A stretch of 57,568 nt of DNA from Corallococcus praedator. Its GTDB lineage: Bacteria; Myxococcota; Myxococcia; Myxococcales; Myxococcaceae. The position numbers and the translations under genes were made by a program. Position 1 is the first letter of the stretch. The number at the start of each line of letters is the position of its first letter. The notes under the pieces are model-generated. The model was not told the DNA's origin. It made no database searches and saw nothing but the letters and a program-made list of their open reading frames with translations. This document shows positions 1 through 57,568 of this stretch, piece after piece. Where the stretch lies: positions 1 through 57,568 of the forward strand of contig NZ_RAWI01000013.1 of the NCBI RefSeq assembly GCF_003612125.1. The letters are read 5' to 3'.

Positions 1-656
1 AGCACCACCTCCGCCACGCGCGCGGCGGTGAGCGCCTCCGACAGCTCCGCGGTGACGTGCTGCAGCCGCGAGAGCCTGCCCGCCGCCACCTCCGCCGCCT
101 GACGGGCCTGCCGCTCCGCCGCGTACGCCCGCGCCACGTCCAGCGCCATCGCCGCCCGGTCCGCCAGCTCCTGCAACAGCAGCTGCTCTCCGGGGTCGAA
201 CGGCTCGAACGGTTCGCTGGTCCGGGGCTCCGGCGCGTCCCGCCACACCGTCAGCGTCCCCATCGCTCGCCCGCGCGCCCGCAGGGGCAGCACCAGCACC
301 GCCTCCACCCGCTGCGCCTCGCCCGTGTCCAGCACCTCCGCCGCCACGCCCTCGTCCGCGCGCATCCGCTGGGAGATGAGCGCCTGGAAGCGCACCCGGG
401 ACTCCGGCGCCGATGACGCCGACGCCACCGTGCGCAGCCACAGCCCGTCCTCCGAGAGCAGCCGCAGCGCGCACGCGGTCCCCAACAGCGGCACCACCAG
501 CCCGCACAGCCGCTCCATCACCGCGGGAGGCTCCAGCGATGCATCCGCCAACACCCTGGAGGCCTCGGCCAGAAGCGCCAGCCGCTCCTCGATCTCCGGG
601 GCATGCGCCCCGAAATGCCGCGCCTCGCCCAGCCTGCTGGTCGCCACCATCGTCAT
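1..656 (-). CDS. GAF-domain sensor protein, N-terminal part (runs off the window start)
   Basis: This frame stays open from an ATG at 656 to the window edge, so only about 218 N-terminal residues are visible. The translation begins MTMVATSRLGEARHFGAH. A helical segment (about residues 20-45) leads into a GAF-like domain (about 45-190) with LVVPLLGTACALRLL, a VLVLPLRARGRAMGTLTVW strand and a final QLLLQELADRAAMALD helix. A coiled-coil-like helix follows, which in this family usually connects to a PAS or histidine-kinase module. GAF domains bind small ligands or act as dimerisation sensors. The kinase part is not visible, so histidine kinase is inferred only from the typical architecture. It is divergent from kup, with 218 bp between the two starts. 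Confidence 0.65.
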   Translation of the reverse strand, partial: MTMVATSRLGEARHFGAHAPEIEERLALLAEASRVLADASLEPPAVMERLCGLVVPLLGTACALRLLSEDGLWLRTVASASSAPESRVRFQALISQRMRADEGVAAEVLDTGEAQRVEAVLVLPLRARGRAMGTLTVWRDAPEPRTSEPFEPFDPGEQLLLQELADRAAMALDVARAYAAERQARQAAEVAAGRLSRLQHVTAELSEALTAARVAEVV

Positions 657-874
657 GCCATCCCCCCGCTGCCCCTCCATGGAACCACGTTCGCCCTCTG
701 CACGCAGTGCGTCCCGGGTCCCGCCATCCCCGCTTTCACGGATGCAGGACACCCAAACCCCGGAACCGTTGGTGGACCGCACGCGCCTCGTTCCCGGGAG
801 CGGCGCCCTGGGGGGCAAGGGGGGCGGTGCCCACATGGGAACACCCGGCGGTGCTTGGAAAGCAGAGGAGGGAC

Positions 875-2833
875 GTGGCCACGGTTGCGGCGGCCCGGGG
901 TTCGGCTAAAGCGGGGGCCGTGAACGCACCCTCGGATTCAACGGCCCCCTCCTCGGAGGGGCCGGATTCCCCCAAACGCATCGCGATGCTGGCGCTGGGC
1001 GCGGTAGGCATCGTCTACGGAGACATCGGCACCAGCCCGCTGTACGCCCTGCGCGAGTGCTTCACCGGCACGCACGGCGTCACCCCGACGCCGGCCAACG
1101 TGCTGGGCGTGCTGTCGCTCATCGTCTGGTCGCTCATCATCATCGTGTCGGTGAAGTACCTCATCTTCGTGATGCGCGCGGACAACCGGGGCGAGGGCGG
1201 CATCCTGGCGCTGATGGCCCTGGCCATGCAGCGCCCCCGAGGCCAGTCGCACCGCGCGCGGCCCCTGCTCATCACCCTGGGCCTGTTCGGCGCGGCGCTC
1301 ATCTACGGCGACGGGGTCATCACCCCGGCCATCTCCGTGCTCAGCGCGGTGGAGGGCCTGAGCGTGGCCACCCCCGTCTTCGAGCCGTACGTCATCCCCA
1401 TCTCGCTCGTCATCCTGGCGCTGCTGTTCCTGGTGCAGCGCAAGGGCACGGCCGGCATCGGCGCGGTGTTCGGTCCCCTGATGTGCGTGTGGTTCCTGGT
1501 GCTGGCGGTGCTGGGCGTGAAGGAGCTCATCCACAACCCCGCGGTGCTCTGGTCGCTGTCGCCCGTGCACGCCGTGACCTTCTTCATGGACAACGGGTGG
1601 CACGGCTTCCTGGTGCTGGGCGCCGTCATCCTGGTGGTGACGGGCGGCGAGGCGCTCTACGCGGACATGGGCCACTTCGGCGCGGGGCCCATCCGGCGCG
1701 CCTGGTTCATGCTGGTGCTGCCGTCGCTGGTGCTCAACTACCTGGGACAGGGCGCGCTGCTCTTGCGCCACGCGGAGGCCGCCCGCAACCCCTTCTTCCT
1801 GCTGGCTCCTGACTGGGCGCTGTACCCGCTCGTCGCCCTGTCCACCGCCGCCGCCGTGATTGCCTCGCAGGCCCTCATCTCCGGCTCCTTCTCCACCACC
1901 CGGCAGGCGATGCAGCTGGGCTACTGCCCGCGCATGGAGGTGGTGCACACGTCCGCGGAGGAGATGGGGCAGATCTACCTGCCCGGCCTCAACAGCGCGC
2001 TGCTGGTGGGCGTGGTGGCGCTGGTGCTGGGCTTCGGCTCCTCCAGCCGGCTGGCGGCCGCGTACGGCATCGCGGTGACGACGACCATGGGCATCACCAC
2101 GATGCTCGCCTACGTGGTGGCCCGCGAGCGCTGGGGCGTCCGCCGCGCCGTGGCGCTGCCCATCGCGGGGCTGTTCATGCTGGTGGACCTGGCCTTCTTC
2201 GGCGCCAACGCCACGAAGATCGTCGACGGCGGCTGGTTCCCGCTGCTGCTCGCCGTCTGCATCTTCACCCTGATGACCACGTGGAAGCGGGGGCGCGACA
2301 TCCTCGCGGCCAAGCTGCGCGCGTCGAGCATCAGCCTCAAGGACCTGCTGGGCAGCTTCGGGGACCACCCGCCGGTGCGCGTGCCCGGCACCGCCATCTT
2401 CATGACGGGCAACCCGGAGGGCACCCCGCCCGCGCTCCTGCACAACCTCAAGCACAACAAGGTGCTGCACGAGCAGGTGGTGCTGCTCACCATCATCTCC
2501 GAGGAGATTCCCCACGTGGTGGGCGCCGAGCGCGTGGAGGTGGAGCCCCTGGAGCAGGGCTTCGTGCGCGTCATCGCCCGCTACGGCTTCATGGAGAACC
2601 CCAGCATCCCGGACATCCTCAAGCGCTGCCGGGAGAAGGGCCTCCAGTTCCAGCTCATGGGCACCAGCTTCTTCCTGGGACGCGAGACCCTCATCCCCAC
2701 CAAGAAGCGCGCCATGGCCGGCTGGCGCGAGGCCCTCTTCTCCTGGATGAGCCGCAACGCCCGCAGCGCCACCGCCTACTTCCGCATCCCGCCCAACCGC
2801 GTGGTGGAGCTGGGCAGCCAGGTGGAGCTGTAG
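875..2833 (+). CDS. kup: Kup-type low-affinity potassium transporter
   Basis: Predicted inner-membrane K+/H+ symporter of the KUP/HAK/KT family. The family signature GAVGIVYGDIGTSPLYALRE lies near the N-terminus, followed by FVMRADNRGEGGILAL, IYGDGVITPAISVLSAVEG and GGEALYADMGHFG. About twelve hydrophobic segments extend to residue 470, and a soluble C-terminal domain closes the protein. I chose the GTG at 875 because GAGGAGG lies just upstream, although the 3-4 nt spacing is short. GTG 920 and ATG 986 are alternatives. A start at 875 gives 652 aa, against about 620 for E. coli Kup. The longer upstream frame is read-through of non-coding sequence. A hairpin follows the stop codon. Identity is secure; the exact start is not. 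Confidence 0.93.
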   Translation: MATVAAARGSAKAGAVNAPSDSTAPSSEGPDSPKRIAMLALGAVGIVYGDIGTSPLYALRECFTGTHGVTPTPANVLGVLSLIVWSLIIIVSVKYLIFVMRADNRGEGGILALMALAMQRPRGQSHRARPLLITLGLFGAALIYGDGVITPAISVLSAVEGLSVATPVFEPYVIPISLVILALLFLVQRKGTAGIGAVFGPLMCVWFLVLAVLGVKELIHNPAVLWSLSPVHAVTFFMDNGWHGFLVLGAVILVVTGGEALYADMGHFGAGPIRRAWFMLVLPSLVLNYLGQGALLLRHAEAARNPFFLLAPDWALYPLVALSTAAAVIASQALISGSFSTTRQAMQLGYCPRMEVVHTSAEEMGQIYLPGLNSALLVGVVALVLGFGSSSRLAAAYGIAVTTTMGITTMLAYVVARERWGVRRAVALPIAGLFMLVDLAFFGANATKIVDGGWFPLLLAVCIFTLMTTWKRGRDILAAKLRASSISLKDLLGSFGDHPPVRVPGTAIFMTGNPEGTPPALLHNLKHNKVLHEQVVLLTIISEEIPHVVGAERVEVEPLEQGFVRVIARYGFMENPSIPDILKRCREKGLQFQLMGTSFFLGRETLIPTKKRAMAGWREALFSWMSRNARSATAYFRIPPNRVVELGSQVEL

Positions 2834-3252
2834 GCCGGCGCCAGGATTTCCGGCGCCCCGGAACCTGACGCACGAGGACTTCACCCCGCGAAAAGAGAAT
2901 CTTCTCACTCTTCACGCGGGGTCATTTCTTTGTTCCGAACACCTTTCGAGGTACAAGCCCCTGGAATCATTGGGATTTCAGGGGTTGCCCTGGGGTCGGA
3001 ACGACCCTTCAGTGGCCGACAGTGGGGTCCAACCAGGGCTTTACGCAGGCGCTCGGCTGCTTCATCTTGCACCGCCGACGTCTACGAATTCCGGTTTGGA
3101 TAAAAAAATACGGTAGGGCAGCAACACTTTGGCCGATGAATCGAGAATCTTTTCGCGGGGCAGAAATAATCCTGTCCCGGCGTACGAGAACTTGGTTACC
3201 CTGCGGCCAGGTGTCCCCCGACACCCGGCGTCTGAAACGAGGTCAGCCTTCC
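2834..3252. other. 419-bp non-coding region with inverted repeats, between kup and the hotdog gene
   Basis: No convincing gene is present. From left to right it holds the hairpin at 2883-2922, an imperfect inverted repeat CCCCTGGAA (2958-2966)/TTTCAGGGG (2976-2984), an AT-rich patch at 3085-3110, and TCTTTTCGCGGGG (3148-3160), which is an exact reverse complement of 2884-2896. A weak sigma-54-like match follows, with GG at 3194-3195 and GC at 3206-3207 (10-nt spacing), and then a small stem GGTGTC/GACACC at 3210-3225 just before the hotdog start. The repeats suggest regulation, but no regulator can be named from the sequence. Confidence 0.5.
2883..2922 (+). terminator. Hairpin downstream of kup, probable terminator
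   Basis: ACCCCGCG (2883-2890) pairs perfectly with CGCGGGGT (2915-2922). An inner stem GAGAA/TTCTC lies at 2895-2906. The sequence just after the hairpin is CATTTCTTTG, which is T-rich but not a clean T-tract. It sits 50 bp past the kup stop codon, so termination is the simplest role. The left arm recurs in inverted orientation at 3148-3160. Confidence 0.5.
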
Positions 3253-4266
3253 ATGCTCCAGGCCATCGCCCCTGCCTCCATGTCCTCCTCGGTTTCCGCC
3301 GTGAAGTCCGTCATGCCGTGGGCCGAGCGCCCGCTGATGCCCCTGTCGGAGGCGGCGCCGTACACGGTGCTGAGCGCGCAGGAGCTGTACCCGCGAATCT
3401 GCGTGCGTGATCCGTACTTCGCGCTCAAGGACGTGACGGTGCTGCCGGGTGAGGTGGTGGCTCGGGTGCCGGTGCAGATGGACCCCGACGCGCAGGCGAT
3501 GCCGATTGGACTGGGCGAGGCGGGCCGTCACCTGGCCATCCTGGGCTCCTGTGCCTCCGCGCTGGTGGCGCCCAAGGACGGGCAGCACTTCTACCTGGCG
3601 AGCGCCGCGCGCGGTCAGTGGCTGTCGTCGCAGCCGCAGGAGCGCACCACGGACCTGCTGTGGGCGCTGGCGCAGGCGGAGTACACGGGCAAGCGCACCT
3701 GCACGGCGCGCACGCTGCTCTCCGCGTCGGACGGCACGCCGCTGTTCCGGCTGGAGGTGGACTACAACGTGCTGTCCGCCGCCGCCTTCACCCGCCTGTT
3801 CGGTCAGGCGAAGCTGGAGATGCGCGCCGCCCCCCGCCCCGCGGACAACGTGCAGCGCACCCCGGAGGAGTGGGCGAAGCTGCGGCAGAACCCGTACAGC
3901 AAGCCGCTGGAGCTGTCGGACTGGCGGATGGACGGGGACACCCTGCGCTCGTCGCTGGTCGTCACGACGGAGCTGTGCAAGGGCCACTTCGCGATGCACC
4001 CGGTGATGCCGGTGGCCGTCGTCGCGGGCGGGATGACGCGCATGGCGACCACGCTGGGCCGCTCGCTGGAGCAGTGCGACACCGCCCGCTTCGTGGCGAA
4101 GGACGTGAAGCTGTCCGCGGACAGCCTGGCCTACGCGGGGCAGACGGTGGTGTTCGGCTCACGCCGCACCAGGGTGCGCGGCGCGGACCACACGTTCGAG
4201 TGCTTCGCGTCCGTCGGCGAGCGCGTCGTCGCGCAGCTGGATGTGACCTTCACCCGCGTCGACTGA
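3253..4266 (+). CDS. Hotdog-fold (FabA/FabZ-like) protein
   Basis: A 337-aa protein that reads as two hotdog-type halves. The C-terminal half carries GHFAMHPVMPVAVVAGGM around residue 245, which resembles the H-F-P-x-x-P-V-M-P-G active-site loop of FabA/FabZ dehydratases. The N-terminal half has the strand pattern of thioesterase-like hotdogs. A dehydration or thioester reaction on acyl carriers is therefore plausible, but the substrate is unknown and the catalytic acid is not obvious. No signal peptide is seen, so it should be cytoplasmic. I chose ATG 3253 because the protein-like composition begins there; the open frame extends upstream to 3022 but reads as non-coding. The start has only a weak Shine-Dalgarno (GAGG about 12 nt upstream). 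Confidence 0.6.
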   Translation: MLQAIAPASMSSSVSAVKSVMPWAERPLMPLSEAAPYTVLSAQELYPRICVRDPYFALKDVTVLPGEVVARVPVQMDPDAQAMPIGLGEAGRHLAILGSCASALVAPKDGQHFYLASAARGQWLSSQPQERTTDLLWALAQAEYTGKRTCTARTLLSASDGTPLFRLEVDYNVLSAAAFTRLFGQAKLEMRAAPRPADNVQRTPEEWAKLRQNPYSKPLELSDWRMDGDTLRSSLVVTTELCKGHFAMHPVMPVAVVAGGMTRMATTLGRSLEQCDTARFVAKDVKLSADSLAYAGQTVVFGSRRTRVRGADHTFECFASVGERVVAQLDVTFTRVD

Positions 4267-4317
4267 AGCAGCGGCGACGCGGTGCGGGGAGCGGCGGGCG
4301 CGGGAGGACCGCGGCCC

Positions 4318-4899
4318 TCAGCTCCACTGGATGTCGTAGTCCACGCGGTCCAGGCCCTGCTGCTTCGCGGTGACGTTGCCCGTGAGCCCCAGGACCTTGA
4401 GCGAACCGGTGAGGATGCCCACGTGGTACGCGGGCGGCATCATGTCCCGGCGCATGCGCAGGGTGCCGGACTTGGTCCCCGTGGTGAGGTACTCGCGGTT
4501 GCCGTAGGACACCGCCGCGCTGTACGCCATCTGCGCGCCCGCGAAGAGCTTCTGCGGGTCGCCGCGGGAGATGATGCCGAAGATGAGCATCCCCGGCCCG
4601 GTGGAGTAGCGCGTGATGCTCACCTCGCCGCACGCCTGGAACACGGCCTCCGGTGAGCCCAGCTGGCCCTCCAGCAGGTCGGCCACGGTGTAGAGCAGCA
4701 AGAGCAGCTCCTTCGCCGGATACGAGCGCAGCTCCGCGTAGTCGTGGTCCAGCTCCCCTACGCGAACCTTCTCCATCCCGTTCGCGCCCGCGTGCTGCTG
4801 CACCAGGCTGAACACGGATTTGAAGATGAGCCCTCGGACCGAATCCCCGGACTGGAGGACGGCGATCCTGGCGGCGAGCTCGGTCTTGTCCGACGGCAT
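4318..4899 (-). CDS. DUF2378 (TIGR02265-type) myxobacterial paralogous-family protein
   Basis: A 193-aa protein matching the pattern I know for the myxobacterial DUF2378/TIGR02265 family: an N-terminal MPSDKTELAAR segment, a central LRSYPAKELLLLLYTVADLL helix, then RDMMPPAYHVGIL and a closing VDYDIQWS. Many paralogues occur per myxobacterial genome and their function is unknown. I use the ATG at 4899 because AAGGAG lies 9 nt upstream; a TTG three codons earlier also keeps the frame open. There is no signal peptide or membrane segment. Its 3' end faces the hotdog gene with 51 bp between stops. Confidence 0.8.
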   Translation of the reverse strand: MPSDKTELAARIAVLQSGDSVRGLIFKSVFSLVQQHAGANGMEKVRVGELDHDYAELRSYPAKELLLLLYTVADLLEGQLGSPEAVFQACGEVSITRYSTGPGMLIFGIISRGDPQKLFAGAQMAYSAAVSYGNREYLTTGTKSGTLRMRRDMMPPAYHVGILTGSLKVLGLTGNVTAKQQGLDRVDYDIQWS

Positions 4900-5107
4900 G
4901 ACTTCCAACTCCTTGCTTCCCGGTGGTGAGGAAGCGAACCCCAGCTTAACGGGACACTCCCGTCTGTCGACAAAGCACCTGCCCCGTGACTCCTACCCGG
5001 TGGGATTCCCCTGCACAACGCCGGGTGTCAGGGCGGACAGGACGACGTGGTGGGTCGGGTGCATCCCAGCCCGTCAAGCATGGGGAAGGAAACGCACGGG
5101 GGCGCCG

Positions 5108-5845
5108 TCAGCGCTCGTCGAGCAGCAGGGGCGCGAAGCCGGCGGCGTCGCATGAGGCGAGCACGTAGCGCACGCCGCCCCGGTCCCCGGTGAAGCCCGC
5201 GCTGATGCCGCCCGCGTGCAGGTGGCCGTAGACGCAGACCTTGGGCGCGAACGCTTCGATGGGGGCGCTGAACGCGGTGGGCCGCTCGTTGGCGTACACC
5301 GGCGGGAAGTGCACGGCGACGATGCGCGTGAGCGGCGTGGGACTGGCCTGCTCCTTCTTGCGCGCGTCCTCCAGCGACGTGGCCAGCCTTCGCGTCTCGC
5401 GCTCCACGTAGCCCGCGTCGGACGGCTCGTCGCCCATCTCCCCGCCGGGCATGGGCGGCGCTTCCGGCGCGGTCCACAGCCGCGTGCCGGCGATGACCCA
5501 CGGGCCCATCACCACCGCGTTGTTGTGGAGGAAGCCCTCCAGCGTGCGGAACGGCTCCAGCAGCTTGCGCAGCTTGGACGCGGAGTCACCCCACCAGTAG
5601 TCGTGGTTGCCGCGCACCAGCACCTTGCGTCCGGGCCGCGCGTCCAGCCACGCCAGGTCGTCCATCACCTCGTGCGCCCGCGTGGCCCAGGAGATGTCGC
5701 CCGCGACGATGACCACGTCCTCCGGCCGCACCCGTTCGTCCCACGCGCGTTGCAGCGGGAGCGGATGGTCCGTCCAACCGAAGCGGTGCATGTCCTTCTG
5801 CCGCGTGGAGGGCAGGTGTGTGTCGCCAATGCCGAAGAGCCGCAT
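5108..5845 (-). CDS. Calcineurin-like metallophosphoesterase
   Basis: A 245-aa cytoplasmic protein with the metal-binding motifs of the calcineurin-like superfamily in order: GDTHL near residue 7, GDISW near 49, GNHDYWWG near 79, VAVHFPP near 177 and YGHLHAGG near 210. Such enzymes use a dinuclear metal centre to hydrolyse phosphomonoesters or phosphodiesters. Nothing here points to a specific substrate. It starts at an ATG immediately before the motif-bearing first strand (MRLFGIGDTHL), so the start is secure. It is transcribed away from the amidase gene across a 431-bp spacer. Confidence 0.88.
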   Translation of the reverse strand: MRLFGIGDTHLPSTRQKDMHRFGWTDHPLPLQRAWDERVRPEDVVIVAGDISWATRAHEVMDDLAWLDARPGRKVLVRGNHDYWWGDSASKLRKLLEPFRTLEGFLHNNAVVMGPWVIAGTRLWTAPEAPPMPGGEMGDEPSDAGYVERETRRLATSLEDARKKEQASPTPLTRIVAVHFPPVYANERPTAFSAPIEAFAPKVCVYGHLHAGGISAGFTGDRGGVRYVLASCDAAGFAPLLLDER

Positions 5846-6276
5846 GATGCTGGCGTCATAGCGGATGGCCCGCCCCCGTGGTGGCCCTTCGCACCCGCCC
5901 TCCGCCCGGGCCCGCCGCCCGTGCGGTCCGCTCCTGTCCGAATTCCAACCTGATACAGGAAAAGATGTAACAAAACGTTACGTCGCGGATGTCCTGAAAC
6001 ACGTCAGTGCGACAAACATGCACCACTCGCACCGTCGGTCCGCATCCACGGGCCCTGGGATGTAGGCAATTCCATGATTTCAGGGGCTTGGAGTCAAGGG
6101 GTGTCGGACGGGGTTCGCGAGGGTGGTGCATGGATGTACCGGTCGCGGAAGAAAACTGGACGAAGGTGACGGGCCGGACGGGCTGGCACGCGTGGTGCTG
6201 TAGAAGTGACGTGGGCCTCTCCCGTGGAAATGCGGGGGTGGGTCATGGAGTCCTCCCCCGACTTTGGAGTTCCCTC
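5846..6276. other. 431-bp divergent intergenic region upstream of the amidase lipoprotein
   Basis: No gene is supported here. An AT-rich island at 5940-6010 contains GTAAC (5967-5971) and GTTAC (5977-5981) as a short dyad. At 6053-6060 and 6078-6085 is a spaced CCCTGGGA/TTTCAGGG pair, whose right arm sits in a GATTTCAGGGG element also found at 2974-2984. A sigma-54-type promoter follows at 6184-6199, leaving a leader of about 67 nt before the amidase ATG. The dyads could be upstream activator sites, which is inference. Confidence 0.5.
6184..6199 (+). promoter_or_regulatory. Sigma-54 (-24/-12) promoter of the amidase gene
   Basis: The sequence TGGCACGCGTGGTGCT matches the -24/-12 consensus TGGCAC-N5-TTGCW at all positions of the -24 box and four of five at the -12 box. 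The invariant GG (6185-6186) and GC (6197-6198) are exactly 10 nt apart, as sigma-54 requires. Transcription would begin near 6210. Activation would need an enhancer-binding protein, of which myxobacteria have many. Confidence 0.6.
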
Positions 6277-7896
6277 ATGTCAACGTTCCGCAATCCGTTC
6301 GCGGCGGCCGCCGCCGCCCTGGTGCTGTCCGCGTGTGGTCCTCAGGCGCAGCCCACGGAGCCCACCCCTTCCGAGACCGAGACGCCGTCGCAGCCGACGG
6401 ACACGGCCGGCAGCGCCCAGCCGCGTGAGTTGGATCCGCTGTTCGCGCAGGCCGCGCAGGAGTTCAACGTCCCGGCGGAGCTGCTCAAGGCGGTCTCCTA
6501 CACGGAGACGCGCTGGCAGATGGTGCGGGGCACGGAGGAGTTCCCGGGCCAGCAGCCCGCGTTCGGCCTGATGGCCCTGCGCGGCGCGGACCTGGAGCAG
6601 GGCGCGGCGCTGGCCGGCGTGTCGGCGGAAGCGGTGCGCACGGACGCGGCGGCGAACATCCGCGCGGGCGCGGCGCTGCTCTCCCAGTTCGCCACCGAGG
6701 CGAAGGTGGAGCGCGGGGACCTGGGCGCGTGGGCGTCCGTGGTGGCGCGGCTGAGCGGCATCAGCAACGTGGAGGCGCAGGCGGAGCACGTGCACAAGGG
6801 CGTGTACGCGGTCATCAACGAGGGCGCGGTGGCGCTCAACACGGACGGCTCCGTGGCCGCCACGCTGGAGCCCGTGAAGGTGGAGGCGAAGTTCGAGCGC
6901 CCCCAGGTCCGCGCGATGGCGGCGGGGCCGAACTACGCGGCGTCCATCTGGCGTCCGGCGCCCAGCAGCAACTACGGCGCGCGCACGTCGGGCGCGGCGG
7001 GCGACCCGTCGATGATCATCATCCACACGTGTGAAGGCAGCTACTCCTCGTGCTGGAGCTGGCTCACCAACAGCGCGTCGGGCGTGAGCGCGCACTACGT
7101 GGTGAACGAGAGCGGCAGCGAAGTGTCCCAGCTGGTGAACGAGGCCAACCGCGCCTTCCACATCGGCGCGACGTACGACTGCTCGCTCAACAGCAGCAAG
7201 GAGTGCTGGCTCAACGGCACGCAGTCCAACCACTTCACCATCGGCATCGAGCACGGCGGCTTCGCCAGCCAGACCAGCTTCCCGGCCGGTCAGATTGACG
7301 CGTCCGCCAAGCTGTCGTGCGACATCGCGCGCGACAACGCCATCCTGAAGGACAGCTACCACATCGTGGCGCACGGCAAGCTGCAGCCCGCGACGCGCAC
7401 GGACCCGGGTCCCAACTGGCCGTGGTCGTCCTACCTGAGCAAGATCAACAGCTACTGCGGCACCACGACGCCCACCGGGCAGATCATCATCGACAGCAAC
7501 AGCGCCAACAACGACGCGGCCCAGGCGCGCTTCGAGCTGACGGGCACGTGGACCGCGGGCACCAGCGCCGGCTACTACGGCAGCGGCTACTACTACGCGG
7601 CCACGGAGGCCATCTCCGAGCCGGCGACGTTCTGGTTCTACCTGCCCACCGCGCAGACGCGCACGGTGGACGCGTGGTGGGTGGCGGGCACGAACCGCTC
7701 CTCCGCTGCGGCGTTCATCTCCTTCAACGCGGCCGGCACCAACCTGGGCACGGCGACCGTGAACCAGCAGGCCAACGGCGGCCAGTGGGTGCAGCTGGGC
7801 TCGTATAGCTTCACCGCCGGCTGGAACAAGGTGCAGCTGAGCCGCTGGCAGGCCGCGGGCTCGGTGGTCATCGCCGACGCCGTCCGGGTGCGCTGA
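6277..7896 (+). CDS. N-acetylmuramoyl-L-alanine amidase lipoprotein with SLT-like and golvesin-like domains
   Basis: A 539-aa lipoprotein starting at ATG 6277; the signal peptide ends in LVLSAC with Cys20. After a Pro/Thr/Glu-rich linker, residues about 48-135 resemble a lytic transglycosylase fold (FNVPAELLKAVSYTETRW, candidate acid Glu77, then FGLMALRGA). Residues about 240-385 form an Amidase_2 domain: His250 in IIIHT, a VAHGK histidine and the RTDPGPNW Asp are the expected zinc ligands. Residues 402-539 resemble golvesin C-terminal-like carbohydrate-binding modules (FELTGTWTAG, GYYGSGYYYA, VQLSRW). It should cleave the amide between muramic acid and the stem peptide at the outer membrane or outside. 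The preceding sigma-54 promoter suggests developmental or stress control. Confidence 0.85.
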   Translation: MSTFRNPFAAAAAALVLSACGPQAQPTEPTPSETETPSQPTDTAGSAQPRELDPLFAQAAQEFNVPAELLKAVSYTETRWQMVRGTEEFPGQQPAFGLMALRGADLEQGAALAGVSAEAVRTDAAANIRAGAALLSQFATEAKVERGDLGAWASVVARLSGISNVEAQAEHVHKGVYAVINEGAVALNTDGSVAATLEPVKVEAKFERPQVRAMAAGPNYAASIWRPAPSSNYGARTSGAAGDPSMIIIHTCEGSYSSCWSWLTNSASGVSAHYVVNESGSEVSQLVNEANRAFHIGATYDCSLNSSKECWLNGTQSNHFTIGIEHGGFASQTSFPAGQIDASAKLSCDIARDNAILKDSYHIVAHGKLQPATRTDPGPNWPWSSYLSKINSYCGTTTPTGQIIIDSNSANNDAAQARFELTGTWTAGTSAGYYGSGYYYAATEAISEPATFWFYLPTAQTRTVDAWWVAGTNRSSAAAFISFNAAGTNLGTATVNQQANGGQWVQLGSYSFTAGWNKVQLSRWQAAGSVVIADAVRVR

Positions 7897-7897
7897 G

Positions 7898-9025
7898 GTG
7901 AAGGCACGGGGCCTTGAACGGAAGGCGCGTTTGGGGCCCCTCCGGGCACGGACGTGGTGCGCCGTGCTCGGGTTGCTGGGCGTCGTGGGGTGCGAGGGCC
8001 GCTGTGGCGGCGCTTCCCCCGCGGCCCCGGGTACCCCGTCGCAGTTGTCGGAAGCGGAGCGCAGGGCCCTGCCGGGCACCATCGTCTTCCTCTCCGAACG
8101 GGCGGGACAGAAGGACGTCTGGCGGGTGACGCCTGACGGGCAGGAGACGCAGGTCACCTCCGCGCCGGAGGATGAATACCCCGGTCCCCCGTCACCGGAT
8201 GGCCGCCAGGTGCTGGTGGTGGCGTCGGGCGAGGCGAACGGGCGCGTGTTCCAGCAGCTGCGCGTCCAGCCCCTGGATGGCGGCACGACGGTGGCGCTGC
8301 ATCCGCCCCGGACCCGCGCGCGCAACGCGAGCTGGGGCCCGGACGGCACGTGGCTGGTGACGGAGTCGGACGCCCAGGGCTTCAGCGACGTGGTGCGCGC
8401 GCTGCCCACCGCGAACGCCGTGGACACGCAGGTGACGCACGTGAAGCAGGGCTGCTTCGAGCCCGACGTGTCCCCGGACGGCACGCAGGTGGCGTGCGTG
8501 TGCAGTGGCGACGGGGATCCGGAGGTCTACGTCTACCGCGCGGACGGCACGGGCGAGCCTCGCCGCATCACCACGTTCTACATGGAGGACCGCTCGCCGC
8601 GATGGAGCCCGGACGGGAAGTGGCTCCTGTTCGTGAGCAACCGCGAGCGCCGGGAGCGGATGTACCTGGTGCGGCCGGATGGCGCCGACCTGCGCGTGCT
8701 GTCCGGCGAGGGCTACGCGGGCGACGAGCGCGAGGCCGTGTTCAGCCCGGACAGCCAGCGCGTGGCGTACGTGGCGCGGTCGGCGGACGGCAAGAGCCGC
8801 ATCTGGGTGGCGCAGGTGGCGGGCGGCGCTCCGGTGGCGCTCACGGACGGCACCCACCGCGACGACATGCCGGCGTGGAGTCCGGACGGCAAGGCGCTGG
8901 TGTTCGTCTCCGAGCGCGACGGCGACACCGACCTGTACCTGATGCGCGCGGACGGCACGGGCCAGACGCGGCTCACCACGGCGAAGGGCGCGGACTGGCT
9001 GCCCCGCTGGTTCACGTCCCGCTAG
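7898..9025 (+). CDS. TolB-like beta-propeller lipoprotein (PD40 repeats)
   Basis: A 375-aa protein with an unusually long basic signal peptide and a lipobox GVVGC (Cys32). About six PD40/WD40-like repeats follow, each carrying a variant of W-S-P-D-G-K (SPDGRQVLVV, WGPDGTWLV, VSPDGTQVA, WSPDGKWLL, FSPDSQRVA, WSPDGKALV). The repeats should close into a TolB-type beta-propeller used for protein contacts in the periplasm. The GTG start lies one base after the amidase stop codon (TGA-G-GTG), so the two genes are probably co-transcribed. It is not TolB itself: the N-terminal TolB domain is missing and no tol genes are adjacent. Its stop overlaps the stop of the convergent kinase. Confidence 0.85.
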   Translation: MKARGLERKARLGPLRARTWCAVLGLLGVVGCEGRCGGASPAAPGTPSQLSEAERRALPGTIVFLSERAGQKDVWRVTPDGQETQVTSAPEDEYPGPPSPDGRQVLVVASGEANGRVFQQLRVQPLDGGTTVALHPPRTRARNASWGPDGTWLVTESDAQGFSDVVRALPTANAVDTQVTHVKQGCFEPDVSPDGTQVACVCSGDGDPEVYVYRADGTGEPRRITTFYMEDRSPRWSPDGKWLLFVSNRERRERMYLVRPDGADLRVLSGEGYAGDEREAVFSPDSQRVAYVARSADGKSRIWVAQVAGGAPVALTDGTHRDDMPAWSPDGKALVFVSERDGDTDLYLMRADGTGQTRLTTAKGADWLPRWFTSR

Positions 9026-11031
9026 CCGGCCCGCTGCCTCACGGCCTCGGGTTCGGTGGCTTCGGACTCCGTGGAGCCGGGCTTCGAGGCGACGTCCAGC
9101 GGCACGCTGAAGAAGAAGGTGGCGCCCTGGTCCGGTTCGCTCTCCACCCAGATGTGGCCGCCGTGGGCCTCCACGATGAGCCGGCTGATGTAGAGCCCCA
9201 GGCCCAGCCCCTTGCCGTCCGCGGAGCGTCCGTCCTCGGTGCGGTAGTACTTGTCGAACAGGCGCGCGGCGTCGCGGGCGGCCAGGCCCGCGCCCAGGTT
9301 GCTCACCGACACCACGGCCTGGTCGTGCACGGCGGACAGGCGCACGTCCACCGGCGTGCCCTTGGGGCTGTATTTGATGGCGTTGGTCAGGAGGTTGGTC
9401 ACCACGCGCTCCACCCGCGCGGCGTCCATGAGGACGGGGGGCACCGAGCACCCCAGGTGCAGCCGGAAGCGCTCGCGCGCGTCGGGGGCCACGTCGCGCT
9501 CCAGCACCTCCTCCAGGAAGCGGCCCAGGTCGCGCGACTCGCGGCGCAGGGTGACGCTGCCGGACTCCAGGCGTGAGCCCTCCAGCAGCTCCTCGATCAT
9601 CGTGTTCATCCACTCCACGTTGTGGATGATGGCCTGGGTCATGTGGCCCTCGCGCTCCAGCTTCCGCTCGTGCAGCGCGCGCTGGAGCAGGTGGGCGCGC
9701 AGGTTGATGGTGTGCAGGGGGTTGCGCAGGTCGTGGGAGATGAGGCCCACGTATTCCTCGCGCAGCTTCTCCAGTTCGCGGCGCTCGGTGACGTCGCGCA
9801 GGACGGCGATGGTGGTGGCGTCCTCCTCGCCCTCCAGCGGGGACAGCCGCACCTCCAGGGGCACGCAGGTGCCGTCCTGGCGCCGGCCGGACACCATCCG
9901 CCCGCCTCCGGTGGGGCGCGGCGTGGCGCTGGGGTTGGACGGGCCGTGCAGTCCCTCGGGCACCAGCAGCTCCACGCTCCGGTCCAGCAGGGCTTCGCGC
10001 CGGTAGCCGAACACGCGCTCCGCCTCCGCGTTGGCGAAGCGCACGCGGCCGGTGGCGTCCAGCACGACCATCGGGTCGGGCGCGGTGTCCAGGAAGGTGC
10101 GGAATCTCACCTCGGAGGCCTCCAGCGCGGTAGTGGCCCGTCTGCGTTCGGTGTCCAGCAGGTCCAGCGCGCGCGCCGCCATCAGCACCAGCGTGGCGCC
10201 GCCGGCGGCCACCACGGTCGCGAAGAGGGGGAACTTCGCGTCGTGGCTGAGCCTGCCCGACAGGTGCATCACCACCAGCGTCAGCCCCAGCACCGGCGGC
10301 CCCATCAGCGTCACCGGCACCAGCCGCCGCGCCACGAAGCCGCCCAGCGTGTCCTGCGTGAGCCGCGCCATCAGCCCCAGGTCCGGGCGCGCGCACAGCG
10401 TGCCCACCGCCAGGAGGATGAGCATGCAGGTGGTGTGCAGCCCCATGCTGCGCTCCTGGAAGAACGGCACGGCGGGCGTCACCAGCGGGCCCAGCAGGAA
10501 GCCGTTGAGGCCCAGCAGCGCCGCCATCAGCGCCAGCGCCACCAGCGCGTCGGACCAGGACAGCCGCTGGGGAGAGCCCTTGTCCAGCAGCGCCAGCGCC
10601 GGGCCCAGCAGCATCAGGCACAGCGACGTCAGCGGCGAGGGCTTGATGCCGGGCGACGCGAAGCCGTCCTCGCCGAAGAGGCGCAGGAACAGCGCATCCA
10701 GTCCGCCCCGCATGCCCCCGATGACGAGCCCGTCCACGAGGCTCGCCGCGCCCACGACGGCGGTGGCCCAGGCCAGCACGGTGCCCAACTGGCGGTGTCG
10801 GGGGCTCGCGCCGCACCGCAGGCGCAGGCCCAGGGCGCCGCCCGCGAACATCAATCCGAGCGCGGCGCTGGGCCGCATCGCCGGCAGCGCGGCGCCCATG
10901 GACTTGAGCACCATGACGTCCAGTGCCCAACCCACCAGCACCAACAGGCCCACCAGGCAGGCGGCGGCCGCGGAACTGCGCGCAAGGGCACGGACCAACG
11001 CCGTGCTTCGTGGCATGGATCGGCCGCTCAT
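9022..11031 (-). CDS. Membrane-bound PAS sensor histidine kinase
   Basis: A 669-aa kinase. The N-terminal 300 residues contain about eight hydrophobic helices of unknown sensor type. A PAS domain (about 315-430) ends in AVLRDVTERRELE. The HisKA domain carries the H-box LISHDLRNPLHTI, and the ATPase domain shows the N-box NLLTNAIKYSPKG and the G-box GKGLGLGLYISRLIVEAHGG. It autophosphorylates on the H-box His; the partner regulator is not encoded next door. I chose ATG 11031 because the longer frame to 11184 begins with non-protein-like sequence and GGGGGGA precedes 11031. The gene is convergent with the propeller lipoprotein, sharing the CTAG that forms both stop codons. Confidence 0.9.
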   Translation of the reverse strand: MSGRSMPRSTALVRALARSSAAAACLVGLLVLVGWALDVMVLKSMGAALPAMRPSAALGLMFAGGALGLRLRCGASPRHRQLGTVLAWATAVVGAASLVDGLVIGGMRGGLDALFLRLFGEDGFASPGIKPSPLTSLCLMLLGPALALLDKGSPQRLSWSDALVALALMAALLGLNGFLLGPLVTPAVPFFQERSMGLHTTCMLILLAVGTLCARPDLGLMARLTQDTLGGFVARRLVPVTLMGPPVLGLTLVVMHLSGRLSHDAKFPLFATVVAAGGATLVLMAARALDLLDTERRRATTALEASEVRFRTFLDTAPDPMVVLDATGRVRFANAEAERVFGYRREALLDRSVELLVPEGLHGPSNPSATPRPTGGGRMVSGRRQDGTCVPLEVRLSPLEGEEDATTIAVLRDVTERRELEKLREEYVGLISHDLRNPLHTINLRAHLLQRALHERKLEREGHMTQAIIHNVEWMNTMIEELLEGSRLESGSVTLRRESRDLGRFLEEVLERDVAPDARERFRLHLGCSVPPVLMDAARVERVVTNLLTNAIKYSPKGTPVDVRLSAVHDQAVVSVSNLGAGLAARDAARLFDKYYRTEDGRSADGKGLGLGLYISRLIVEAHGGHIWVESEPDQGATFFFSVPLDVASKPGSTESEATEPEAVRQRAG

Positions 11032-11258
11032 TGTCCGCGTCCCCCCCGGAACGCCAGCATCGCACCTGCCCACAACATCACGCCTCAAGGGCCGCTCCGG
11101 CAATACGACGCCAGGGCCGTCGCATGTCCGCCGAAGGCAGGGATATCCGACTTGTCGGGGTGAGATACGACAACGGCCGGACATCGTGCGGCGGCGGAAG
11201 GCGGGTCCAGGCTCCCTTGAGGGAGGCCCCTCGCGGGAGGCCTCGTAACGAGGGGAAA

Positions 11259-12101
11259 TTACGGCGCGTAGCGTCCCGGATACACGGTGAGCACCACGCC
11301 CAGGCCGGGGCCGGCGTCCACGTTGCGCGCGACGTAGGCGTCCTGACCTTCAACGGACACCTGGAAGGACTCCACACCGGCAGCGGAGTGCACATAGAGG
11401 AACAGTCCGTGGGACGCGGTGCCTGCCTGGCTCACCGACGTGAGGTCCTCGGACGGGTAGTAGAGCCGGTCCGCCAGCTCCGCGCGATCAAGCGCCACGC
11501 GCACACCGCTCACGGGCTGACCGTTCAGGTCCACCACGCGTCCGAGCACGAAGCCCGCGGTGGCCAATGTGGCCGCCGGGTCGCCGGTGTGACCCACGAG
11601 CCGGGGCGCTCCCACGGCGGTGCCCAGCTGGTCGACGAAGGCGATCGGCAGGGCCCACGCGTGCGCGTCGATGATGTCCGTTCGTGGACGGGTGCCGGTG
11701 AAGGCGGTGTCGTAGATGAGCGTGGTGCTGCGCACGAGGCCGTCGTGCGCCAGCCCCACCCCCAGCCCCTGGTGGATGTCGCGCACGGGCACGTCGGTGA
11801 TGCGGAACGCGCCGTCCTCGGACACCTCACCGGTGGCGAAGGTGGCGGCCGCGTCGTTGACGGCCACGCGCAGGGGCTCCTCGACGGTGAGCGCCATCCC
11901 GGCCAGCGAAGGCGCTCCTGCGCGCACGGCCTCCGGGAACACGGCGGCCTGACCGCTGACGAGGATGCGAAGGTTTTCCAGGTCCACGGCCTCGGCGTCC
12001 TCGGTCCGCACGCCGGGGTCCGGTGTGAAGCCGCCGTCGCCACAGGCCAGTGCCACCAGCCCGAGCACGGCACCACCCGCCGCCCGAATAAAGTGTCTCA
12101 T
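11259..12101 (-). CDS. Lipoprotein with a carboxypeptidase-regulatory-like segment
   Basis: A 280-aa protein with a lipoprotein signal LGLVALAC (Cys20) followed by a Gly/Asp/Pro linker. I recognise no catalytic domain. Residues about 186-210 (GFVLGRVVDLNGQPVSGVRVAL) look like the first strand of a carboxypeptidase-regulatory or CnaB-like beta-sandwich, a common module in secreted proteins. The rest is predicted beta-rich. It is an exported structural or binding protein of unknown role. It lies downstream of the Ser/Gly-rich lipoprotein in the same orientation, but the strong hairpin at 12237-12286 separates the two. Confidence 0.6.
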   Translation of the reverse strand: MRHFIRAAGGAVLGLVALACGDGGFTPDPGVRTEDAEAVDLENLRILVSGQAAVFPEAVRAGAPSLAGMALTVEEPLRVAVNDAAATFATGEVSEDGAFRITDVPVRDIHQGLGVGLAHDGLVRSTTLIYDTAFTGTRPRTDIIDAHAWALPIAFVDQLGTAVGAPRLVGHTGDPAATLATAGFVLGRVVDLNGQPVSGVRVALDRAELADRLYYPSEDLTSVSQAGTASHGLFLYVHSAAGVESFQVSVEGQDAYVARNVDAGPGLGVVLTVYPGRYAP

Positions 12102-12236
12102 CGCGCCGCAACATCTTCACGGTCCGTCGCGATCGCAATCCGTCGCCGGGCTCCGTCCGTCCCCTGCAGGACGCCCGGGTGTACGCGAGGGCAGGAGGCC
12201 TGGGACGGCGAGGCTTCCGGATGTTGAAAACACGTC

Positions 12237-12286
12237 GGCACCGGGAGCCTGCCTTCCGCCAGTGACGGAAGGCCGCGCCCGGTGCC
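12237..12286 (-). terminator. Two-tier GC hairpin downstream of the Ser/Gly-rich lipoprotein
   Basis: An outer 9-bp stem GGCACCGGG (12237-12245)/CCCGGTGCC (12278-12286) encloses an inner 8-bp stem GCCTTCCG (12251-12258)/CGGAAGGC (12266-12273) with a 7-nt loop. Read on the minus strand, TTTT occurs about 6 nt after the outer stem. This fits an intrinsic terminator for the gene ending at 12362. Confidence 0.65.
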
Positions 12287-12361
12287 GGGGTCCTGCGTGG
12301 GATGCCAGGGAGCGGGCGGAGCGCCTACCCGCGCGCCCCGCCTTTGTTGTGGGTGCTGAAG

Positions 12362-13342
12362 CTACCTGCCCGTGTTCCAGCCGCCGCCGCTGCTGCCACT
12401 GCTCCGGCCGTTGCTGCCACTGCTCCGGCCGCTGCTGCCGCTGCTGCCGCTGCTGCCGCTGCTACCACTGCTGCTTCGGCCACTGCCGCTGGGGCTGCCC
12501 CAGCCACCACCGCTGCTGCCGCTGTTGCCGCTGCTGCTCCGGCCACTGCCGCTGCTGCCGCTCCCGCTGTTGCCGCTGCTGCTCCCGCTGTTGCCAGGGC
12601 TGCTCCAGCCGCCACCGTTGCCACCGCTGTTGCCGCTGCTGCGGGGGCTGTCGTTGTCCTTGTCGTCGTCGCGGCTCTTGTTGCCGGGGCTGCCCCAGCC
12701 ACCGCTGTTGCCCTTGTTGTCGTCGTCGTTGTCACGCCGGCTGTTCGCGGCGGGGGCGGCGTTGCTGCGGCCCCAGCCGTTGTTGGAGGAACCACTGGGC
12801 GGACGGGCGCCGGTGCCATTTCCACCCGGAGGGCCGCGGCGGCCCACGTTGCTGTTGCCGTTGCCGTTGTACGGAGCCGCCTGACGCGACGGGCCGGTGT
12901 TGTAGCGGATGTTCCCGGCGGAGGCCGCGTGGGTCCGGTCCCAGCGGTAGCCCCGGCTGCCGCGGTCATACGAGTACCCATGGCCCCAGGAGCCGTGCGG
13001 GTAGAAGTCGTGCGAGTGGCGCCCGTGGAAGCTGCAGTAACCGCCGCTGGGGATGGGGTGGTAGTCCCAGTACCAGACCAGCGTCGGGCCCCGGTAGTAG
13101 TAGACGTCGTCGGTGTAGACGTAGGACGCCTGGGGCGGCTCGTAGTCGTGGACGTGGCTGTAGTCCTCCGGGCACCACCCGCTGCCGTAGTCGTCGGGGA
13201 TGGGGTGCGCTCCGGCGAAGCGGTACTGCACCACGGGGGCGACGTAGGCCGCGCGGGTGGGGCGGTGATAGTGGCCGTCCACGACACAGCCGGTCCCCAT
13301 CAGCAGGGCGAAGGGGACGACCAGGGCGAGCAAGCGGTTCAT
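12362..13342 (-). CDS. Lipoprotein with a Tyr/His-rich head and long Ser/Gly/Asn-rich tail
   Basis: A 326-aa protein with lipobox LLMGTGC near residue 19. Residues 20-130 are rich in Tyr, His, Trp and Pro (VVQYRFAGAHPIPDDYG, SYVYTDDVYYYRGP) and contain a few cysteines. Residues about 150-326 are low-complexity Gly/Ser/Asn sequence with GGWGSPG and SSGNSG units and a charged Asp/Lys patch. The tail is probably disordered or forms a surface fibre-like layer. No enzyme domain is seen. ATG 13342 is preceded by AGGAG at 7 nt; the frame's earlier start at 13375 lacks this. Divergent from the zinc-finger membrane protein. Confidence 0.65.
   Translation of the reverse strand: MNRLLALVVPFALLMGTGCVVDGHYHRPTRAAYVAPVVQYRFAGAHPIPDDYGSGWCPEDYSHVHDYEPPQASYVYTDDVYYYRGPTLVWYWDYHPIPSGGYCSFHGRHSHDFYPHGSWGHGYSYDRGSRGYRWDRTHAASAGNIRYNTGPSRQAAPYNGNGNSNVGRRGPPGGNGTGARPPSGSSNNGWGRSNAAPAANSRRDNDDDNKGNSGGWGSPGNKSRDDDKDNDSPRSSGNSGGNGGGWSSPGNSGSSSGNSGSGSSGSGRSSSGNSGSSGGGWGSPSGSGRSSSGSSGSSGSSGSSGRSSGSNGRSSGSSGGGWNTGR
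12373..12660 (-). repeat. Imperfect Gly/Ser-coding tandem repeat array
   Basis: The DNA is built from short degenerate units of CCGCTGCTG/CCACTGCTC type (plus strand), which encode the Ser-Ser-Gly-rich tail of the lipoprotein on the minus strand. Units differ in length but all keep the frame. Such arrays are prone to slippage, so tail length may vary between strains. Confidence 0.6.
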
Positions 13343-13539
13343 GGAGAATCTCCTGGCGCGGAAGTGGACCCCCAAAGCGTCCCGCTCCGCAACCTCTGTG
13401 CCCTCATGACGGCCGGTGGCGCTTTTAATTCATCCCGGCGGCCTGCCTGCCAGGGCGGAGGGGAAGGGCGCCCGCTGATATGACGCACGGGGCGCCCCAG
13501 GGCCTGGGGCCGGGGACCGCGCCACAGGGAGACACACGG

Positions 13540-14541
13540 ATGTCGGACATGGATTTCGGACGGGAGGCGGGGGCGTCCTGCGCGCTGCACCCCGAACAGG
13601 TCGCCACGGGCACCTGCGCGCGGTGCGGCAACTTCATGTGCGACACGTGCAGCCAGGGCGGAACCTCCCCGCGCTGTCCCACGTGCCGGGCGCGCTTCGG
13701 CGCGGAGTTCCCCCTGAACCGGGACAACTGGACCCTTGGCGGGCTGTGGGAGGTGTGCTGGCCCATCTTCCAGCGCGAGTGGGGCATGTTGTCGCTGGCG
13801 GTGTTGATCAGCTTCGGCGTGTCCTTCGGCTCGCAGCTGCTGGTGACCCTGGGCCAGGGCATCGGCAGCGCGCTGGACAGCACCGTGCTGGCCGTCGTGT
13901 TGAGCCTGGTGGGCTTCCTGGCGCAGCTGGTGGTGCAGGGGCTGGTGCAGCTGGGCCTCCTGCGCGTGTGCTTCGACGTGCTGCAGGGAGGGCGCGCGGA
14001 CGTGGCGCGCCTCTTCAGCCAGATGCACAAGGTGGGGCCCTACCTGCTGACGATGCTCGTCGTCTTCGCCATCATCGTGGTGCCGCTGCTCATCCTGGGC
14101 GCCCTGGGGTTCCTGGTGGCCATGGGCGCGGGCTTCGCGGATGCCATGCCGTGGAACGCGAACGCGGCGGACATGTCGTCCGCCGAGCGCTGGGACGCCG
14201 TGGCGCCCGTGCTGGCGGTGATGGGCGGTGTCTCCGCGGTGCTGCTCATCCCTTTCATCTACGTGACGCTCCCGCTGTACTTCGTCCAGCCGGAGCTCGC
14301 GTACGAGGACGTGCCGCCGGGCCCGCTGCAGCTCTTGCGTCGCTGCTGGGAGTACGCCCGGGGCCAGCGCCTGGCCATGGTGGGCGTGGGCTTCCTCGTG
14401 GGCGCCATCGCCCTGGCGGGCTTCTTCGCCTGCTGCGTGGGGCTGATCCCCGCCATGGCGCTGGCCCAGCTGCTCATCTCGGGCATGTATCTGGCGCTGC
14501 GCCCCCGTTCGGACGAGGTCGCGGGCCCGCTGCACGGCTGA
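13540..14541 (+). CDS. Membrane protein with an N-terminal B-box-like zinc finger
   Basis: A 333-aa protein. Residues about 12-55 carry a compact Cys/His cluster (CALHPEQVATGTCARCGNFM, CDTC, CPTC) resembling B-box or zinc-ribbon fingers. After a short amphipathic stretch there are about five hydrophobic segments (around 85-115, 125-155, 180-215, 235-265 and 295-325), like the DUF-type multipass proteins often attached to such fingers. The function is unknown. ATG 13540 is preceded by GGAG at 8 nt, better than the upstream ATG at 13480. A perfect 12-bp hairpin follows its stop. Confidence 0.7.
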   Translation: MSDMDFGREAGASCALHPEQVATGTCARCGNFMCDTCSQGGTSPRCPTCRARFGAEFPLNRDNWTLGGLWEVCWPIFQREWGMLSLAVLISFGVSFGSQLLVTLGQGIGSALDSTVLAVVLSLVGFLAQLVVQGLVQLGLLRVCFDVLQGGRADVARLFSQMHKVGPYLLTMLVVFAIIVVPLLILGALGFLVAMGAGFADAMPWNANAADMSSAERWDAVAPVLAVMGGVSAVLLIPFIYVTLPLYFVQPELAYEDVPPGPLQLLRRCWEYARGQRLAMVGVGFLVGAIALAGFFACCVGLIPAMALAQLLISGMYLALRPRSDEVAGPLHG

Positions 14542-14559
14542 CGTCCTTTCGTCTCCACC

Positions 14560-14589
14560 GCGCGCCTTCGCCAGGAAGCGAAGGCGCGC
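14560..14589. terminator. Perfect 12-bp hairpin between convergent genes
   Basis: GCGCGCCTTCGC (14560-14571) pairs with GCGAAGGCGCGC (14578-14589) around a 6-nt loop CAGGAA. It lies between the stops of the zinc-finger membrane protein and the DsbA-like gene. There is no T-tract on either side. It probably blocks read-through in both directions. Confidence 0.65.
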
Positions 14590-14602
14590 CGTGGGGGGAG
14601 GA

Positions 14603-15274
14603 TCAGTGCACCAGCCGCTCGGCGGAGCCGGAGCGCGGCAGGGTCACCTTGCCCAGGCACGCGAGGATGTGCTCGCGGTACTCGGTGAGCTCGCGCAGGC
14701 CGCACAGCATCCACCGGCCGCCGATGACCAGCGTGGGGACGCCCCTCACGCCGCGGCTGTTGGCCAGCCGGTGCTCGTCGTGGATGAGCCGGCGCGTCTC
14801 TTCCGACCGGAAGGCCGCGGAGAACTGGTTCATGGACAGGCCCACGCGCGATGCCAGCTCGAACACCACGTCCGAGCGCGACACGTTGACGCCCTGTTCC
14901 AGCGCCGCGCGTTGCATGGACCGCGCGAGGAAGGCCCGCGCCTGCGGACCCTGCAATCGCGCGGCTTCGAGCGCCGCCAGGGCCGGCACGCTGGAGCGGG
15001 GAGGGTCACCCCCCAGCCACAGGTCCGTGGAGAGCAGCGCGGCGGTGGGTTCGGCTTCGCGCTGGGCGCGCTTCACCTCTTCCACCAATCCGCGCACTTC
15101 GCGCTCCGTGGGCAGCACGTCGTGCAGCCGCAGCGGGTAGGGTCGCACGCTCCAGCGGACGGCTTCGCCAAACTCCTGGCGAAGCACGTCCAACCGCAGG
15201 TCGGCGAGGTAGCACCAGGAGCACAACACATCCTGGTAGACGGTGATCTGCAGCGGCTTGTGCAGCGTTTTCAT
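14603..15274 (-). CDS. DsbA-family (FrnE-like) thiol oxidoreductase
   Basis: A 223-aa thioredoxin-fold protein with the active site CSWC in QDVLCSWCYLADLRLDVL close to the N-terminus, an all-helical insert (about 85-160) and the cis-Pro loop GVRGVPTLVIGG near residue 190. This layout matches the FrnE/DsbA-like cytoplasmic family; no signal peptide is present. It should carry out disulphide exchange or an isomerase-like reaction on an unknown partner. I use ATG 15274 because the earlier frame reads as non-coding. The Shine-Dalgarno is weak. It lies downstream of no obvious operon partner. Confidence 0.85.
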   Translation of the reverse strand: MKTLHKPLQITVYQDVLCSWCYLADLRLDVLRQEFGEAVRWSVRPYPLRLHDVLPTEREVRGLVEEVKRAQREAEPTAALLSTDLWLGGDPPRSSVPALAALEAARLQGPQARAFLARSMQRAALEQGVNVSRSDVVFELASRVGLSMNQFSAAFRSEETRRLIHDEHRLANSRGVRGVPTLVIGGRWMLCGLRELTEYREHILACLGKVTLPRSGSAERLVH

Positions 15275-15419
15275 CGGGGGTTGCCAGATTAGAGGCGCAT
15301 CCCCGTCGCTGCCAACACCCCCCGACAATCCGCGCCGGTTGGCATTCCCGTATTCCTGTGGAGCATGCAAGGCACCGTGCGCACCGTGAGGCCTCGCACG
15401 CACGCCGTGAAGCAGGCGG

Positions 15420-15450
15420 GCAGGCACCCATCCACTGCTCGCGTGCCTGC
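15420..15450. terminator. Inverted repeat after the RimK-like gene, possible terminator
   Basis: GCAGGCAC (15420-15427) and GTGCCTGC (15443-15450) form an 8-bp stem with a 15-nt loop, about 30 nt beyond the RimK-like stop on the minus strand. No T-tract follows. It might instead be a regulatory dyad upstream of the DsbA-like gene. Confidence 0.35.
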
Positions 15451-15477
15451 TGTCACACCATTAGCAGGCCCTCCCCG

Positions 15478-16497
15478 CTAGGGAGCACGCCCCGCGCGCG
15501 CGACGAGCGCACTGCCCCGGGTCCCCGCGTACACCAACGCGTGTTCGACGATGGTCCCGGCGATGTCCTGACCGGTGGCGCCCTCCAGGCCCTCGAAGCC
15601 GGGGCTGGAGTTGATCTCCATCAGGCGCGGCCCATGCCGGCCCTCCAGCATGTCCACGCCCGCGACCTCCAGCCCGATGATGCGCGCGGCCTTCACCGCG
15701 GCCTCCATGTAGTCCGGGGGCAGCACGATGGCGCGGCCCTCGCCGCCCCGGTGGATGTTGGAGCGGAACTCGCCCTTCTTCGCCTTGCGGCGCATGGCGC
15801 CCACCACCGTGTCGCCCACCACCAGCGCGCGCACGTCGCGGCCTTCGCTCTCCGCGACGAACTCCTGCAGCACGATTTCCTGGCCCAGGTCCCAGAAGGT
15901 GTCGAGGATGGTCTGCACCTCCGGCAGCGTGTGGGCGATCATCACGCCCACGCCCTGGGTGCCCTTGATCAGCTTGATGATGACGGGCAGGCCACCCACC
16001 TCCTGCACCAGCTTGCGCACGTTGCCGCGGTCATGCGCCATCACCGTCCTGGGCATGTCCAGGCCCGCGCGGGCCAGGAACTGGAGCGCGCGCAGCTTGT
16101 CGCGGCTGCGCGCGATGGAGGTGGGGGGGTTGAGCACCGGCACGTCCATCATCTCGAAGTGGTTCACCACCGCCAGGCCGTAGGCGGTGATGGACGCGCC
16201 AATGCGGGGAATCACCACGTCCACGCCCTTCACCTCCGCACCGCGGTACGTCATGCGCGGGCGGCCCTGGGCCAGCATCAGGCAGCAGCGCAGCGTGTCG
16301 AAGACGAGCGCCCGGTGCCCGCGCGCCTTGATGGCCTCCACCAGCCGGCGCGTCGAGTACAGCGAGCGCTTGCGGGACAGGATGGCCACGGTCTTCTTGG
16401 CGCGGGGGCGGCGTGGGCGCGGTGCGTCGCCACGCTCGGGTGCCTGCGCTCCAGGCGGGACGGGCGCCTTCTTCGGCTTCACTTTTCGGGGGGGCAT
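15478..16497 (-). CDS. RimK-like ATP-grasp amino-acid ligase
   Basis: A 339-aa protein with a basic, Pro/Lys-rich first 35 residues, then a RimK-type fold. Visible markers are VAILSRKRSLYSTRRL, DVVIPRIGASITAYG, the ATP-grasp segments VIIKLIKGTQGVGVMI and VLQEFV, the RSNIHRGG loop and the metal-binding LMEINSSPGFEGLE. RimK adds glutamate to ribosomal protein S6, while relatives act on other acceptors; the substrate here cannot be read from sequence. The basic N-terminal extension is unusual compared with E. coli RimK (300 aa). Divergent from the FHA-sigma54 activator with 77 bp between starts. Confidence 0.87.
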   Translation of the reverse strand: MPPRKVKPKKAPVPPGAQAPERGDAPRPRRPRAKKTVAILSRKRSLYSTRRLVEAIKARGHRALVFDTLRCCLMLAQGRPRMTYRGAEVKGVDVVIPRIGASITAYGLAVVNHFEMMDVPVLNPPTSIARSRDKLRALQFLARAGLDMPRTVMAHDRGNVRKLVQEVGGLPVIIKLIKGTQGVGVMIAHTLPEVQTILDTFWDLGQEIVLQEFVAESEGRDVRALVVGDTVVGAMRRKAKKGEFRSNIHRGGEGRAIVLPPDYMEAAVKAARIIGLEVAGVDMLEGRHGPRLMEINSSPGFEGLEGATGQDIAGTIVEHALVYAGTRGSALVARAGRAP

Positions 16498-16574
16498 GCG
16501 GGGCGCGGGACACTAGCACGCACGGGCCGTCAGGCATGGTGCGTGGGCTCCCTTTGCTATCCTCGCGTTCACTG

Positions 16575-18008
16575 ATGACCGCCTCCAACCCGCATCCCGA
16601 CGACATCCACACGAATCCAGGCGACGTGGGACTCGAACTGGCGTCCCAGTCCTCCCTGCTCGGGGAGACGCAGGTGGTGGATCCGCGCGCCAGCGTGAAG
16701 CTGCACAAGTGCCGGCTGCTGGTGACGGCGGGGCCGGACACCGGGCGCTCCATGGCCAGCGACAAGGAGCGGCTTCGCTGCGGCGCCCACCCGGGCAACG
16801 ACCTGGTGCTGGTGGAGGACCGCACGGCGAGCCGCCACCACTTCGAGGTCCAGTACACCGAGCGCGGCTACCTGCTGGTGGACCTGAACTCCACCAACGG
16901 CACCTTCCTGGACGGCCGGCGCATTGAACGGGCCTACCTGTCCCCGGGTTCGCAGATCCGCGCCGGCTCCTCCGTCATCACCTTCGCGCCGCTGGAGGAG
17001 GAGGTGGCGGTGGAGCCCGACCGCGAGGGCGAGCTGTGCGGCATGGTGGGCCAGAGCGTGAAGATGCGGCAGGTGTTCGGGCTCATCAAGCGCATCGCGC
17101 CCATGGACGTGTCCGTCATCATCCAGGGGGAGACGGGCACCGGGAAGGAGCTGGTCTCCAGCGCCATCCATGAGCTGTCCGGCCGCAAGAAGGGCCCCAT
17201 GGTGGTGCTGGACTGCGGCGCCATCCCGCCCAACCTCATCGAGAGCGAGCTGTTCGGCCATGAGAAGGGCGCCTTCACCGGCGCGACGTCCGGCCGCCCC
17301 GGCGCCTTCGAGCGCGCGCAGGGCGGCACCATCTTCCTGGACGAGCTGGGCGAGCTGCGCCTGGACCTGCAACCCAAGCTGCTGCGCGTGCTGGAGAACC
17401 GCGAGGTGCGCCGGGTGGGCGGCAACGACGTCATCGAGGTGGACGTCCGCGTCATCGCGGCGACGCACCGCGACCTCGTGAAGGAGATCGCCGCGGGCAA
17501 CTTCCGCGAGGACCTCTACTTCCGCCTGTCCGTCATCAACATCCAGCTGCCGCCCCTGCGCCAGCGCCGCGACGACATCCCGCTCATCCTGAAGCAGGCC
17601 CTGGCGGAGCCGGAGGTGGTGGACAAGCACGGCCGCAAGCGCTTCTCCGCGGAGGCCCTGGGCCTGCTGATGGCCTACGCGTGGCCCGGCAACGTGCGCG
17701 AACTGATGAACGTCCTGTCCCACGTGCTGACGTTCTCCGAGGGCGAGGAGATATTGCCCTCCCACCTGCCCCCGCGCGTCCGGGGCCAGGCCCGCGAGGG
17801 GCCGCTGCCCTTCAACGAGCACCTGGCCTTCAAGGACGCCAAGGAGCAGCTGCTGGAGAACTTCGAGCGGGAGTACGTCACCAGCGTCCTCACCCGCTGC
17901 GAGGGCAACCTGTCCCGCGCGGCCCGGGAGAGCGGCCTGCACCGCAAGTCCATCGAGCGGCTGGTGAAGAAGTACCAACTGGACGCCAAGGGCCTGAAAC
18001 CGCGCTGA
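16575..18008 (+). CDS. FHA-domain sigma-54-dependent transcriptional activator
   Basis: A 477-aa regulator. Residues about 45-135 form an FHA phosphothreonine-binding domain (RTASRHHFEV, NSTNGTFLDGR). Residues about 155-385 are the AAA+ sigma-54 interaction domain with Walker A GETGTGKE, the GAFTGA loop at 232-237, Walker B GGTIFLDELGE and the ARTHR-like region with DVRVIAATHRDL. Residues about 425-470 are a Fis-type helix-turn-helix (NLSRAARESGLHRKSIERLV). It should remodel sigma-54 RNA polymerase at -24/-12 promoters, with the FHA domain linking it to a Ser/Thr kinase. It is a candidate activator for the promoter at 6184, though there is no direct evidence. ATG 16575 fits the start of protein-like sequence. 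Confidence 0.93.
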   Translation: MTASNPHPDDIHTNPGDVGLELASQSSLLGETQVVDPRASVKLHKCRLLVTAGPDTGRSMASDKERLRCGAHPGNDLVLVEDRTASRHHFEVQYTERGYLLVDLNSTNGTFLDGRRIERAYLSPGSQIRAGSSVITFAPLEEEVAVEPDREGELCGMVGQSVKMRQVFGLIKRIAPMDVSVIIQGETGTGKELVSSAIHELSGRKKGPMVVLDCGAIPPNLIESELFGHEKGAFTGATSGRPGAFERAQGGTIFLDELGELRLDLQPKLLRVLENREVRRVGGNDVIEVDVRVIAATHRDLVKEIAAGNFREDLYFRLSVINIQLPPLRQRRDDIPLILKQALAEPEVVDKHGRKRFSAEALGLLMAYAWPGNVRELMNVLSHVLTFSEGEEILPSHLPPRVRGQAREGPLPFNEHLAFKDAKEQLLENFEREYVTSVLTRCEGNLSRAARESGLHRKSIERLVKKYQLDAKGLKPR

Positions 18009-18040
18009 AGTAGAGTTCCCGCCCTGCGTCGGACATCATC

Positions 18041-18382
18041 ATGACCATGAAGACCCGAACCGCTGTGCGTGGCTGGATGGGAGCACTGACCCTGGGCGTC
18101 GCCTTGCTGGCCCCTCCGGCTTTCGCCGGCGCGCCCAACCAGTGTCAGACGAACTGCAACCAGTCGGTGGGGGGGCAGATGCAGTCGTGCACCCTCGCCT
18201 GTCCGAAGCCGGGCCATGCGTCCGCGAAGGCGACGTCGGACAACCAGGCCTGCATGCAGCGCTGCGCGGTGAAGATGAAGACCGCGATGGCCAAGTGCAA
18301 CAAGAAGTGCCCCAAGGGCGGCCCCAAGGCCAAGCCGGCGCACACCGGGCACGACGGCGACGAGGATCACCACGACGAGTGA
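18041..18382 (+). CDS. Small exported protein with four CX3C motifs
   Basis: A 113-aa protein with a signal peptide ending near PPAFAG (about residue 30). The mature part has exactly eight cysteines arranged as CX3C-X10-CX3C-X16-CX3C-X10-CX3C (CQTNC, CTLAC, CMQRC, CNKKC), followed by a Lys/Pro/His/Asp-rich tail. The spacing suggests two helical hairpins, each stapled by two disulphides, a layout seen in eukaryotic small Tim proteins. I do not recognise a bacterial family. The His/Asp tail might bind metal. It follows the FHA-sigma54 regulator by 32 bp and precedes ileS by 89 bp; co-transcription is possible. Confidence 0.7.
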   Translation: MTMKTRTAVRGWMGALTLGVALLAPPAFAGAPNQCQTNCNQSVGGQMQSCTLACPKPGHASAKATSDNQACMQRCAVKMKTAMAKCNKKCPKGGPKAKPAHTGHDGDEDHHDE

Positions 18383-18471
18383 CGCAGGGCAGGGGGCGGG
18401 GCGCCGCGAGCGTCCGGCCCCGGGCCGTCCGGATTGAAGCCCTGGCGGGAGGGTGTTACGGCCGCTGAGCC

Positions 18472-21366
18472 ATGAGCGACGCCCCCTCCCGCAAGGACCT
18501 CGACGCCACCGTCCACCTGCCGCGCACGGAGTTCCCCATGAAGGGGAACCTGTCGCAGCTCGAACCGCGCCTGCTCTCGTGGTGGGCGGAGCGCGGGGTG
18601 TGGAAGCAATTGTTGGAGAAGAACGCGGGCCGTGAGCCCTTCGTGCTGGCGGACGGGCCCCCGTACGCCAATGGCCACCTGCACGCCGGGCACGCGCTCA
18701 ACAAGGTGTTGAAGGACATCGTGGTGAAGTACCGGAACCTCTCCGGACGCCCGTGTGACTTCATCCCCGGTTGGGACACGCATGGCCTCCCCATCGAACA
18801 GGCGGTGGAGAAGCGGCTGAAGGAACAGAAGCTGGACAAGCGCACGCTGTCGCGCGACGCGCTCCTGGAGCGCTGCCGCGAGTACGCGCTGGAGTTCGTG
18901 GACATCCAGAAGGCGGAGTTCCAGCGGCTGGGCGTCTTCGGCTCGTGGGACGCGCCCTACAAGACGCTCGACTTCACCTACGAGGCGCAGGAGGTGCGGG
19001 AGCTGGCCACGTTCGCGCGCCGGGGCATGTTGTACCGCCGCAAGAAGCCGGTGGCGTGGTGCCTCCAGGACCAGACGGCGCTCGCGGAGGCGGAGGTGGA
19101 GTACGCGGAGCACACCTCTCCGTCCGTGTACGTGGCCTTCGACGCGGGGGCTTCGCTCGGTGAGCGGCTGCCGCAGCTGCGCGGCCAGCGCGTGTCCTTC
19201 GTCATCTGGACCACCACGCCCTGGACGCTGCCGGCGAACCTGGCCATCGCGGTGAACCCCACGTTCGAATACGTCTTCTACCGGCTGGAGGACCGCGTCC
19301 TGTGCGTGGCCAAGGACCTGCTGGCGAAGGTGCTGGCGGAGGTGAAGGCGGACGAGCTGGCGGTGAAGCACGTGCAGCTTCCCACCGGGGAGGTGTCGTC
19401 CCCGGCGCTGGTGGACCCCTCGCGCATCCTCGCGTACGCGACGGGCGAGGACCTGGAGCACGTGACGTACCAGCACCCGTTCCTGGAGCGGCAGGGGCGC
19501 GTGCTGCTGGGCGGCCACGTCACCCTGGATGCGGGCACGGGGCTGGTGCACACGGCGCCGGGCCACGGGCAGGAGGACTACGAGGTGGGGCTCGCGTACG
19601 GGCTGGACATCTACAACCCGGTGCGCGCGGACGGCCGCTACGACGACACGGTGGGCGAGGCGCTCGCGGGCCGGCGCGTCTTCGAGGCCAACCCTGTCGT
19701 GCTGGACCTGCTGGTGCAGCGGGGCGCGCTGCTCAATGACAAGTCAGACACCGTCACGCACAGCTATCCGCACTGCTGGCGCTGCCACCAGCCCGTCATC
19801 CAGAGCGCGACCTACCAGTGGTTCATCCCGATGGACGCGGCCTTCCACGGCACGCAGACGTTCCGTCAGGCGGTGCTGGAGCAGGTGGACAAGGTGCGCT
19901 GGGTGCCGTCGTGGGGCCAGTCGCGCATCCGGGGCATGTTGGAGGGCCGGCCGGACTGGTGCATCAGCCGGCAGCGCAGCTGGGGCGTGCCCATCCCCAT
20001 CGCGTACTGCGACGGGTGTGACGACGCGGTGGTGTCTCCGGAGGTGATGGAGCGCGTGGCGGCGGCGGTGGAGAAGGAAGGCGCGGGCGTGTGGTACCGC
20101 ACGCCGGTGAAGGCCTTCCTCGGGGAGGACTTCCGCTGCCCCCGCTGCGGCACGGGAGACTTCCACCGCGAGACGGACATCCTGGACGTGTGGTTCGACT
20201 CCGCGTGCATGGCCTCCGCGGTGCTGGAGAAGCGGCAGCGCGTGCCGGCGGACCTGTTCCTGGAGGGGAGCGACCAGCACCGGGGCTGGTTTCATTCCTC
20301 GCTGCTGGTGTCGGTGGGCGCGCGCGACGTGGCGCCCTACAAGGCGTGTCTCACGCACGGCTTCGTGGTGGATGGCCACGGCGAGAAGATGTCCAAGAGC
20401 CGGGGCAACACGGTGGCGCCGGACAAGGTCATCCAGCAATACGGCGCGGAGGTGCTGCGGCTGTGGGTGGCGGCCAGCGACTACCGCAACGACGTGCGCC
20501 TGTCGGATGCCATCCTCAAGGGGCTGTCGGAGGGCTACCGGAAGATCCGCAACACGCTGCGCTACGCGCTGGGCAACCTGCACGACTTCAACCCGGCGAA
20601 GGACGCGGTGCCGGCGGAGGCGCTGTCGCCGCTGGACCAGTGGGCGCGCGGGCGGCTGTCGCAGGTGGTGACCCGGGTGCGGCAGGCCTATGAGGACTAC
20701 GAGTTCCACCTCGTCTACGCGACGGTGGTGGACTTCTGCGCCAACGACTTGTCCGCCGTGTACTTCGACATCCTGAAGGACCGGCTCTACACGGCGAAGG
20801 CGGACGGGCCCGCGCGCCGGGGGGCGCAGACGGTGCTGCATGAGGTCGTCACCGTGCTGCTGCCGCTGCTCGCGCCGGTGATGAGCTTCACGGCGGAGGA
20901 GGCGTGGCAGCACCTGCCGGGTGAGCACACGGAGAGCGTGTTCCTGGCGGGCTTCCCGGAGCCGAAGGGCGCGATGGCGCCCGGCCTGGCGGAGCGGTAC
21001 GCGAAGCTCTTCGCGGTGCGCAGCGCGGTGCAGGGCGTGCTGGAGGTGGCGCGGCGGGACAAGCGCATCGGTGCGTCCCTGGAGGCTCGCGTGGTGCTGT
21101 CGGCCACTGGCCCGGTGGCGGAGCTGCTCCAGGCGCACCTGTCGGAGCTGCCCGGGCTGTTCATCGTGAGCCAGGTGGAATGGGCACAGACGGCCTCCGA
21201 CGCGGCGACGGCGCTGGATGTGTCCCAGGCGTTCGGTGACGGCGCGTCCCTGTCCGTGGAGGTGCTGCCGGCCCAGGGGACGAAGTGCCCGCGCTGCTGG
21301 GTGTATTCGGAGGCGGTGGGGCAGGGCGACGAGGTGTGCCTCAAGTGTCGGGAAGCGTTGTCCTGA
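18472..21366 (+). CDS. ileS: Isoleucyl-tRNA synthetase
   Basis: A 964-aa class I aminoacyl-tRNA synthetase that charges tRNA-Ile in the cytoplasm. The HIGH-type motif is HAGH at residues 71-74 within PPYANGHLHAGHALNK, and KMSKS is at 639-643. The editing (CP1) domain lies between about 200 and 400, with the family's VIWTTTPWTLPANLA. The C-terminus carries a zinc-finger CPRC/CLKC (KCPRCWVYSEAV), as in bacterial type IleS. Length is close to E. coli IleS (938). In many bacteria ileS precedes lspA; here lspA lies 7 kb downstream. No T-box leader is seen in the short 5' spacer. Confidence 0.97.
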   Translation: MSDAPSRKDLDATVHLPRTEFPMKGNLSQLEPRLLSWWAERGVWKQLLEKNAGREPFVLADGPPYANGHLHAGHALNKVLKDIVVKYRNLSGRPCDFIPGWDTHGLPIEQAVEKRLKEQKLDKRTLSRDALLERCREYALEFVDIQKAEFQRLGVFGSWDAPYKTLDFTYEAQEVRELATFARRGMLYRRKKPVAWCLQDQTALAEAEVEYAEHTSPSVYVAFDAGASLGERLPQLRGQRVSFVIWTTTPWTLPANLAIAVNPTFEYVFYRLEDRVLCVAKDLLAKVLAEVKADELAVKHVQLPTGEVSSPALVDPSRILAYATGEDLEHVTYQHPFLERQGRVLLGGHVTLDAGTGLVHTAPGHGQEDYEVGLAYGLDIYNPVRADGRYDDTVGEALAGRRVFEANPVVLDLLVQRGALLNDKSDTVTHSYPHCWRCHQPVIQSATYQWFIPMDAAFHGTQTFRQAVLEQVDKVRWVPSWGQSRIRGMLEGRPDWCISRQRSWGVPIPIAYCDGCDDAVVSPEVMERVAAAVEKEGAGVWYRTPVKAFLGEDFRCPRCGTGDFHRETDILDVWFDSACMASAVLEKRQRVPADLFLEGSDQHRGWFHSSLLVSVGARDVAPYKACLTHGFVVDGHGEKMSKSRGNTVAPDKVIQQYGAEVLRLWVAASDYRNDVRLSDAILKGLSEGYRKIRNTLRYALGNLHDFNPAKDAVPAEALSPLDQWARGRLSQVVTRVRQAYEDYEFHLVYATVVDFCANDLSAVYFDILKDRLYTAKADGPARRGAQTVLHEVVTVLLPLLAPVMSFTAEEAWQHLPGEHTESVFLAGFPEPKGAMAPGLAERYAKLFAVRSAVQGVLEVARRDKRIGASLEARVVLSATGPVAELLQAHLSELPGLFIVSQVEWAQTASDAATALDVSQAFGDGASLSVEVLPAQGTKCPRCWVYSEAVGQGDEVCLKCREALS

Positions 21367-21431
21367 AGACAGACGTCTCACCCTGAGGGGATGCATGCCC
21401 GTACTTTGGGTGTGTTAGGTCATGGGGCCAC

Positions 21432-24242
21432 ATGCCCCCATTCCTTGGTGACCGTGAAGACAAGGTCCGCGGCAAGAAGGTCTACGGACGCGACTTCAAC
21501 ACGCGAGACCTGGGCTGGGAGGGGGAGTGCCGTCACGCCTACCTGCTTCGCGTCACCTCCGCGGACCGCAAGTATCTGGGTCTGGATGACGCGCGGCTGG
21601 CGGAGGTCTTCGCGATGCTGGAGATCCAGCCGCCGGAGATCTTCCAGGCCGCGGACCTCCACGCGCGCGGTTTCACGGCGCCGTACAGGCAGAAGCCCCC
21701 CGGTGGGGGTGGGGCTCGGACGGTCGTGCACCCGGCCCAGGGGTTGGCGCTGGGGGACAAGAGCGTGGCGCCCGACTTCTTCGGGATGTACTGGCTGACC
21801 CCGCCCGGCGGCTACGCGGACCACATCGGTCAGCCCGTGGCCATCCTCCTGTTCCGCAAGAGCCACGACCTGCGGAAGTTCGCCACCTGGAACCGGGACC
21901 CCAGCCGACATGAAGGCAGCCCGCTGCTGCGCTTCGATGCCAGCTCGCGGGTGGAGTGGCAGCAGGACATCCAGCGGCTCGTCAATCCGCTGCTGGGCGC
22001 CAGGGTCTCCAAGGAAGAGGCCATCTACGGCGCCACCCACTTCATCCGCAGCCAGGTGAAGGACTTCGAATTCTCCTCCCAGGGGCACAAGGACCACGAC
22101 CCCAACGCGCTGGGGCCGGACGTGGACCCCGCGAAGCGGGCCATCAACCTCCAGGCGAACAAGGCACGCGAGGCCATCCGCCGGTCCGTCTCCGAGGAGG
22201 GGATGACCGTGTTGCGCCGCACCTTCTTCAGCCAGAGCATCGATCCGATGTTCATGGAGCTGGAGACGGGCCTCGCCTTTCTCACCCGGGATGGTGAAGG
22301 CAAGCGGGTCCTGCGCATCGCGGCGGGGACGCAGTCTCCGCGCAAGGACCGGGAAGGCGTGGAGACGCTCACCGCCCTGTGGCCCGAGGATGAGGCCCCC
22401 AGGGTCGAGCTGACGACCTATGCGATTGGCGGGGGCTTCGGGGGACGGGACCTCGCCACCTTCCCGATGTACCTGGCCCTGGCGGCCTTCTTCTGCGACG
22501 GGCCCGTGCGCCTGGCTTTTGACCGGTACGAGCAGTTCCTCAGCGGCATCAAGCGACACGCCGCCGTGGTCCAGAACGTGCTGGCCTACGGTCTCAAGGA
22601 CCCCGAGAAGCCGGAGGACGGGTACGTCCTCCACTCGCTCGACTCGACCATCTCCATGGACGGCGGCGGCGTGCTGAACCTCACCAAGCCCGTCGTGCAG
22701 CTGTGTGCCCTCCACGCCGCCGGGCCGTACCGCTTCACGCACAACGCCATCAGCGGTTACGGCATCAGCACGGACGGCGCTCCCTCCGGCTCCATGCGCG
22801 GCTTCGGAATTCCGCAGGCGGCCTTCGCCATCGAGTCCATGATCGACGAGGTCGCGACCACGGTTGGCGTGGATCCCATCGCGTTCCGGCGCGAGAAGCT
22901 GCTCAAGCAGAACGACGTCGACATCACGGGCTTCGAGCTGCGGCACCATCTGGACACCGAGCATCTCTGCGCACTGGCCGCGAAGGAGCCGCTCTGGACC
23001 GGGCGGGAAGCGAAGCGGGCCGAGTACGCCGCCCGGGGCAACGGGCTGGTGAAGTACGGCGTCGGGTTCGCCTGCGCGATGCAAGCGATTGGCACCAGCG
23101 AGGACGCGGTCTTCGCCGAGGTCAGCATCGGTCCGACGGGCGAGGTGACGGTGCGCTCCACCGCCATCGAGATGGGGCAGGGCAGTGAGACCTCGCTCGC
23201 CATCGCCACCCGACCGCTGCTGGGCCGGGATGCGTCCCGGGTCGTCATGGGCGTGCTGGGCCGCTTCGACTCCGAACACATCCGGCTGACCAAGGGCGCC
23301 TACGCCCCGGGCCAGCCGCGGAACACGCCGAAGCTGGACAACACGATGAGTGCTTCGGTGACGGCGTTCTTCCACATCCACGCGGTCGAGGAGGCCGCGC
23401 GGGTCGTCTTCGATCACGGCCTGAAGCCGTGCGCGGCGGCCATCTGGGGTGACGTCCCGGAGACCGCCCACTGGGAGGATGGGAAGCTGGTGGCTCCGGG
23501 CCGTTGCCCCATTCCCATGGAGGAGCTTGCGTCCAGGGCCCACGCCCGGGCGAAGGAGGAGGGGCTGTGCACCGGCGCCATCGTGCACACCTACTACCGC
23601 AACGCGTACGCCTGTTCGGAGTACACCCTGGGGGGCACGACGCGGCTGCGCTACATCGACGGGCTCGCCGTCCTCCACGGAGGCGATGCCGAGGACGTGG
23701 CGGGCTACCAGCACGTCACCCGGGTGGACGTGCCCTATGACGGGGTGGCGAACGACGCGAAGCACCACATCCGGAGCGTCTACGCGTCGGCCGGGCACCT
23801 CATCGCCGTCACGGTGAACACCCGCTCCGGGGTGATTGATGTCGTGGATGCCGTCACCCTGCTCGACGCGGGTGAGGTCCACCACCAGAAGATCCTCGAA
23901 GGTCAGGTGGACGGTGGCTTCGCGATGGGCCTGGGGATGACCCTGTTCGAGAACATCCCTCCGGCGCCCGTCGGCGTGGACGGCCTGCTCAACCTGCACC
24001 GCTATCCGGTCCCCCGGGCGACGCACATGCCTCCTTCGGGCGTGCAGCTGCGGCTGCTGACGCTTCCGCAAGGACAGCAGATCCTGAAGTCCGGCCCTCC
24101 CATCCGGAAGAAGGGGATCGCCGAGGCCGTGATGACCACGGTGATGCCGGCCATCGCGAACGCGGTCGCCCATGCCACGGGAGTACGCCTGAGCGTCCTG
24201 CCCTTCACCCCGGCGCGCGTGTTGGAGGCGCTGAAGCCATGA
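21432..24242 (+). CDS. Molybdenum hydroxylase large subunit (xanthine dehydrogenase/aldehyde oxidase family)
   Basis: A 936-aa molybdopterin-cytosine-dinucleotide subunit. The first 150 residues form a divergent hammerhead domain (KVYGRDFNTRD, HIGQPVAILLF). Cofactor-binding motifs follow: TYAIGGGFGGRD, GSMRGFGIPQAAFAIESM and STAIEMGQGSE. Near the C-terminus, Glu898 in KKGIAEAV matches the catalytic glutamate of this family. It should hydroxylate an aldehyde or N-heterocycle; the substrate is unknown. There is no FAD (medium) subunit gene, so electrons must leave through the small subunit, whose ATG overlaps this stop by 4 bp. No XdhC/MobA-type maturation gene is nearby. The Shine-Dalgarno is weak. 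Confidence 0.88.
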   Translation: MPPFLGDREDKVRGKKVYGRDFNTRDLGWEGECRHAYLLRVTSADRKYLGLDDARLAEVFAMLEIQPPEIFQAADLHARGFTAPYRQKPPGGGGARTVVHPAQGLALGDKSVAPDFFGMYWLTPPGGYADHIGQPVAILLFRKSHDLRKFATWNRDPSRHEGSPLLRFDASSRVEWQQDIQRLVNPLLGARVSKEEAIYGATHFIRSQVKDFEFSSQGHKDHDPNALGPDVDPAKRAINLQANKAREAIRRSVSEEGMTVLRRTFFSQSIDPMFMELETGLAFLTRDGEGKRVLRIAAGTQSPRKDREGVETLTALWPEDEAPRVELTTYAIGGGFGGRDLATFPMYLALAAFFCDGPVRLAFDRYEQFLSGIKRHAAVVQNVLAYGLKDPEKPEDGYVLHSLDSTISMDGGGVLNLTKPVVQLCALHAAGPYRFTHNAISGYGISTDGAPSGSMRGFGIPQAAFAIESMIDEVATTVGVDPIAFRREKLLKQNDVDITGFELRHHLDTEHLCALAAKEPLWTGREAKRAEYAARGNGLVKYGVGFACAMQAIGTSEDAVFAEVSIGPTGEVTVRSTAIEMGQGSETSLAIATRPLLGRDASRVVMGVLGRFDSEHIRLTKGAYAPGQPRNTPKLDNTMSASVTAFFHIHAVEEAARVVFDHGLKPCAAAIWGDVPETAHWEDGKLVAPGRCPIPMEELASRAHARAKEEGLCTGAIVHTYYRNAYACSEYTLGGTTRLRYIDGLAVLHGGDAEDVAGYQHVTRVDVPYDGVANDAKHHIRSVYASAGHLIAVTVNTRSGVIDVVDAVTLLDAGEVHHQKILEGQVDGGFAMGLGMTLFENIPPAPVGVDGLLNLHRYPVPRATHMPPSGVQLRLLTLPQGQQILKSGPPIRKKGIAEAVMTTVMPAIANAVAHATGVRLSVLPFTPARVLEALKP

Positions 24243-25381
24243 CCGAGTCCCTCAAGCGTACCGAGCGCGAATACACCCTCCACATCAATGGCATCCCGAG
24301 GACCGTCGTCGCGTCGGGGGAGGACCTGCTCGTCGACGTGCTGCATGAACAGCTCGACCTCACCGGCACGAAGCTCAGCTGTGGCATCGGCTCGTGCGGG
24401 GCCTGCAAGGTCGTGGCGCAGAAGGCGCCCGGCAGTCCCAAGATGGCCATGCTGGCGTGTTACGCGCGCATGGACTCCATCGAAGGGCTGCACTTCACGA
24501 CGGTGGAGGGACTCCCGGGTCCGGGCGAGCAGCTCCACCCGCTGCAGCGCGAGTTCCTGGAGTGCTATTCCTTCCAGTGCGGGTTCTCCACCCCGGGCTT
24601 CCTGATGGCGGCCGACGTGCTGATGGATCAGCTGGCCCGCAGGCCCATCCCCGTGGCCCAGCTGGACAATCGCATCCGTCAGGCCATCTCCGGGAACGTC
24701 TGTCGTTGCACGGGGTATGTGAAGTACGCGGAGGCCATCAAGAAGACCATCCTCGCGGACCCGCGGCTCACCTGTGAGACGCCGGGGCCAGCGGAGCCGC
24801 AGCGCTCGGTCGTCACCTTCCGGGTGCGCAAGCAGTCCTCGAACGACCTGGAGGAGAAGGCGCTCGTGGGCTTCCTGGACGAGGTGGAGGCGACCATCCG
24901 GTTCGAGGAGTGGCTCCGCCTGGACACCTGCACCGCGCAGGTGAGCGCGAAGACCCGCTCCGTGCGCACGGGTGAGCCGGTCCGCGACTTCAACCTGGGG
25001 AAGTTCTTCTTCAAGACCCTCGAGTCCGTGGACTTCACGCTGGACTCGGTGGACACGCTGGACGGCCGCTACCAACTGGATGCGGTGCCTTTCGGCACGG
25101 CCATCCCGGTGAACATCCGGGGGCGCGTCTGTGCGGCCGGCATCAAGCTGCCGGTGACGGCGGATGCGGTGGTGACGGTGCTGGAGGGCACCAGCCTGCG
25201 CATCACCTCGCGCGCTCCGGTGACGCTCGACATGCGGGACCTGGGCCTTTCCGTGGATTCCTTCGCCAAGGAGTTCTTCCTCCGGCTAGCGCGCACGGTG
25301 GAGATCACCTTCGACCTGGTGCTGGAGAAGAACGAACCCCGGGGCCCGGAAGTGTGGGCCACGGTCCCCCGGAGCCGCTGA
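24239..25381 (+). CDS. [2Fe-2S] subunit of a molybdenum hydroxylase fused to a YceI-like domain
   Basis: A 380-aa protein. Residues 10-80 are a plant-type ferredoxin domain with Cys48, 53, 56 and 74. Residues 85-175 are the second, helical [2Fe-2S] domain with Cys114, Cys155 and Cys157, but the usual QCGFC motif reads QCGFS, so Ser117 replaces one ligand. Residues about 188-375 match the YceI lipocalin-like fold: SVVTFRVRK, a SAKTRSVRTGEPVRDFNLG turn, then SVDFTLDSVDTLDGRYQL. E. coli YceI and relatives bind isoprenoid molecules such as ubiquinone. The fusion suggests electrons from the Mo site pass to a quinone; that is inference. It should function with the overlapping large subunit. The protein has no signal peptide. 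Confidence 0.8.
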   Translation: MTESLKRTEREYTLHINGIPRTVVASGEDLLVDVLHEQLDLTGTKLSCGIGSCGACKVVAQKAPGSPKMAMLACYARMDSIEGLHFTTVEGLPGPGEQLHPLQREFLECYSFQCGFSTPGFLMAADVLMDQLARRPIPVAQLDNRIRQAISGNVCRCTGYVKYAEAIKKTILADPRLTCETPGPAEPQRSVVTFRVRKQSSNDLEEKALVGFLDEVEATIRFEEWLRLDTCTAQVSAKTRSVRTGEPVRDFNLGKFFFKTLESVDFTLDSVDTLDGRYQLDAVPFGTAIPVNIRGRVCAAGIKLPVTADAVVTVLEGTSLRITSRAPVTLDMRDLGLSVDSFAKEFFLRLARTVEITFDLVLEKNEPRGPEVWATVPRSR

Positions 25382-25382
25382 T

Positions 25383-26144
25383 TCAGGTGCCGACGGCTTC
25401 CAGCCTTCGCAGCGTGTCCACCAGGGCCTGCATGCGGTCGTGGTGGGTGCCGGGCCAGAAGACGCGCTGACAGCCGGGACACTGGCGGAAGTGGGAGTGG
25501 CGTCCGGCCACGCCTTCGGGGACGCGGCCCTGCACCTCGTCCGGCGTGGCGGTGGACAGCGGCGCGTTGCAGGCCATGCAGCGGCTGAAGGGCCGCATGC
25601 GCGACGTCAATGCGTAGCGGCGCACCACCTCCACCAACTGGTGCGCGGGATCCGTGGCGCGCGGGAAGTAGCCGTGCTCCACCTCCGAACGCTTGAGCAC
25701 GCCCAGGTCGCGCGTGAGCAGCACGCGCGACTCCTGACGTGACAGGCGCGCCAGATGATCATCCGCGAAGTCGTTGCGCCACAGCGTGTCGAAGCCGAGC
25801 ATCCGCAGGAAGCCCGACAGCCGCCCCAGGCCCACGTCCAGCACGAAGCGAGGCATCTCCGGGAGCGGCGGTCCCACGCGCGCCTCCGGGGGAACACCGG
25901 GCGCCTGGAGTGCGGGGTAGACGACGAGGCTCGTGTCCGGTTGCGCCCGGTGCTCGAAGCCCACCGCTTCGCCGTCCACCAACACCACGTCCACCTCCGG
26001 GTGCGGCGGCCCCAATGACTCGATGAGGTCCTTCACCGAAGGGCTACCCTGCAGGGCATGCGTGAACGCCACGCCCCGGCGCTCCGGCGCGAGGAAGTCG
26101 TTCAGTGCGCCGTGGAAACGCACCGTGAGCTGCCGTGCTGACAT
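25383..26144 (-). CDS. Mut7-C RNase-domain protein with ubiquitin-like N-terminus
   Basis: A 253-aa protein. Residues 1-80 (LTVRFHGALNDFLAPERRG, VDVVLVDGEAVGFEH, DTSLVVYPAL) resemble the ubiquitin-like Mut7-C_ubiq domain. Residues about 97-190 carry the Mut7-C (PIN-like) core: FVLDVGLGRLSGFLRMLGFD, WRNDFADDHL, RVLLTRDLGVLKRS. A zinc ribbon CMAC/CPGC closes the protein. Mut7-C domains are predicted RNases with acidic PIN-like residues (several Asp are visible here). The start ATG is followed directly by the first beta-strand. The gene is convergent with the YceI fusion: the two stops are separated by one base (TGA-T-TCA). Confidence 0.85.
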   Translation of the reverse strand: MSARQLTVRFHGALNDFLAPERRGVAFTHALQGSPSVKDLIESLGPPHPEVDVVLVDGEAVGFEHRAQPDTSLVVYPALQAPGVPPEARVGPPLPEMPRFVLDVGLGRLSGFLRMLGFDTLWRNDFADDHLARLSRQESRVLLTRDLGVLKRSEVEHGYFPRATDPAHQLVEVVRRYALTSRMRPFSRCMACNAPLSTATPDEVQGRVPEGVAGRHSHFRQCPGCQRVFWPGTHHDRMQALVDTLRRLEAVGT

Positions 26145-26295
26145 CGTGGACTCCTCACGTCCCGCTGCGTTGTATCGCTGCGTCGTTGCCTGTTGTGGCG
26201 ATGCCTTTCCTTGAATTCAAGCCTTCCGCAGATACATGCGGATGGGGGCTCTCGGATTCTGCGAAAGGAGCAGCAAAAACCTCACGGGCGGTCAT

Positions 26296-26324
26296 GGGAC
26301 AGCCACCCTGCAAACTTCTATAAT
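26296..26324 (+). promoter_or_regulatory. Candidate sigma-70 promoter of the stalked EEP lipoprotein
   Basis: A perfect -10 box TATAAT (26319-26324) stands out in this GC-rich genome. A -35-like GGGACA (26296-26301, four of six matches to TTGACA) lies exactly 17 nt upstream. The predicted start is near 26331, leaving a leader of about 70 nt before the ATG at 26400. Confidence 0.5.
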
Positions 26325-26399
26325 CACGCGCCAGTCGGCGCGCCGAAGCCGACGGGCCAGCCCCTCGTCCCCCTCGGAAGCAAGGATTCAGGTTCCCGT

Positions 26400-27680
26400 A
26401 TGTCGATGAAGCTCCCCCCGTTTCTCCGCGCCCTCGTGGCGGTGGGGACCCTGGCGACCGCCTGCGGTCCGGGTGATGAGCCGACGAGGCCTCCGGACTC
26501 CGGGACCTCGGTGGATGCAGGAACCCAGAACGACGCGGGGACCGGGACGGATGCCGGCAGCAGCACGGTCGATGCGGGTGGCGGCGGAGAGGACGGCGGT
26601 CGCTCGATCGACGCTGGCCCCGACGCCGATGCGGGCTCCGAGAGCGACGCTGGCACCACGGTGGATGCGGGCACCACGGTCGATGCGGGCACCACGGTGG
26701 ATGCGGGCTCCGAGAGCGACGCTGGCACCACGGTCGACGCGGGCACCACGGTCGACGCGGGCACCACGGTCGACGCGGGCACCACGGTCGACGCGGGCTC
26801 CGGGGACGCTGGCACCACGGACGCTGGCACCACGGACGCGGGCTCTGGCGACGCGGGCACCACGGACGGTGGTTCGGACTCCGATGCTGGCTACACGAAG
26901 ATCCGCATCATGGCGGCCAACATCACCAGCGGTAACGGCCAGGACTACGACCAGGGTCACGGCATCCGGCTGATGCAGGGCGTGAAGCCCGACGTCGTGC
27001 TCATCCAGGAGTTCAACTACAAGGCGAACTCCACGGCGGACATCCGCGAGATGGTCGACACGACCTTCGGCCCGAGCTTCTCGTACTACCGCGAGACCGG
27101 CGCGCAGATCCCCAACGGCATTATCAGCCGCTTCCCCATCATCGAGTCCGGCGAGTGGAAGGACACGCAGGTGTCCAACCGCGACTTCGCCTGGGCGCGC
27201 ATCGACATCCCGGGGCCGCACGACCTCTGGGCCGTCAGCGTCCACCTGCTCACCAGCGGCTCCGGCGTCCGCAACACGGAGGCCACCAACCTGGTGAAGT
27301 TCATCAAGGACAATGTCCGTGAGTCCGACTACCTGACCATCGGCGGCGACTTCAACACCGACAGCCGCTCCGAGTCCTGCCTCACCACCTTCAAGCAGGT
27401 GGTGACGACCGTGGGGCCGCACCCGGTGGACAAGAACAACAAGGACGGCACCAACGCGAGCCGCAGCAAGCCGTACGACCACGTGCTCGTGGACAACGAC
27501 CTGTACCAGTACCGCGTGCCCACCGTGATTGGCGCCAGCAGCTTCGCCAACGGGCTCGTGCTCGACAGCCGCGTCTACACGCCGCTGTCGGAGATCTACC
27601 CGGCGCTGTCCAGCGACAGCGGCGCCTCCAACATGCAGCACATGGGCGTGGTGAAGGACTTCCTCACGCCCAACTTCTAG
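26400..27680 (+). CDS. Endonuclease/exonuclease/phosphatase-family lipoprotein on a 'DAG' repeat stalk
   Basis: A 426-aa lipoprotein (lipobox LATAC, Cys22). Residues about 35-165 are a low-complexity stalk with 20 Asp-Ala-Gly triplets, mostly as TTVDAG or SESDAG hexapeptides. Residues about 170-425 form an EEP/DNase-I-like domain: IRIMAANITSGNG, the metal-binding Glu in VVLIQEFNY, LWAVSVHLL, GGDFNTD, SKPYDHVLV and a final His in NMQHMGVVKD. It may be an extracellular nuclease or phosphodiesterase held away from the membrane; the substrate is unknown. ATG 26400 follows the promoter at 26296, and a second ATG occurs two codons on. A strong hairpin follows its stop. Confidence 0.85.
   Translation: MSMKLPPFLRALVAVGTLATACGPGDEPTRPPDSGTSVDAGTQNDAGTGTDAGSSTVDAGGGGEDGGRSIDAGPDADAGSESDAGTTVDAGTTVDAGTTVDAGSESDAGTTVDAGTTVDAGTTVDAGTTVDAGSGDAGTTDAGTTDAGSGDAGTTDGGSDSDAGYTKIRIMAANITSGNGQDYDQGHGIRLMQGVKPDVVLIQEFNYKANSTADIREMVDTTFGPSFSYYRETGAQIPNGIISRFPIIESGEWKDTQVSNRDFAWARIDIPGPHDLWAVSVHLLTSGSGVRNTEATNLVKFIKDNVRESDYLTIGGDFNTDSRSESCLTTFKQVVTTVGPHPVDKNNKDGTNASRSKPYDHVLVDNDLYQYRVPTVIGASSFANGLVLDSRVYTPLSEIYPALSSDSGASNMQHMGVVKDFLTPNF
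26655..26798 (+). repeat. Eight 18-bp units coding TTVDAG/SESDAG
   Basis: The interval is exactly eight 18-bp units: three ACCACGGT-(C/G)-GA-(C/T)-GCGGGC units, one diverged unit encoding SESDAG, and four more ACCACGGTCGACGCGGGC units. The final four are nearly identical at DNA level, so they look recently amplified. All units keep the reading frame. Not CRISPR: there are no spacers. Confidence 0.85.
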
Positions 27681-27696
27681 CCGGCGGACGCGACAC

Positions 27697-27729
27697 GGCC
27701 GGGCACCGGAAGTCCTTCGGTGTCCGGCC
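27697..27729. terminator. Strong hairpin between convergent EEP and DUF1279 genes
   Basis: GGCCGGGCACCG (27697-27708) pairs with CGGTGTCCGGCC (27718-27729) over 12 positions with one G-T wobble. The loop GAAGTCCTT can add a short inner stem. It sits 16 bp after one stop and 24 bp before the other, so it is probably a bidirectional terminator. Confidence 0.7.
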
Positions 27730-27753
27730 GGGGTCCTCGCCTTCAGAAGCGCT

Positions 27754-28128
27754 TCAGAAGCTCCACTTGTGCTTGTTCTTCGCCAGGAAGCGCGCCACCG
27801 GCGGGATGCGAGCAATGAGCGGCGTGAGCACGAACACCGCCGCCAGCCGCAACGGCTTCACCGCCTGCGACGCGACGTAGGCCGCCCCCCAGGCGCCCGC
27901 TTGCGCCCCGGTGCTCTCCGGCTGGAAGCCCGCACGGATGGCCGCCCAGAAGCCCACGATGACCAGGCCGAAGATGACGTAGTTCACCGCGATGGCCAGC
28001 GGGCCGTAATCCACCATCAGCGCCTTGAAGCGCGCCATCAGCGACGGCTTCGTCGCCGGGGCCGTGGTGGTTCCGGGTGGGGCAATGTCGGGAGTGGAAG
28101 GTTTCACGTCGGGCTCAACAGGCGCCAT
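27754..28128 (-). CDS. DUF1279 (FAM210-like) membrane protein
   Basis: A 124-aa protein. A Pro/Thr-rich 30-residue N-terminus leads to MARFKALMVDYGPLAIAVNY, a transmembrane helix (IFGLVIVGFWAAIRAGF) and the conserved SQAVKPLRLAAVFVLTPLIA segment. This arrangement matches DUF1279, the domain of mitochondrial FAM210 proteins and of short bacterial proteins. The function is unknown; one or two membrane helices predict an inner-membrane location. It is divergent from the first lspA, with 119 bp between starts. Confidence 0.75.
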   Translation of the reverse strand: MAPVEPDVKPSTPDIAPPGTTTAPATKPSLMARFKALMVDYGPLAIAVNYVIFGLVIVGFWAAIRAGFQPESTGAQAGAWGAAYVASQAVKPLRLAAVFVLTPLIARIPPVARFLAKNKHKWSF

Positions 28129-28247
28129 GGGCGCACCATGCCCGAAAGACGCGGCGTTCGGGAGTGTTCGGGCAGGCGGCCCGGCGGGCGCCTTGAGGGC
28201 CCCGGGTTGTCAGGGCTCCCGGGGGCGCGATAGAGGTCGGACACCGC

Positions 28248-28880
28248 ATGAAAGCCTCCCTCCGCCTCCTCCTCGTCGTGGTCCTCGCCGTGCTCGCGGC
28301 GGATCAGGTGACCAAGTACCTGGCCGTGTCCCGGCTGACGGAAGCCCTGGATGGCCGCGAGGGCATGGCGCGCGTGTCCGGCTTCCTGAGCGAGCAGAAC
28401 CTGGACAACGACCCTCCGAAGGAGGGCGAGTTCCGGCGCAACACCCGGCCGTACCGCTTCATCGAGGACTACTGGCACTTCCGCTACGTGGAGAACCCGG
28501 GCGCGGCGTGGGGCATGTTCGCCAACCTGCCGGACACCGCGCGCAAGGCGTTCTTCCACGTGGTGAGCCTGGCGGCGCTGGCGTTCATCCTGGTGCTGTA
28601 CCGCCGCACGGAGGCGTCGCAGAAGTCGGTGCGGCTGGCGCTGGCGCTCATCACCGGCGGCGCGCTGGGCAACTTCGTGGACCGGCTCATCCGGGGCTAC
28701 GTCATCGACTTCATCGACTGGCACTGGCGCAACCAGCCGGGCATGCGCTGGCCCACGTTCAACGTGGCGGACGCGGCCATCGTGGTGGGCGTGGCGCTGA
28801 TGCTGCTGGACTCCGTGTGGGTGCGCCGGCCGGAGCCCGTCTCCACCCCGCCGCTCACCCCCCAGAGCCCTCAGCCGTGA
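28248..28880 (+). CDS. lspA: Lipoprotein signal peptidase, first paralogue
   Basis: A 210-aa type II signal peptidase that removes the signal peptide from diacylglyceryl-prolipoproteins in the inner membrane. Four hydrophobic helices and the family motifs are present: AADQVTKYLA (Asp19), RYVENPGAAWGMF (Asn83), GGALGNFVDRL, VIDFIDW and FNVADAAIVVG, so both catalytic aspartates are conserved. Asp19 and Asn83 are 64 residues apart, against about 31 in E. coli LspA, showing a roughly 33-residue insert in the periplasmic loop. It is followed after 32 bp by a second lspA and then lgt, a lipoprotein-maturation operon. Confidence 0.95.
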   Translation: MKASLRLLLVVVLAVLAADQVTKYLAVSRLTEALDGREGMARVSGFLSEQNLDNDPPKEGEFRRNTRPYRFIEDYWHFRYVENPGAAWGMFANLPDTARKAFFHVVSLAALAFILVLYRRTEASQKSVRLALALITGGALGNFVDRLIRGYVIDFIDWHWRNQPGMRWPTFNVADAAIVVGVALMLLDSVWVRRPEPVSTPPLTPQSPQP

Positions 28881-28912
28881 CGGGCCGGGGTGGGCTGGTA
28901 TAAGCCGTCCCC

Positions 28913-29521
28913 GTGCCGCGCAAATACGTCATCCTCCTCGCCCTCACGCTGGGCGTCATCGTGCTGGACCAGTGGACGAAGTACCTGGTCGTGCGGGACC
29001 TCACCACCCGCTTCGACGGGGCCACCACGCTGGGCCAGCGCCTGGGCGCGATGTATTCGCCCGCGGAGGCGGCCGGCCGCTACGGCCTGCACTTCCAGCC
29101 GCGCAGGCACGTGGAGGTGGTGGATGACTTCTTCCGCCTGCGCTACGCGGAGAACCCGGGCGCCGCGTGGGGCATGTTCCGCGACCTGCCCCCCAACGTC
29201 CGCGGCCCGCTCTTCCACCTGGTGAGCCTGGGCGCGGTGCTGCTCATCTTCTTCTACTTCCGGAAGCTCACCGGCACGGACCCCGCGGAGAAGTGGGCGC
29301 TGTGGGGCCTGCCGCTGGTGCTGGGCGGCGCGCTGGGCAACTACATCGACCGGGTGGCCCGGGCCTTCGTCATCGATTTCCTGGAAGCGCATTGGTACGA
29401 CAAGGCCGCCTGGCCGTCGTTCAACGTCGCGGACGCGGCCATCTGCATCGGCGTGGGCATGCTCGTGGTGGACGCCTTCGTCCGCAAGGAGAAGCCCTCC
29501 TCCGAGCCCGCCAAGGCCTGA
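28913..29521 (+). CDS. lspA: Lipoprotein signal peptidase, second paralogue
   Basis: A 202-aa paralogue of the upstream gene with the same motifs: LDQWTKYLV (Asp19), RYAENPGAAWGMF (Asn81), GGALGNYIDRV, VIDFLEAHW and FNVADAAICIG. Catalytic residues are intact. It also has a long insert between Asp19 and Asn81, but the insert sequence differs from that of the first copy. The pair therefore looks like an old tandem duplication with functional divergence. It begins at GTG 28913 with a poor Shine-Dalgarno, which might mean coupling to the upstream copy. A hairpin lies between it and lgt. Confidence 0.94.
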   Translation: MPRKYVILLALTLGVIVLDQWTKYLVVRDLTTRFDGATTLGQRLGAMYSPAEAAGRYGLHFQPRRHVEVVDDFFRLRYAENPGAAWGMFRDLPPNVRGPLFHLVSLGAVLLIFFYFRKLTGTDPAEKWALWGLPLVLGGALGNYIDRVARAFVIDFLEAHWYDKAAWPSFNVADAAICIGVGMLVVDAFVRKEKPSSEPAKA

Positions 29522-29538
29522 CGCCTGCTGTGGTGCGT

Positions 29539-29568
29539 GGCCGGTGCGCGGGAATGTCCCGCCCGGCC
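29539..29568 (+). terminator. Compact GC hairpin between lspA and lgt
   Basis: GGCCGG (29539-29544) pairs with CCGGCC (29563-29568) and GCGGGA (29548-29553) with TCCCGC (29557-29562); a TGC bulge separates the two stems and the loop is ATG. A GCTCTGGTTGTC tail follows. It could be a terminator, an attenuator or an RNA-processing site setting the lspA:lgt ratio. Confidence 0.5.
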
Positions 29569-29631
29569 GCTCTGGTTGTCCCCGCCGTTTCCGGGCGCGG
29601 TTCGCCTTCTCGCCGCCCGGCCAAGGTCCCC

Positions 29632-30933
29632 ATGATCCCCGTCCTCCTGCGCCTGTCCTTCACCAGCCTCTGGATGCAGCTCCTGCTGTACGCCGTCGCG
29701 GTGGGGGTGGTGTCCTCCATCGCCTACAACGGCTGGCAGGGCGCGGTGGGGCCGGTGGACGCGAAGACGGACAAGGCCGCGCCCGCGTCGCTCCAGGACA
29801 AGCTGCTGCGCGCGGGGGGCTTCGCCGCCATCGGGCTGGCGCTGGCGTACTTCGGCTTGATGTACGCGCTGCCCGCGGACGCCTTCCCGGGCGGCAAGGG
29901 CGAGGGCATCCCGCTGCACACCTACGGCGTGCTCCTGGCCGCCGGGTTCAGCTGCGCGGTGGCGGTGGCGGGGCGGCTGGCGCAGGACGAGTGGCGCCGG
30001 GTCACCGCGGTACCGGGCCGGGGCTTCGTGGATACGGAGGGCCCCAAGAAGCGCGAGCAGGTGATGGACCTGGCGTTCTGGGTGCTCGTCGGCGGGCTCG
30101 TGGGCAGCCGCGTGCTGTTCGTGATGGTGAACTGGCAGGACTACGCGAAGGACTGGACGCAGGCGTTCTCGCTGGGCGGCGGGCTGGTGTTCTACGGCGG
30201 CCTCATCGGCGCGGGGCTGGCGGCGTACCTGTTCGCCCGGAAGTACGACCTGGACTTCCTGCGGCTGGCGGATGTGTGCATCCCCACCGTGTCGCTGGGC
30301 CAGTGCCTGGGGCGCCTGGGGTGCTTCTCCGCTGGCTGCTGCTGGGGCGACATGGCGGGCAGCCACTCCCACACCGGGGTGACCTTCCCCGGCGCCGGGG
30401 TGGCCCAGGACCTGTTCGGCCGGCTGGGGCACGCGTCCAGCCTGGCCTACGGCTCCCAGGCGGGGGATGACCGCTTCGTCGTGGAGGCCACCGGGCAGGT
30501 GCTCCACCAGGCGGCGCCGGGCGCGGTGCGCATCTCCGACTGGGTGGCCCAGCACGGCACCACGCTGCCGGTGTACCCCACGCAGCTCTTCGAGTCGGTG
30601 GGACAGCTGGGGCTCTTCGTGGCGCTCTTGTACGCGCGCCGCTTCCGCCGCTTCCATGGGCACATCTTCGCCCTCTGGCTGATGGCCTACGCCGTCCTGC
30701 GCACCACGGTGGAGCTGTTCCGGGGCGACGTGGAGCGCGGCACCCTGCACGGCCTGCTGGAGTCGCTGGGGGCCCAGGGGCTGGCGGCGGCCGTGCCCCT
30801 GGAGGCCTGGTACAACGTGTCCACCAGCCAGTTCATCTCCCTGTGCATGTTCACCTTTGGTGCCATCCTGCTGGCGCGCCACCGACCGGTGGGTGAGGCC
30901 GCTGGCCTGGGACCGACACCGTCGGCGGCCTGA
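29632..30933 (+). CDS. lgt: Prolipoprotein diacylglyceryl transferase
   Basis: A 433-aa inner-membrane enzyme that transfers diacylglycerol from phosphatidylglycerol to the lipobox cysteine, the step before LspA. Family landmarks are PLHTYGVLLAAGF (His near 104), GGLVGSRVLFVMV, GGGLVFYGGLIGAGLAAYL, GQCLGRLGCFSAGCCWG and VYPTQLFESVGQLG. It is much longer than E. coli Lgt (291 aa): it has about 90 extra N-terminal residues with two hydrophobic helices, and a roughly 55-residue loop after GCCWG. ATG 29632 starts the protein-like sequence; the frame open from 29167 is a shadow of lspA. Confidence 0.95.
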   Translation: MIPVLLRLSFTSLWMQLLLYAVAVGVVSSIAYNGWQGAVGPVDAKTDKAAPASLQDKLLRAGGFAAIGLALAYFGLMYALPADAFPGGKGEGIPLHTYGVLLAAGFSCAVAVAGRLAQDEWRRVTAVPGRGFVDTEGPKKREQVMDLAFWVLVGGLVGSRVLFVMVNWQDYAKDWTQAFSLGGGLVFYGGLIGAGLAAYLFARKYDLDFLRLADVCIPTVSLGQCLGRLGCFSAGCCWGDMAGSHSHTGVTFPGAGVAQDLFGRLGHASSLAYGSQAGDDRFVVEATGQVLHQAAPGAVRISDWVAQHGTTLPVYPTQLFESVGQLGLFVALLYARRFRRFHGHIFALWLMAYAVLRTTVELFRGDVERGTLHGLLESLGAQGLAAAVPLEAWYNVSTSQFISLCMFTFGAILLARHRPVGEAAGLGPTPSAA

Positions 30934-30972
30934 GGTTGCGAGCAGGCCCCGGGTTGAGGACACTCCCGATAC

Positions 30973-32040
30973 ATGCCGCCGCCCGATAACGCCCGGTCCG
31001 CCAACAAAGGTGGGGCCCGGTCCGCGCAGGACGCCAGCTCCTCCAGCGAAGCCGCCCTTCAGGAGTGTGAAGCGCTGGAGGCGGAGCTCGCGGAGCTGCG
31101 CCACACCTACGAGCAGTACTTCCTGGGCATGGAGCGGCAGGCGCCCATCCGCGCGCACGAGGACCTGAAGAAGCGGATGATCCGCCTCAAGGGCGCCTTC
31201 GTGCGCAGCACGTCGGTGAAGTTCCGCGTGCAGACCATCCACAACAAGTTCCTCACCTATGAGCGACTGTGGGTGCGCACGATCCAGGAGATCGAAGCCG
31301 GCACCTACCACCGCGACCTGGCCAAGGCCCGCCGTCGCTCCGAGGCCCAGAAGAAGCCCGCCGCCGCCGGTGAGCGCCGCAAGGACGTGGTGGAGCTGCC
31401 GGAGGAGATCTCCGACATGGAGATCGAGGAGATTGAAGAGCTGACGGGCCGCCGTCCCATCAACGAGCCCAAGGTCCCCGGCCGTCCCATCAACGAGCCT
31501 GTGGTGCCCGCAGTGGCGGCTCCGGCCTCCGGCACGCCGTTCCGGGGGACGCCCGCGGTGGCTCCCGTCACCGCCCCGGTGGCGCCCGCCGGTGGCACGC
31601 CGTTCCGGGGGACCCCCGCCGTTCCTGCGGTGGCCGGCGCCACGAAGCTGCCGTCCCTGACGCCCGCGGTGCCCGCGGTGGCCGGGGGCACGCCCGCCGC
31701 GGGACGTCCCGCCGTGCCTCCGGGCATGGCTGCGAAGTCCGCGCCCCCGGCGGCGGGTGCTCCCGCGCGTCCCGTGGCCGCTGCCGCCGCCGCACCCCGG
31801 CCTGCTGCCGCCGGCCCGGGTGGCGGGATGTCCGACGACAAGCTGCGCGCGGTGTACGACGCCTATGTCACCGCGAAGCGCCGCTGCCAGGAGGACACGT
31901 CCAAGCTGTCCTACGAGTCGGTGGCGGCCACGCTGCGCAAGCAGGTGCCGGAGCTGCTCAAGCAGCACAATGCGAAGGCCGTGGAGTTCAAGGTCGTCAT
32001 CAAGGACGGCAAGGCCTCGCTCAAGGCCGTGCCCAAGTAG
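30973..32040 (+). CDS. Coiled-coil protein with Ala/Pro-rich linker, unknown function
   Basis: A 355-aa protein. Residues about 25-130 are highly charged and helical (CEALEAELAELRHTYEQYFL, EDLKKRMIRLKG), consistent with a coiled coil. An acidic patch DMEIEEIEELTG follows. Residues about 160-285 are a Pro/Ala/Gly linker with repeats RPINEP (twice) and GTPFRGTPAV (twice). Residues about 290-355 form a compact C-terminal domain (DDKLRAVYDAYVTAKRRC, ending VEFKVVIKDGKASLKAV). The pattern resembles a myxobacterial family often named after MXAN_5187, but I am not sure. No signal peptide. It begins 39 bp after lgt and ends 12 bp before kdsC, so it is likely in the same operon. Confidence 0.65.
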   Translation: MPPPDNARSANKGGARSAQDASSSSEAALQECEALEAELAELRHTYEQYFLGMERQAPIRAHEDLKKRMIRLKGAFVRSTSVKFRVQTIHNKFLTYERLWVRTIQEIEAGTYHRDLAKARRRSEAQKKPAAAGERRKDVVELPEEISDMEIEEIEELTGRRPINEPKVPGRPINEPVVPAVAAPASGTPFRGTPAVAPVTAPVAPAGGTPFRGTPAVPAVAGATKLPSLTPAVPAVAGGTPAAGRPAVPPGMAAKSAPPAAGAPARPVAAAAAAPRPAAAGPGGGMSDDKLRAVYDAYVTAKRRCQEDTSKLSYESVAATLRKQVPELLKQHNAKAVEFKVVIKDGKASLKAVPK

Positions 32041-32052
32041 GGGTCGCGCGCG

Positions 32053-32574
32053 ATGAACCAGGACCTGGAATCCCTCAAGGCGCGGGTGGCGCGTCTGTCG
32101 GTGATGATCTTCGACATCGACGGCACGCTCACCGACGGCCGCATCTTCTGGGTGCCCAACTCCGGGTGGACGCAGATGTACAGCGTGCGCGACGGCATGG
32201 GCATCAAGCGCCTCCAGGAAGTGGGCATTGAAGTGGCGGCCATCTCCGGCGGCGACAGCCTCTCCGCGCAGATGCGCATGCAGTCGCTGGGCTTGCGCCA
32301 CGTGCACTTCGGCAGCAACGACAAGGTGGCGCACTTCGAGAAGCTATTGGGCATCCTCAACGTGTCCGCCGAGCACTGCGGCTACATGGGGGATGAGGTC
32401 GTGGACCTGCCGCTGCTCAACGCGGTGGGCTTCTCCGCCACCGTGCCCGAGGCCCCGGACGAGGTGCGCTCCAAGGTGCACTACGTGGCCCAGCGCGCCG
32501 CGGGCTTCGGCGCCGCGCGCGAGGTGTGTGAGTTCATCCTGAAGCACCGGGCGCGCATCGCCCCGGTGCCTTGA
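32053..32574 (+). CDS. kdsC: KDO-8-phosphate phosphatase
   Basis: A 173-aa HAD-family hydrolase that dephosphorylates KDO-8-phosphate for lipopolysaccharide core synthesis. The HAD motif I is MIFDIDGTLTDGRIFW (nucleophile Asp in DIDGT), motif II is VAAISGGDS, and the later motifs are the Lys region FGSNDKVAHFEKLL and GYMGDEVVDLPLL. Length and short cap match KdsC, which acts as a tetramer. It is in the lgt-coiled-coil gene cluster with short spacing. Other KDO genes are not in the window. A generic HAD phosphatase is a possible alternative. Confidence 0.87.
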   Translation: MNQDLESLKARVARLSVMIFDIDGTLTDGRIFWVPNSGWTQMYSVRDGMGIKRLQEVGIEVAAISGGDSLSAQMRMQSLGLRHVHFGSNDKVAHFEKLLGILNVSAEHCGYMGDEVVDLPLLNAVGFSATVPEAPDEVRSKVHYVAQRAAGFGAAREVCEFILKHRARIAPVP

Positions 32575-32589
32575 AGAGGGAAGCACCGC

Positions 32590-32925
32590 ATGAAGAGGGG
32601 GATGTTGTTGGCGGGATTCGTGGTGCTCGCGGGCTGCGCGAGCACGAGGCCCGTGAAGGCACGCGCGGTCGTGGACTGCATCATCACGAAGCTGGGACGG
32701 GCGGAGAACTGCCAAGCCCGCAAGTGGGATGCGGCCCTCTCCCCCGAGCAGGTCCGCGAGCTCATTGGCCACATCCAGTCCCGCGAGTACAAGCCCGTCA
32801 CCTACAACGGCAAGCCGCTGGACGTGCCCTACACCTTCCACTTCGAGTTCCGGGATCCGATGCCTCCCGCCGACGGTGGACGCCTGTTCCCCGCCGACGC
32901 TGGCACTCCGTCGCCGGAGTCGTGA
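32590..32925 (+). CDS. Small lipoprotein with a TonB C-terminal-like motif
   Basis: A 111-aa lipoprotein; the signal ends in VVLAGC (Cys16). Its middle reads LSPEQVRELIGHIQSREYKP and then TYNGKPLDVPYTFHFEF. This resembles the TonB C-terminal fold, where a helix precedes a 'x-Y-K-P-x-x-x-N-G-K-P-V-x-V-x-Y' beta-hairpin. There are two cysteines (CIITKLGRAENC) likely to form a disulphide before the domain. It lacks the TonB membrane anchor, so it is not an energy transducer; a periplasmic adaptor role is possible. It begins 15 bp after kdsC and is convergent with the cupin gene. Confidence 0.7.
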   Translation: MKRGMLLAGFVVLAGCASTRPVKARAVVDCIITKLGRAENCQARKWDAALSPEQVRELIGHIQSREYKPVTYNGKPLDVPYTFHFEFRDPMPPADGGRLFPADAGTPSPES

Positions 32926-32928
32926 CGG

Positions 32929-33549
32929 CTACTTCCAGGAGCGCGGCACCGCGCCGTCCTTCCCGGTGACGGGGTCGCTGGAAGGCACGGGCACCTGCGC
33001 GATGCGCTTCACCGACGCGTCGTGTGTCTTCGCATCCGGCCGCTGCAGGTCCCACTGGCCGTGCCCCTGTGGGTACGCACCCACGACGAGGAAGTCGCCG
33101 CTCGACTCCACGCGCTTGTGGCCGGTGCCCGCGGGCAGCACCACCACGTCCCCCGCCTGCACGCTGACGACCTGTCCCGCTTCACCGCCGAGCATCAGCT
33201 TCGCGGTGCCCTTCGCCACGCCCAGCACCTCATGCGCGGTGGAGTGGTAGTGGTGGAAGTCATAGACGCTGGAGCGCCACTGCGGCGGCCAACCGTTGGT
33301 GGCGAAGCGCTGCTCGAACGCCGCGGCCACGTCGCCTTCCTTCGCGAACACCGCGCGGTACACCAGCACCGGGAAGCGGCTGTTGGGCACCTGCCCGTCG
33401 TCCTTGAACTGGAGCCGCGTGGGCTCCGGGGCTTCCGCGTGCGCACCGGCCGAGGCGAGCGACAGCGCAGCACCCGCGACCGCACCCACGGACATCCACC
33501 GTGAAGCGCCCGGCGTGTGGGAGTCCTTCGGCTTGCGGAAGTCCTTCAT
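32929..33549 (-). CDS. Exported cupin-domain protein
   Basis: A 206-aa protein with a signal peptide ending near AHA-EA (about residue 39), then a single cupin domain. The metal-site motif is FHHYHSTAHEVLGVAKG, with a second motif LPAGTGHKRVESSGDFLVVG. These fit the bicupin-type H-x-H-x(n)-E/H pattern of metal-binding cupins, but the substrate cannot be deduced. ATG 33549 has a strong GGGAGG at about 6 nt. The frame's earlier start at 33972 reads as non-coding. Its stop lies only 3 bp from the TonB-like lipoprotein's stop. Confidence 0.82.
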   Translation of the reverse strand: MKDFRKPKDSHTPGASRWMSVGAVAGAALSLASAGAHAEAPEPTRLQFKDDGQVPNSRFPVLVYRAVFAKEGDVAAAFEQRFATNGWPPQWRSSVYDFHHYHSTAHEVLGVAKGTAKLMLGGEAGQVVSVQAGDVVVLPAGTGHKRVESSGDFLVVGAYPQGHGQWDLQRPDAKTHDASVKRIAQVPVPSSDPVTGKDGAVPRSWK

Positions 33550-33726
33550 CGCGCACCTCCCTCGCGGCGTCGGACCGCGAACATGACAGGGCCAACCTGT
33601 GAAGGGTCCGGGGCTCGCGCAACGCTGGAACGGGGGCCCTTCTGACTCATCGTCAAACCGGAGGGATGGGTAAATGTCCCAAACGTTCGTTCCTGAAAAA
33701 GCCTGCTCCCCCATCGTGAGTCCAGG

Positions 33727-33755
33727 TTGTCGCTCCCGGAGGCCGTTCCTACCTT
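33727..33755 (+). promoter_or_regulatory. Weak candidate promoter of the coiled-coil lipoprotein
   Basis: TTGTCG (33727-33732) and TACCTT (33750-33755) are 17 nt apart. The -35 box matches the sigma-70 consensus at four positions and the -10 box at three. It is the best candidate in the 259-bp divergent spacer, where I see no gene; the spacer also has an AT-rich stretch near 33670-33705. Confidence 0.3.
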
Positions 33756-33808
33756 GCGCTGCCTGACGGTCGGTGGACGACCCGAACCACCTGGGAGGCG
33801 ACGTGGGG

Positions 33809-34198
33809 ATGCGGCGGATGTGGCTCGGACTGACAGCGGTCGTGGGGCTCGCCGTGGTGTCCACCGGATGCGGGGGGCCGACGCCGGAAGACGCCGAAGC
33901 GCGGCTCGCGGTGCTGGAGGCTGAAGGCAAGCAGATGGACCAGGCCCTGGACGCGGTCGAGGACCGGCTCATGGGCAGCCAGGGCCGGCTCGCGATGTGG
34001 AGCGAGCTGGGGCGGCGTCACCAGGAGGTCAGCGTCGTCCAGTGCAAGGTGGCGGACGCGCACCTCGCCGCCATCATGAAGCACTACGACAAGCAGGACC
34101 AGAAGGCGCGCACCGTCAAGCAGCGCAACTCGATGGCGTCCGTGGACACCTCCGTGCTCACCTCCGGCAAGGCGCCCGCGCAGCAGGGCCGCCCCTAG
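33809..34198 (+). CDS. Small coiled-coil lipoprotein
   Basis: A 129-aa lipoprotein with signal GLAVVSTGCGG (Cys21). The mature part is almost all helical (EDAEARLAVLEAEGKQMDQA, WSELGRRHQEVSVVQCKVAD) with one internal cysteine, ending in a Ser/Gln-rich tail. It resembles small outer-membrane lipoproteins of the coiled-coil type, but I recognise no family. ATG 33809 has GGAGG at about 10 nt; a GTG two codons earlier has it at 4 nt. Convergent with the next SDR gene, 7 bp between stops. Confidence 0.6.
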   Translation: MRRMWLGLTAVVGLAVVSTGCGGPTPEDAEARLAVLEAEGKQMDQALDAVEDRLMGSQGRLAMWSELGRRHQEVSVVQCKVADAHLAAIMKHYDKQDQKARTVKQRNSMASVDTSVLTSGKAPAQQGRP

Positions 34199-34205
34199 AG
34201 TCCGC

Positions 34206-35033
34206 TCAACCTTCGCGGGCCAGGCGCGCGCGGAAGTGCTTGTCCACCGCGATGACGCCGTGGAGGAACAGGCCGGGCATCCACCGGCGCATGCGCCAGA
34301 ACCAGCGCGCATCCATCATGGGCAGCACGTGCGGTGCGTTCCGGTCCACGGCCGTGAGCAACCGCGCGGCGACCAGCTCCGGTCCCACCTTCGAGCCATC
34401 CACCAGCTTCGCGCCCATGCCCTTCAGCGTCGGATCCGAATAGCGCGCCGACGCTGCGATGTTCGTCCGGAAGAACGTGGGGCACGCCACCGTGACGCCC
34501 AGGCCCAGCGGCCTCAGCTCCGCGTAGAGCGTCTCCGACAGCGCGACCACGGCGGCCTTGGACGCGTTGTAGGCCGCCAGGTGCGGCGCGAAGATGAGCC
34601 CCGCGGCGGACGCGATGTTGAGCACGTGTCCGGTGCCCTGCTTGCGCAGGCGCGGCACGAAGCTGTGGCAGCCGTGGATGACGCCCCACAGGTTCACGTC
34701 CAGCACGCGCCGCCACTCGGCGAGCGGCAGCTCTCCCACGTCCCCCGCCGCGCCCACGCCCGCGTTGTTGACGAGCAGGTCCACGCCGCCGAACGCGTCA
34801 TCCGCGGCGCGCGCCAGGGCCTCCACCGCTTCGGGGTTCGTGACGTCGCACGGGAACACGCGCGCTTCGCCGCCCCGTTCGGTGACGCGGCGGGCGGTCT
34901 CCTCCGCGGTGGCCGGGTCCACGTCCGACACCACGACCCGCGCCTGACGGGCCGCCAGGGCTTCACACAGCGCGCGGCCCAGGCCACTGCCGGCACCGGT
35001 CACCACCGCGCGGGGACGAGAGGGAAGGCTCAT
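34206..35033 (-). CDS. SDR-family oxidoreductase
   Basis: A 275-aa classical short-chain dehydrogenase. The NAD(P)-binding TGAGSGLG is at residue 12 and the NNAG motif is in DLLVNNAGVGAAG. The catalytic triad is Ser in LNIASAAGL and Tyr/Lys in AAYNASKAAV. Asp in SDVDPAT at the end of beta-2 favours NAD+ over NADP+. The C-terminal part carries a hydrophobic patch (RWFWRMRRWMPGLFLHGV). The substrate is unknown; related proteins act on fatty alcohols, sugars or steroids. ATG 35033 is used because the longer frame does not look like protein. Confidence 0.88.
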   Translation of the reverse strand: MSLPSRPRAVVTGAGSGLGRALCEALAARQARVVVSDVDPATAEETARRVTERGGEARVFPCDVTNPEAVEALARAADDAFGGVDLLVNNAGVGAAGDVGELPLAEWRRVLDVNLWGVIHGCHSFVPRLRKQGTGHVLNIASAAGLIFAPHLAAYNASKAAVVALSETLYAELRPLGLGVTVACPTFFRTNIAASARYSDPTLKGMGAKLVDGSKVGPELVAARLLTAVDRNAPHVLPMMDARWFWRMRRWMPGLFLHGVIAVDKHFRARLAREG

Positions 35034-35184
35034 GGTTTCAAGGCTCCTGACCCGGTGATGGGGCGGCGTGGAACGTCGTGACGCGACAGGGCTAGCACGC
35101 CGGGTGAGGGAGTGGCCATGCGCCCGGAAGGGCCCGGGGGCGGCCTCACGTTTCCCGACGAGCGGGCAGGCGGGCGCACGATTC

Positions 35185-35475
35185 GTGACCCGGGGGCGGA
35201 AGTTGGCTAGAACCCAGGCCGTGCAATGCGCCTGGTTCGGAGCTCTGGCGGTGGTGTCGGCCATGCTCCTGGGATGCAACAACCTGGAGTCCTGCGGCTC
35301 CACGTCCGTGGACATCACCCGGACCGACGGGAGTCTCTACCGTTGCGTCACGTCCGAGGACTGCCCCCGCACCTCGCGCGTCTCCGTGTGCGTCACGGAC
35401 GTGTCCTCGGAGCGTGAATGCGTGCGCTGCGACGAGACGCGCTGCGTGCGCCTCATCCCGGAGTCGTGCGAATGA
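35185..35475 (+). CDS. Small Cys-rich lipoprotein
   Basis: A 96-aa protein when started at GTG 35185, which supplies the basic N-region before the hydrophobic core AVVSAMLLGC (lipobox Cys). Other starts (35203 TTG, 35221 GTG) give shorter signals. After the lipid-modified Cys the mature domain has eight further cysteines, including YRCVTSEDCPRTSRVSVC and ECVRCDETRC, so it probably forms several disulphides. No family is recognised. Its last codons overlap the TPR lipoprotein's ATG by 4 bp (ATGA), so the two are translated together and may interact. Confidence 0.6.
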   Translation: MTRGRKLARTQAVQCAWFGALAVVSAMLLGCNNLESCGSTSVDITRTDGSLYRCVTSEDCPRTSRVSVCVTDVSSERECVRCDETRCVRLIPESCE

Positions 35476-36392
35476 AGCAGGCAGCCCGACGCTGGGTGTT
35501 CGCGTTCGCGGTGGGGACGCTGGCCGTCACGGGCTGCCGCGACAAGCCGGTGGACCACATGCAGCGCGCGCGTGACGCCATCTTCGAGAAGCGTCCGGAC
35601 GAAGCGCTGGTGGAGTACCGCAAGGCGTACGACATGCTCCTGCGCGACGAGGCTCCGGAGGCGCTGGTGATGCGCGCCCGGGCCCTCAAGGGCGCCGCGG
35701 ACGTGTACTGGCTGGAGCAGCGCAAGGTGAAGGAGGCGGTGTCCGTCTACCGCCAGCTCATCCAGCAGTGCCCGGAGTCCCCGGAGGCGCTGGACGCGCG
35801 CATCATCCTGGCGGAGCTGCTGCGGGTGCACTACCGCGACCTGCGCGGCTCCATCGACCAGCTCACCGCCGCGCTGCACCGCAACCCGCCGCAGGGCGCG
35901 GAGCTCCAGTACCAGGTGGCCAAGCTCTACTTCGAGCTGGCGGACTATCCGCAGTGCGAGCTGGAGGCGCGCAAGCTGCCCGAGCGCTTCGCCACCAGCG
36001 TGTACGTGGACGACTCCATCTACCTCCAGGCCCAGGCGCTGGCCATGATGGAGGGCAAGCGGCAGGAAGCGCTGCGCACCTTCGCGGACCTGCGCTCGCG
36101 CTTCCCGGACTCGGAGCTGGCGCCGCACGCCCTCTTCGAGATGGGCAAGCTGCGCGCGGACGCGGGCGACAACGAGAAGGCCATCGAGACCTGGGTGGAG
36201 ACGCTCAAGACGCACCCGGATCCGACGCTCGTGCAGGACGCCATCGTGAGGGCACGCCGCCGGCTGGCGAACCTCACGGTCGAAGGCATCGGCAAGAAGG
36301 AAGTGGCGTTCGACCGCGCCAAGCAGGCCCGCACCTCCGTGGAAGCCATGGGAGGCACCGCCGAGGAAGCCGCCCGCGACCGCGGGGACTGA
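35472..36392 (+). CDS. TPR-repeat lipoprotein
   Basis: A 306-aa lipoprotein with signal FAVGTLAVTGC (Cys22). The remainder consists of about six tetratricopeptide-like helical pairs (AIFEKRPDEALVEYRKAYDM, LELADYP-type PQCELEARKLPERF, AGDNEKAIETWVETLKTHPD). TPRs bind peptides, so it is a scaffold in the periplasm or at the outer membrane. It resembles the YbgF/BamD class without a matching full-length arrangement, and a role in outer-membrane assembly is only a guess. The ATGA overlap shows coupling to the Cys-rich lipoprotein. Confidence 0.8.
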   Translation: MKQAARRWVFAFAVGTLAVTGCRDKPVDHMQRARDAIFEKRPDEALVEYRKAYDMLLRDEAPEALVMRARALKGAADVYWLEQRKVKEAVSVYRQLIQQCPESPEALDARIILAELLRVHYRDLRGSIDQLTAALHRNPPQGAELQYQVAKLYFELADYPQCELEARKLPERFATSVYVDDSIYLQAQALAMMEGKRQEALRTFADLRSRFPDSELAPHALFEMGKLRADAGDNEKAIETWVETLKTHPDPTLVQDAIVRARRRLANLTVEGIGKKEVAFDRAKQARTSVEAMGGTAEEAARDRGD

Positions 36393-36424
36393 AGCCGGCT
36401 GGCGGGCGCATTCGCGTGCGCCGT

Positions 36425-36491
36425 CCTCCCACGCATGCCATGTAACGGCGAGGCCGGGCCCTGTCGGGCCGGGCATCTCTCTCGTGGGAGG
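36425..36491 (+). promoter_or_regulatory. Possible leader hairpin covering the ydfG ribosome-binding site
   Basis: CCTCCCACG (36425-36433) is a perfect 9-bp complement of CGTGGGAGG (36483-36491), which contains the GGGAGG Shine-Dalgarno 6 nt before the ydfG ATG. The 49-nt loop holds a smaller GC stem near 36453-36473. If the leader starts upstream of 36425, the fold would hide the ribosome-binding site. No known riboswitch consensus is recognised. Confidence 0.4.
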
Positions 36492-36497
36492 AATCAC

Positions 36498-37247
36498 ATG
36501 AACGTGCTGGTGACAGGGGCCACCGCGGGCATCGGGCTGGCCGTCGCGCGCCGCTTCGTGAAGGAAGGCGCGCGCGTCATCGCCACCGGGCGCCGGGGCG
36601 AGCGGCTGGACGCGCTGAAGGCCGAGCTGGGCGAAAGGCTCCTGCCGGTGACGCTGGACGTGACGGACCGGGCGGCCGTGCAGCAGGCCTTCGAGTCGCT
36701 GCCCGCGGACTTCGCGCAGGTGGACGTGCTGGTCAACAACGCGGGGCTCGCGCTGGGGTTGGACCCCGCGCAGACGGCGCGGCTGGAGGACTGGGACGTG
36801 ATGGTGGACACCAACGTCAAGGGGCTCCTGTACTGCACGCGCGCGGCGCTGCCGGGCATGGTGGCGCGCGACCGGGGCCACGTCATCAACATCGGTTCCG
36901 TCGCGGGGGAGTTCCCCTATCCGGGCGGCAACGTGTACGGCGCGACGAAGGCGTTCGTGCACCAGTTCAGCCTGAACCTGCGCGCGGACCTGCACGGCAC
37001 GTCGGTGCGCGTGACGGACATCGAGCCGGGGCTGCTGGGCGGCACGGAGTTCTCCAACGTGCGCTTCCGGGGCGATGACGCCCGCGCCGCGTCCATGTAC
37101 TCGAACACGCAGCCGCTCATGCCGGAGGACATCGCGGACACGGTGCACTGGGTGGCCTCGCGGCCCGCGCACGTGAACATCAACATCGTGTCGATGATGC
37201 CGGTGGCGCAGTCCTTCGGCGCGCTGCCGGTGAAGCGCCAGGGCTGA
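36498..37247 (+). CDS. ydfG: SDR-family NADP-dependent 3-hydroxy acid dehydrogenase (YdfG-like)
   Basis: A 249-aa classical SDR closely matching YdfG, which oxidises L-allo-threonine, serine and other 3-hydroxy acids. The cofactor motif is VTGATAGIG and the Arg-rich IATGRRGERL favours NADP. The NNAG motif is DVLVNNAGLALG. The catalytic Ser lies in INIGSVAGEFPYP and Tyr/Lys in VYGATKAFVHQF. The later DIEPGLLGGTEFSNVRFRGD and NINIVSMMPVAQSFG are characteristic of YdfG. GGGAGG lies 6 nt before the ATG. Its stop is within an inverted repeat shared with the next convergent gene. Confidence 0.9.
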   Translation: MNVLVTGATAGIGLAVARRFVKEGARVIATGRRGERLDALKAELGERLLPVTLDVTDRAAVQQAFESLPADFAQVDVLVNNAGLALGLDPAQTARLEDWDVMVDTNVKGLLYCTRAALPGMVARDRGHVINIGSVAGEFPYPGGNVYGATKAFVHQFSLNLRADLHGTSVRVTDIEPGLLGGTEFSNVRFRGDDARAASMYSNTQPLMPEDIADTVHWVASRPAHVNINIVSMMPVAQSFGALPVKRQG

Positions 37248-37276
37248 AGCCTGACGCCCGGGCTTCGCTTCAGCCC
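37241..37276. terminator. Bidirectional hairpin containing both stop codons
   Basis: GGGCTGAAG (37241-37249) pairs with CTTCAGCCC (37268-37276), a perfect 9-bp stem with an 18-nt loop. The ydfG stop TGA is at 37245-37247 and the opposite gene's stop is at 37270-37272, so each stop codon lies in one arm. A second pairing GAAGCC/GGCTTC (37246-37266) is possible. Confidence 0.6.
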
Positions 37277-38178
37277 GGTACGGGAAGGACTGCTTCCAGG
37301 AGCGGCGCGGGCACCGAAGGGTCGTCCGCGTCCGCCACCAGCAGCAGGTGGATGCGGCCGCGCTCCACGCGCGCGTCCACGCCCTCCAGCTTCACGCCCG
37401 CGTCCACCGCGTCCAAGTAGACCGGCGTCCCATCCGGCGCGAGCACGCCCACCGCGGAGCCCTTCACCGGCCCATCCGCCACGCGGTCGCGCGAGTCCTC
37501 CGCCGTGGCGGTGAACACCACGCGTCCATCCGGCAGCGCGGACGCGTCCGTGAAGGACAGCCGGACGCCGTTGGCCTCCCCCAGCTCCCACCGGCGCACG
37601 GTGCGCACCGCCGCCGGCCCCAGCGCGCCCGCGTCCACGCCGCCCAGCACGCGGTCCAGGTCCAGGTCCACCAGCGCGTCCACGCCGCCCTCGCCGTTGC
37701 CCCGGTTGAGCAGCCGCAGGAACCTGCCCGTCACCGCCGCGCCTTCCACGTTGAGCGCCACCAGCTCGCGCTCCAACTGCACGTAGAGCCCCGTGCAGTC
37801 CACCGTGCGCGGCGGCCCCGCCAGCGTCCCGTCCGCGTTCAGGGGCAGCACCGACGCCCGGCGCCGCACCGGCGTCGAACCCGAGGGCAGCGCCAGCAGC
37901 GCGCCGTGCGCGAACGCGGCGGAGGGGCCCAGCCGGCACAGCGCCTCCAGGTCGGGCTTGGCCGCCTTGCGTGCCGAGTGCTCGTCGGGAAGCTCTCCGG
38001 GAAACAGGCGCACGGAGTGGCCCGGCGCGTCCCCGGTGGCGGGGAACACGGCCAGGTGGAGCGCGTCGTCCGCGACCACGTAGAGCCAGTCCCCCACGCG
38101 CACCAGCCCGCTGGCGGCGGCGACATGGCCGGGCGGGTCCGTCAGGGTCAGCGTGCGCCGCGGGGTGGTGACGATCAT
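37270..38178 (-). CDS. Probable beta-propeller protein, DUF6929-like
   Basis: A 302-aa protein without signal peptide. Its early part reads HVAAASGLVRVGDWLYVVAD, then a charged ARKAAKPDLEALCRL segment, and later strands such as VLPLNADGTLAGPP, DALVDLDLDRVLGG and HLLLVADADDPSVPAPLL. The strand-rich pattern and the K-P-D-L-E-A-L motif resemble the DUF6929 family of predicted propellers, which I mention with modest confidence. The function is unknown. GGAGG lies 7 nt before the ATG. It ends within the hairpin shared with ydfG. Confidence 0.6.
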   Translation of the reverse strand: MIVTTPRRTLTLTDPPGHVAAASGLVRVGDWLYVVADDALHLAVFPATGDAPGHSVRLFPGELPDEHSARKAAKPDLEALCRLGPSAAFAHGALLALPSGSTPVRRRASVLPLNADGTLAGPPRTVDCTGLYVQLERELVALNVEGAAVTGRFLRLLNRGNGEGGVDALVDLDLDRVLGGVDAGALGPAAVRTVRRWELGEANGVRLSFTDASALPDGRVVFTATAEDSRDRVADGPVKGSAVGVLAPDGTPVYLDAVDAGVKLEGVDARVERGRIHLLLVADADDPSVPAPLLEAVLPVPG

Positions 38179-38215
38179 GGAACGGCCTCCGAGCCTGGGG
38201 GCGCAGCGTCGCGGA

Positions 38216-39544
38216 TTACAGCAGGGTGCCGCGCAGGAAGAGGCTGGCCGCGGTGAAGTAGATGACGAGTCCTGTCACGTCCACCAGCGTGGCCACGAAG
38301 GGCGCGGACGCGCTCGCGGGGTCGAAGCCCACGCGCCTCAGGATGAACGGCAGCATGGACCCGGACAGCGTGCCGAACAGCACCACGCCCACCAGCGACA
38401 CGCCCACCGTGAGGCCGATGACCACCGCATGGTCGCCATAGCTGTGGAACAGCGCCTGCCACACCATCACGCGGATGAAGCCCACGAGCCCCAGCACCGA
38501 GCCCAGCGCCAGCCCCGTGCCCAGCTCCCGCCGGGCCACGCGCCACCAGTCCTTCAGCCGCATCTCCGACAGCGCCAGCGCGCGGATGATGAGCGTGGTG
38601 GCCTGGCTGCCGGAGTTGCCGCCCGAGCTGATGATGAGCGGGATGAAGAGGCTCAGCACGACGGCGCGCGCGATCTCGTGTTCGAAGTAGCCCATCGCCG
38701 TGGCGGTGAGCATCTCCCCCAGGAAGAGCACCATCAGCCAGCCGGCGCGCTTCTTGAGCATCGCCAGGAAACCCACGTCGAAGTACGGCGCGTCCAGGGC
38801 CTCCATGCCGCCGACCTTCTGGATGTCCTCCGTGGCCTCCTCCTGCACCACGTCCACGATGTCGTCCACCGTGACGATGCCCTTCATGCGCTGGGCCTCG
38901 TCCACCACCGGCATGGCCATGAAGCTGTGTTCGGAGAAGGTGCGGCTGACGGCTTCCTGGTCGGTGTTCTCCGCCACGGTGATGACGTCGCGCTGCATGA
39001 CGTCCGCCACGCGCTTGTCCGGCGCGGCCTGGAAGAGCTGGCGCAGGGACAGCACGCCCTGCAAGCGCTGCTCGGTGTCCAGCACATAGGCGTAATAGAC
39101 GGTCTCCACCCGCTCGCGCGCCTGCTTGCGCAGGTAGCCGATGGCCTCGTCGATGCTCATGTCCGGGCGCACGCGGGCGAAGCGCGGGTTCATCAGACCG
39201 CCGGCGTCGTCCTCCGCGTAGGCCAGGAGGATGTTCACCTCGCGGCGGCTGGCGTCGTCCAACTGCGACAGGATGGCGTTGACCTGTTCAGGCTCCACCG
39301 CCTGGACCAGGTCGGCCAGGTCGTCCGGGGGCAGCAGGCGCACCCAGGTGCGGCGCTCGCCCTGCGGCAGGGTCAGGATGAGCTCGGCCTGTTCTCGCGC
39401 GGACAGCCCGAGGAAGAAGTCGTCCGCCACCGCCGGGGGCAGCAGGCGGAAGCCTTCCAGGCGCTCGTCCACGGACAGCACGGCCCAGGCCTCGTGGAGC
39501 TCGTCGGGGGACAACGCGTTCTGGCTCTGGGGACTCTCCACCAT
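38216..39544 (-). CDS. mgtE: MgtE-type magnesium transporter
   Basis: A 442-aa Mg2+ channel/transporter. Residues 1-130 are the helical N domain (LPPDDLADLVQAVEPEQVNA, ILLAYAEDDAGGLMNPRFAR). Residues about 135-260 form two CBS domains (VYYAYVLDTEQRLQGVLSLR, MPVVDEAQRMKGIVTVDDIV) that gate the pore by binding Mg2+. The transmembrane part (about 280-442) has five helices with the signature IISSGGNSGSQATTLIIRAL and a DVTGLVIYF pore helix. Length fits the family (about 450). The ATG is preceded by GAGG. Only a short 37-bp gap separates it from the upstream propeller gene's start side. Confidence 0.95.
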   Translation of the reverse strand: MVESPQSQNALSPDELHEAWAVLSVDERLEGFRLLPPAVADDFFLGLSAREQAELILTLPQGERRTWVRLLPPDDLADLVQAVEPEQVNAILSQLDDASRREVNILLAYAEDDAGGLMNPRFARVRPDMSIDEAIGYLRKQARERVETVYYAYVLDTEQRLQGVLSLRQLFQAAPDKRVADVMQRDVITVAENTDQEAVSRTFSEHSFMAMPVVDEAQRMKGIVTVDDIVDVVQEEATEDIQKVGGMEALDAPYFDVGFLAMLKKRAGWLMVLFLGEMLTATAMGYFEHEIARAVVLSLFIPLIISSGGNSGSQATTLIIRALALSEMRLKDWWRVARRELGTGLALGSVLGLVGFIRVMVWQALFHSYGDHAVVIGLTVGVSLVGVVLFGTLSGSMLPFILRRVGFDPASASAPFVATLVDVTGLVIYFTAASLFLRGTLL

Positions 39545-39684
39545 GAAGTGCCTCGGAAGGGGAGGGCGCGCGCGCTTCGATGCGCGGCGCGCCGGCCTCT
39601 CTACACCCCCGAGGAGGGCGCGGCGAGTGGAAGGCGCGAAACATCGCCCTGAAACTTCGCCCGCCTGCCTGGTCCGTCCATCGA

Positions 39685-39714
39685 CCCCCGGGCCACGGCC
39701 TCATGGCCCGGGGG
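39685..39714 (-). terminator. 10-bp hairpin downstream of the cytochrome gene
   Basis: CCCCCGGGCC (39685-39694) and GGCCCGGGGG (39705-39714) form a perfect 10-bp stem with a 10-nt loop. It lies 24 bp past the cytochrome stop on the minus strand. There is no T-tract. Confidence 0.55.
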
Positions 39715-39737
39715 CCTGTCTGCCTTCGCGGCCTGTC

Positions 39738-42485
39738 TCAGGGGTGGTTCGGGTCGTCCGGCCGGGTGCCGTGGTCCAGCTCGTCCTGGTCGAACACGCC
39801 GTCCTCGTCCCGGTCGATGCCGATGCGACGCTCGGTTCCTTTGGGCACCACGGTCCAGGTCAGCTCACTGCCGGCGGAGGCCAGTGTGCGCAGCAGGGAG
39901 GTGCTCACCGTCTGGGCGGCCCGGTCGGACTGGAAGCTGTTGCCGCCCACGTAGGTGAAGCCTCGGGCCATGCCCCCCTGCCGGCCCTTCACCACCACGC
40001 CCACCTTGCCCGCGTCCGCCAGGGACAGGAAGGCGGTGAGCCGCAGCTGCTGCGCGGCCGTGGGGCTGGCGGTGGTGAGCGTCACCTGCTGGCCCACCGC
40101 CGCGTGCGTGTCCTGGCTCGGGGGGCCGGGCGGCTCCATCAGGCGGGTGTTGGAGCCCGTGGGCAGCTCCGAGCCGGAGAAGGCCAGCATGAAGGCCACC
40201 ATGTCCGCCAGCTCCTGGTCGCTCTGGAAGGCGAACACGGGCTCGGAGAGGAAGCGCTCGATGGTGTCCACGCTGCCGTCGTGGATGACGCCGAAGCCGG
40301 ACTGGCTCACCGTCTGGGTGAGGTTCATGCCCGCCTTCTCGTAGAGGTTGCGCAGTTGGGGCACCTTCATGGTCACGTTGGTGAAGCCATCCATGGCGAC
40401 GAGGCCCAGGTGGTGCTCGCCGTTGGGGCCCACGGGAAGGGGCACGTAGCGGTTGCCGTTCCAGGACATGTCCGGGCCCAGGCCCGTGGGCAGTGTGTGG
40501 CAGGTGGAGCAGGCCACCAGGTTGTTGTCGAGCAGCCGGGGCGGCCGGAACAGGTTCAGCCCGCGCACCGCGTTGCCGTCCGGAAGGGGCTGGCCCGCGG
40601 GGCCGAAGCGTCCGGTGGTGAAGTGGCCGGGCAAGGGCACGCGCGTGGGCAGCGAGTTGTCCAGCGCGCGGTAGGGATTGGGCGGGAAGGTGAGCGTGGC
40701 GAGGAAGTTCTCGAACTGCTGCATCTCATTCACGGAGAGCTGCACGTCGTCGCCGTTGAGGGACATGAAGGCGGGGTTGAAGGCCTCGATGCCCTCGCGG
40801 TCGCCTCTCCAGTGCAGCGGCTCCTTGCCGATGATGTCCTGGAACGTCTGGGTCGTCATGGGCCCCTTCATCGCGTGCCAGGACTGGAAGCCCGTGCTGA
40901 GCACGGGCAGGCCCATGCCCAGGTTCTGCCCGGTGGGGGACTTCATGTCGCCGGCCGGGTCTCCCAGGTCCCACGCCAGTCCATCCGTCCGCGCGTCGAT
41001 GTGACAGGACGCGCACGCGATGTGGCCCAGGCCGGAGGTCTTGTGCGTGTCGTACAGGTGCGGGCGTCCCATCCGGATGGGGATGGGGGTCGGGTCGAAG
41101 AAGGGCACGCGCGCCACCTCCATGTTCGTGGCGGTGTTCACCACGGAGAGGGTGGAGGCGAACTTGTCGAGCACGAACAGGCGCCAGCCGGACGGCTCGA
41201 TGACGATGCCCGTGGGGCCTTCACCCACGGGGAACTGGGTGATGCGCGCGCCGGTGGCGTCCACCACCGCGACGGTGTTGGAGCCCATGCCGGTGATGTA
41301 GCCCCGACTGCCATTGGCGTTCCACACGATGCCGCGCGGGTCGCCCAGCGACAGGTCGCGCATGGCCTGGGGCACGGTGCTGGTGGTGTAGGTGAGGTGC
41401 GGGTTCAGGTCGAAGCGGGTGGTGTTCGTGTTGGGGTTGCCGGGGTCCACGGACGCGCCCATGACGCGCAGGAAGCGGCCCTTGAGGTTGGGCTCGAAGC
41501 GCACCTCGTTGGTGGCGTCGGTGCCCACCACGGTGACGCGGCCGGAGGGGTGCACGGCGAGCGCCATGTCGTGCGCCATCAGCCCGGAGGCGTACGTCAC
41601 GTCGAGCAGGGTGGTGTTGATGATGGCCAGGTCGTGGTCGGGCAGGTCCCAACCGAAGGGGCGGCCGGAGAAGGACGCGTTGGGGCCGGAGACGAGCGTC
41701 GTCCAGTCTCCGGCGTTGTCATCCATCCACCGTCCGGCCGCGTTCTTCTTCACGATGAGGCTGACCGGAGGAGGGGTGGGGTTGCCGGGCTTCATGGGCG
41801 GCTGGAAGGCGCTGCCCGCGTTGGGCGGCGGGTTGGCGCCGCCGTGCGGGCCCACGCTGTTGCTGACCACGTTGGGCGGAAACGCGCCGGGGCCCATGGC
41901 GTTGCCGCCGCCCAGCACGGTGCTGCGGTTGCCGGACTCGAAGAGGGCCACGTAGACCTCCGTGGCGGCCGCGTTCGTGGCGAGCGCGCGGGGCTCCTCA
42001 CCCTCGATGGGGATGCGCGTGGGCGCGTTGAGGGGGTTGGCGGGGTCCACCACCAGCACGGTGTTGGCCTGGGAGCAGGACACGAAGGCGCGCTTGGGCA
42101 GGCCGGCGAAGATGACGTCCGCGGGCTCGTCGTCGGTGGGCACCGTGGCCTTCACGTTGAGCGTGGTGAGGTCCACGATGCTGACGCTGTCGGAGACGTG
42201 GTTGACGACCCACGCCTCGGTGTTGCTGCGCGCGCGCACGGACACCGGGTCCAGGCCCACGGGGATGGTGGCGGTGAGCACCGGTTCGCCCGTGCCGGCC
42301 ACGTTGAAGACGAGCAGCCGGTTGTCCGCGGTGTTGACCGCCAGCAGCTTCAAGCCGTCCGGGGTCAGGTCCAGCGGGTGGACGTGCGGATGCTCCCAGT
42401 TGACGAACGAGCCGGCGGCCCGGGCGGGGCCGGACAGCACGAGGCATGGCAGCAGCGCCGCCATGGCCAGACGGATGACACGCAT
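39738..42485 (-). CDS. Secreted propeller/dihaem cytochrome c protein
   Basis: A 915-aa exported protein; the signal peptide ends near GPARA-AG (residue 24). Residues about 30-470 form YncE-like beta-propeller repeats (LLAVNTADNRLLVFNVAGTG, VSIVDLTTLNVKATVPTDD, NTVAVVDATGARITQFPVGE). Two c-type haem sites follow: CASCH at 491-495 and CSTCH at 659-663, with an MKGPMTTQTF segment between them as in dihaem peroxidase/MauG-like proteins. The last part ends in an EF-like calcium loop, DRDEDGVFDQDELDHG. It is probably a periplasmic or surface redox protein; no electron partner is encoded nearby. GGAGAG precedes the ATG. Confidence 0.82.
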   Translation of the reverse strand: MRVIRLAMAALLPCLVLSGPARAAGSFVNWEHPHVHPLDLTPDGLKLLAVNTADNRLLVFNVAGTGEPVLTATIPVGLDPVSVRARSNTEAWVVNHVSDSVSIVDLTTLNVKATVPTDDEPADVIFAGLPKRAFVSCSQANTVLVVDPANPLNAPTRIPIEGEEPRALATNAAATEVYVALFESGNRSTVLGGGNAMGPGAFPPNVVSNSVGPHGGANPPPNAGSAFQPPMKPGNPTPPPVSLIVKKNAAGRWMDDNAGDWTTLVSGPNASFSGRPFGWDLPDHDLAIINTTLLDVTYASGLMAHDMALAVHPSGRVTVVGTDATNEVRFEPNLKGRFLRVMGASVDPGNPNTNTTRFDLNPHLTYTTSTVPQAMRDLSLGDPRGIVWNANGSRGYITGMGSNTVAVVDATGARITQFPVGEGPTGIVIEPSGWRLFVLDKFASTLSVVNTATNMEVARVPFFDPTPIPIRMGRPHLYDTHKTSGLGHIACASCHIDARTDGLAWDLGDPAGDMKSPTGQNLGMGLPVLSTGFQSWHAMKGPMTTQTFQDIIGKEPLHWRGDREGIEAFNPAFMSLNGDDVQLSVNEMQQFENFLATLTFPPNPYRALDNSLPTRVPLPGHFTTGRFGPAGQPLPDGNAVRGLNLFRPPRLLDNNLVACSTCHTLPTGLGPDMSWNGNRYVPLPVGPNGEHHLGLVAMDGFTNVTMKVPQLRNLYEKAGMNLTQTVSQSGFGVIHDGSVDTIERFLSEPVFAFQSDQELADMVAFMLAFSGSELPTGSNTRLMEPPGPPSQDTHAAVGQQVTLTTASPTAAQQLRLTAFLSLADAGKVGVVVKGRQGGMARGFTYVGGNSFQSDRAAQTVSTSLLRTLASAGSELTWTVVPKGTERRIGIDRDEDGVFDQDELDHGTRPDDPNHP

Positions 42486-42504
42486 GGACTCTCCACTTTT
42501 CTTG

Positions 42505-42544
42505 GGGTTCGACGGGGGGACACCGGAGCGTCCCCGTCGAACCC
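42505..42544. promoter_or_regulatory. 13-bp perfect inverted repeat upstream of the cytochrome gene
   Basis: GGGTTCGACGGGG (42505-42517) and CCCCGTCGAACCC (42532-42544) are exact complements around a 14-nt loop. On the minus strand it follows gloA by 65 bp and precedes the cytochrome ATG by about 20 nt. It could terminate gloA transcription or form a leader hairpin of the cytochrome gene. No T-tract follows. Confidence 0.55.
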
Positions 42545-42608
42545 GGAGGCCCGCGGGAAGTTGCGGGCTGATTCCGGAAAAGCGGAAGAGGTGACCTCGT
42601 AGGGCGGA

Positions 42609-42995
42609 TCAGGTCTTCTGCTGGATGAGCTCGACCTTGTAGCCGTCCGGGTCCTCGACGAAGGCGATGACGGTGGTGCCGTGCTTCATGGGGCCGGGCT
42701 CGCGGATGACCTTGCCGCCGGCCGCGCGGATGGCATTGGCGGTGGCGTGGATGTCGCTGACGCCCAGCGCGATGTGGCCGTAGGCGGTGCCCAGTTCGTA
42801 CTTCGCCGTGTCCCAGTTGTGGGTGAGCTCCAGCGCGGGGTGGGTGTCTTCCGGGCCGAAGCCGACGAAGGCGAGCGTGAAGCGGCCTTCCGGGTAGTCG
42901 TGGCGGCGCAGCAGCGTCATGCCGACGACGCGGGTGTAGAAGTCGAGCGACTTCTCCAGGTCGCCGACGCGGAGCATGGTGTGGAGGATTCGCAT
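42609..42995 (-). CDS. gloA: Lactoylglutathione lyase (glyoxalase I)
   Basis: A 128-aa cytoplasmic metalloenzyme that converts the hemithioacetal of methylglyoxal and glutathione to lactoylglutathione. The four metal ligands fall at His5, Glu56, His74 and Glu122, the same positions as in Ni-dependent E. coli GloA. The surrounding motifs are [35 protein letters not shown] and [12 protein letters not shown] use ATG 42995, which aligns with the E. coli start; an ATG four codons earlier is also possible. Divergent from hemL. Confidence 0.96.
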
Positions 42996-43187
42996 GCGGG
43001 CGGTCATAACCGCCGGGGCCGTCAGGGTGAAGCCGCGTGTGCGGTGTCCACCGGGGAGGGCGAGCCCCCGGGTCCGGGAGGGCGGTCCGTCGCCGTGCGG
43101 GCAGGCATCCGCATGGGGGTGGAAAGGCGACACCGGAGCCCTACGCAAGGCGGGGAGCGGCGCCCGGCGCGTGCTATGGAACGCGGC

Positions 43188-44483
43188 ATGAAACACGCTC
43201 AAAGCCAGGCCCTCTTCGCCCGTGCGCAGGCTCGCATCCCGGGTGGCGTGAACTCTCCAGTGCGCGCCTTCCGTGGCGTGGGGGGTGACCCCGTCTTCTT
43301 CCGGGAGGGCGCCGGCGCGTGGCTCACCGACGTGGACGGCAACCGCTACGTGGACCTGGTGGGCAGCTGGGGCCCGCTCATCCTCGGACACGCATACCCG
43401 CCCATCATCGAGGCCATCCTGGAGGCCGCCCGTCGCGGCACCACCTTCGGCGCGCCCGTCGCGGCGGAAGTGGAGTTCGCGGAGCTGCTCTGCGCCACGA
43501 TGCCTTCGCTGGAGAAGGTGCGCCTGGTGTCCAGCGGCACGGAGGCCACGGTGGCGGCCGTCCGTGTCGCGCGCGGCTTCACCGGCCGCGAGCACATCCT
43601 CAAGTTCGAGGGCTGCTTCCACGGCGCGGGCGACCCGTTCCTCGTGAAGGCGGGCAGCGGCGTGGAGACGCTGGGCCTGCCGGACTCGCCGGGCGTGCCC
43701 GCGGCGCTGGCGGCGCTGACGCTCACCGCGCCCTTCAACGATTTGGAGGCGGTGGAGCGCATCTTCGCGGAGAAGGGCCAGGACATCGCCTGCGCCATCA
43801 TCGAGCCGGTGGTGGGCAACATGGGCGTGCTGGTGCCGCGTCCGGGCTACCTGGAGGGGTTGCAGGCGCTCTGCCAGAAGCACGGCGTGCTCTTCGTGCT
43901 GGATGAGGTGATGACGGGCTTCCGGCTGGCGCGCGGTGGGGCGCAGGAGCTGTACAAGCTCAAGCCGGACCTGACCACGCTGGCGAAGGTGGTGGGCGGC
44001 GGCATGCCGCTGGGCGCGTACGGTGGCCGGCGCGACATCATGTCCAAGGTGGCGCCGGAAGGGCCCGTGTACCAGTCCGGCACGCTGTCCGGGAACCCGG
44101 TGGCGGTGGCGGCGGGCATGGCGTGCGTGAAGGCGCTGGCGGCTCCGGGCACGTATGCGCGGCTGGAGCAGCTGGGACTCCTGTTGGAGGAGGGCTTCCG
44201 CGCGGAGGCGAAGGCGGCGGGGGTGCCGGTGACGGTGAACCGCGTGGGCAGCATGCTCACGGTGTTCTTCTCGGCGGAGCCGGTGTTCGACTACGCGTCC
44301 GCGAAGAAGGCGGACACGGCGAAGTTCGGGCGCTTCTTCCACGCGATGCTGCAAGAAGGGGTGTACCTGCCGCCCAGCCAGTTCGAGGCGGCGTTCGTGT
44401 CGCTGGCCATCGGCGAGTCGGAGGTGGCGCACGTGCTCGCCGCGGCCCGCAAGGCGTTCCGGGCGCTTGGCGACGCCCGTTGA
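43188..44483 (+). CDS. hemL: Glutamate-1-semialdehyde 2,1-aminomutase
   Basis: A 431-aa PLP enzyme that makes 5-aminolevulinate in haem and tetrapyrrole synthesis. Family motifs are [16 protein letters not shown] at the N-terminus, [32 protein letters not shown] and [15 protein letters not shown]. The PLP lysine is Lys267 in [18 protein letters not shown] (Lys265 in E. coli). Length is close to E. coli HemL (426). The start [13 protein letters not shown] fits the family, and an ATG four codons upstream is an alternative. Its last 17 bases overlap the TTG start of the downstream kinase. Confidence 0.97.
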
Positions 44484-46686
44484 GCCAGAGCCCCTGAAGG
44501 GGCCGCTGCGCTTCGGTCCCTACACGCTCGTGCGCCGCATTGGCGCGGGCGGCATGGGGGAGGTCTTCCTCGCGCGCGAGGAGGGCGTGCGGCGCGCGGT
44601 GGTGGTGAAGAAGGTGCTGCCGGGGCTCGTGGAGAACCGGCAGTTCGTGGGGCGCTTCCGCGACGAGGCGCGCGTGGTGGTGCGGCTGGCGCACCCGAAC
44701 ATCGCGCGCGTGTACGCGATGGGCGAGGTGGACGGGCAGCTCTACCTCGCGATGGAGTACGTGCAGGGCAAGACGTTGAGCCGGCTGGCGTACCGGCTGC
44801 GGCAGCGCCAGCGGATGATGCCCCTGGGCGCGCTGCTCCAGATGGGGCAGCGGCTGTGCGAGGGCCTGGCGTACGCGCATGACGCGACGGATGAGGACGG
44901 GCACCCGCTGCACCTGGTGCACCGCGACCTGTCGCCCGCGAACGTGTGCGTGAGCTACGCGGGCGAGGTGAAGATCATCGACTTCGGCGCGGCGCAGTCC
45001 ACGTTGAAGGAGCAGCAGACGGCGCCGCGCGTGGTGATTGGGAACCTCACGTACATGGCGCCGGAGCAGGCCCGCAAGCGCACGGTGGACCGCAGGGCGG
45101 ACGTGTACGCGGCGGGCGTGGTGCTGTGGGAGTTGTTCGCGTGGAAGCCGCTGTCGCAGCGGGGCGACCCGTTGGAGCGCTGGCGGCGCGCGGCCTATCC
45201 GCAGTGGGAGCCAGCGGGGCGCTACCGGCCGGACCTGCCGCGCGCGGTGGACGCGTTCCTGGTGCGCGCGCTGGCGCCCGAACCCAAGGACCGCTTCCCC
45301 ACCGCCGCGGCGATGGCCGAGGCGCTGGCGGCACTGAAGGAGAAGCTGGCGCCGGGCGTGACGGACCAGGACCTGGTGCGGCTGATGTCGGCGGCCTTCC
45401 CGCGTGAGAAGGTCATGGAGCAGCAGATGGTGGAGGACCTGCTGCGCGAACAGCCGGAGCGCGCGAGCACGCGGCAGGAGTTCCCGTCGGTGCTGGCGCC
45501 GCCGGGCGCGTCGGTGTCGGAGGAAGCCGAAGTGCTCCGGGCGCAGGAGGACATCGCGACGGAGGCGCTGGACGCGGCGAGGTTGCGTCAGGCGGCGGCC
45601 GAGGCCGAGGCGCGCACGGACGTGGCACCCCGGGAGCTGAAGCCCTGGGAGGAGCCGGGTGCACGCAAGGCGCCCCCGGTGCGGCTGCACAACCAGGAAG
45701 TCACCAAGGACGCCTGGGTGCCGGGCGTGGGCGTGGAGGAGTCCACCGCGCCCGCGCCCGGAGGTTTCGCGCCGGGCGCAGCGGCCCGTCCCTCCGCGCC
45801 CCGGGCACCGGGCATGGGCGGGCCTCCTCGCTCGGGTGGTCCTCCGGGCCGCTTCGGTCCCCGGCCCTCCACGCCGCGCCCGCCGCCCACGCCGGAGCAG
45901 ATCCTGGCGCTGGCCACGCGCGAGCACGTACCGGCGCGCATCGCCAAGGGGGAGCTGGAAGGGAAGATGAAGGCGCGCATCTGGCGCAAGCTGCACGCCG
46001 AGGAGGCGAAGCGCTTCGACCAGGTCTACGAGCTGATGGGCCAGACGGCGGGCCTGTCGCTGGGGGACGCGTTCGGCATCCTCCAGAGCGGCCTGACGGT
46101 GGCGGAGTTCATGGCGCGCAAGGAGCGCAGCCAGCGCAAGGCCGCCATCAAGCAGGCGCGCGGCCAGGTGGACAACGCGCTGGTGGCGGACTTCCTGGGC
46201 GCGTTCATCGAGCAGAAGACCGAGCTGTCGGTGGTGCTCGCGGAGCGGTCGCTGCTGGACACGCTCCTGTCGGAGGAGGCCATCGCCTTCACCTTCGAGC
46301 GCACGGGCCGGCTGGAGAAGCTCCAGGTGGTGCTCATCGCGCGGCGGGGTGATTGGGAGCGGCTGATGCCGACCCTGGACCGCGACGCGAAGCTCACCCA
46401 GAAGCCGGCGCAGGTGGCGCGTCAGCCGGACAAGCGGCCCTATTCGGATCCGCGTCCGTTCCTGCCGCACATCGGGCAGACGGTGAAACTGGTGATGCGC
46501 AACGGCATCACGGTGGAAGCGCCGCTGCTGCGCGTGGGCCGCTTCGACGTGCTGCTGGGCGAGCCGGGCCACGAGCTGTTCATCCCGCTCCACGCCCTCC
46601 TGCGCTTCGAAGCGCCCCCGGCTCCGCCCGAGGACGACGACGACGTCGACGACCTGTCGGTCCCGGACTCGGACCACCAAGGCTGA
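44467..46686 (+). CDS. Hanks-type Ser/Thr kinase with a C-terminal Sm/Hfq-like segment
   Basis: A 739-aa protein. Residues about 15-285 are a kinase domain: [14 protein letters not shown], Lys48 in VVVKK, HRD at 152-154 ([11 protein letters not shown]), DFG at 172-174 and YMAPEQARK. After a Pro-rich linker (about 400-470), residues about 475-660 are predicted helical and include [18 protein letters not shown], which I do not recognise. Residues about 668-715 read [20 protein letters not shown], then FDVLLGEP and PLHALLRFE, which matches the Sm1/Sm2 rhythm of Hfq (NGI, F-x-V-L-L, x-H-A). The tail is acidic. The TTG start overlaps hemL by 17 bp; a weak Shine-Dalgarno leaves it uncertain. Confidence 0.85.
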
Positions 46687-46704
46687 GGTCCGCTGTTCTC
46701 TTCC

Positions 46705-46744
46705 GGGCGGCCCCGCTTCCACGCCGGGCCGCCCTTCTTCTTTC
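46705..46744 (+). terminator. Rho-independent terminator after the kinase gene
   Basis: GGGCGGCCC (46705-46713) pairs perfectly with GGGCCGCCC (46726-46734), a 9-bp stem with a 12-nt loop. It is followed directly by TTCTTCTTTC, the clearest T-rich tail in the window. It lies 18 bp past the kinase stop codon. Confidence 0.8.
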
Positions 46745-46756
46745 GGAGTCCTGCCC

Positions 46757-47179
46757 ATGCGTCCGTTCTTCTCCCGCATCATCAAGCCCTGGCTGGCGCT
46801 CACCGCGGCGGCGATTGTCGCGGGGGCCTCCCAGCAGGCCTGCACCAAGGACGCGACCGCGAAGGCGCCGGACGCGCCCGTCGCGGCGGAGGTGGGGCGG
46901 CGGGAGAACGGCGTGCACGTGGTGGAGCTGGCCGTCACGGAGAAGGGCTACGAGCCGTCCCCGGTGCAGCTCAAGCAGGGCGAGCCGGTGAAGCTGGTGG
47001 TGACGCGCAAGACGGACATGACGTGCGCCACCGAGCTGGTGATGGACGAGTACAAGATCGACACGAAGCTGCCGCTGAACACGCCGGTGGAGATCGCCTT
47101 CACCCCCAGTCAGTCCGGCACGCTGCGGTACGGGTGCGCGATGGGGAAGATGATCGCCGGCACCTTCGTCGTGGAGTAG
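46757..47179 (+). CDS. Exported cupredoxin-domain protein
   Basis: A 140-aa protein with a signal peptide (LALTAAAIVAGASQQAC). The cysteine at about residue 29 might be lipidated, but the -3 residue is not a good lipobox. Residues about 50-140 form a cupredoxin-like domain: VVELAVTEKGYEPSPVQLKQ, KLVVTRKTDMTCATELVMDE and LRYGCAMGKMIAGTFVVE. The Cys-Met-rich endings (TCATE, GCAMGKM) are typical copper-ligand positions. It may be a periplasmic electron-transfer or copper-handling protein. It starts just after the kinase terminator and is probably its own unit. Confidence 0.78.
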   Translation: MRPFFSRIIKPWLALTAAAIVAGASQQACTKDATAKAPDAPVAAEVGRRENGVHVVELAVTEKGYEPSPVQLKQGEPVKLVVTRKTDMTCATELVMDEYKIDTKLPLNTPVEIAFTPSQSGTLRYGCAMGKMIAGTFVVE

Positions 47180-47245
47180 CTCCGGAGCCCGCGCCAGCGC
47201 GTTAACTGGCGATGTCCCCCCGGCCGGGTAGGCTCGACGCCCTGC

Positions 47246-50185
47246 ATGGGCAGCTCGGAGCTCTTCACCCGGCACGTCTTCCTGGACCTCGAAACGACGG
47301 GGCTGGACCCGCGCGTGGACGAGGTCATCGAGGTGGGCTGCCTGTTCTTCGAGAACGGCCGCGAGGTGGACCGCTTCAGCCGCCTGTACGCGTCCTCGCG
47401 CCCGCTGAACCTCACCATCAAGCGCCTCACGGGCCTGGGGGACGCGCAGCTCGCCGGCCAGCCCCGCTTCGACACCGAGCGCGCTGAATTGCGCGAGCGG
47501 CTGCGCGGGTGGACGGTGGTGGCGCACAACGCCCCGTTCGAGAAGGGCTTCCTGCCGGACGTGCTGGGCCCCATCCGCGCCCCGGTGCTCGATTCGTGCG
47601 AGCTGATGCACTACCTGCACCCGGAGCTGCCCAGCCACTCGCTGGAGTCGCTGATGCGGTGGGCGAAGCTGGGGCAGCAGCAGCCGCACCGCGCGCTCCA
47701 CGACTGCGCGGCGGTGCACGCGGTGCTGGTGCATACGCTGGACGGCTGCGTGCGCGACGGCCGCGCCGAGGACGTGGCGGACCTGCTCTCCACCCTGGAT
47801 CCCCGCGCGCGCACGTCCCTGCTGGGGCCCACGCCGCTCTTGGACCCGGCCTCCGCGGAAGACGAGCGCGACCTGGCGACGGACGCGGAGGCGCGCCCGC
47901 TGGTGGAGCTGCTCTCCCGGCTGTGGGAGGCGTGCCGGGCGACGCCGGTGCCGCTGGGCCTGGAGACAACGGGCGGCTTCCTGCGCGCGCGGCCGGAGCG
48001 GCGGCGGGCGAATGGCGCGCGGCCTCCCCCGGAACCCGAAGCGGATGCGACGCCGCTGCCGGTGCGGCCGGAGGAGGTGTCCGCGGTGCTGGGGCCCGAC
48101 GGCGCGCTGGAGCGTGGGGGCGGGTTCCTGTCCCGGCCCGCGCAGTTGGAGATGGCGCACGCGGTGGCGCGCACGCTGTCGGACGGCGGTCAGGTGGCGG
48201 TGGAGGCCGGCACCGGCACGGGCAAGTCGCTGGCGTACCTGGCGCCCGCCGCGCTGTTCGCCGCGCGCAACGGGCTGAAGGTCGGCGTGGCGCCGCACAC
48301 GAAGACGCTCCAGGACCAGTTGCTGGAGAAGGACCTGCCCCGGCTGCATCAGGCCACCGGGGGCGCGTTCGGCTATGCGCTCTTGAAGGGCCAGACGAAC
48401 TACCTGTGCCGCCGCCGCGCGCTGGAAGCCACGCGGGTGGAGCCGGGGATGAACCACTCGGCGCGGGCGCCCCGGGCCTACGTGCGCGCGTACATGCGCC
48501 GCAGCACGGATGGGGACCTGGACCGATTGAGCCACTGGTTCCGCGAGCGCTTCCCCGCGATGCACGGGCTGGTGCCAGCGGTGCGCTCGGAGGCGGCGAC
48601 GACGCTGGGCGAGCGGTGCCCGCACCACCACAAGTGTTTCTACCACTCGGCGGTGGCGCACGCGCGCGAGGCGGACGTGCTGGTCATCAACCAGTCGCTC
48701 GCGTTCGCGTGGCCCGCGCGCTACCCGCGCCTGGACCACCTGGTGCTGGACGAGGCGCACGAGTTGGAGGACGTGGCCACCACCGCGCTCACGCTGGAGC
48801 TGTCGGACCTGGCCTTCATGCGCCTCACGGAGCGGCTGCACGGGCGCGACGGACGCCGGGGCCTCTTCGCGGAGCTGCGCCGCGCGCTGGCGGCCACGCG
48901 CCGGGAGGAGTCCCGTTCGTTGATGGGCGAGGTGGACGACGCGCTGCGCACGCTGCTCCAGGAGGCACGCGCCCTGGGCGAGCAGGTGACGGCGCTGTGC
49001 GAGCCGGCCTCCGCGATGCCCGGCGAGGACGCGGACGACGCGGCCTATGCCCCGGAGCTGCGGGTGACGGACGCCGTGCGCGCCCTGCCCGCCTGGGAGC
49101 CCGTGCGCGAAGGGCTGGACGCCGTGCGCGGCGCGCTGCAACGCGTGCACACGCTGCTCGCGGTGCGGGCACTGGCGGCGCTGCCGGAGCTGGCGGTGAA
49201 GCAGCCCTCGCTGGAGCGCGAGCTGGCCGGGGCCACCACGGAGCTGGGCGAGCTGGGTGTGCTCGCGGGCGAGCTGGCCGGCGAGGCGGATGTGAAGCGG
49301 TGCTACGCGGCGCGCGCGGAGCCTCGCAAGGGGCGCTGGAGCGTGGGCGCGCAGCCGGTGGACGTGTCCGAGGCGGTGGCGAAGGACTTCGCCGCGAGCA
49401 AGCGCGCGCTGGTGATGACGTCCGCCACGCTGGGCACGGGCGACAACGTGCCCTTCGTGCTCAAGCGTCTGGGACTTCGGCCGCCCATCCTGCGCGCGCC
49501 CTCCCCCTTCCACCTGGGACGGCAGGCGCTGGTCGTGCTCGTCACCGATGCGCCGCGCGCGCACGAGGAGCCCTTCATCGACTGGGCTTCGGGGCGCATC
49601 TCCGGGCTGGCTCAGGTAATGGGTGGACGGGTGCTGGGGTTGTTCGCCTCCACGCGGCGGCTGGAGCGCGTGGCGCGCGAGGTCCAGGCCCGGCTGGAGC
49701 CGCATGGGATTGAAGTGCTGCGCCAGTCGCGCGGGCACGGCCGTTCGCTGGCGGCGCGGCAGGAGCGCGACACGGGCACGGTGCTGCTGGGCACCAAGAG
49801 CTTCTGGCAGGGCGTGGACATCCCCGGGCGCGGCGTGGGGTGTGTCTTCATCGACAAGCTTCCGCTGGAGCCGGCGTCGCGTCCGCTGGTGGCGGCTCGC
49901 GAGGAGCCGCTGGCCCGGGGTGGCAATGAGTACCTGGGCTTCCTCCAGTACCGGCTGCCGCGCGCGCTGTTGATGCTGCGTCAGGGCGTCGGGCGGCTCA
50001 TCCGCTCCACCACCGACCGGGGCATCGTCGTGGTCGCGGACCCCGGGCACGCCAGCTACCGGCCCCTGCTGCTCCAGGCGCTGGATGGCTACCGCGTCGT
50101 CGCGATGCCGTGGGCCCAGGCCCGACTGCTGCTGCACTCAGAGCTGATGCAGATGGGTCTGGCCGCGGACACCGCGCGCGTGTGA
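47246..50185 (+). CDS. DEDD exonuclease fused to a DinG-family helicase
   Basis: A 979-aa protein with DnaQ/PolC-type exonuclease (residues 1-170) and DinG-type helicase (about 270-975). Exonuclease motifs are FLDLETTGLD, AHNAPFEKGFL and HRALHDCAAV. Helicase motifs are EAGTGTGKS (320-328), DEAH at 502-505 and late motifs such as GTKSFWQGVDIPG and RQGVGRLIRS. This matches the B. subtilis DinG (exonuclease-helicase) architecture. The iron-sulphur region has Cys388, Cys458 and Cys464, but Thr453 takes the place of the fourth cysteine. It should unwind or degrade nucleic acid during repair. Start ATG 47246 directly precedes the first exonuclease strand. Confidence 0.9.
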   Translation: MGSSELFTRHVFLDLETTGLDPRVDEVIEVGCLFFENGREVDRFSRLYASSRPLNLTIKRLTGLGDAQLAGQPRFDTERAELRERLRGWTVVAHNAPFEKGFLPDVLGPIRAPVLDSCELMHYLHPELPSHSLESLMRWAKLGQQQPHRALHDCAAVHAVLVHTLDGCVRDGRAEDVADLLSTLDPRARTSLLGPTPLLDPASAEDERDLATDAEARPLVELLSRLWEACRATPVPLGLETTGGFLRARPERRRANGARPPPEPEADATPLPVRPEEVSAVLGPDGALERGGGFLSRPAQLEMAHAVARTLSDGGQVAVEAGTGTGKSLAYLAPAALFAARNGLKVGVAPHTKTLQDQLLEKDLPRLHQATGGAFGYALLKGQTNYLCRRRALEATRVEPGMNHSARAPRAYVRAYMRRSTDGDLDRLSHWFRERFPAMHGLVPAVRSEAATTLGERCPHHHKCFYHSAVAHAREADVLVINQSLAFAWPARYPRLDHLVLDEAHELEDVATTALTLELSDLAFMRLTERLHGRDGRRGLFAELRRALAATRREESRSLMGEVDDALRTLLQEARALGEQVTALCEPASAMPGEDADDAAYAPELRVTDAVRALPAWEPVREGLDAVRGALQRVHTLLAVRALAALPELAVKQPSLERELAGATTELGELGVLAGELAGEADVKRCYAARAEPRKGRWSVGAQPVDVSEAVAKDFAASKRALVMTSATLGTGDNVPFVLKRLGLRPPILRAPSPFHLGRQALVVLVTDAPRAHEEPFIDWASGRISGLAQVMGGRVLGLFASTRRLERVAREVQARLEPHGIEVLRQSRGHGRSLAARQERDTGTVLLGTKSFWQGVDIPGRGVGCVFIDKLPLEPASRPLVAAREEPLARGGNEYLGFLQYRLPRALLMLRQGVGRLIRSTTDRGIVVVADPGHASYRPLLLQALDGYRVVAMPWAQARLLLHSELMQMGLAADTARV

Positions 50186-50260
50186 TTCCGCGCAGGTGCG
50201 GACATCGCTCCAGGGTCCGAATCGAGAGGTCCGTGGCGGTCCGAGCGTGCCCGGGCAAAC

Positions 50261-51166
50261 TCAGCCCGTCCTGCCGGCCAGCTCCTTGGCTGCCTCGACA
50301 AAGAGGCGCAGGGGCTTCGAGCGCTGTGCGCGGCTTGGGTAGTAGAGGAAGAAGCCAGGCACGGTGGGCGCGTAGTCCTCCAGCACCCGCACGAGGCGTC
50401 CGGAAAGCAGCTGATCCTGGACGGCTGGCTCCAGGACGTACGCCAGCCCCCCGCCCTCGGCGGCGAGCGCCGCGCCGGCCAGCTCGTCGTTGGTGGAGAC
50501 CCCCTCGCGCATCGGGACGCGCCAGGTCTTGCTTCCGCGCTCCAGCTCCCAGGCATAGGGAGTCCCGGTCGTCGGTGAGCGCAGGACGATGCAGTCGTGC
50601 CGGAGCAGGTCCTCGGGGCGCTCTGGGGTGCCACGCGCCTCAAGGTAGGCCGGGGCACCCACGATGACGAAGCGGAAGGCGCCGGTCAGGCGCACCTGCA
50701 CCATGTCGCGCTCAAGGGTCTCGCTCAAGCGCACGCCGGCGTCGTAGCCCTCCGCGACGATGTCGACGAGGCGCTGTTCGACGACGACGTCCACCTCCAC
50801 GCGAGGGTATCGCGCCCGGAAGGCTGGCAGCACGGGCGCGATGAGGAGGGGCACCGCCGCGCGTGGCACGGACAGCCGCAGCCGTCCGACGACCTCCCCG
50901 GGCTGGGCCGAGGTCCCTTGAAGGGCGGCAGCGGCTTGAGCAAGGCCCGGACCGGCCTCCTCCACCAGCCGCCGCCCCACGTCCGTCAGGGCCACGCTGC
51001 GCGAGGTGCGGTTGAGCAGGACCACGCTCAACTGCTCCTCCAACTGCCGCACCGACTGGCTCACGGCGGCCGTGGAGACGCCGAGCTCGCGCGCCGCGCC
51101 CCGGAAGCTCTGGAGTCGCGCAACGGCCAGAAACACATGGAGCTGATGGAAGAGGACCGTCTTCAT
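50261..51166 (-). CDS. LysR-type transcriptional regulator
   Basis: A 301-aa regulator. The N-terminal helix-turn-helix is LHVFLAVARLQSFRGAAREL followed by GVSTAAVSQSVRQLEEQL. Residues about 90-300 form the periplasmic-binding-protein-like effector domain (RLRLSVPRAAVPLLIAPVLP, YDAGVRLSETLERDMVQVRL). It resembles the DhcR/CrgA-like class. I chose ATG 51166 because GGGAA lies upstream; an ATG at 51181 adds five residues. It is divergent from an MFS gene, the usual arrangement in which LysR proteins control the neighbour in response to its substrate. Confidence 0.92.
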   Translation of the reverse strand: MKTVLFHQLHVFLAVARLQSFRGAARELGVSTAAVSQSVRQLEEQLSVVLLNRTSRSVALTDVGRRLVEEAGPGLAQAAAALQGTSAQPGEVVGRLRLSVPRAAVPLLIAPVLPAFRARYPRVEVDVVVEQRLVDIVAEGYDAGVRLSETLERDMVQVRLTGAFRFVIVGAPAYLEARGTPERPEDLLRHDCIVLRSPTTGTPYAWELERGSKTWRVPMREGVSTNDELAGAALAAEGGGLAYVLEPAVQDQLLSGRLVRVLEDYAPTVPGFFLYYPSRAQRSKPLRLFVEAAKELAGRTG

Positions 51167-51247
51167 CGCGGTGGTTCCCATGAAATGAAGTGCCGGTGTG
51201 GAGTGTCGTGACGGCCCTGTGAACGGGGATGGCCACTTTCGGCAAAT

Positions 51248-51270
51248 GCAGGGCCACCATCAACCCCTGC
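51248..51270. promoter_or_regulatory. Candidate LysR operator in the divergent spacer
   Basis: GCAGGG (51248-51253) and CCCTGC (51265-51270) form an interrupted dyad with an 11-nt centre, the T-N11-A-like spacing LysR proteins use. It lies in the 270-bp spacer between the LysR and MFS genes. No other strong dyad of this spacing was seen there. Confidence 0.35.
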
Positions 51271-51436
51271 TTAACGGCCCGTTCGCTCCTCATCGTCTGG
51301 TGCCCGGGGGGCGCGCCGCGTAGTTCTTTCACCAGGCACTGCTGCTCCAGCGAGCACGACGCGCGGGGCACCTGCGACGAAGGCCCGACACGGACGTCGA
51401 GACCTTCAAGCGTGCCCCACAACCTGGGAGAGAATC

Positions 51437-52681
51437 ATGTCCATCCAACTCGCCAACGCGCCCGTGGCGTCGGCCCCGCGCTCCGCATCATGGGGCGCCG
51501 TGTTCGCGCTCACCCTCTGCGTCTCGACGCTCGTCGCGTCCGAGTTCATGCCGGTGAGCCTCCTGACGCCCATCGCGTCGGATCTCCACCTGAGCGAAGG
51601 CCGCGCCGGTCAGGCGATCGCCGTGTCCGGCCTCTTCGCCGTCCTGGCGAGCCTCACCGTCGCGTCCGCGGCCCGGTCCATCGACCGCCGGAAGCTGCTC
51701 CTCGGCCTCACCGGCGCGATGCTGGCTTCGGGCCTCGTGACGGCCCTGGCGCCGAGCTACACCGTGCTCATGTTGGGCCGCGCGCTCGTGGGTATCGTGA
51801 TTGGCGGCTTCTGGTCGTTGTCCGCGGCCACCGTCATGCGGCTGGTCCCCGAGGGTGACGTGCCGCGTGCGCTCGCCCTGCTGAACGGTGGCAACGCGTT
51901 GGCCACCACCATCGCGGCGCCGCTTGGCAGCTTCCTGGGCCAGTACATCGGGTGGCGTGGTGCGTTCTTCGCGGTCGTTCCTCTCGCGGCCATCACCCTC
52001 GTGTGGCAGTTCTTCACCCTGCCCCCCATGCCCACGGAGCGCGCCGCTCCTCCTCCGAGCGCGTTCGCCCTCCTCCGACGCCCCAAGGCGCTGTGGGGCA
52101 TCCTGGCGGTCACGCTCTTCTTCATGGGCCAGTTCGCCCTCTTCACGTACCTGCGTCCCTTCCTGGAGACGGTCACGCGGGTCGGGGTGTCCACCCTCTC
52201 GCTGGTCCTGTTGGGGATGGGCACGGCGGGGCTCCTGGGCACGTACCTCATCGGGTTCCTCGTGGCCAAACGGCTGTCCGCGGTGCTCATCGCCGCGCCG
52301 GTCGCGATGGCTGTCATCGCGGTCGCACTCGCCGTCTTCGGCCGGTCCCTCGCGGCGACGGCCGTCCTCCTTGCGGGGTGGGGGCTCATCGGCACGGCGG
52401 CGCCGGTCGCGTGGTGGACGTGGATCAGCCGCACGCTGCCGCGCGACGCGGAGGCTGGCGGCGGCCTCATGGTCGCGGCCATCCAGCTCGCCATCACGGT
52501 TGGCGCCTCGCTCGGAGGGCTGTTGTTCGACCGCAGCGGCTACCAGAGCACGTTCGTGGCGAGCGCCGCACTGCTCGGGGGCGCGGCCCTCCTGGCCCTC
52601 CGGGCGTCGAGAGAGACCTGCGTTGGCGATGCCGAGGTCCGCATGGCGTCGCTGGAGAGCGCCGCTCAGAGGAATGCGTGA
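51437..52681 (+). CDS. MFS exporter of the DHA1 family (NepI-like)
   Basis: A 414-aa transporter with twelve predicted transmembrane helices. The TM1 region TLVASEFMPVSLLTPIASDL and the loop after TM2 (SAARSIDRRKLLLGLTGAM) match the DHA1 drug/nucleoside efflux family, in which E. coli NepI exports purine ribonucleosides. The substrate here is unknown. GGAGAG lies before the ATG. The gene is divergent from LysR and followed after 51 bp by a hydrolase, so LysR-MFS-hydrolase probably form one functional set. Confidence 0.9.
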   Translation: MSIQLANAPVASAPRSASWGAVFALTLCVSTLVASEFMPVSLLTPIASDLHLSEGRAGQAIAVSGLFAVLASLTVASAARSIDRRKLLLGLTGAMLASGLVTALAPSYTVLMLGRALVGIVIGGFWSLSAATVMRLVPEGDVPRALALLNGGNALATTIAAPLGSFLGQYIGWRGAFFAVVPLAAITLVWQFFTLPPMPTERAAPPPSAFALLRRPKALWGILAVTLFFMGQFALFTYLRPFLETVTRVGVSTLSLVLLGMGTAGLLGTYLIGFLVAKRLSAVLIAAPVAMAVIAVALAVFGRSLAATAVLLAGWGLIGTAAPVAWWTWISRTLPRDAEAGGGLMVAAIQLAITVGASLGGLLFDRSGYQSTFVASAALLGGAALLALRASRETCVGDAEVRMASLESAAQRNA

Positions 52682-52732
52682 ACGCGGCTGCCATTACCCG
52701 CTCGGCCCCTGCCGAACCTCACACCCACGAGG

Positions 52733-53833
52733 ATGAAGACAATGACGAAAATGAAACTGCCTTTCGCGACGCACCGACGTTCCTTGCTCGGTGCACTCCT
52801 GCTCGGTTCGTTCACCGCACTGTCGGCCTGCGCATCGTCCTCGGCATCGGTGGCACGTCCGACACCGGGCCTCGCGTCTGGGGACACGGCCAACGGCGCG
52901 GACAATTTCTACACGAGTGACAAGGTCACCATTCAGAAGGTCGTCTTCCAGAACCAATACAAGATGAATGTCGTTGGGAACCTGTTCGTCCCCAAGGACC
53001 TGGATCGCGGCGCGAAGGGTCCGGCGATCGTCGTCGGACATCCCATGGGCGCGGTGAAAGAGCAGAGCGCGAACCTGTACGCCACGAAGATGGCGGAGCA
53101 GGGATTCGTCACCCTGTCGTTGGACCTGTCTTTTTGGGGCGAGAGTGACGGCCAACCCCGCAATGCCGTTGCACCGGACGTCTACGCCGAGGACTTCAGC
53201 GCCGCGGTGGACTTCCTGCGCACCCAGCCGTTTGTCGACAGGGAGCGGATTGGCGCCATCGGAATCTGCGGCAGCGGGAGCTTTGTCATCAGTGCGGCCA
53301 AGATCGATCCGCGCATCAAGGCCCTCGCGACAGTCAGCATGTATGACATGGGCGCCGCCAGCCGCGACGGGCTCAGGCATTCGGTGACCCTCGAGCAGCG
53401 AAAGAAATTCATCGAGGAGGCAGCGCTGCAGCGCGACGTGGAGTTCGCGGGGGGTGAGACCCGATATACGGGCGGGACGCCCGAAGAGCTGAGTGACCAG
53501 TCCACTGCGATTGATCGTGAGTTCTACGACTTCTACCGCACGTCGCGGGGGCACAGCCCAGACACCACGACGCATCCGACGCTCAGCAGCAGCACCAGGT
53601 TCATGAACTTCTACCCGTTCGCGGACATCGAGACGATCTCTCCTCGTCCGATGCTCTTCATCGCGGGCGAGAACGCCCACTCCAGGGAGTTCAGCGACGA
53701 GGCCTACCGGCTTGCCGGTGACCCCAAGGAACTCGTCATCGTGCCTGGCGCGGGTCACGTGGATCTCTACGATCGTGTCAACCTCATCCCCTTCGACAAG
53801 TTGACCACGTTCTTCCGAACGAAGCTGAAGTGA
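52733..53833 (+). CDS. Alpha/beta-hydrolase lipoprotein (YcjY-like)
   Basis: A 366-aa exported hydrolase. The signal peptide has THRRSLLGALLLGS, a twin-arginine-like pair, then ALSAC (Cys33), so it may be a Tat-exported lipoprotein. The core carries AIVVGHPMGAVKEQSANLYA and DLSFWGESDGQPRN. The nucleophile elbow GICGSGSF has Cys179 where most alpha/beta hydrolases have Ser; dienelactone-hydrolase relatives also use Cys. The acid and His are likely in LFIAGENAHS and PGAGHVDLYD. The substrate is unknown. ATG 52742 has better Shine-Dalgarno spacing (GAGG, 9 nt) than 52733. Codon choice is slightly more AT-rich than its neighbours. Confidence 0.87.
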   Translation: MKTMTKMKLPFATHRRSLLGALLLGSFTALSACASSSASVARPTPGLASGDTANGADNFYTSDKVTIQKVVFQNQYKMNVVGNLFVPKDLDRGAKGPAIVVGHPMGAVKEQSANLYATKMAEQGFVTLSLDLSFWGESDGQPRNAVAPDVYAEDFSAAVDFLRTQPFVDRERIGAIGICGSGSFVISAAKIDPRIKALATVSMYDMGAASRDGLRHSVTLEQRKKFIEEAALQRDVEFAGGETRYTGGTPEELSDQSTAIDREFYDFYRTSRGHSPDTTTHPTLSSSTRFMNFYPFADIETISPRPMLFIAGENAHSREFSDEAYRLAGDPKELVIVPGAGHVDLYDRVNLIPFDKLTTFFRTKLK

Positions 53834-53869
53834 CCCAAGCGTCTTGGCGCCTGCCGGCGTTCGCGCTGA

Positions 53870-55012
53870 CTACGGCCCCGTGAGTCGTGTCCACGAGCGC
53901 ACCAACGCCACCGTCGCGCGTTCGATGTCCTCCACCGTCGTGCCACGTCCCACGCACAGGCGCACCGTGCCGAGCGCGGCGTCCAGCTTGATGCCCATCG
54001 CGAGGATGACGGCGGACGCGCTTTCGTGGCCCTCGTGGCAGGCCGACCCCGTCGAAGCCGCGACGTCTGGCGCCCCCGCGAGCACCGCGTCCCCGGAGAC
54101 GTCCGGGAAGCGGACGCTGAGCGTGTTCGGCAGACAGAGGTCCCGGTGGCCGTTGAGCGCCAGCCCCGGAATGGCCGATGCGAGGCGCTCCCAGAGCAGG
54201 TCCCTGCGCGCCCGCATGCGCGACGCGACGGTCTCCAGCTCACGGCCCGCCACCTCGCACGCGACCCCGAGCCCGACGATGGAGGCCACGTTCTCCGTGC
54301 CGGGACGCAAGCCGCGCTCGTGCGACGCGCCGAGCGTGAAGGGCACCAGCGACGTGCCGCGCCTCACGTAGAGCGCGCCCACGCCCTTGGGCGCGTAGAG
54401 CTTGTGGCCCGCGACGGACAGCAGGTCCACCCCAAGGTCGCGCACGTCCACCGGAGTCTTGCCCAGCGACTGCGCCGCATCCGTGTGGATGACCGCGCCC
54501 GCGGCGTGCGCGAAGCGGGCCAGCTCCGCGACGGGCTGGTAGACGCCGGTCTCGTTGTTCGAGTGCATCACCGTGACGAGCGCCGTGTCCGCGTTGACCA
54601 CGTCCCGGGCCTCGTCGAGCCGCGCGCGGCCCTCCGTGTCCACCCCGAGCCGGGTGACGCGCCAGCCCTGCATCTCCAGCCAGCCACAGGGACGCGCCGT
54701 CGCGGGATGTTCGATGACCGTCGTCACCAGCTGGCGCCGGGCCCCGGCGGCCTCCGCGACACCGCGGATCGCCAGGTTGTTCGCCTCGGTGCCTCCCGAT
54801 GTGAAGAGGACCTCATCCGCTTCGCACCCGAGGAACGCGGCCACCTGTTCGCGCGCGTGGGCCACGGCGGCGCGAGCCCTCGTGCCGTAGACGTGCCCGC
54901 TGGACGGATTGCCGAAATGCTCCCGCAGGTAGGGCAGCATCGCGTCCAGGCACTCTGGAAGCAGCGGCGTCGTCGCGTTGTGATCCAGGTAGACGGGCGC
55001 GTCATGGGTCAT
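53870..55012 (-). CDS. Cysteine desulfurase (NifS/IscS family)
   Basis: A 380-aa PLP enzyme that takes sulphur from cysteine for Fe-S cluster or thiolation pathways. Motifs are YLDHNATTPLLPE, the PLP-contacting HTDAAQSLGK, Lys204 in SVAGHKLYAPKG, RPGTENV and the catalytic Cys325 in STGSACHEG. It looks like IscS/NifS rather than SufS, which has a different active-site loop. No iscU or iron-sulphur scaffold gene is beside it. ATG 55012 has AAGGA at 7 nt; a GTG five codons earlier is an alternative. Convergent with the hydrolase. Confidence 0.92.
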   Translation of the reverse strand: MTHDAPVYLDHNATTPLLPECLDAMLPYLREHFGNPSSGHVYGTRARAAVAHAREQVAAFLGCEADEVLFTSGGTEANNLAIRGVAEAAGARRQLVTTVIEHPATARPCGWLEMQGWRVTRLGVDTEGRARLDEARDVVNADTALVTVMHSNNETGVYQPVAELARFAHAAGAVIHTDAAQSLGKTPVDVRDLGVDLLSVAGHKLYAPKGVGALYVRRGTSLVPFTLGASHERGLRPGTENVASIVGLGVACEVAGRELETVASRMRARRDLLWERLASAIPGLALNGHRDLCLPNTLSVRFPDVSGDAVLAGAPDVAASTGSACHEGHESASAVILAMGIKLDAALGTVRLCVGRGTTVEDIERATVALVRSWTRLTGP

Positions 55013-55063
55013 GGGGAGTCCTTCCACCTGAACGTGAGCATGATGGACCGACGCGCGGCTCCG

Positions 55064-55786
55064 TCATCCGGCGTCCGCGATGCGCTCCAGCAGTTCGCTC
55101 AACAGCAGGCTTTCGCCTTTCGTGAGGACACCGAGCCGGTCAATGGAGGCACGCAGCGCGGCCGCCACTGCGCGGACATCCGTGTTCGCCGGGGTCGCCG
55201 CTTCGCTCGTGATCGCGGCCACGGTCGCCTCGCGCGCGGCATCGGAGAGTCCGAGGTCGCGTTGCCCTTCGGGCTGGCGCAGGAGCGTGAGCACGGCCCC
55301 GGTGCCCATCGACACCACGAGGCCGAGCGCCCGCTCCTCACTGACCCGCAGCCGGCCCGCGAGCGCGATGTTCCGGATGCGCCTGCGCAGGACATCCTCA
55401 CCATCCCCGACGGCGGAAGGCTGCGAAGCCAACTGCGGATCGCTGCTCATGAGCGCGAACAGCCCCGGATGGCTGAGGCCGAACGCGACGTGCATGTCCC
55501 AGCCATCGCGAAAGTCCTGAAGCGGGTCGGGGTGCGGCGCGCGCGCGGACTTCTCCGACACGTAGCTCTTCAGTGCGTGCTCGATGACGGCCGCGAGGAG
55601 GCCGCGCTTGTCGCCGAAGAGCCGGTAGAGGGTGGGCGCCTGCACACCCGCGGCGGCGGCCACGGCACGCGTGGTCGCGGCATCAGGCCCCCCGGAGGAG
55701 ATGAGCTCCGCGGCGGCCGTGATGATGCGCGCGCGCACATCGGGGCCCTCGGCGTCTTCCGCAGCGGACTTCTCGCGGTCCTTCAT
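55064..55786 (-). CDS. TetR/AcrR-family transcriptional repressor
   Basis: A 240-aa regulator. The helix-turn-helix (about residues 20-65) reads ARIITAAAELISSGGPDAAT, then TRAVAAAAGVQAPTLYRLFGDKRGLL, with the TetR-typical YRLFGDKRGLLAAVI. The C-terminal ligand-binding domain is helical and divergent, so the inducer cannot be deduced. It is divergent from the QorB-like oxidoreductase with a cluster of GATAAC-type half-sites between them, implying that it represses both. Confidence 0.9.
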   Translation of the reverse strand: MKDREKSAAEDAEGPDVRARIITAAAELISSGGPDAATTRAVAAAAGVQAPTLYRLFGDKRGLLAAVIEHALKSYVSEKSARAPHPDPLQDFRDGWDMHVAFGLSHPGLFALMSSDPQLASQPSAVGDGEDVLRRRIRNIALAGRLRVSEERALGLVVSMGTGAVLTLLRQPEGQRDLGLSDAAREATVAAITSEAATPANTDVRAVAAALRASIDRLGVLTKGESLLLSELLERIADAG

Positions 55787-55820
55787 GAGGCTGGGAATAG
55801 CACGCGGCTGCGGGAACGCC

Positions 55821-55866
55821 GATAACATTGACTTGATAACGGCGTTAACGACCGCTACGTTATCAA
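55821..55866. promoter_or_regulatory. Operator cluster between the TetR and QorB-like genes
   Basis: A perfect 9-bp inverted repeat TTGATAACG (55833-55841)/CGTTATCAA (55858-55866) flanks a 16-nt centre. Two further half-sites lie here: GATAAC at 55821-55826 and a GTTAAC palindrome at 55844-55849. A -35-like TTGACT occurs at 55828-55833. The region is notably AT-rich for this genome. This is the expected layout for a TetR operator/promoter. Confidence 0.65.
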
Positions 55867-55910
55867 TGGAAACGACGGCTCGTTTCCGTCGATACCTCAA
55901 GGAGCATCCA

Positions 55911-56783
55911 ATGATTGTCGTGACCGGGGCCACCGGGCAGCTCGGCCGTCTCATCGTGGAGAAGCTCGTCGCCCGCGTACCGGCGGACCGGATCGCCGTC
56001 AGCGTCCGAGACGAGCAGAAGGCCCAGGACCTCGCGGCACGCGGCGTTCGGGTGCGCAGGGGCGACTTCACGGATCCGAAGAGCCTGGAGCAGGCCTTCG
56101 AGGGAGCGTCCCAGGTGCTGCTCGTCTCGTCGAACGCGAGCGCGTATGGCGGCGATCCCCTCGCCCAACATCGCGCCGCCATCGACGCCGCACGGTCCGC
56201 TGGCGCGCGGCGCATCGTCTACACGAGTCACATGGCCGCGAGCCGTTCGTCGGCGTTTCCTCCGATGCTCGACCACGCGGCGACGGAGCAGATGCTGGGC
56301 GAGTCCGGCCTGGCGTGGACCGCGCTTCGCAACGGCTTCTACGCCGCGAGCGCGATGTTCCTGCTGGGGAAGGGCCTGCAGACGGGAGTCTTCGAGGCGC
56401 CCCCGGACGGAAAGGTCTCCTGGACCCCGCACGCGGACCTCGCGGAGGCGGCGGCCGTGATTCTCGCGAACGAGGGCCAGTACGAAGGGCCGACACCGCC
56501 GCTCACGGCAGCGCAGGCGCTCGACTTCGAAGCCCTGTGCGACCTCGCATCGAGCGTCCTCGGACGTCCGCTCCGTCGGAGCACCGTGTCGGAGGACGAG
56601 ATGCGCACGAAGCTCGCGGCCTCTGGCATGCCCGCGCATGTCATCGCCATCTCGCTCGGGCTCTACCGCGCGAGCCACGACGGCGAGCTCGCGGCCACCG
56701 ACCCCACGCTTGAGAAGCTGCTCGGGCGCGCGCCGACGGGGATGCGCGAGGTGATTGCCGGGCAGTTGGGCCGAACGACCTAG
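55911..56783 (+). CDS. NAD(P)H-binding oxidoreductase (QorB/NmrA-like)
   Basis: A 290-aa atypical SDR. The N-terminus has VTGATGQLGRLIVEKL, a Rossmann NAD(P)-binding motif, and RVRRGDFTDPKSLEQAF typical of NmrA/QorB proteins. IVYTSHMAAS and WTALRNGFYA follow. Length and motif order fit quinone oxidoreductase 2 (QorB, 286 aa); a redox-sensing NmrA role is the alternative. AAGGAG lies 7 nt before the ATG. It is divergent from a TetR repressor, which suggests induction by a small toxic electrophile or quinone (inference). Confidence 0.85.
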   Translation: MIVVTGATGQLGRLIVEKLVARVPADRIAVSVRDEQKAQDLAARGVRVRRGDFTDPKSLEQAFEGASQVLLVSSNASAYGGDPLAQHRAAIDAARSAGARRIVYTSHMAASRSSAFPPMLDHAATEQMLGESGLAWTALRNGFYAASAMFLLGKGLQTGVFEAPPDGKVSWTPHADLAEAAAVILANEGQYEGPTPPLTAAQALDFEALCDLASSVLGRPLRRSTVSEDEMRTKLAASGMPAHVIAISLGLYRASHDGELAATDPTLEKLLGRAPTGMREVIAGQLGRTT

Positions 56784-56803
56784 GCAGGATGCGGTGACCT
56801 GCC
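56783..56803. terminator. Short hairpin between the QorB-like and HAMP genes
   Basis: GGCAGG (56783-56788) pairs with CCTGCC (56798-56803) around a 9-nt loop. It begins at the last base of one stop and ends just before the other stop on the minus strand. The 6-bp stem makes it a weak candidate for a bidirectional terminator. Confidence 0.4.
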
Positions 56804-57439
56804 CTACCGCGCCAGTCGCTCGCGGTAGCGCGCTTCCAGGGCGCTCAGCTCATCCACCCACGGTCCGGTGACGCCCTTCTGCCTCGCGACCGCCAGGGCC
56901 TCCGCCAGCACGCGCGCGTCCTCTTCCTGCTGGTTGCGCAGCCGCTGCGTCATGTCCCTCGCGGCCTCGAAGACGTCCTGCAGCTCGTCACCTTCACGCA
57001 GGCCGTGCTGCGGCGGACGCAGGCGGCCTTCGGCCACCTCGCGCACCATGCGCTTGATGCGGAACAGCGGGCCCGCCATCCGGTGCGTCACCACGATGGT
57101 GGACAGCGCGACCACCACGATGAACGTCAGCATGCACAGGCCCAGCACCCACCACGTCAGCCGCTGGTGACGCTCCAGCTCCGCGCGCTGCGCGACGATG
57201 GCCGTGCGCTCCGCCTCGTAGCCCGCGTCGATGGCCTGCGCCTGCTCGCGGAACTTCGCCTCGAAGGACGGGTCGTCCATGTGGGCCAGCAGCTCGTTGG
57301 AGAGCGTGGCTCCGGACAGCTCGCGGCTCACCTCCGCCGCGCGCGAACGGGCGTCCACCGCCGTCGCCGTCTCCGCCATCAGCGAGTTCGCCGAGCGCGC
57401 CAGGAAGATGCCCAGGATGGCCGCGAGCACCAGCGACAC
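56804..57439 (-). CDS. HAMP-domain membrane protein, N-terminus damaged
   Basis: The visible protein (211 aa from GTG 57439) has TM1 (VLAAILGIFLA), a periplasmic helical region (about 20-90), TM2 (WWVLGLCMLTFIVVVALSTI) and a HAMP domain from THRMAGPLFRIKRMVREVAE to about residue 165, followed by a coiled-coil tail. It resembles HAMP-only signalling proteins. The open frame continues upstream of 57439 as FQLKLTAYIVGV, which looks like genuine protein, but no start codon occurs before a TAG at 57485-57487. Either the GTG is used, or the true 5' end is lost at a rearrangement or assembly junction. Confidence 0.65.
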   Translation of the reverse strand: MSLVLAAILGIFLARSANSLMAETATAVDARSRAAEVSRELSGATLSNELLAHMDDPSFEAKFREQAQAIDAGYEAERTAIVAQRAELERHQRLTWWVLGLCMLTFIVVVALSTIVVTHRMAGPLFRIKRMVREVAEGRLRPPQHGLREGDELQDVFEAARDMTQRLRNQQEEDARVLAEALAVARQKGVTGPWVDELSALEARYRERLAR

Positions 57440-57446
57440 GCCGACG

Positions 57447-57568
57447 ATGTACGCGGTGAGCTTGAGCTGGAAGGGCGTGCACGGCTACCGCATCACGGCG
57501 GAGATCCAGGCCACGGACAGCGGAGGGCTTCGCCTCGCGATTCTTTGCATGAGCTACCCGGAGCAGTC
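57447..57568 (+). CDS. Possible partial ORF running off the window end
   Basis: From ATG 57447 the plus strand is open to the window edge. From about 57477 it reads VHGYRITAEIQATDSGG and later RLAILCMSYPE, which looks like real protein. The first ten codons overlap the antisense HAMP gene. No family is recognised, and it may belong to a sequence joined here by rearrangement. Very tentative. Confidence 0.25.
   Translation, partial: MYAVSLSWKGVHGYRITAEIQATDSGGLRLAILCMSYPEQ

What the first reader, a model, noticed from the sequence alone, without database searches (positions are those of the whole stretch)
21432..25381. Two-subunit molybdenum hydroxylase with a YceI domain instead of a FAD subunit
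The operon has a large Mo subunit and a [2Fe-2S] subunit fused to a YceI-like isoprenoid-binding domain, with a 4-bp overlap and no FAD subunit. In typical enzymes electrons pass via FAD to NAD or O2. YceI relatives hold quinone-like isoprenoids, so the fusion suggests direct Fe-S to quinone transfer, a possible new electron route. This is the strongest candidate here for an undescribed system.
Basis: inference. Interest (0 to 1): 0.7.

Follow-up and report, generated by a model that had tools for sequence, protein, structure and literature searches.

The report
Molybdenum enzyme with fused lipocalin domain
A few soil bacteria of one genus carry a two-gene molybdenum enzyme without the usual flavin part: its iron-sulfur protein ends in a lipid-holding type of barrel and has one cluster-binding cysteine naturally changed to serine, which hints at an unusual, still untested, route for its electrons.

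Summary
Observation confirmed. Window 21432-24242 encodes a xanthine-oxidase-family Mo subunit, overlapping by ATGA a 380-aa Fer2 + Fer2_2 + YceI fusion (24239-25381). YceI is supported by Pfam (35.4 bits, cut-off 23.7) and an AlphaFold2 model: all 21 Foldseek PDB hits at E<=0.001 are YceI/BcnA/BcnB; VIA-align Z up to 18.3, next unrelated fold 8.6. No free FAD subunit was found: the genome's single FAD_binding_5 match lies in a fused xanthine dehydrogenase. FAD-lessness is ordinary here: 5 Fer2_2 matches, 1 FAD match. The fusion is patchy: 4 of 195 genomes of the phylum, all Corallococcus, at two sites, under purifying selection. Nearest relatives have a Tat-like start, no YceI and a CXXCH-protein neighbour. 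New: one ligand of the Mo-proximal [2Fe-2S] cluster is serine in all 4 fused proteins, cysteine in all 83 unfused ones compared. Best reading: a cytoplasmic Mo hydroxylase sending electrons through a serine-tuned cluster to a lipophilic acceptor, perhaps menaquinone, in the YceI barrel. Fusion and serine are shown; ligand and route are inferred.

The parts
21432..24242 (+). Mo-cofactor (large) subunit, 936 aa, xanthine oxidase family, no export signal seen
   Evidence: Pfam MoCoBD_1 E 1.1e-35, MoCoBD_2 E 1.9e-32; PDB relatives, best quinoline 2-oxidoreductase large subunit; motifs GGGFGG, GQG, Gln301, Glu898
24123..24125 (+). Glu898 of the Mo subunit, at the position of the family's catalytic glutamate (role recalled)
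   Evidence: E in 19 of 20 aligned rows; aligned with the E of KGMGE in 1t3q_B
24239..24242 (+). ATGA overlap of the two genes (translational coupling inferred)
   Evidence: sequence; the two reading frames of the G077 copy also overlap
24239..25381 (+). [2Fe-2S] subunit fused to a C-terminal YceI domain, 380 aa
   Evidence: fusion in 4 of 195 genomes
24281..24469 (+). Fer2 domain, cluster II site (Cys48, 53, 56, 74 all present)
   Evidence: Pfam PF00111 residues 15-77; Cys in 73 of 73 rows
24500..24742 (+). Fer2_2 domain, cluster I site (Cys114, Ser117, Cys155, Cys157)
   Evidence: Pfam PF01799 residues 88-168
24587..24589 (+). Ser117 codon (TCC) where the family has Cys: a ligand position of the Mo-proximal [2Fe-2S] cluster
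   Evidence: Ser in 4 of 4 fused proteins; Cys in 71 of 71 unfused rows and in 12 of 12 further proteins, read from 17 other Fer2_2 matches in the same four genomes; pattern search of 195 genomes
24743..24793 (+). short linker between Fer2_2 and YceI (residues 169-185)
   Evidence: gap between the Pfam matches
24794..25321 (+). YceI-like lipocalin domain (residues 186-361)
   Evidence: Pfam PF04264 35.4 bits; AF2 model pLDDT 73.4, pTM 0.68; YceI structures are the top hits
18472..21366 (+). upstream flank: ileS; left border of the site that lacks the operon in sister genomes
   Evidence: named ileS from the reading of its sequence (recalled)
25383..26144 (-). downstream flank: Ub-Mut7C + Mut7-C protein, convergent; right border of the site
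   Evidence: Pfam

Best explanation
It is a self-contained, cytoplasmic, two-subunit Mo hydroxylase, a variant of the xanthine oxidase family. SHOWN: Mo subunit with conserved active-site motifs and no visible export signal; Fe-S subunit with all four Cys of cluster II; a cluster I site in which one of four Cys ligands is Ser; a C-terminal domain predicted to have the YceI fold; no free FAD partner found in the genome. INFERRED: substrate is hydroxylated at Mo; electrons pass Mo -> cluster I (3 Cys + 1 Ser) -> cluster II -> a lipophilic redox ligand held in the YceI barrel, most likely an isoprenoid quinone (menaquinone is recalled as the usual quinone of myxobacteria), so the YceI domain replaces the FAD domain both in the chain and in function. 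The serine would shift the cluster I potential to suit that acceptor. The unit may derive from an exported enzyme of the type seen in relatives, which stands next to a CXXCH protein.
For: Fusion and domains. YceI fold: 21 of 21 Foldseek PDB hits at E<=0.001 are YceI/BcnA/BcnB proteins; the first 14 VIA-align rows are YceI family, Z 13.0-18.3, with 3q34_A at Z 18.3, 2.2 A, 162 aligned. Hydrophobic alternation in the strands, reached by 0 of 10,000 shuffles. YceI proteins contain isoprenoids including ubiquinone-8, and YceI is fused C-terminal to cytochrome b561 in most alpha-proteobacteria looked at there, i.e. another redox protein-YceI fusion (PMC9113575 passages). No free FAD subunit: PF00941 has 1 match in G000, in a polypeptide with FAD_binding_5, CO_deh_flav_C, hammerhead and MoCoBD_1. 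The position after Fer2_2 equals that of the FAD domain in xanthine oxidoreductase, where electrons go Mo, Fe/S I, Fe/S II, FAD (PMC3509653, passages and section 4.1). Purifying selection on all parts. Ser goes with the fusion. Relatives with a Tat-like start and a CXXCH neighbour.
Against: No ligand is known and pocket size could not be measured from the model; the alternation test fits any beta-barrel or sandwich core. The linker is about 17 residues by Pfam borders, against residues 166-225 in human xanthine oxidoreductase, so the barrel may not reach cluster II as FAD does. Quinones sit in the membrane while this protein shows no export or membrane signal. Ser at cluster I could cripple electron flow instead of tuning it; a review says that other cluster-ligand changes in rat xanthine oxidoreductase gave insoluble or monomeric protein (PMC3509653 section 4.1). 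D. gigas aldehyde oxidoreductase lacks the FAD domain and is still an enzyme. The YceI domain is divergent: 17-19% identity to five and 12% to one of the genome's six other YceI domains, and the H of the RDxHL motif is N.
Confidence: 0.4

Rival explanations
1. The YceI barrel handles the substrate, not the electrons: it captures a hydrophobic molecule, for example a lipid-derived or polyketide aldehyde or heterocycle, and hands it to the Mo site, while electrons leave cluster II to an ordinary soluble carrier.
For: The YceI protein BcnA binds varied hydrophobic molecules (Nile red, polymyxin B, alpha-tocopherol), and mutants in bcnA and in an aldehyde reductase gene show more lipid peroxidation (PMC9113575 passages). 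D. gigas aldehyde oxidoreductase lacks the FAD domain (PMC2997495 passages). The short linker does not demand closeness to cluster II.
Against: The Mo site is in the other polypeptide, and no geometry links the barrel to it. The fusion is to the electron-transfer subunit, not to the Mo subunit. No substrate is known.
Confidence: 0.3
2. The YceI domain is a structural or membrane-docking piece that stabilises the two-subunit enzyme; it carries no ligand that matters, and a separate carrier takes the electrons.
For: The YceI domain is divergent; the genes stand alone, at two unrelated places; relatives manage without YceI.
Against: Purifying selection on the YceI part is similar to that on the Mo subunit, and the predicted barrel fold with its alternating hydrophobic face is kept.
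Confidence: 0.2
3. Cluster I is lost or non-functional, so the protein is a degenerating or repurposed enzyme in which the Mo hydroxylase chain no longer works.
For: One of the four cluster I ligands is not Cys in any of the four fused proteins. Other cluster-ligand changes in rat xanthine oxidoreductase gave insoluble or monomeric protein (PMC3509653 section 4.1).
Against: Seven other cluster Cys, Gln301 and Glu898 are intact. dN/dS is 0.13-0.37 for all parts, and Ser is kept through a synonymous change TCC to TCG. The equivalent Cys was changed to Ser in rat xanthine oxidoreductase (PMC3509653 Table 2), and serine ligands on FeSI and FeSII were studied in quinaldine 4-oxidase (title in the reference list of PMC5746545); the results of these were not seen.
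Confidence: 0.1

Closest known systems
Xanthine oxidase family Mo hydroxylases (xanthine oxidoreductase, quinoline 2-oxidoreductase, CO dehydrogenase)
   Same: MoCoBD domains, active-site motifs, Fer2 + Fer2_2 subunit
   Different: No FAD domain or subunit; Ser in place of one cluster I Cys; YceI in the place of the FAD domain; every NCBIfam match is far below its cut-off
FAD-less members: D. gigas aldehyde oxidoreductase (PMC2997495 passages) and isoquinoline 1-oxidoreductase IorAB (two-subunit, recalled)
   Same: Mo plus two [2Fe-2S] sites without FAD (recalled for the Fe-S part)
   Different: Those have no YceI domain (recalled); Ser at this ligand position was not seen in any of 83 unfused Fe-S proteins compared here
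Mo subunit / Fe-S subunit / CXXCH-protein operon of genus g3 in the same family (G064, G066; loci L021, L022)
   Same: Closest Mo subunit found, 34-35% over nearly the full length; Fe-S subunit 49-52%
   Different: Tat-like start (below the Pfam cut-off); Cys at the cluster I position; no YceI; a protein with two CXXCH motifs next door
YceI / BcnA bacterial lipocalins (PF04264)
   Same: Pfam match over cut-off and same predicted fold
   Different: Known ones are periplasmic or secreted (PMC9113575 passages, for BcnA and BcnB); this one is a cytoplasmic fusion to a Fe-S protein
Cytochrome b561-YceI (LcoA-BcnA) fusions of alpha-proteobacteria (PMC9113575 passages)
   Same: A redox protein with a C-terminal YceI domain
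   Different: Membrane haem protein with the lipocalin tethered to it, not a cytoplasmic Mo/Fe-S enzyme

Membership tests
Xanthine oxidase family (Mo hydroxylase) | MoCoBD_1 and MoCoBD_2 domains in the Mo subunit | tested here: met
   far above cut-off
Xanthine oxidase family (Mo hydroxylase) | Active-site glutamate and glutamine, GGGFGG and GQG motifs | tested here: met
   Glu898 E in 19 of 20 rows, Gln301 Q in 19 of 20 (rows: six of this family and relatives, and 14 of the 69 other loci that gave a long enough Mo ORF); GQG is GNG in G064 and G066; roles recalled
Xanthine oxidase family (Mo hydroxylase) | N-terminal a/b hammerhead domain (PF01315) of the Mo subunit | tested here: inconclusive
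   no Pfam match even at E<=10; the N-terminal part aligns with the relatives from residue 11, and L022 also lacks a match at E<=1
Xanthine oxidase family (Mo hydroxylase) | Eight Cys ligands for two [2Fe-2S] clusters | tested here: not met
   seven of eight; Ser117 replaces the second Cys of the cluster I motif; hence filed as a variant
FAD-containing Mo hydroxylases (three-part enzymes) | FAD_binding_5 subunit or domain | tested here: not met
   none in the operon; the genome's only PF00941 match is in a fused xanthine dehydrogenase
Isoquinoline 1-oxidoreductase type (IorAB) | Two-subunit FAD-less enzyme with its own sequence signature | not tested
   no IorAB sequence was compared; resemblance in subunit make-up is recalled
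YceI family | Match to PF04264 over its curated cut-off | tested here: met
   35.4 bits, cut-off 23.7
YceI family | YceI lipocalin-like barrel fold | tested here: met
   AF2 model pLDDT 73.4; Foldseek and VIA-align top hits all YceI
YceI family | Isoprenoid or quinone in the barrel | not testable with these tools
   needs purified protein; the hydrophobic alternation is only compatible with it
YceI family | Export to periplasm (usual, not strictly defining) | tested here: not met
   by reading of the N-termini: ORF 1 opens only 15 codons before its start (936 of 951) and shows no signal; ORF 2 starts inside the overlap; no signal-peptide program was run

The most novel reading that the evidence does not exclude
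A Mo hydroxylase that reduces a lipid-soluble quinone directly from its [2Fe-2S] centre, with the quinone held in a fused lipocalin barrel in place of FAD, and with a naturally serine-ligated Mo-proximal cluster whose potential is tuned for this route.
Probability: 0.28. Interest if true: 0.8.

Novelty: new variant of a known kind. Interest (0 to 1): 0.6.

Why it matters
FAD is the usual exit for electrons in this enzyme family, and the function of bacterial lipocalins such as YceI is called unclear in a 2022 paper (PMC9113575 passages). An enzyme in which a YceI barrel takes the chain position of FAD offers a direct biochemical assay for what a YceI domain does with its ligand. The natural, fusion-linked Cys-to-Ser change gives a ready-made case for how ligand choice tunes a [2Fe-2S] relay, which has been studied in this family with laboratory mutants.

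Tried and rejected
Chance fusion or frameshift: rejected. The fusion is one reading frame in all four genomes with the operon.

A FAD subunit elsewhere: not found. The second FAD domain of G089 (C688) sits beside its own Fer2_2.

Ser117 as a common variant: rejected within reach. A DNA pattern for QCG[FY]S-x-[AP]-G (TCN serine codons only; AGY codons and other surroundings such as QCAYC not searched) hits 9 of 195 genomes. Four hits are the fusion genes; the five others lie in reading frames without Fer2 or CRC motifs; the backwards control pattern hit 3 times. The Cys form hits 163 of 195 genomes. In one search a first regular expression gave false oddities (L041, L046, L047, L088, L091); the alignment corrected it. 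Of the 17 other Fer2_2 matches in the four genomes only the 12 with a fetched locus were read.

Fusion in viral contigs: none. P0003 against plasmids: no match. Two more viral scans for YceI rows gave nothing. Other phyla could not be searched as whole genomes. The 84,980-species collection was scanned once with two short peptide patterns, so fusions with other motifs would be missed.

Full-length model of the fused protein: not run, because MAFFT laid the YceI rows on the Fe-S part (A6). A promoter and terminator scan of 21200-25600 found nothing beyond chance.

Papers (10 searches): no held paper has YceI + xanthine dehydrogenase + isoprenoid or YceI + 2Fe-2S + fusion. This covers only openly licensed PubMed Central text.
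Full report
WHAT IS THERE. Two overlapping genes on the + strand, 21432-24242 and 24239-25381, joined by ATGA. The first is a 936-aa Mo-cofactor subunit with MoCoBD_1 and MoCoBD_2. Its nearest solved relative by sequence is the large subunit of quinoline 2-oxidoreductase (E 1.1e-24), but it lies far below every NCBIfam cut-off listed, so the substrate is unknown. GGGFGG, GQG, Gln301 and Glu898 are present; Gln301 is Q and Glu898 is E in 19 of 20 aligned rows, of which 14 come from the 69 other loci, the rest giving no Mo ORF long enough. The second gene has Fer2 (residues 15-77), Fer2_2 (88-168) and YceI (186-361, 35.4 bits, cut-off 23.7). ileS (named by reading) ends 65 bp upstream on the same strand, and a convergent Ub-Mut7C/Mut7-C gene lies downstream, so the system is two genes only.

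THE YCEI DOMAIN. phmmer of the domain against PDB chains finds nothing at E<=10. A profile made with it, its three fused homologues and seven ordinary YceI proteins (six of this genome, one of G066) finds TT1927b, E. coli YceI and BcnA; that search says more about the other rows than about this domain. A first AlphaFold2 model with 12 sequences gave pLDDT 59.2; its 15 PDB hits at E<=0.001 are YceI-type too. A second with 34 sequences gave pLDDT 73.4 and pTM 0.68. Foldseek of the second model: all 21 hits at E<=0.001 are YceI, BcnA or BcnB, TM-score 0.58-0.70 by query. VIA-align: 3q34_A Z 18.3, rmsd 2.2 A, 162 aligned; 2x32_A and 2x34_B, titled polyisoprenoid binding domain, Z 17.0, 2.4 A, 161 aligned; first unrelated row Z 8.6. 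That fits a barrel with a greasy inside, but any beta core would do so; pocket volume was not measured.

NO FAD PARTNER FOUND. In the window's genome (G000, completeness 99.96, contamination 3.71) PF00941 has one match. It lies in a polypeptide, cut by the contig start, that also carries CO_deh_flav_C, the hammerhead domain and MoCoBD_1 (L098). In G083 and G077 the single PF00941 match and a Fer2_2 match share one open frame of 1349 aa, i.e. a fused xanthine dehydrogenase; G075 and G086, which lack the operon, also have one match in a frame of 1385 or 1349 aa. G089 has two, one beside its own Fer2_2. Fer2_2 has 5 matches in G000, 7 in G089 (one partial), 4 in G083 and 5 in G077. So most Fer2_2 proteins of these bacteria have no FAD partner, and that feature alone is ordinary.

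A SERINE AT CLUSTER I. Human xanthine oxidoreductase binds Fe/S I by C113-x2-C116 and, 32 residues on, C148-x1-C (last number garbled in the held text), and electrons go Mo, Fe/S I, Fe/S II, FAD (PMC3509653, passages and section 4.1). The fused protein has Cys114-x2-Ser117 and Cys155-x-Cys157. Ser stands there in all four fused proteins (codons TCC, TCC, TCC and TCG). Among 73 aligned rows the 71 unfused ones have Cys; the two Ser rows are the window protein and the C. terminator copy L024. The other seven ligand positions are Cys in 73 of 73. Of the 17 other Fer2_2 matches in the same four genomes, the 12 read all have Cys. Across 195 genomes of the phylum a TCN-serine pattern for QCG[FY]S-x-[AP]-G hits 9; four are the fusion genes and five are unrelated reading frames (backwards control: 3 hits); the Cys form hits 163 genomes. 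The change therefore goes with the fusion. The equivalent Cys115 of rat xanthine oxidoreductase has been changed to Ser by others (PMC3509653 Table 2), and serine ligands on FeSI and FeSII were studied in quinaldine 4-oxidase (title seen in a reference list). I did not see the outcome of either. The same review says changes of Cys43 or Cys51 gave insoluble or monomeric protein, so loss of function is a real alternative.

WHO HAS IT. The YceI part matches 5 of 195 genomes of the phylum. Four are the fusion, all in one genus; the fifth (G066, E 8.7e-4) is a separate YceI protein with a signal-like start (L023). The G089 contig of 68,961 bases matches a Corallococcus terminator CA054A contig in length and content, so the genus is Corallococcus. 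A scan of one genome for each of 84,980 species with two short peptide patterns gave 70 loci. Only C. terminator carries the tail; the other 69 Fe-S frames end 0-23 residues after the match. In G000, G089 and G083 the operon sits between ileS and the Mut7-C gene. In G077 the match ends of these two are 52 bp apart and the operon lies elsewhere (C1:7494681). They are 10-15 bp apart in G075, G079 and G081, 551 bp in G086, and about 2.5 kb in G076, G087 and G088, in each case without the operon. So it is an accessory unit found at two places. dN/dS against G089, G083 and G077: Mo subunit 0.29, 0.27, 0.36; Fe-S part 0.13, 0.18, 0.23; YceI part 0.23, 0.21, 0.37. All parts are kept by selection.

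WHERE IT CAME FROM. The nearest relatives found, in genus g3 (G064, G066), have a Mo subunit with an RRQFLK or RRQILK Tat-like start, a Fe-S subunit with no YceI, and a protein with two CXXCH motifs next to them (the Tat and haem matches are below Pfam cut-offs and rest on reading the sequence). The Corallococcus enzyme shows no export signal in any of four copies by reading. The simplest account is that an exported enzyme with a haem acceptor became cytoplasmic and gained YceI; no tree was built and the direction is inferred.

HOW IT MAY WORK. YceI lipocalins have been found with octaprenyl compounds or ubiquinone-8 in the barrel, one from N. meningitidis holds ubiquinone-8 when purified, and YceI is often encoded beside or fused to cytochrome b561, which could reduce the quinone (PMC9113575, passages). 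Here YceI stands where the FAD domain stands in xanthine oxidoreductase. Together with the missing FAD partner this makes a quinone or similar ligand the likeliest electron exit (0.4). Against it: the linker is about 17 residues by Pfam borders, compared with residues 166-225 in the human enzyme; the protein looks cytoplasmic; the domain is divergent; and no ligand is known. Substrate delivery (0.3), a purely structural role (0.2) and a broken relay (0.1) remain open.

VERDICT. Observation confirmed; interpretation partly supported. The FAD-less state is ordinary, the YceI fusion is rare and real, and the fusion-linked serine is a new point that makes the electron route worth testing.

Noticed in passing
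window 28248-28880 and 28913-29521: Two tandem signal peptidase II genes (Peptidase_A8, both far over cut-off), followed by an ORF that reads like a prolipoprotein diacylglyceryl transferase (recalled, not tested).
   Followed up: partly
window 25383-26144 (-): Protein with an N-terminal Mut7-C ubiquitin-like domain and a C-terminal Mut7-C RNase domain, on the far side of the same junction with ileS in all 11 genus members looked at (window, L018, L019 and L139-L146).
   Followed up: partly
interval between ileS and Mut7-C in G086, G087, G088, G076 (L139, L141, L142, L144): The same junction is 0.55 or about 2.5 kb long in these genomes, without the Mo operon: possibly a spot for changing cargo; contents not read.
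   Followed up: no
L118-L127, L147-L204 (IMG/VR contigs): Many contigs filed as viral encode YceI proteins (10 loci, 66, partly the same); possible auxiliary genes or host contamination.
   Followed up: no
L021, L022 (G064, G066): Protein with two CXXCH motifs beside a Mo hydroxylase with a Tat-like start, without a Pfam match over cut-off (L022 tested): a candidate unassigned cytochrome acceptor.
   Followed up: partly
window 26193-27680: ORF with a long low-complexity DAGT/DAGS-rich stretch before its C-terminal part.
   Followed up: no
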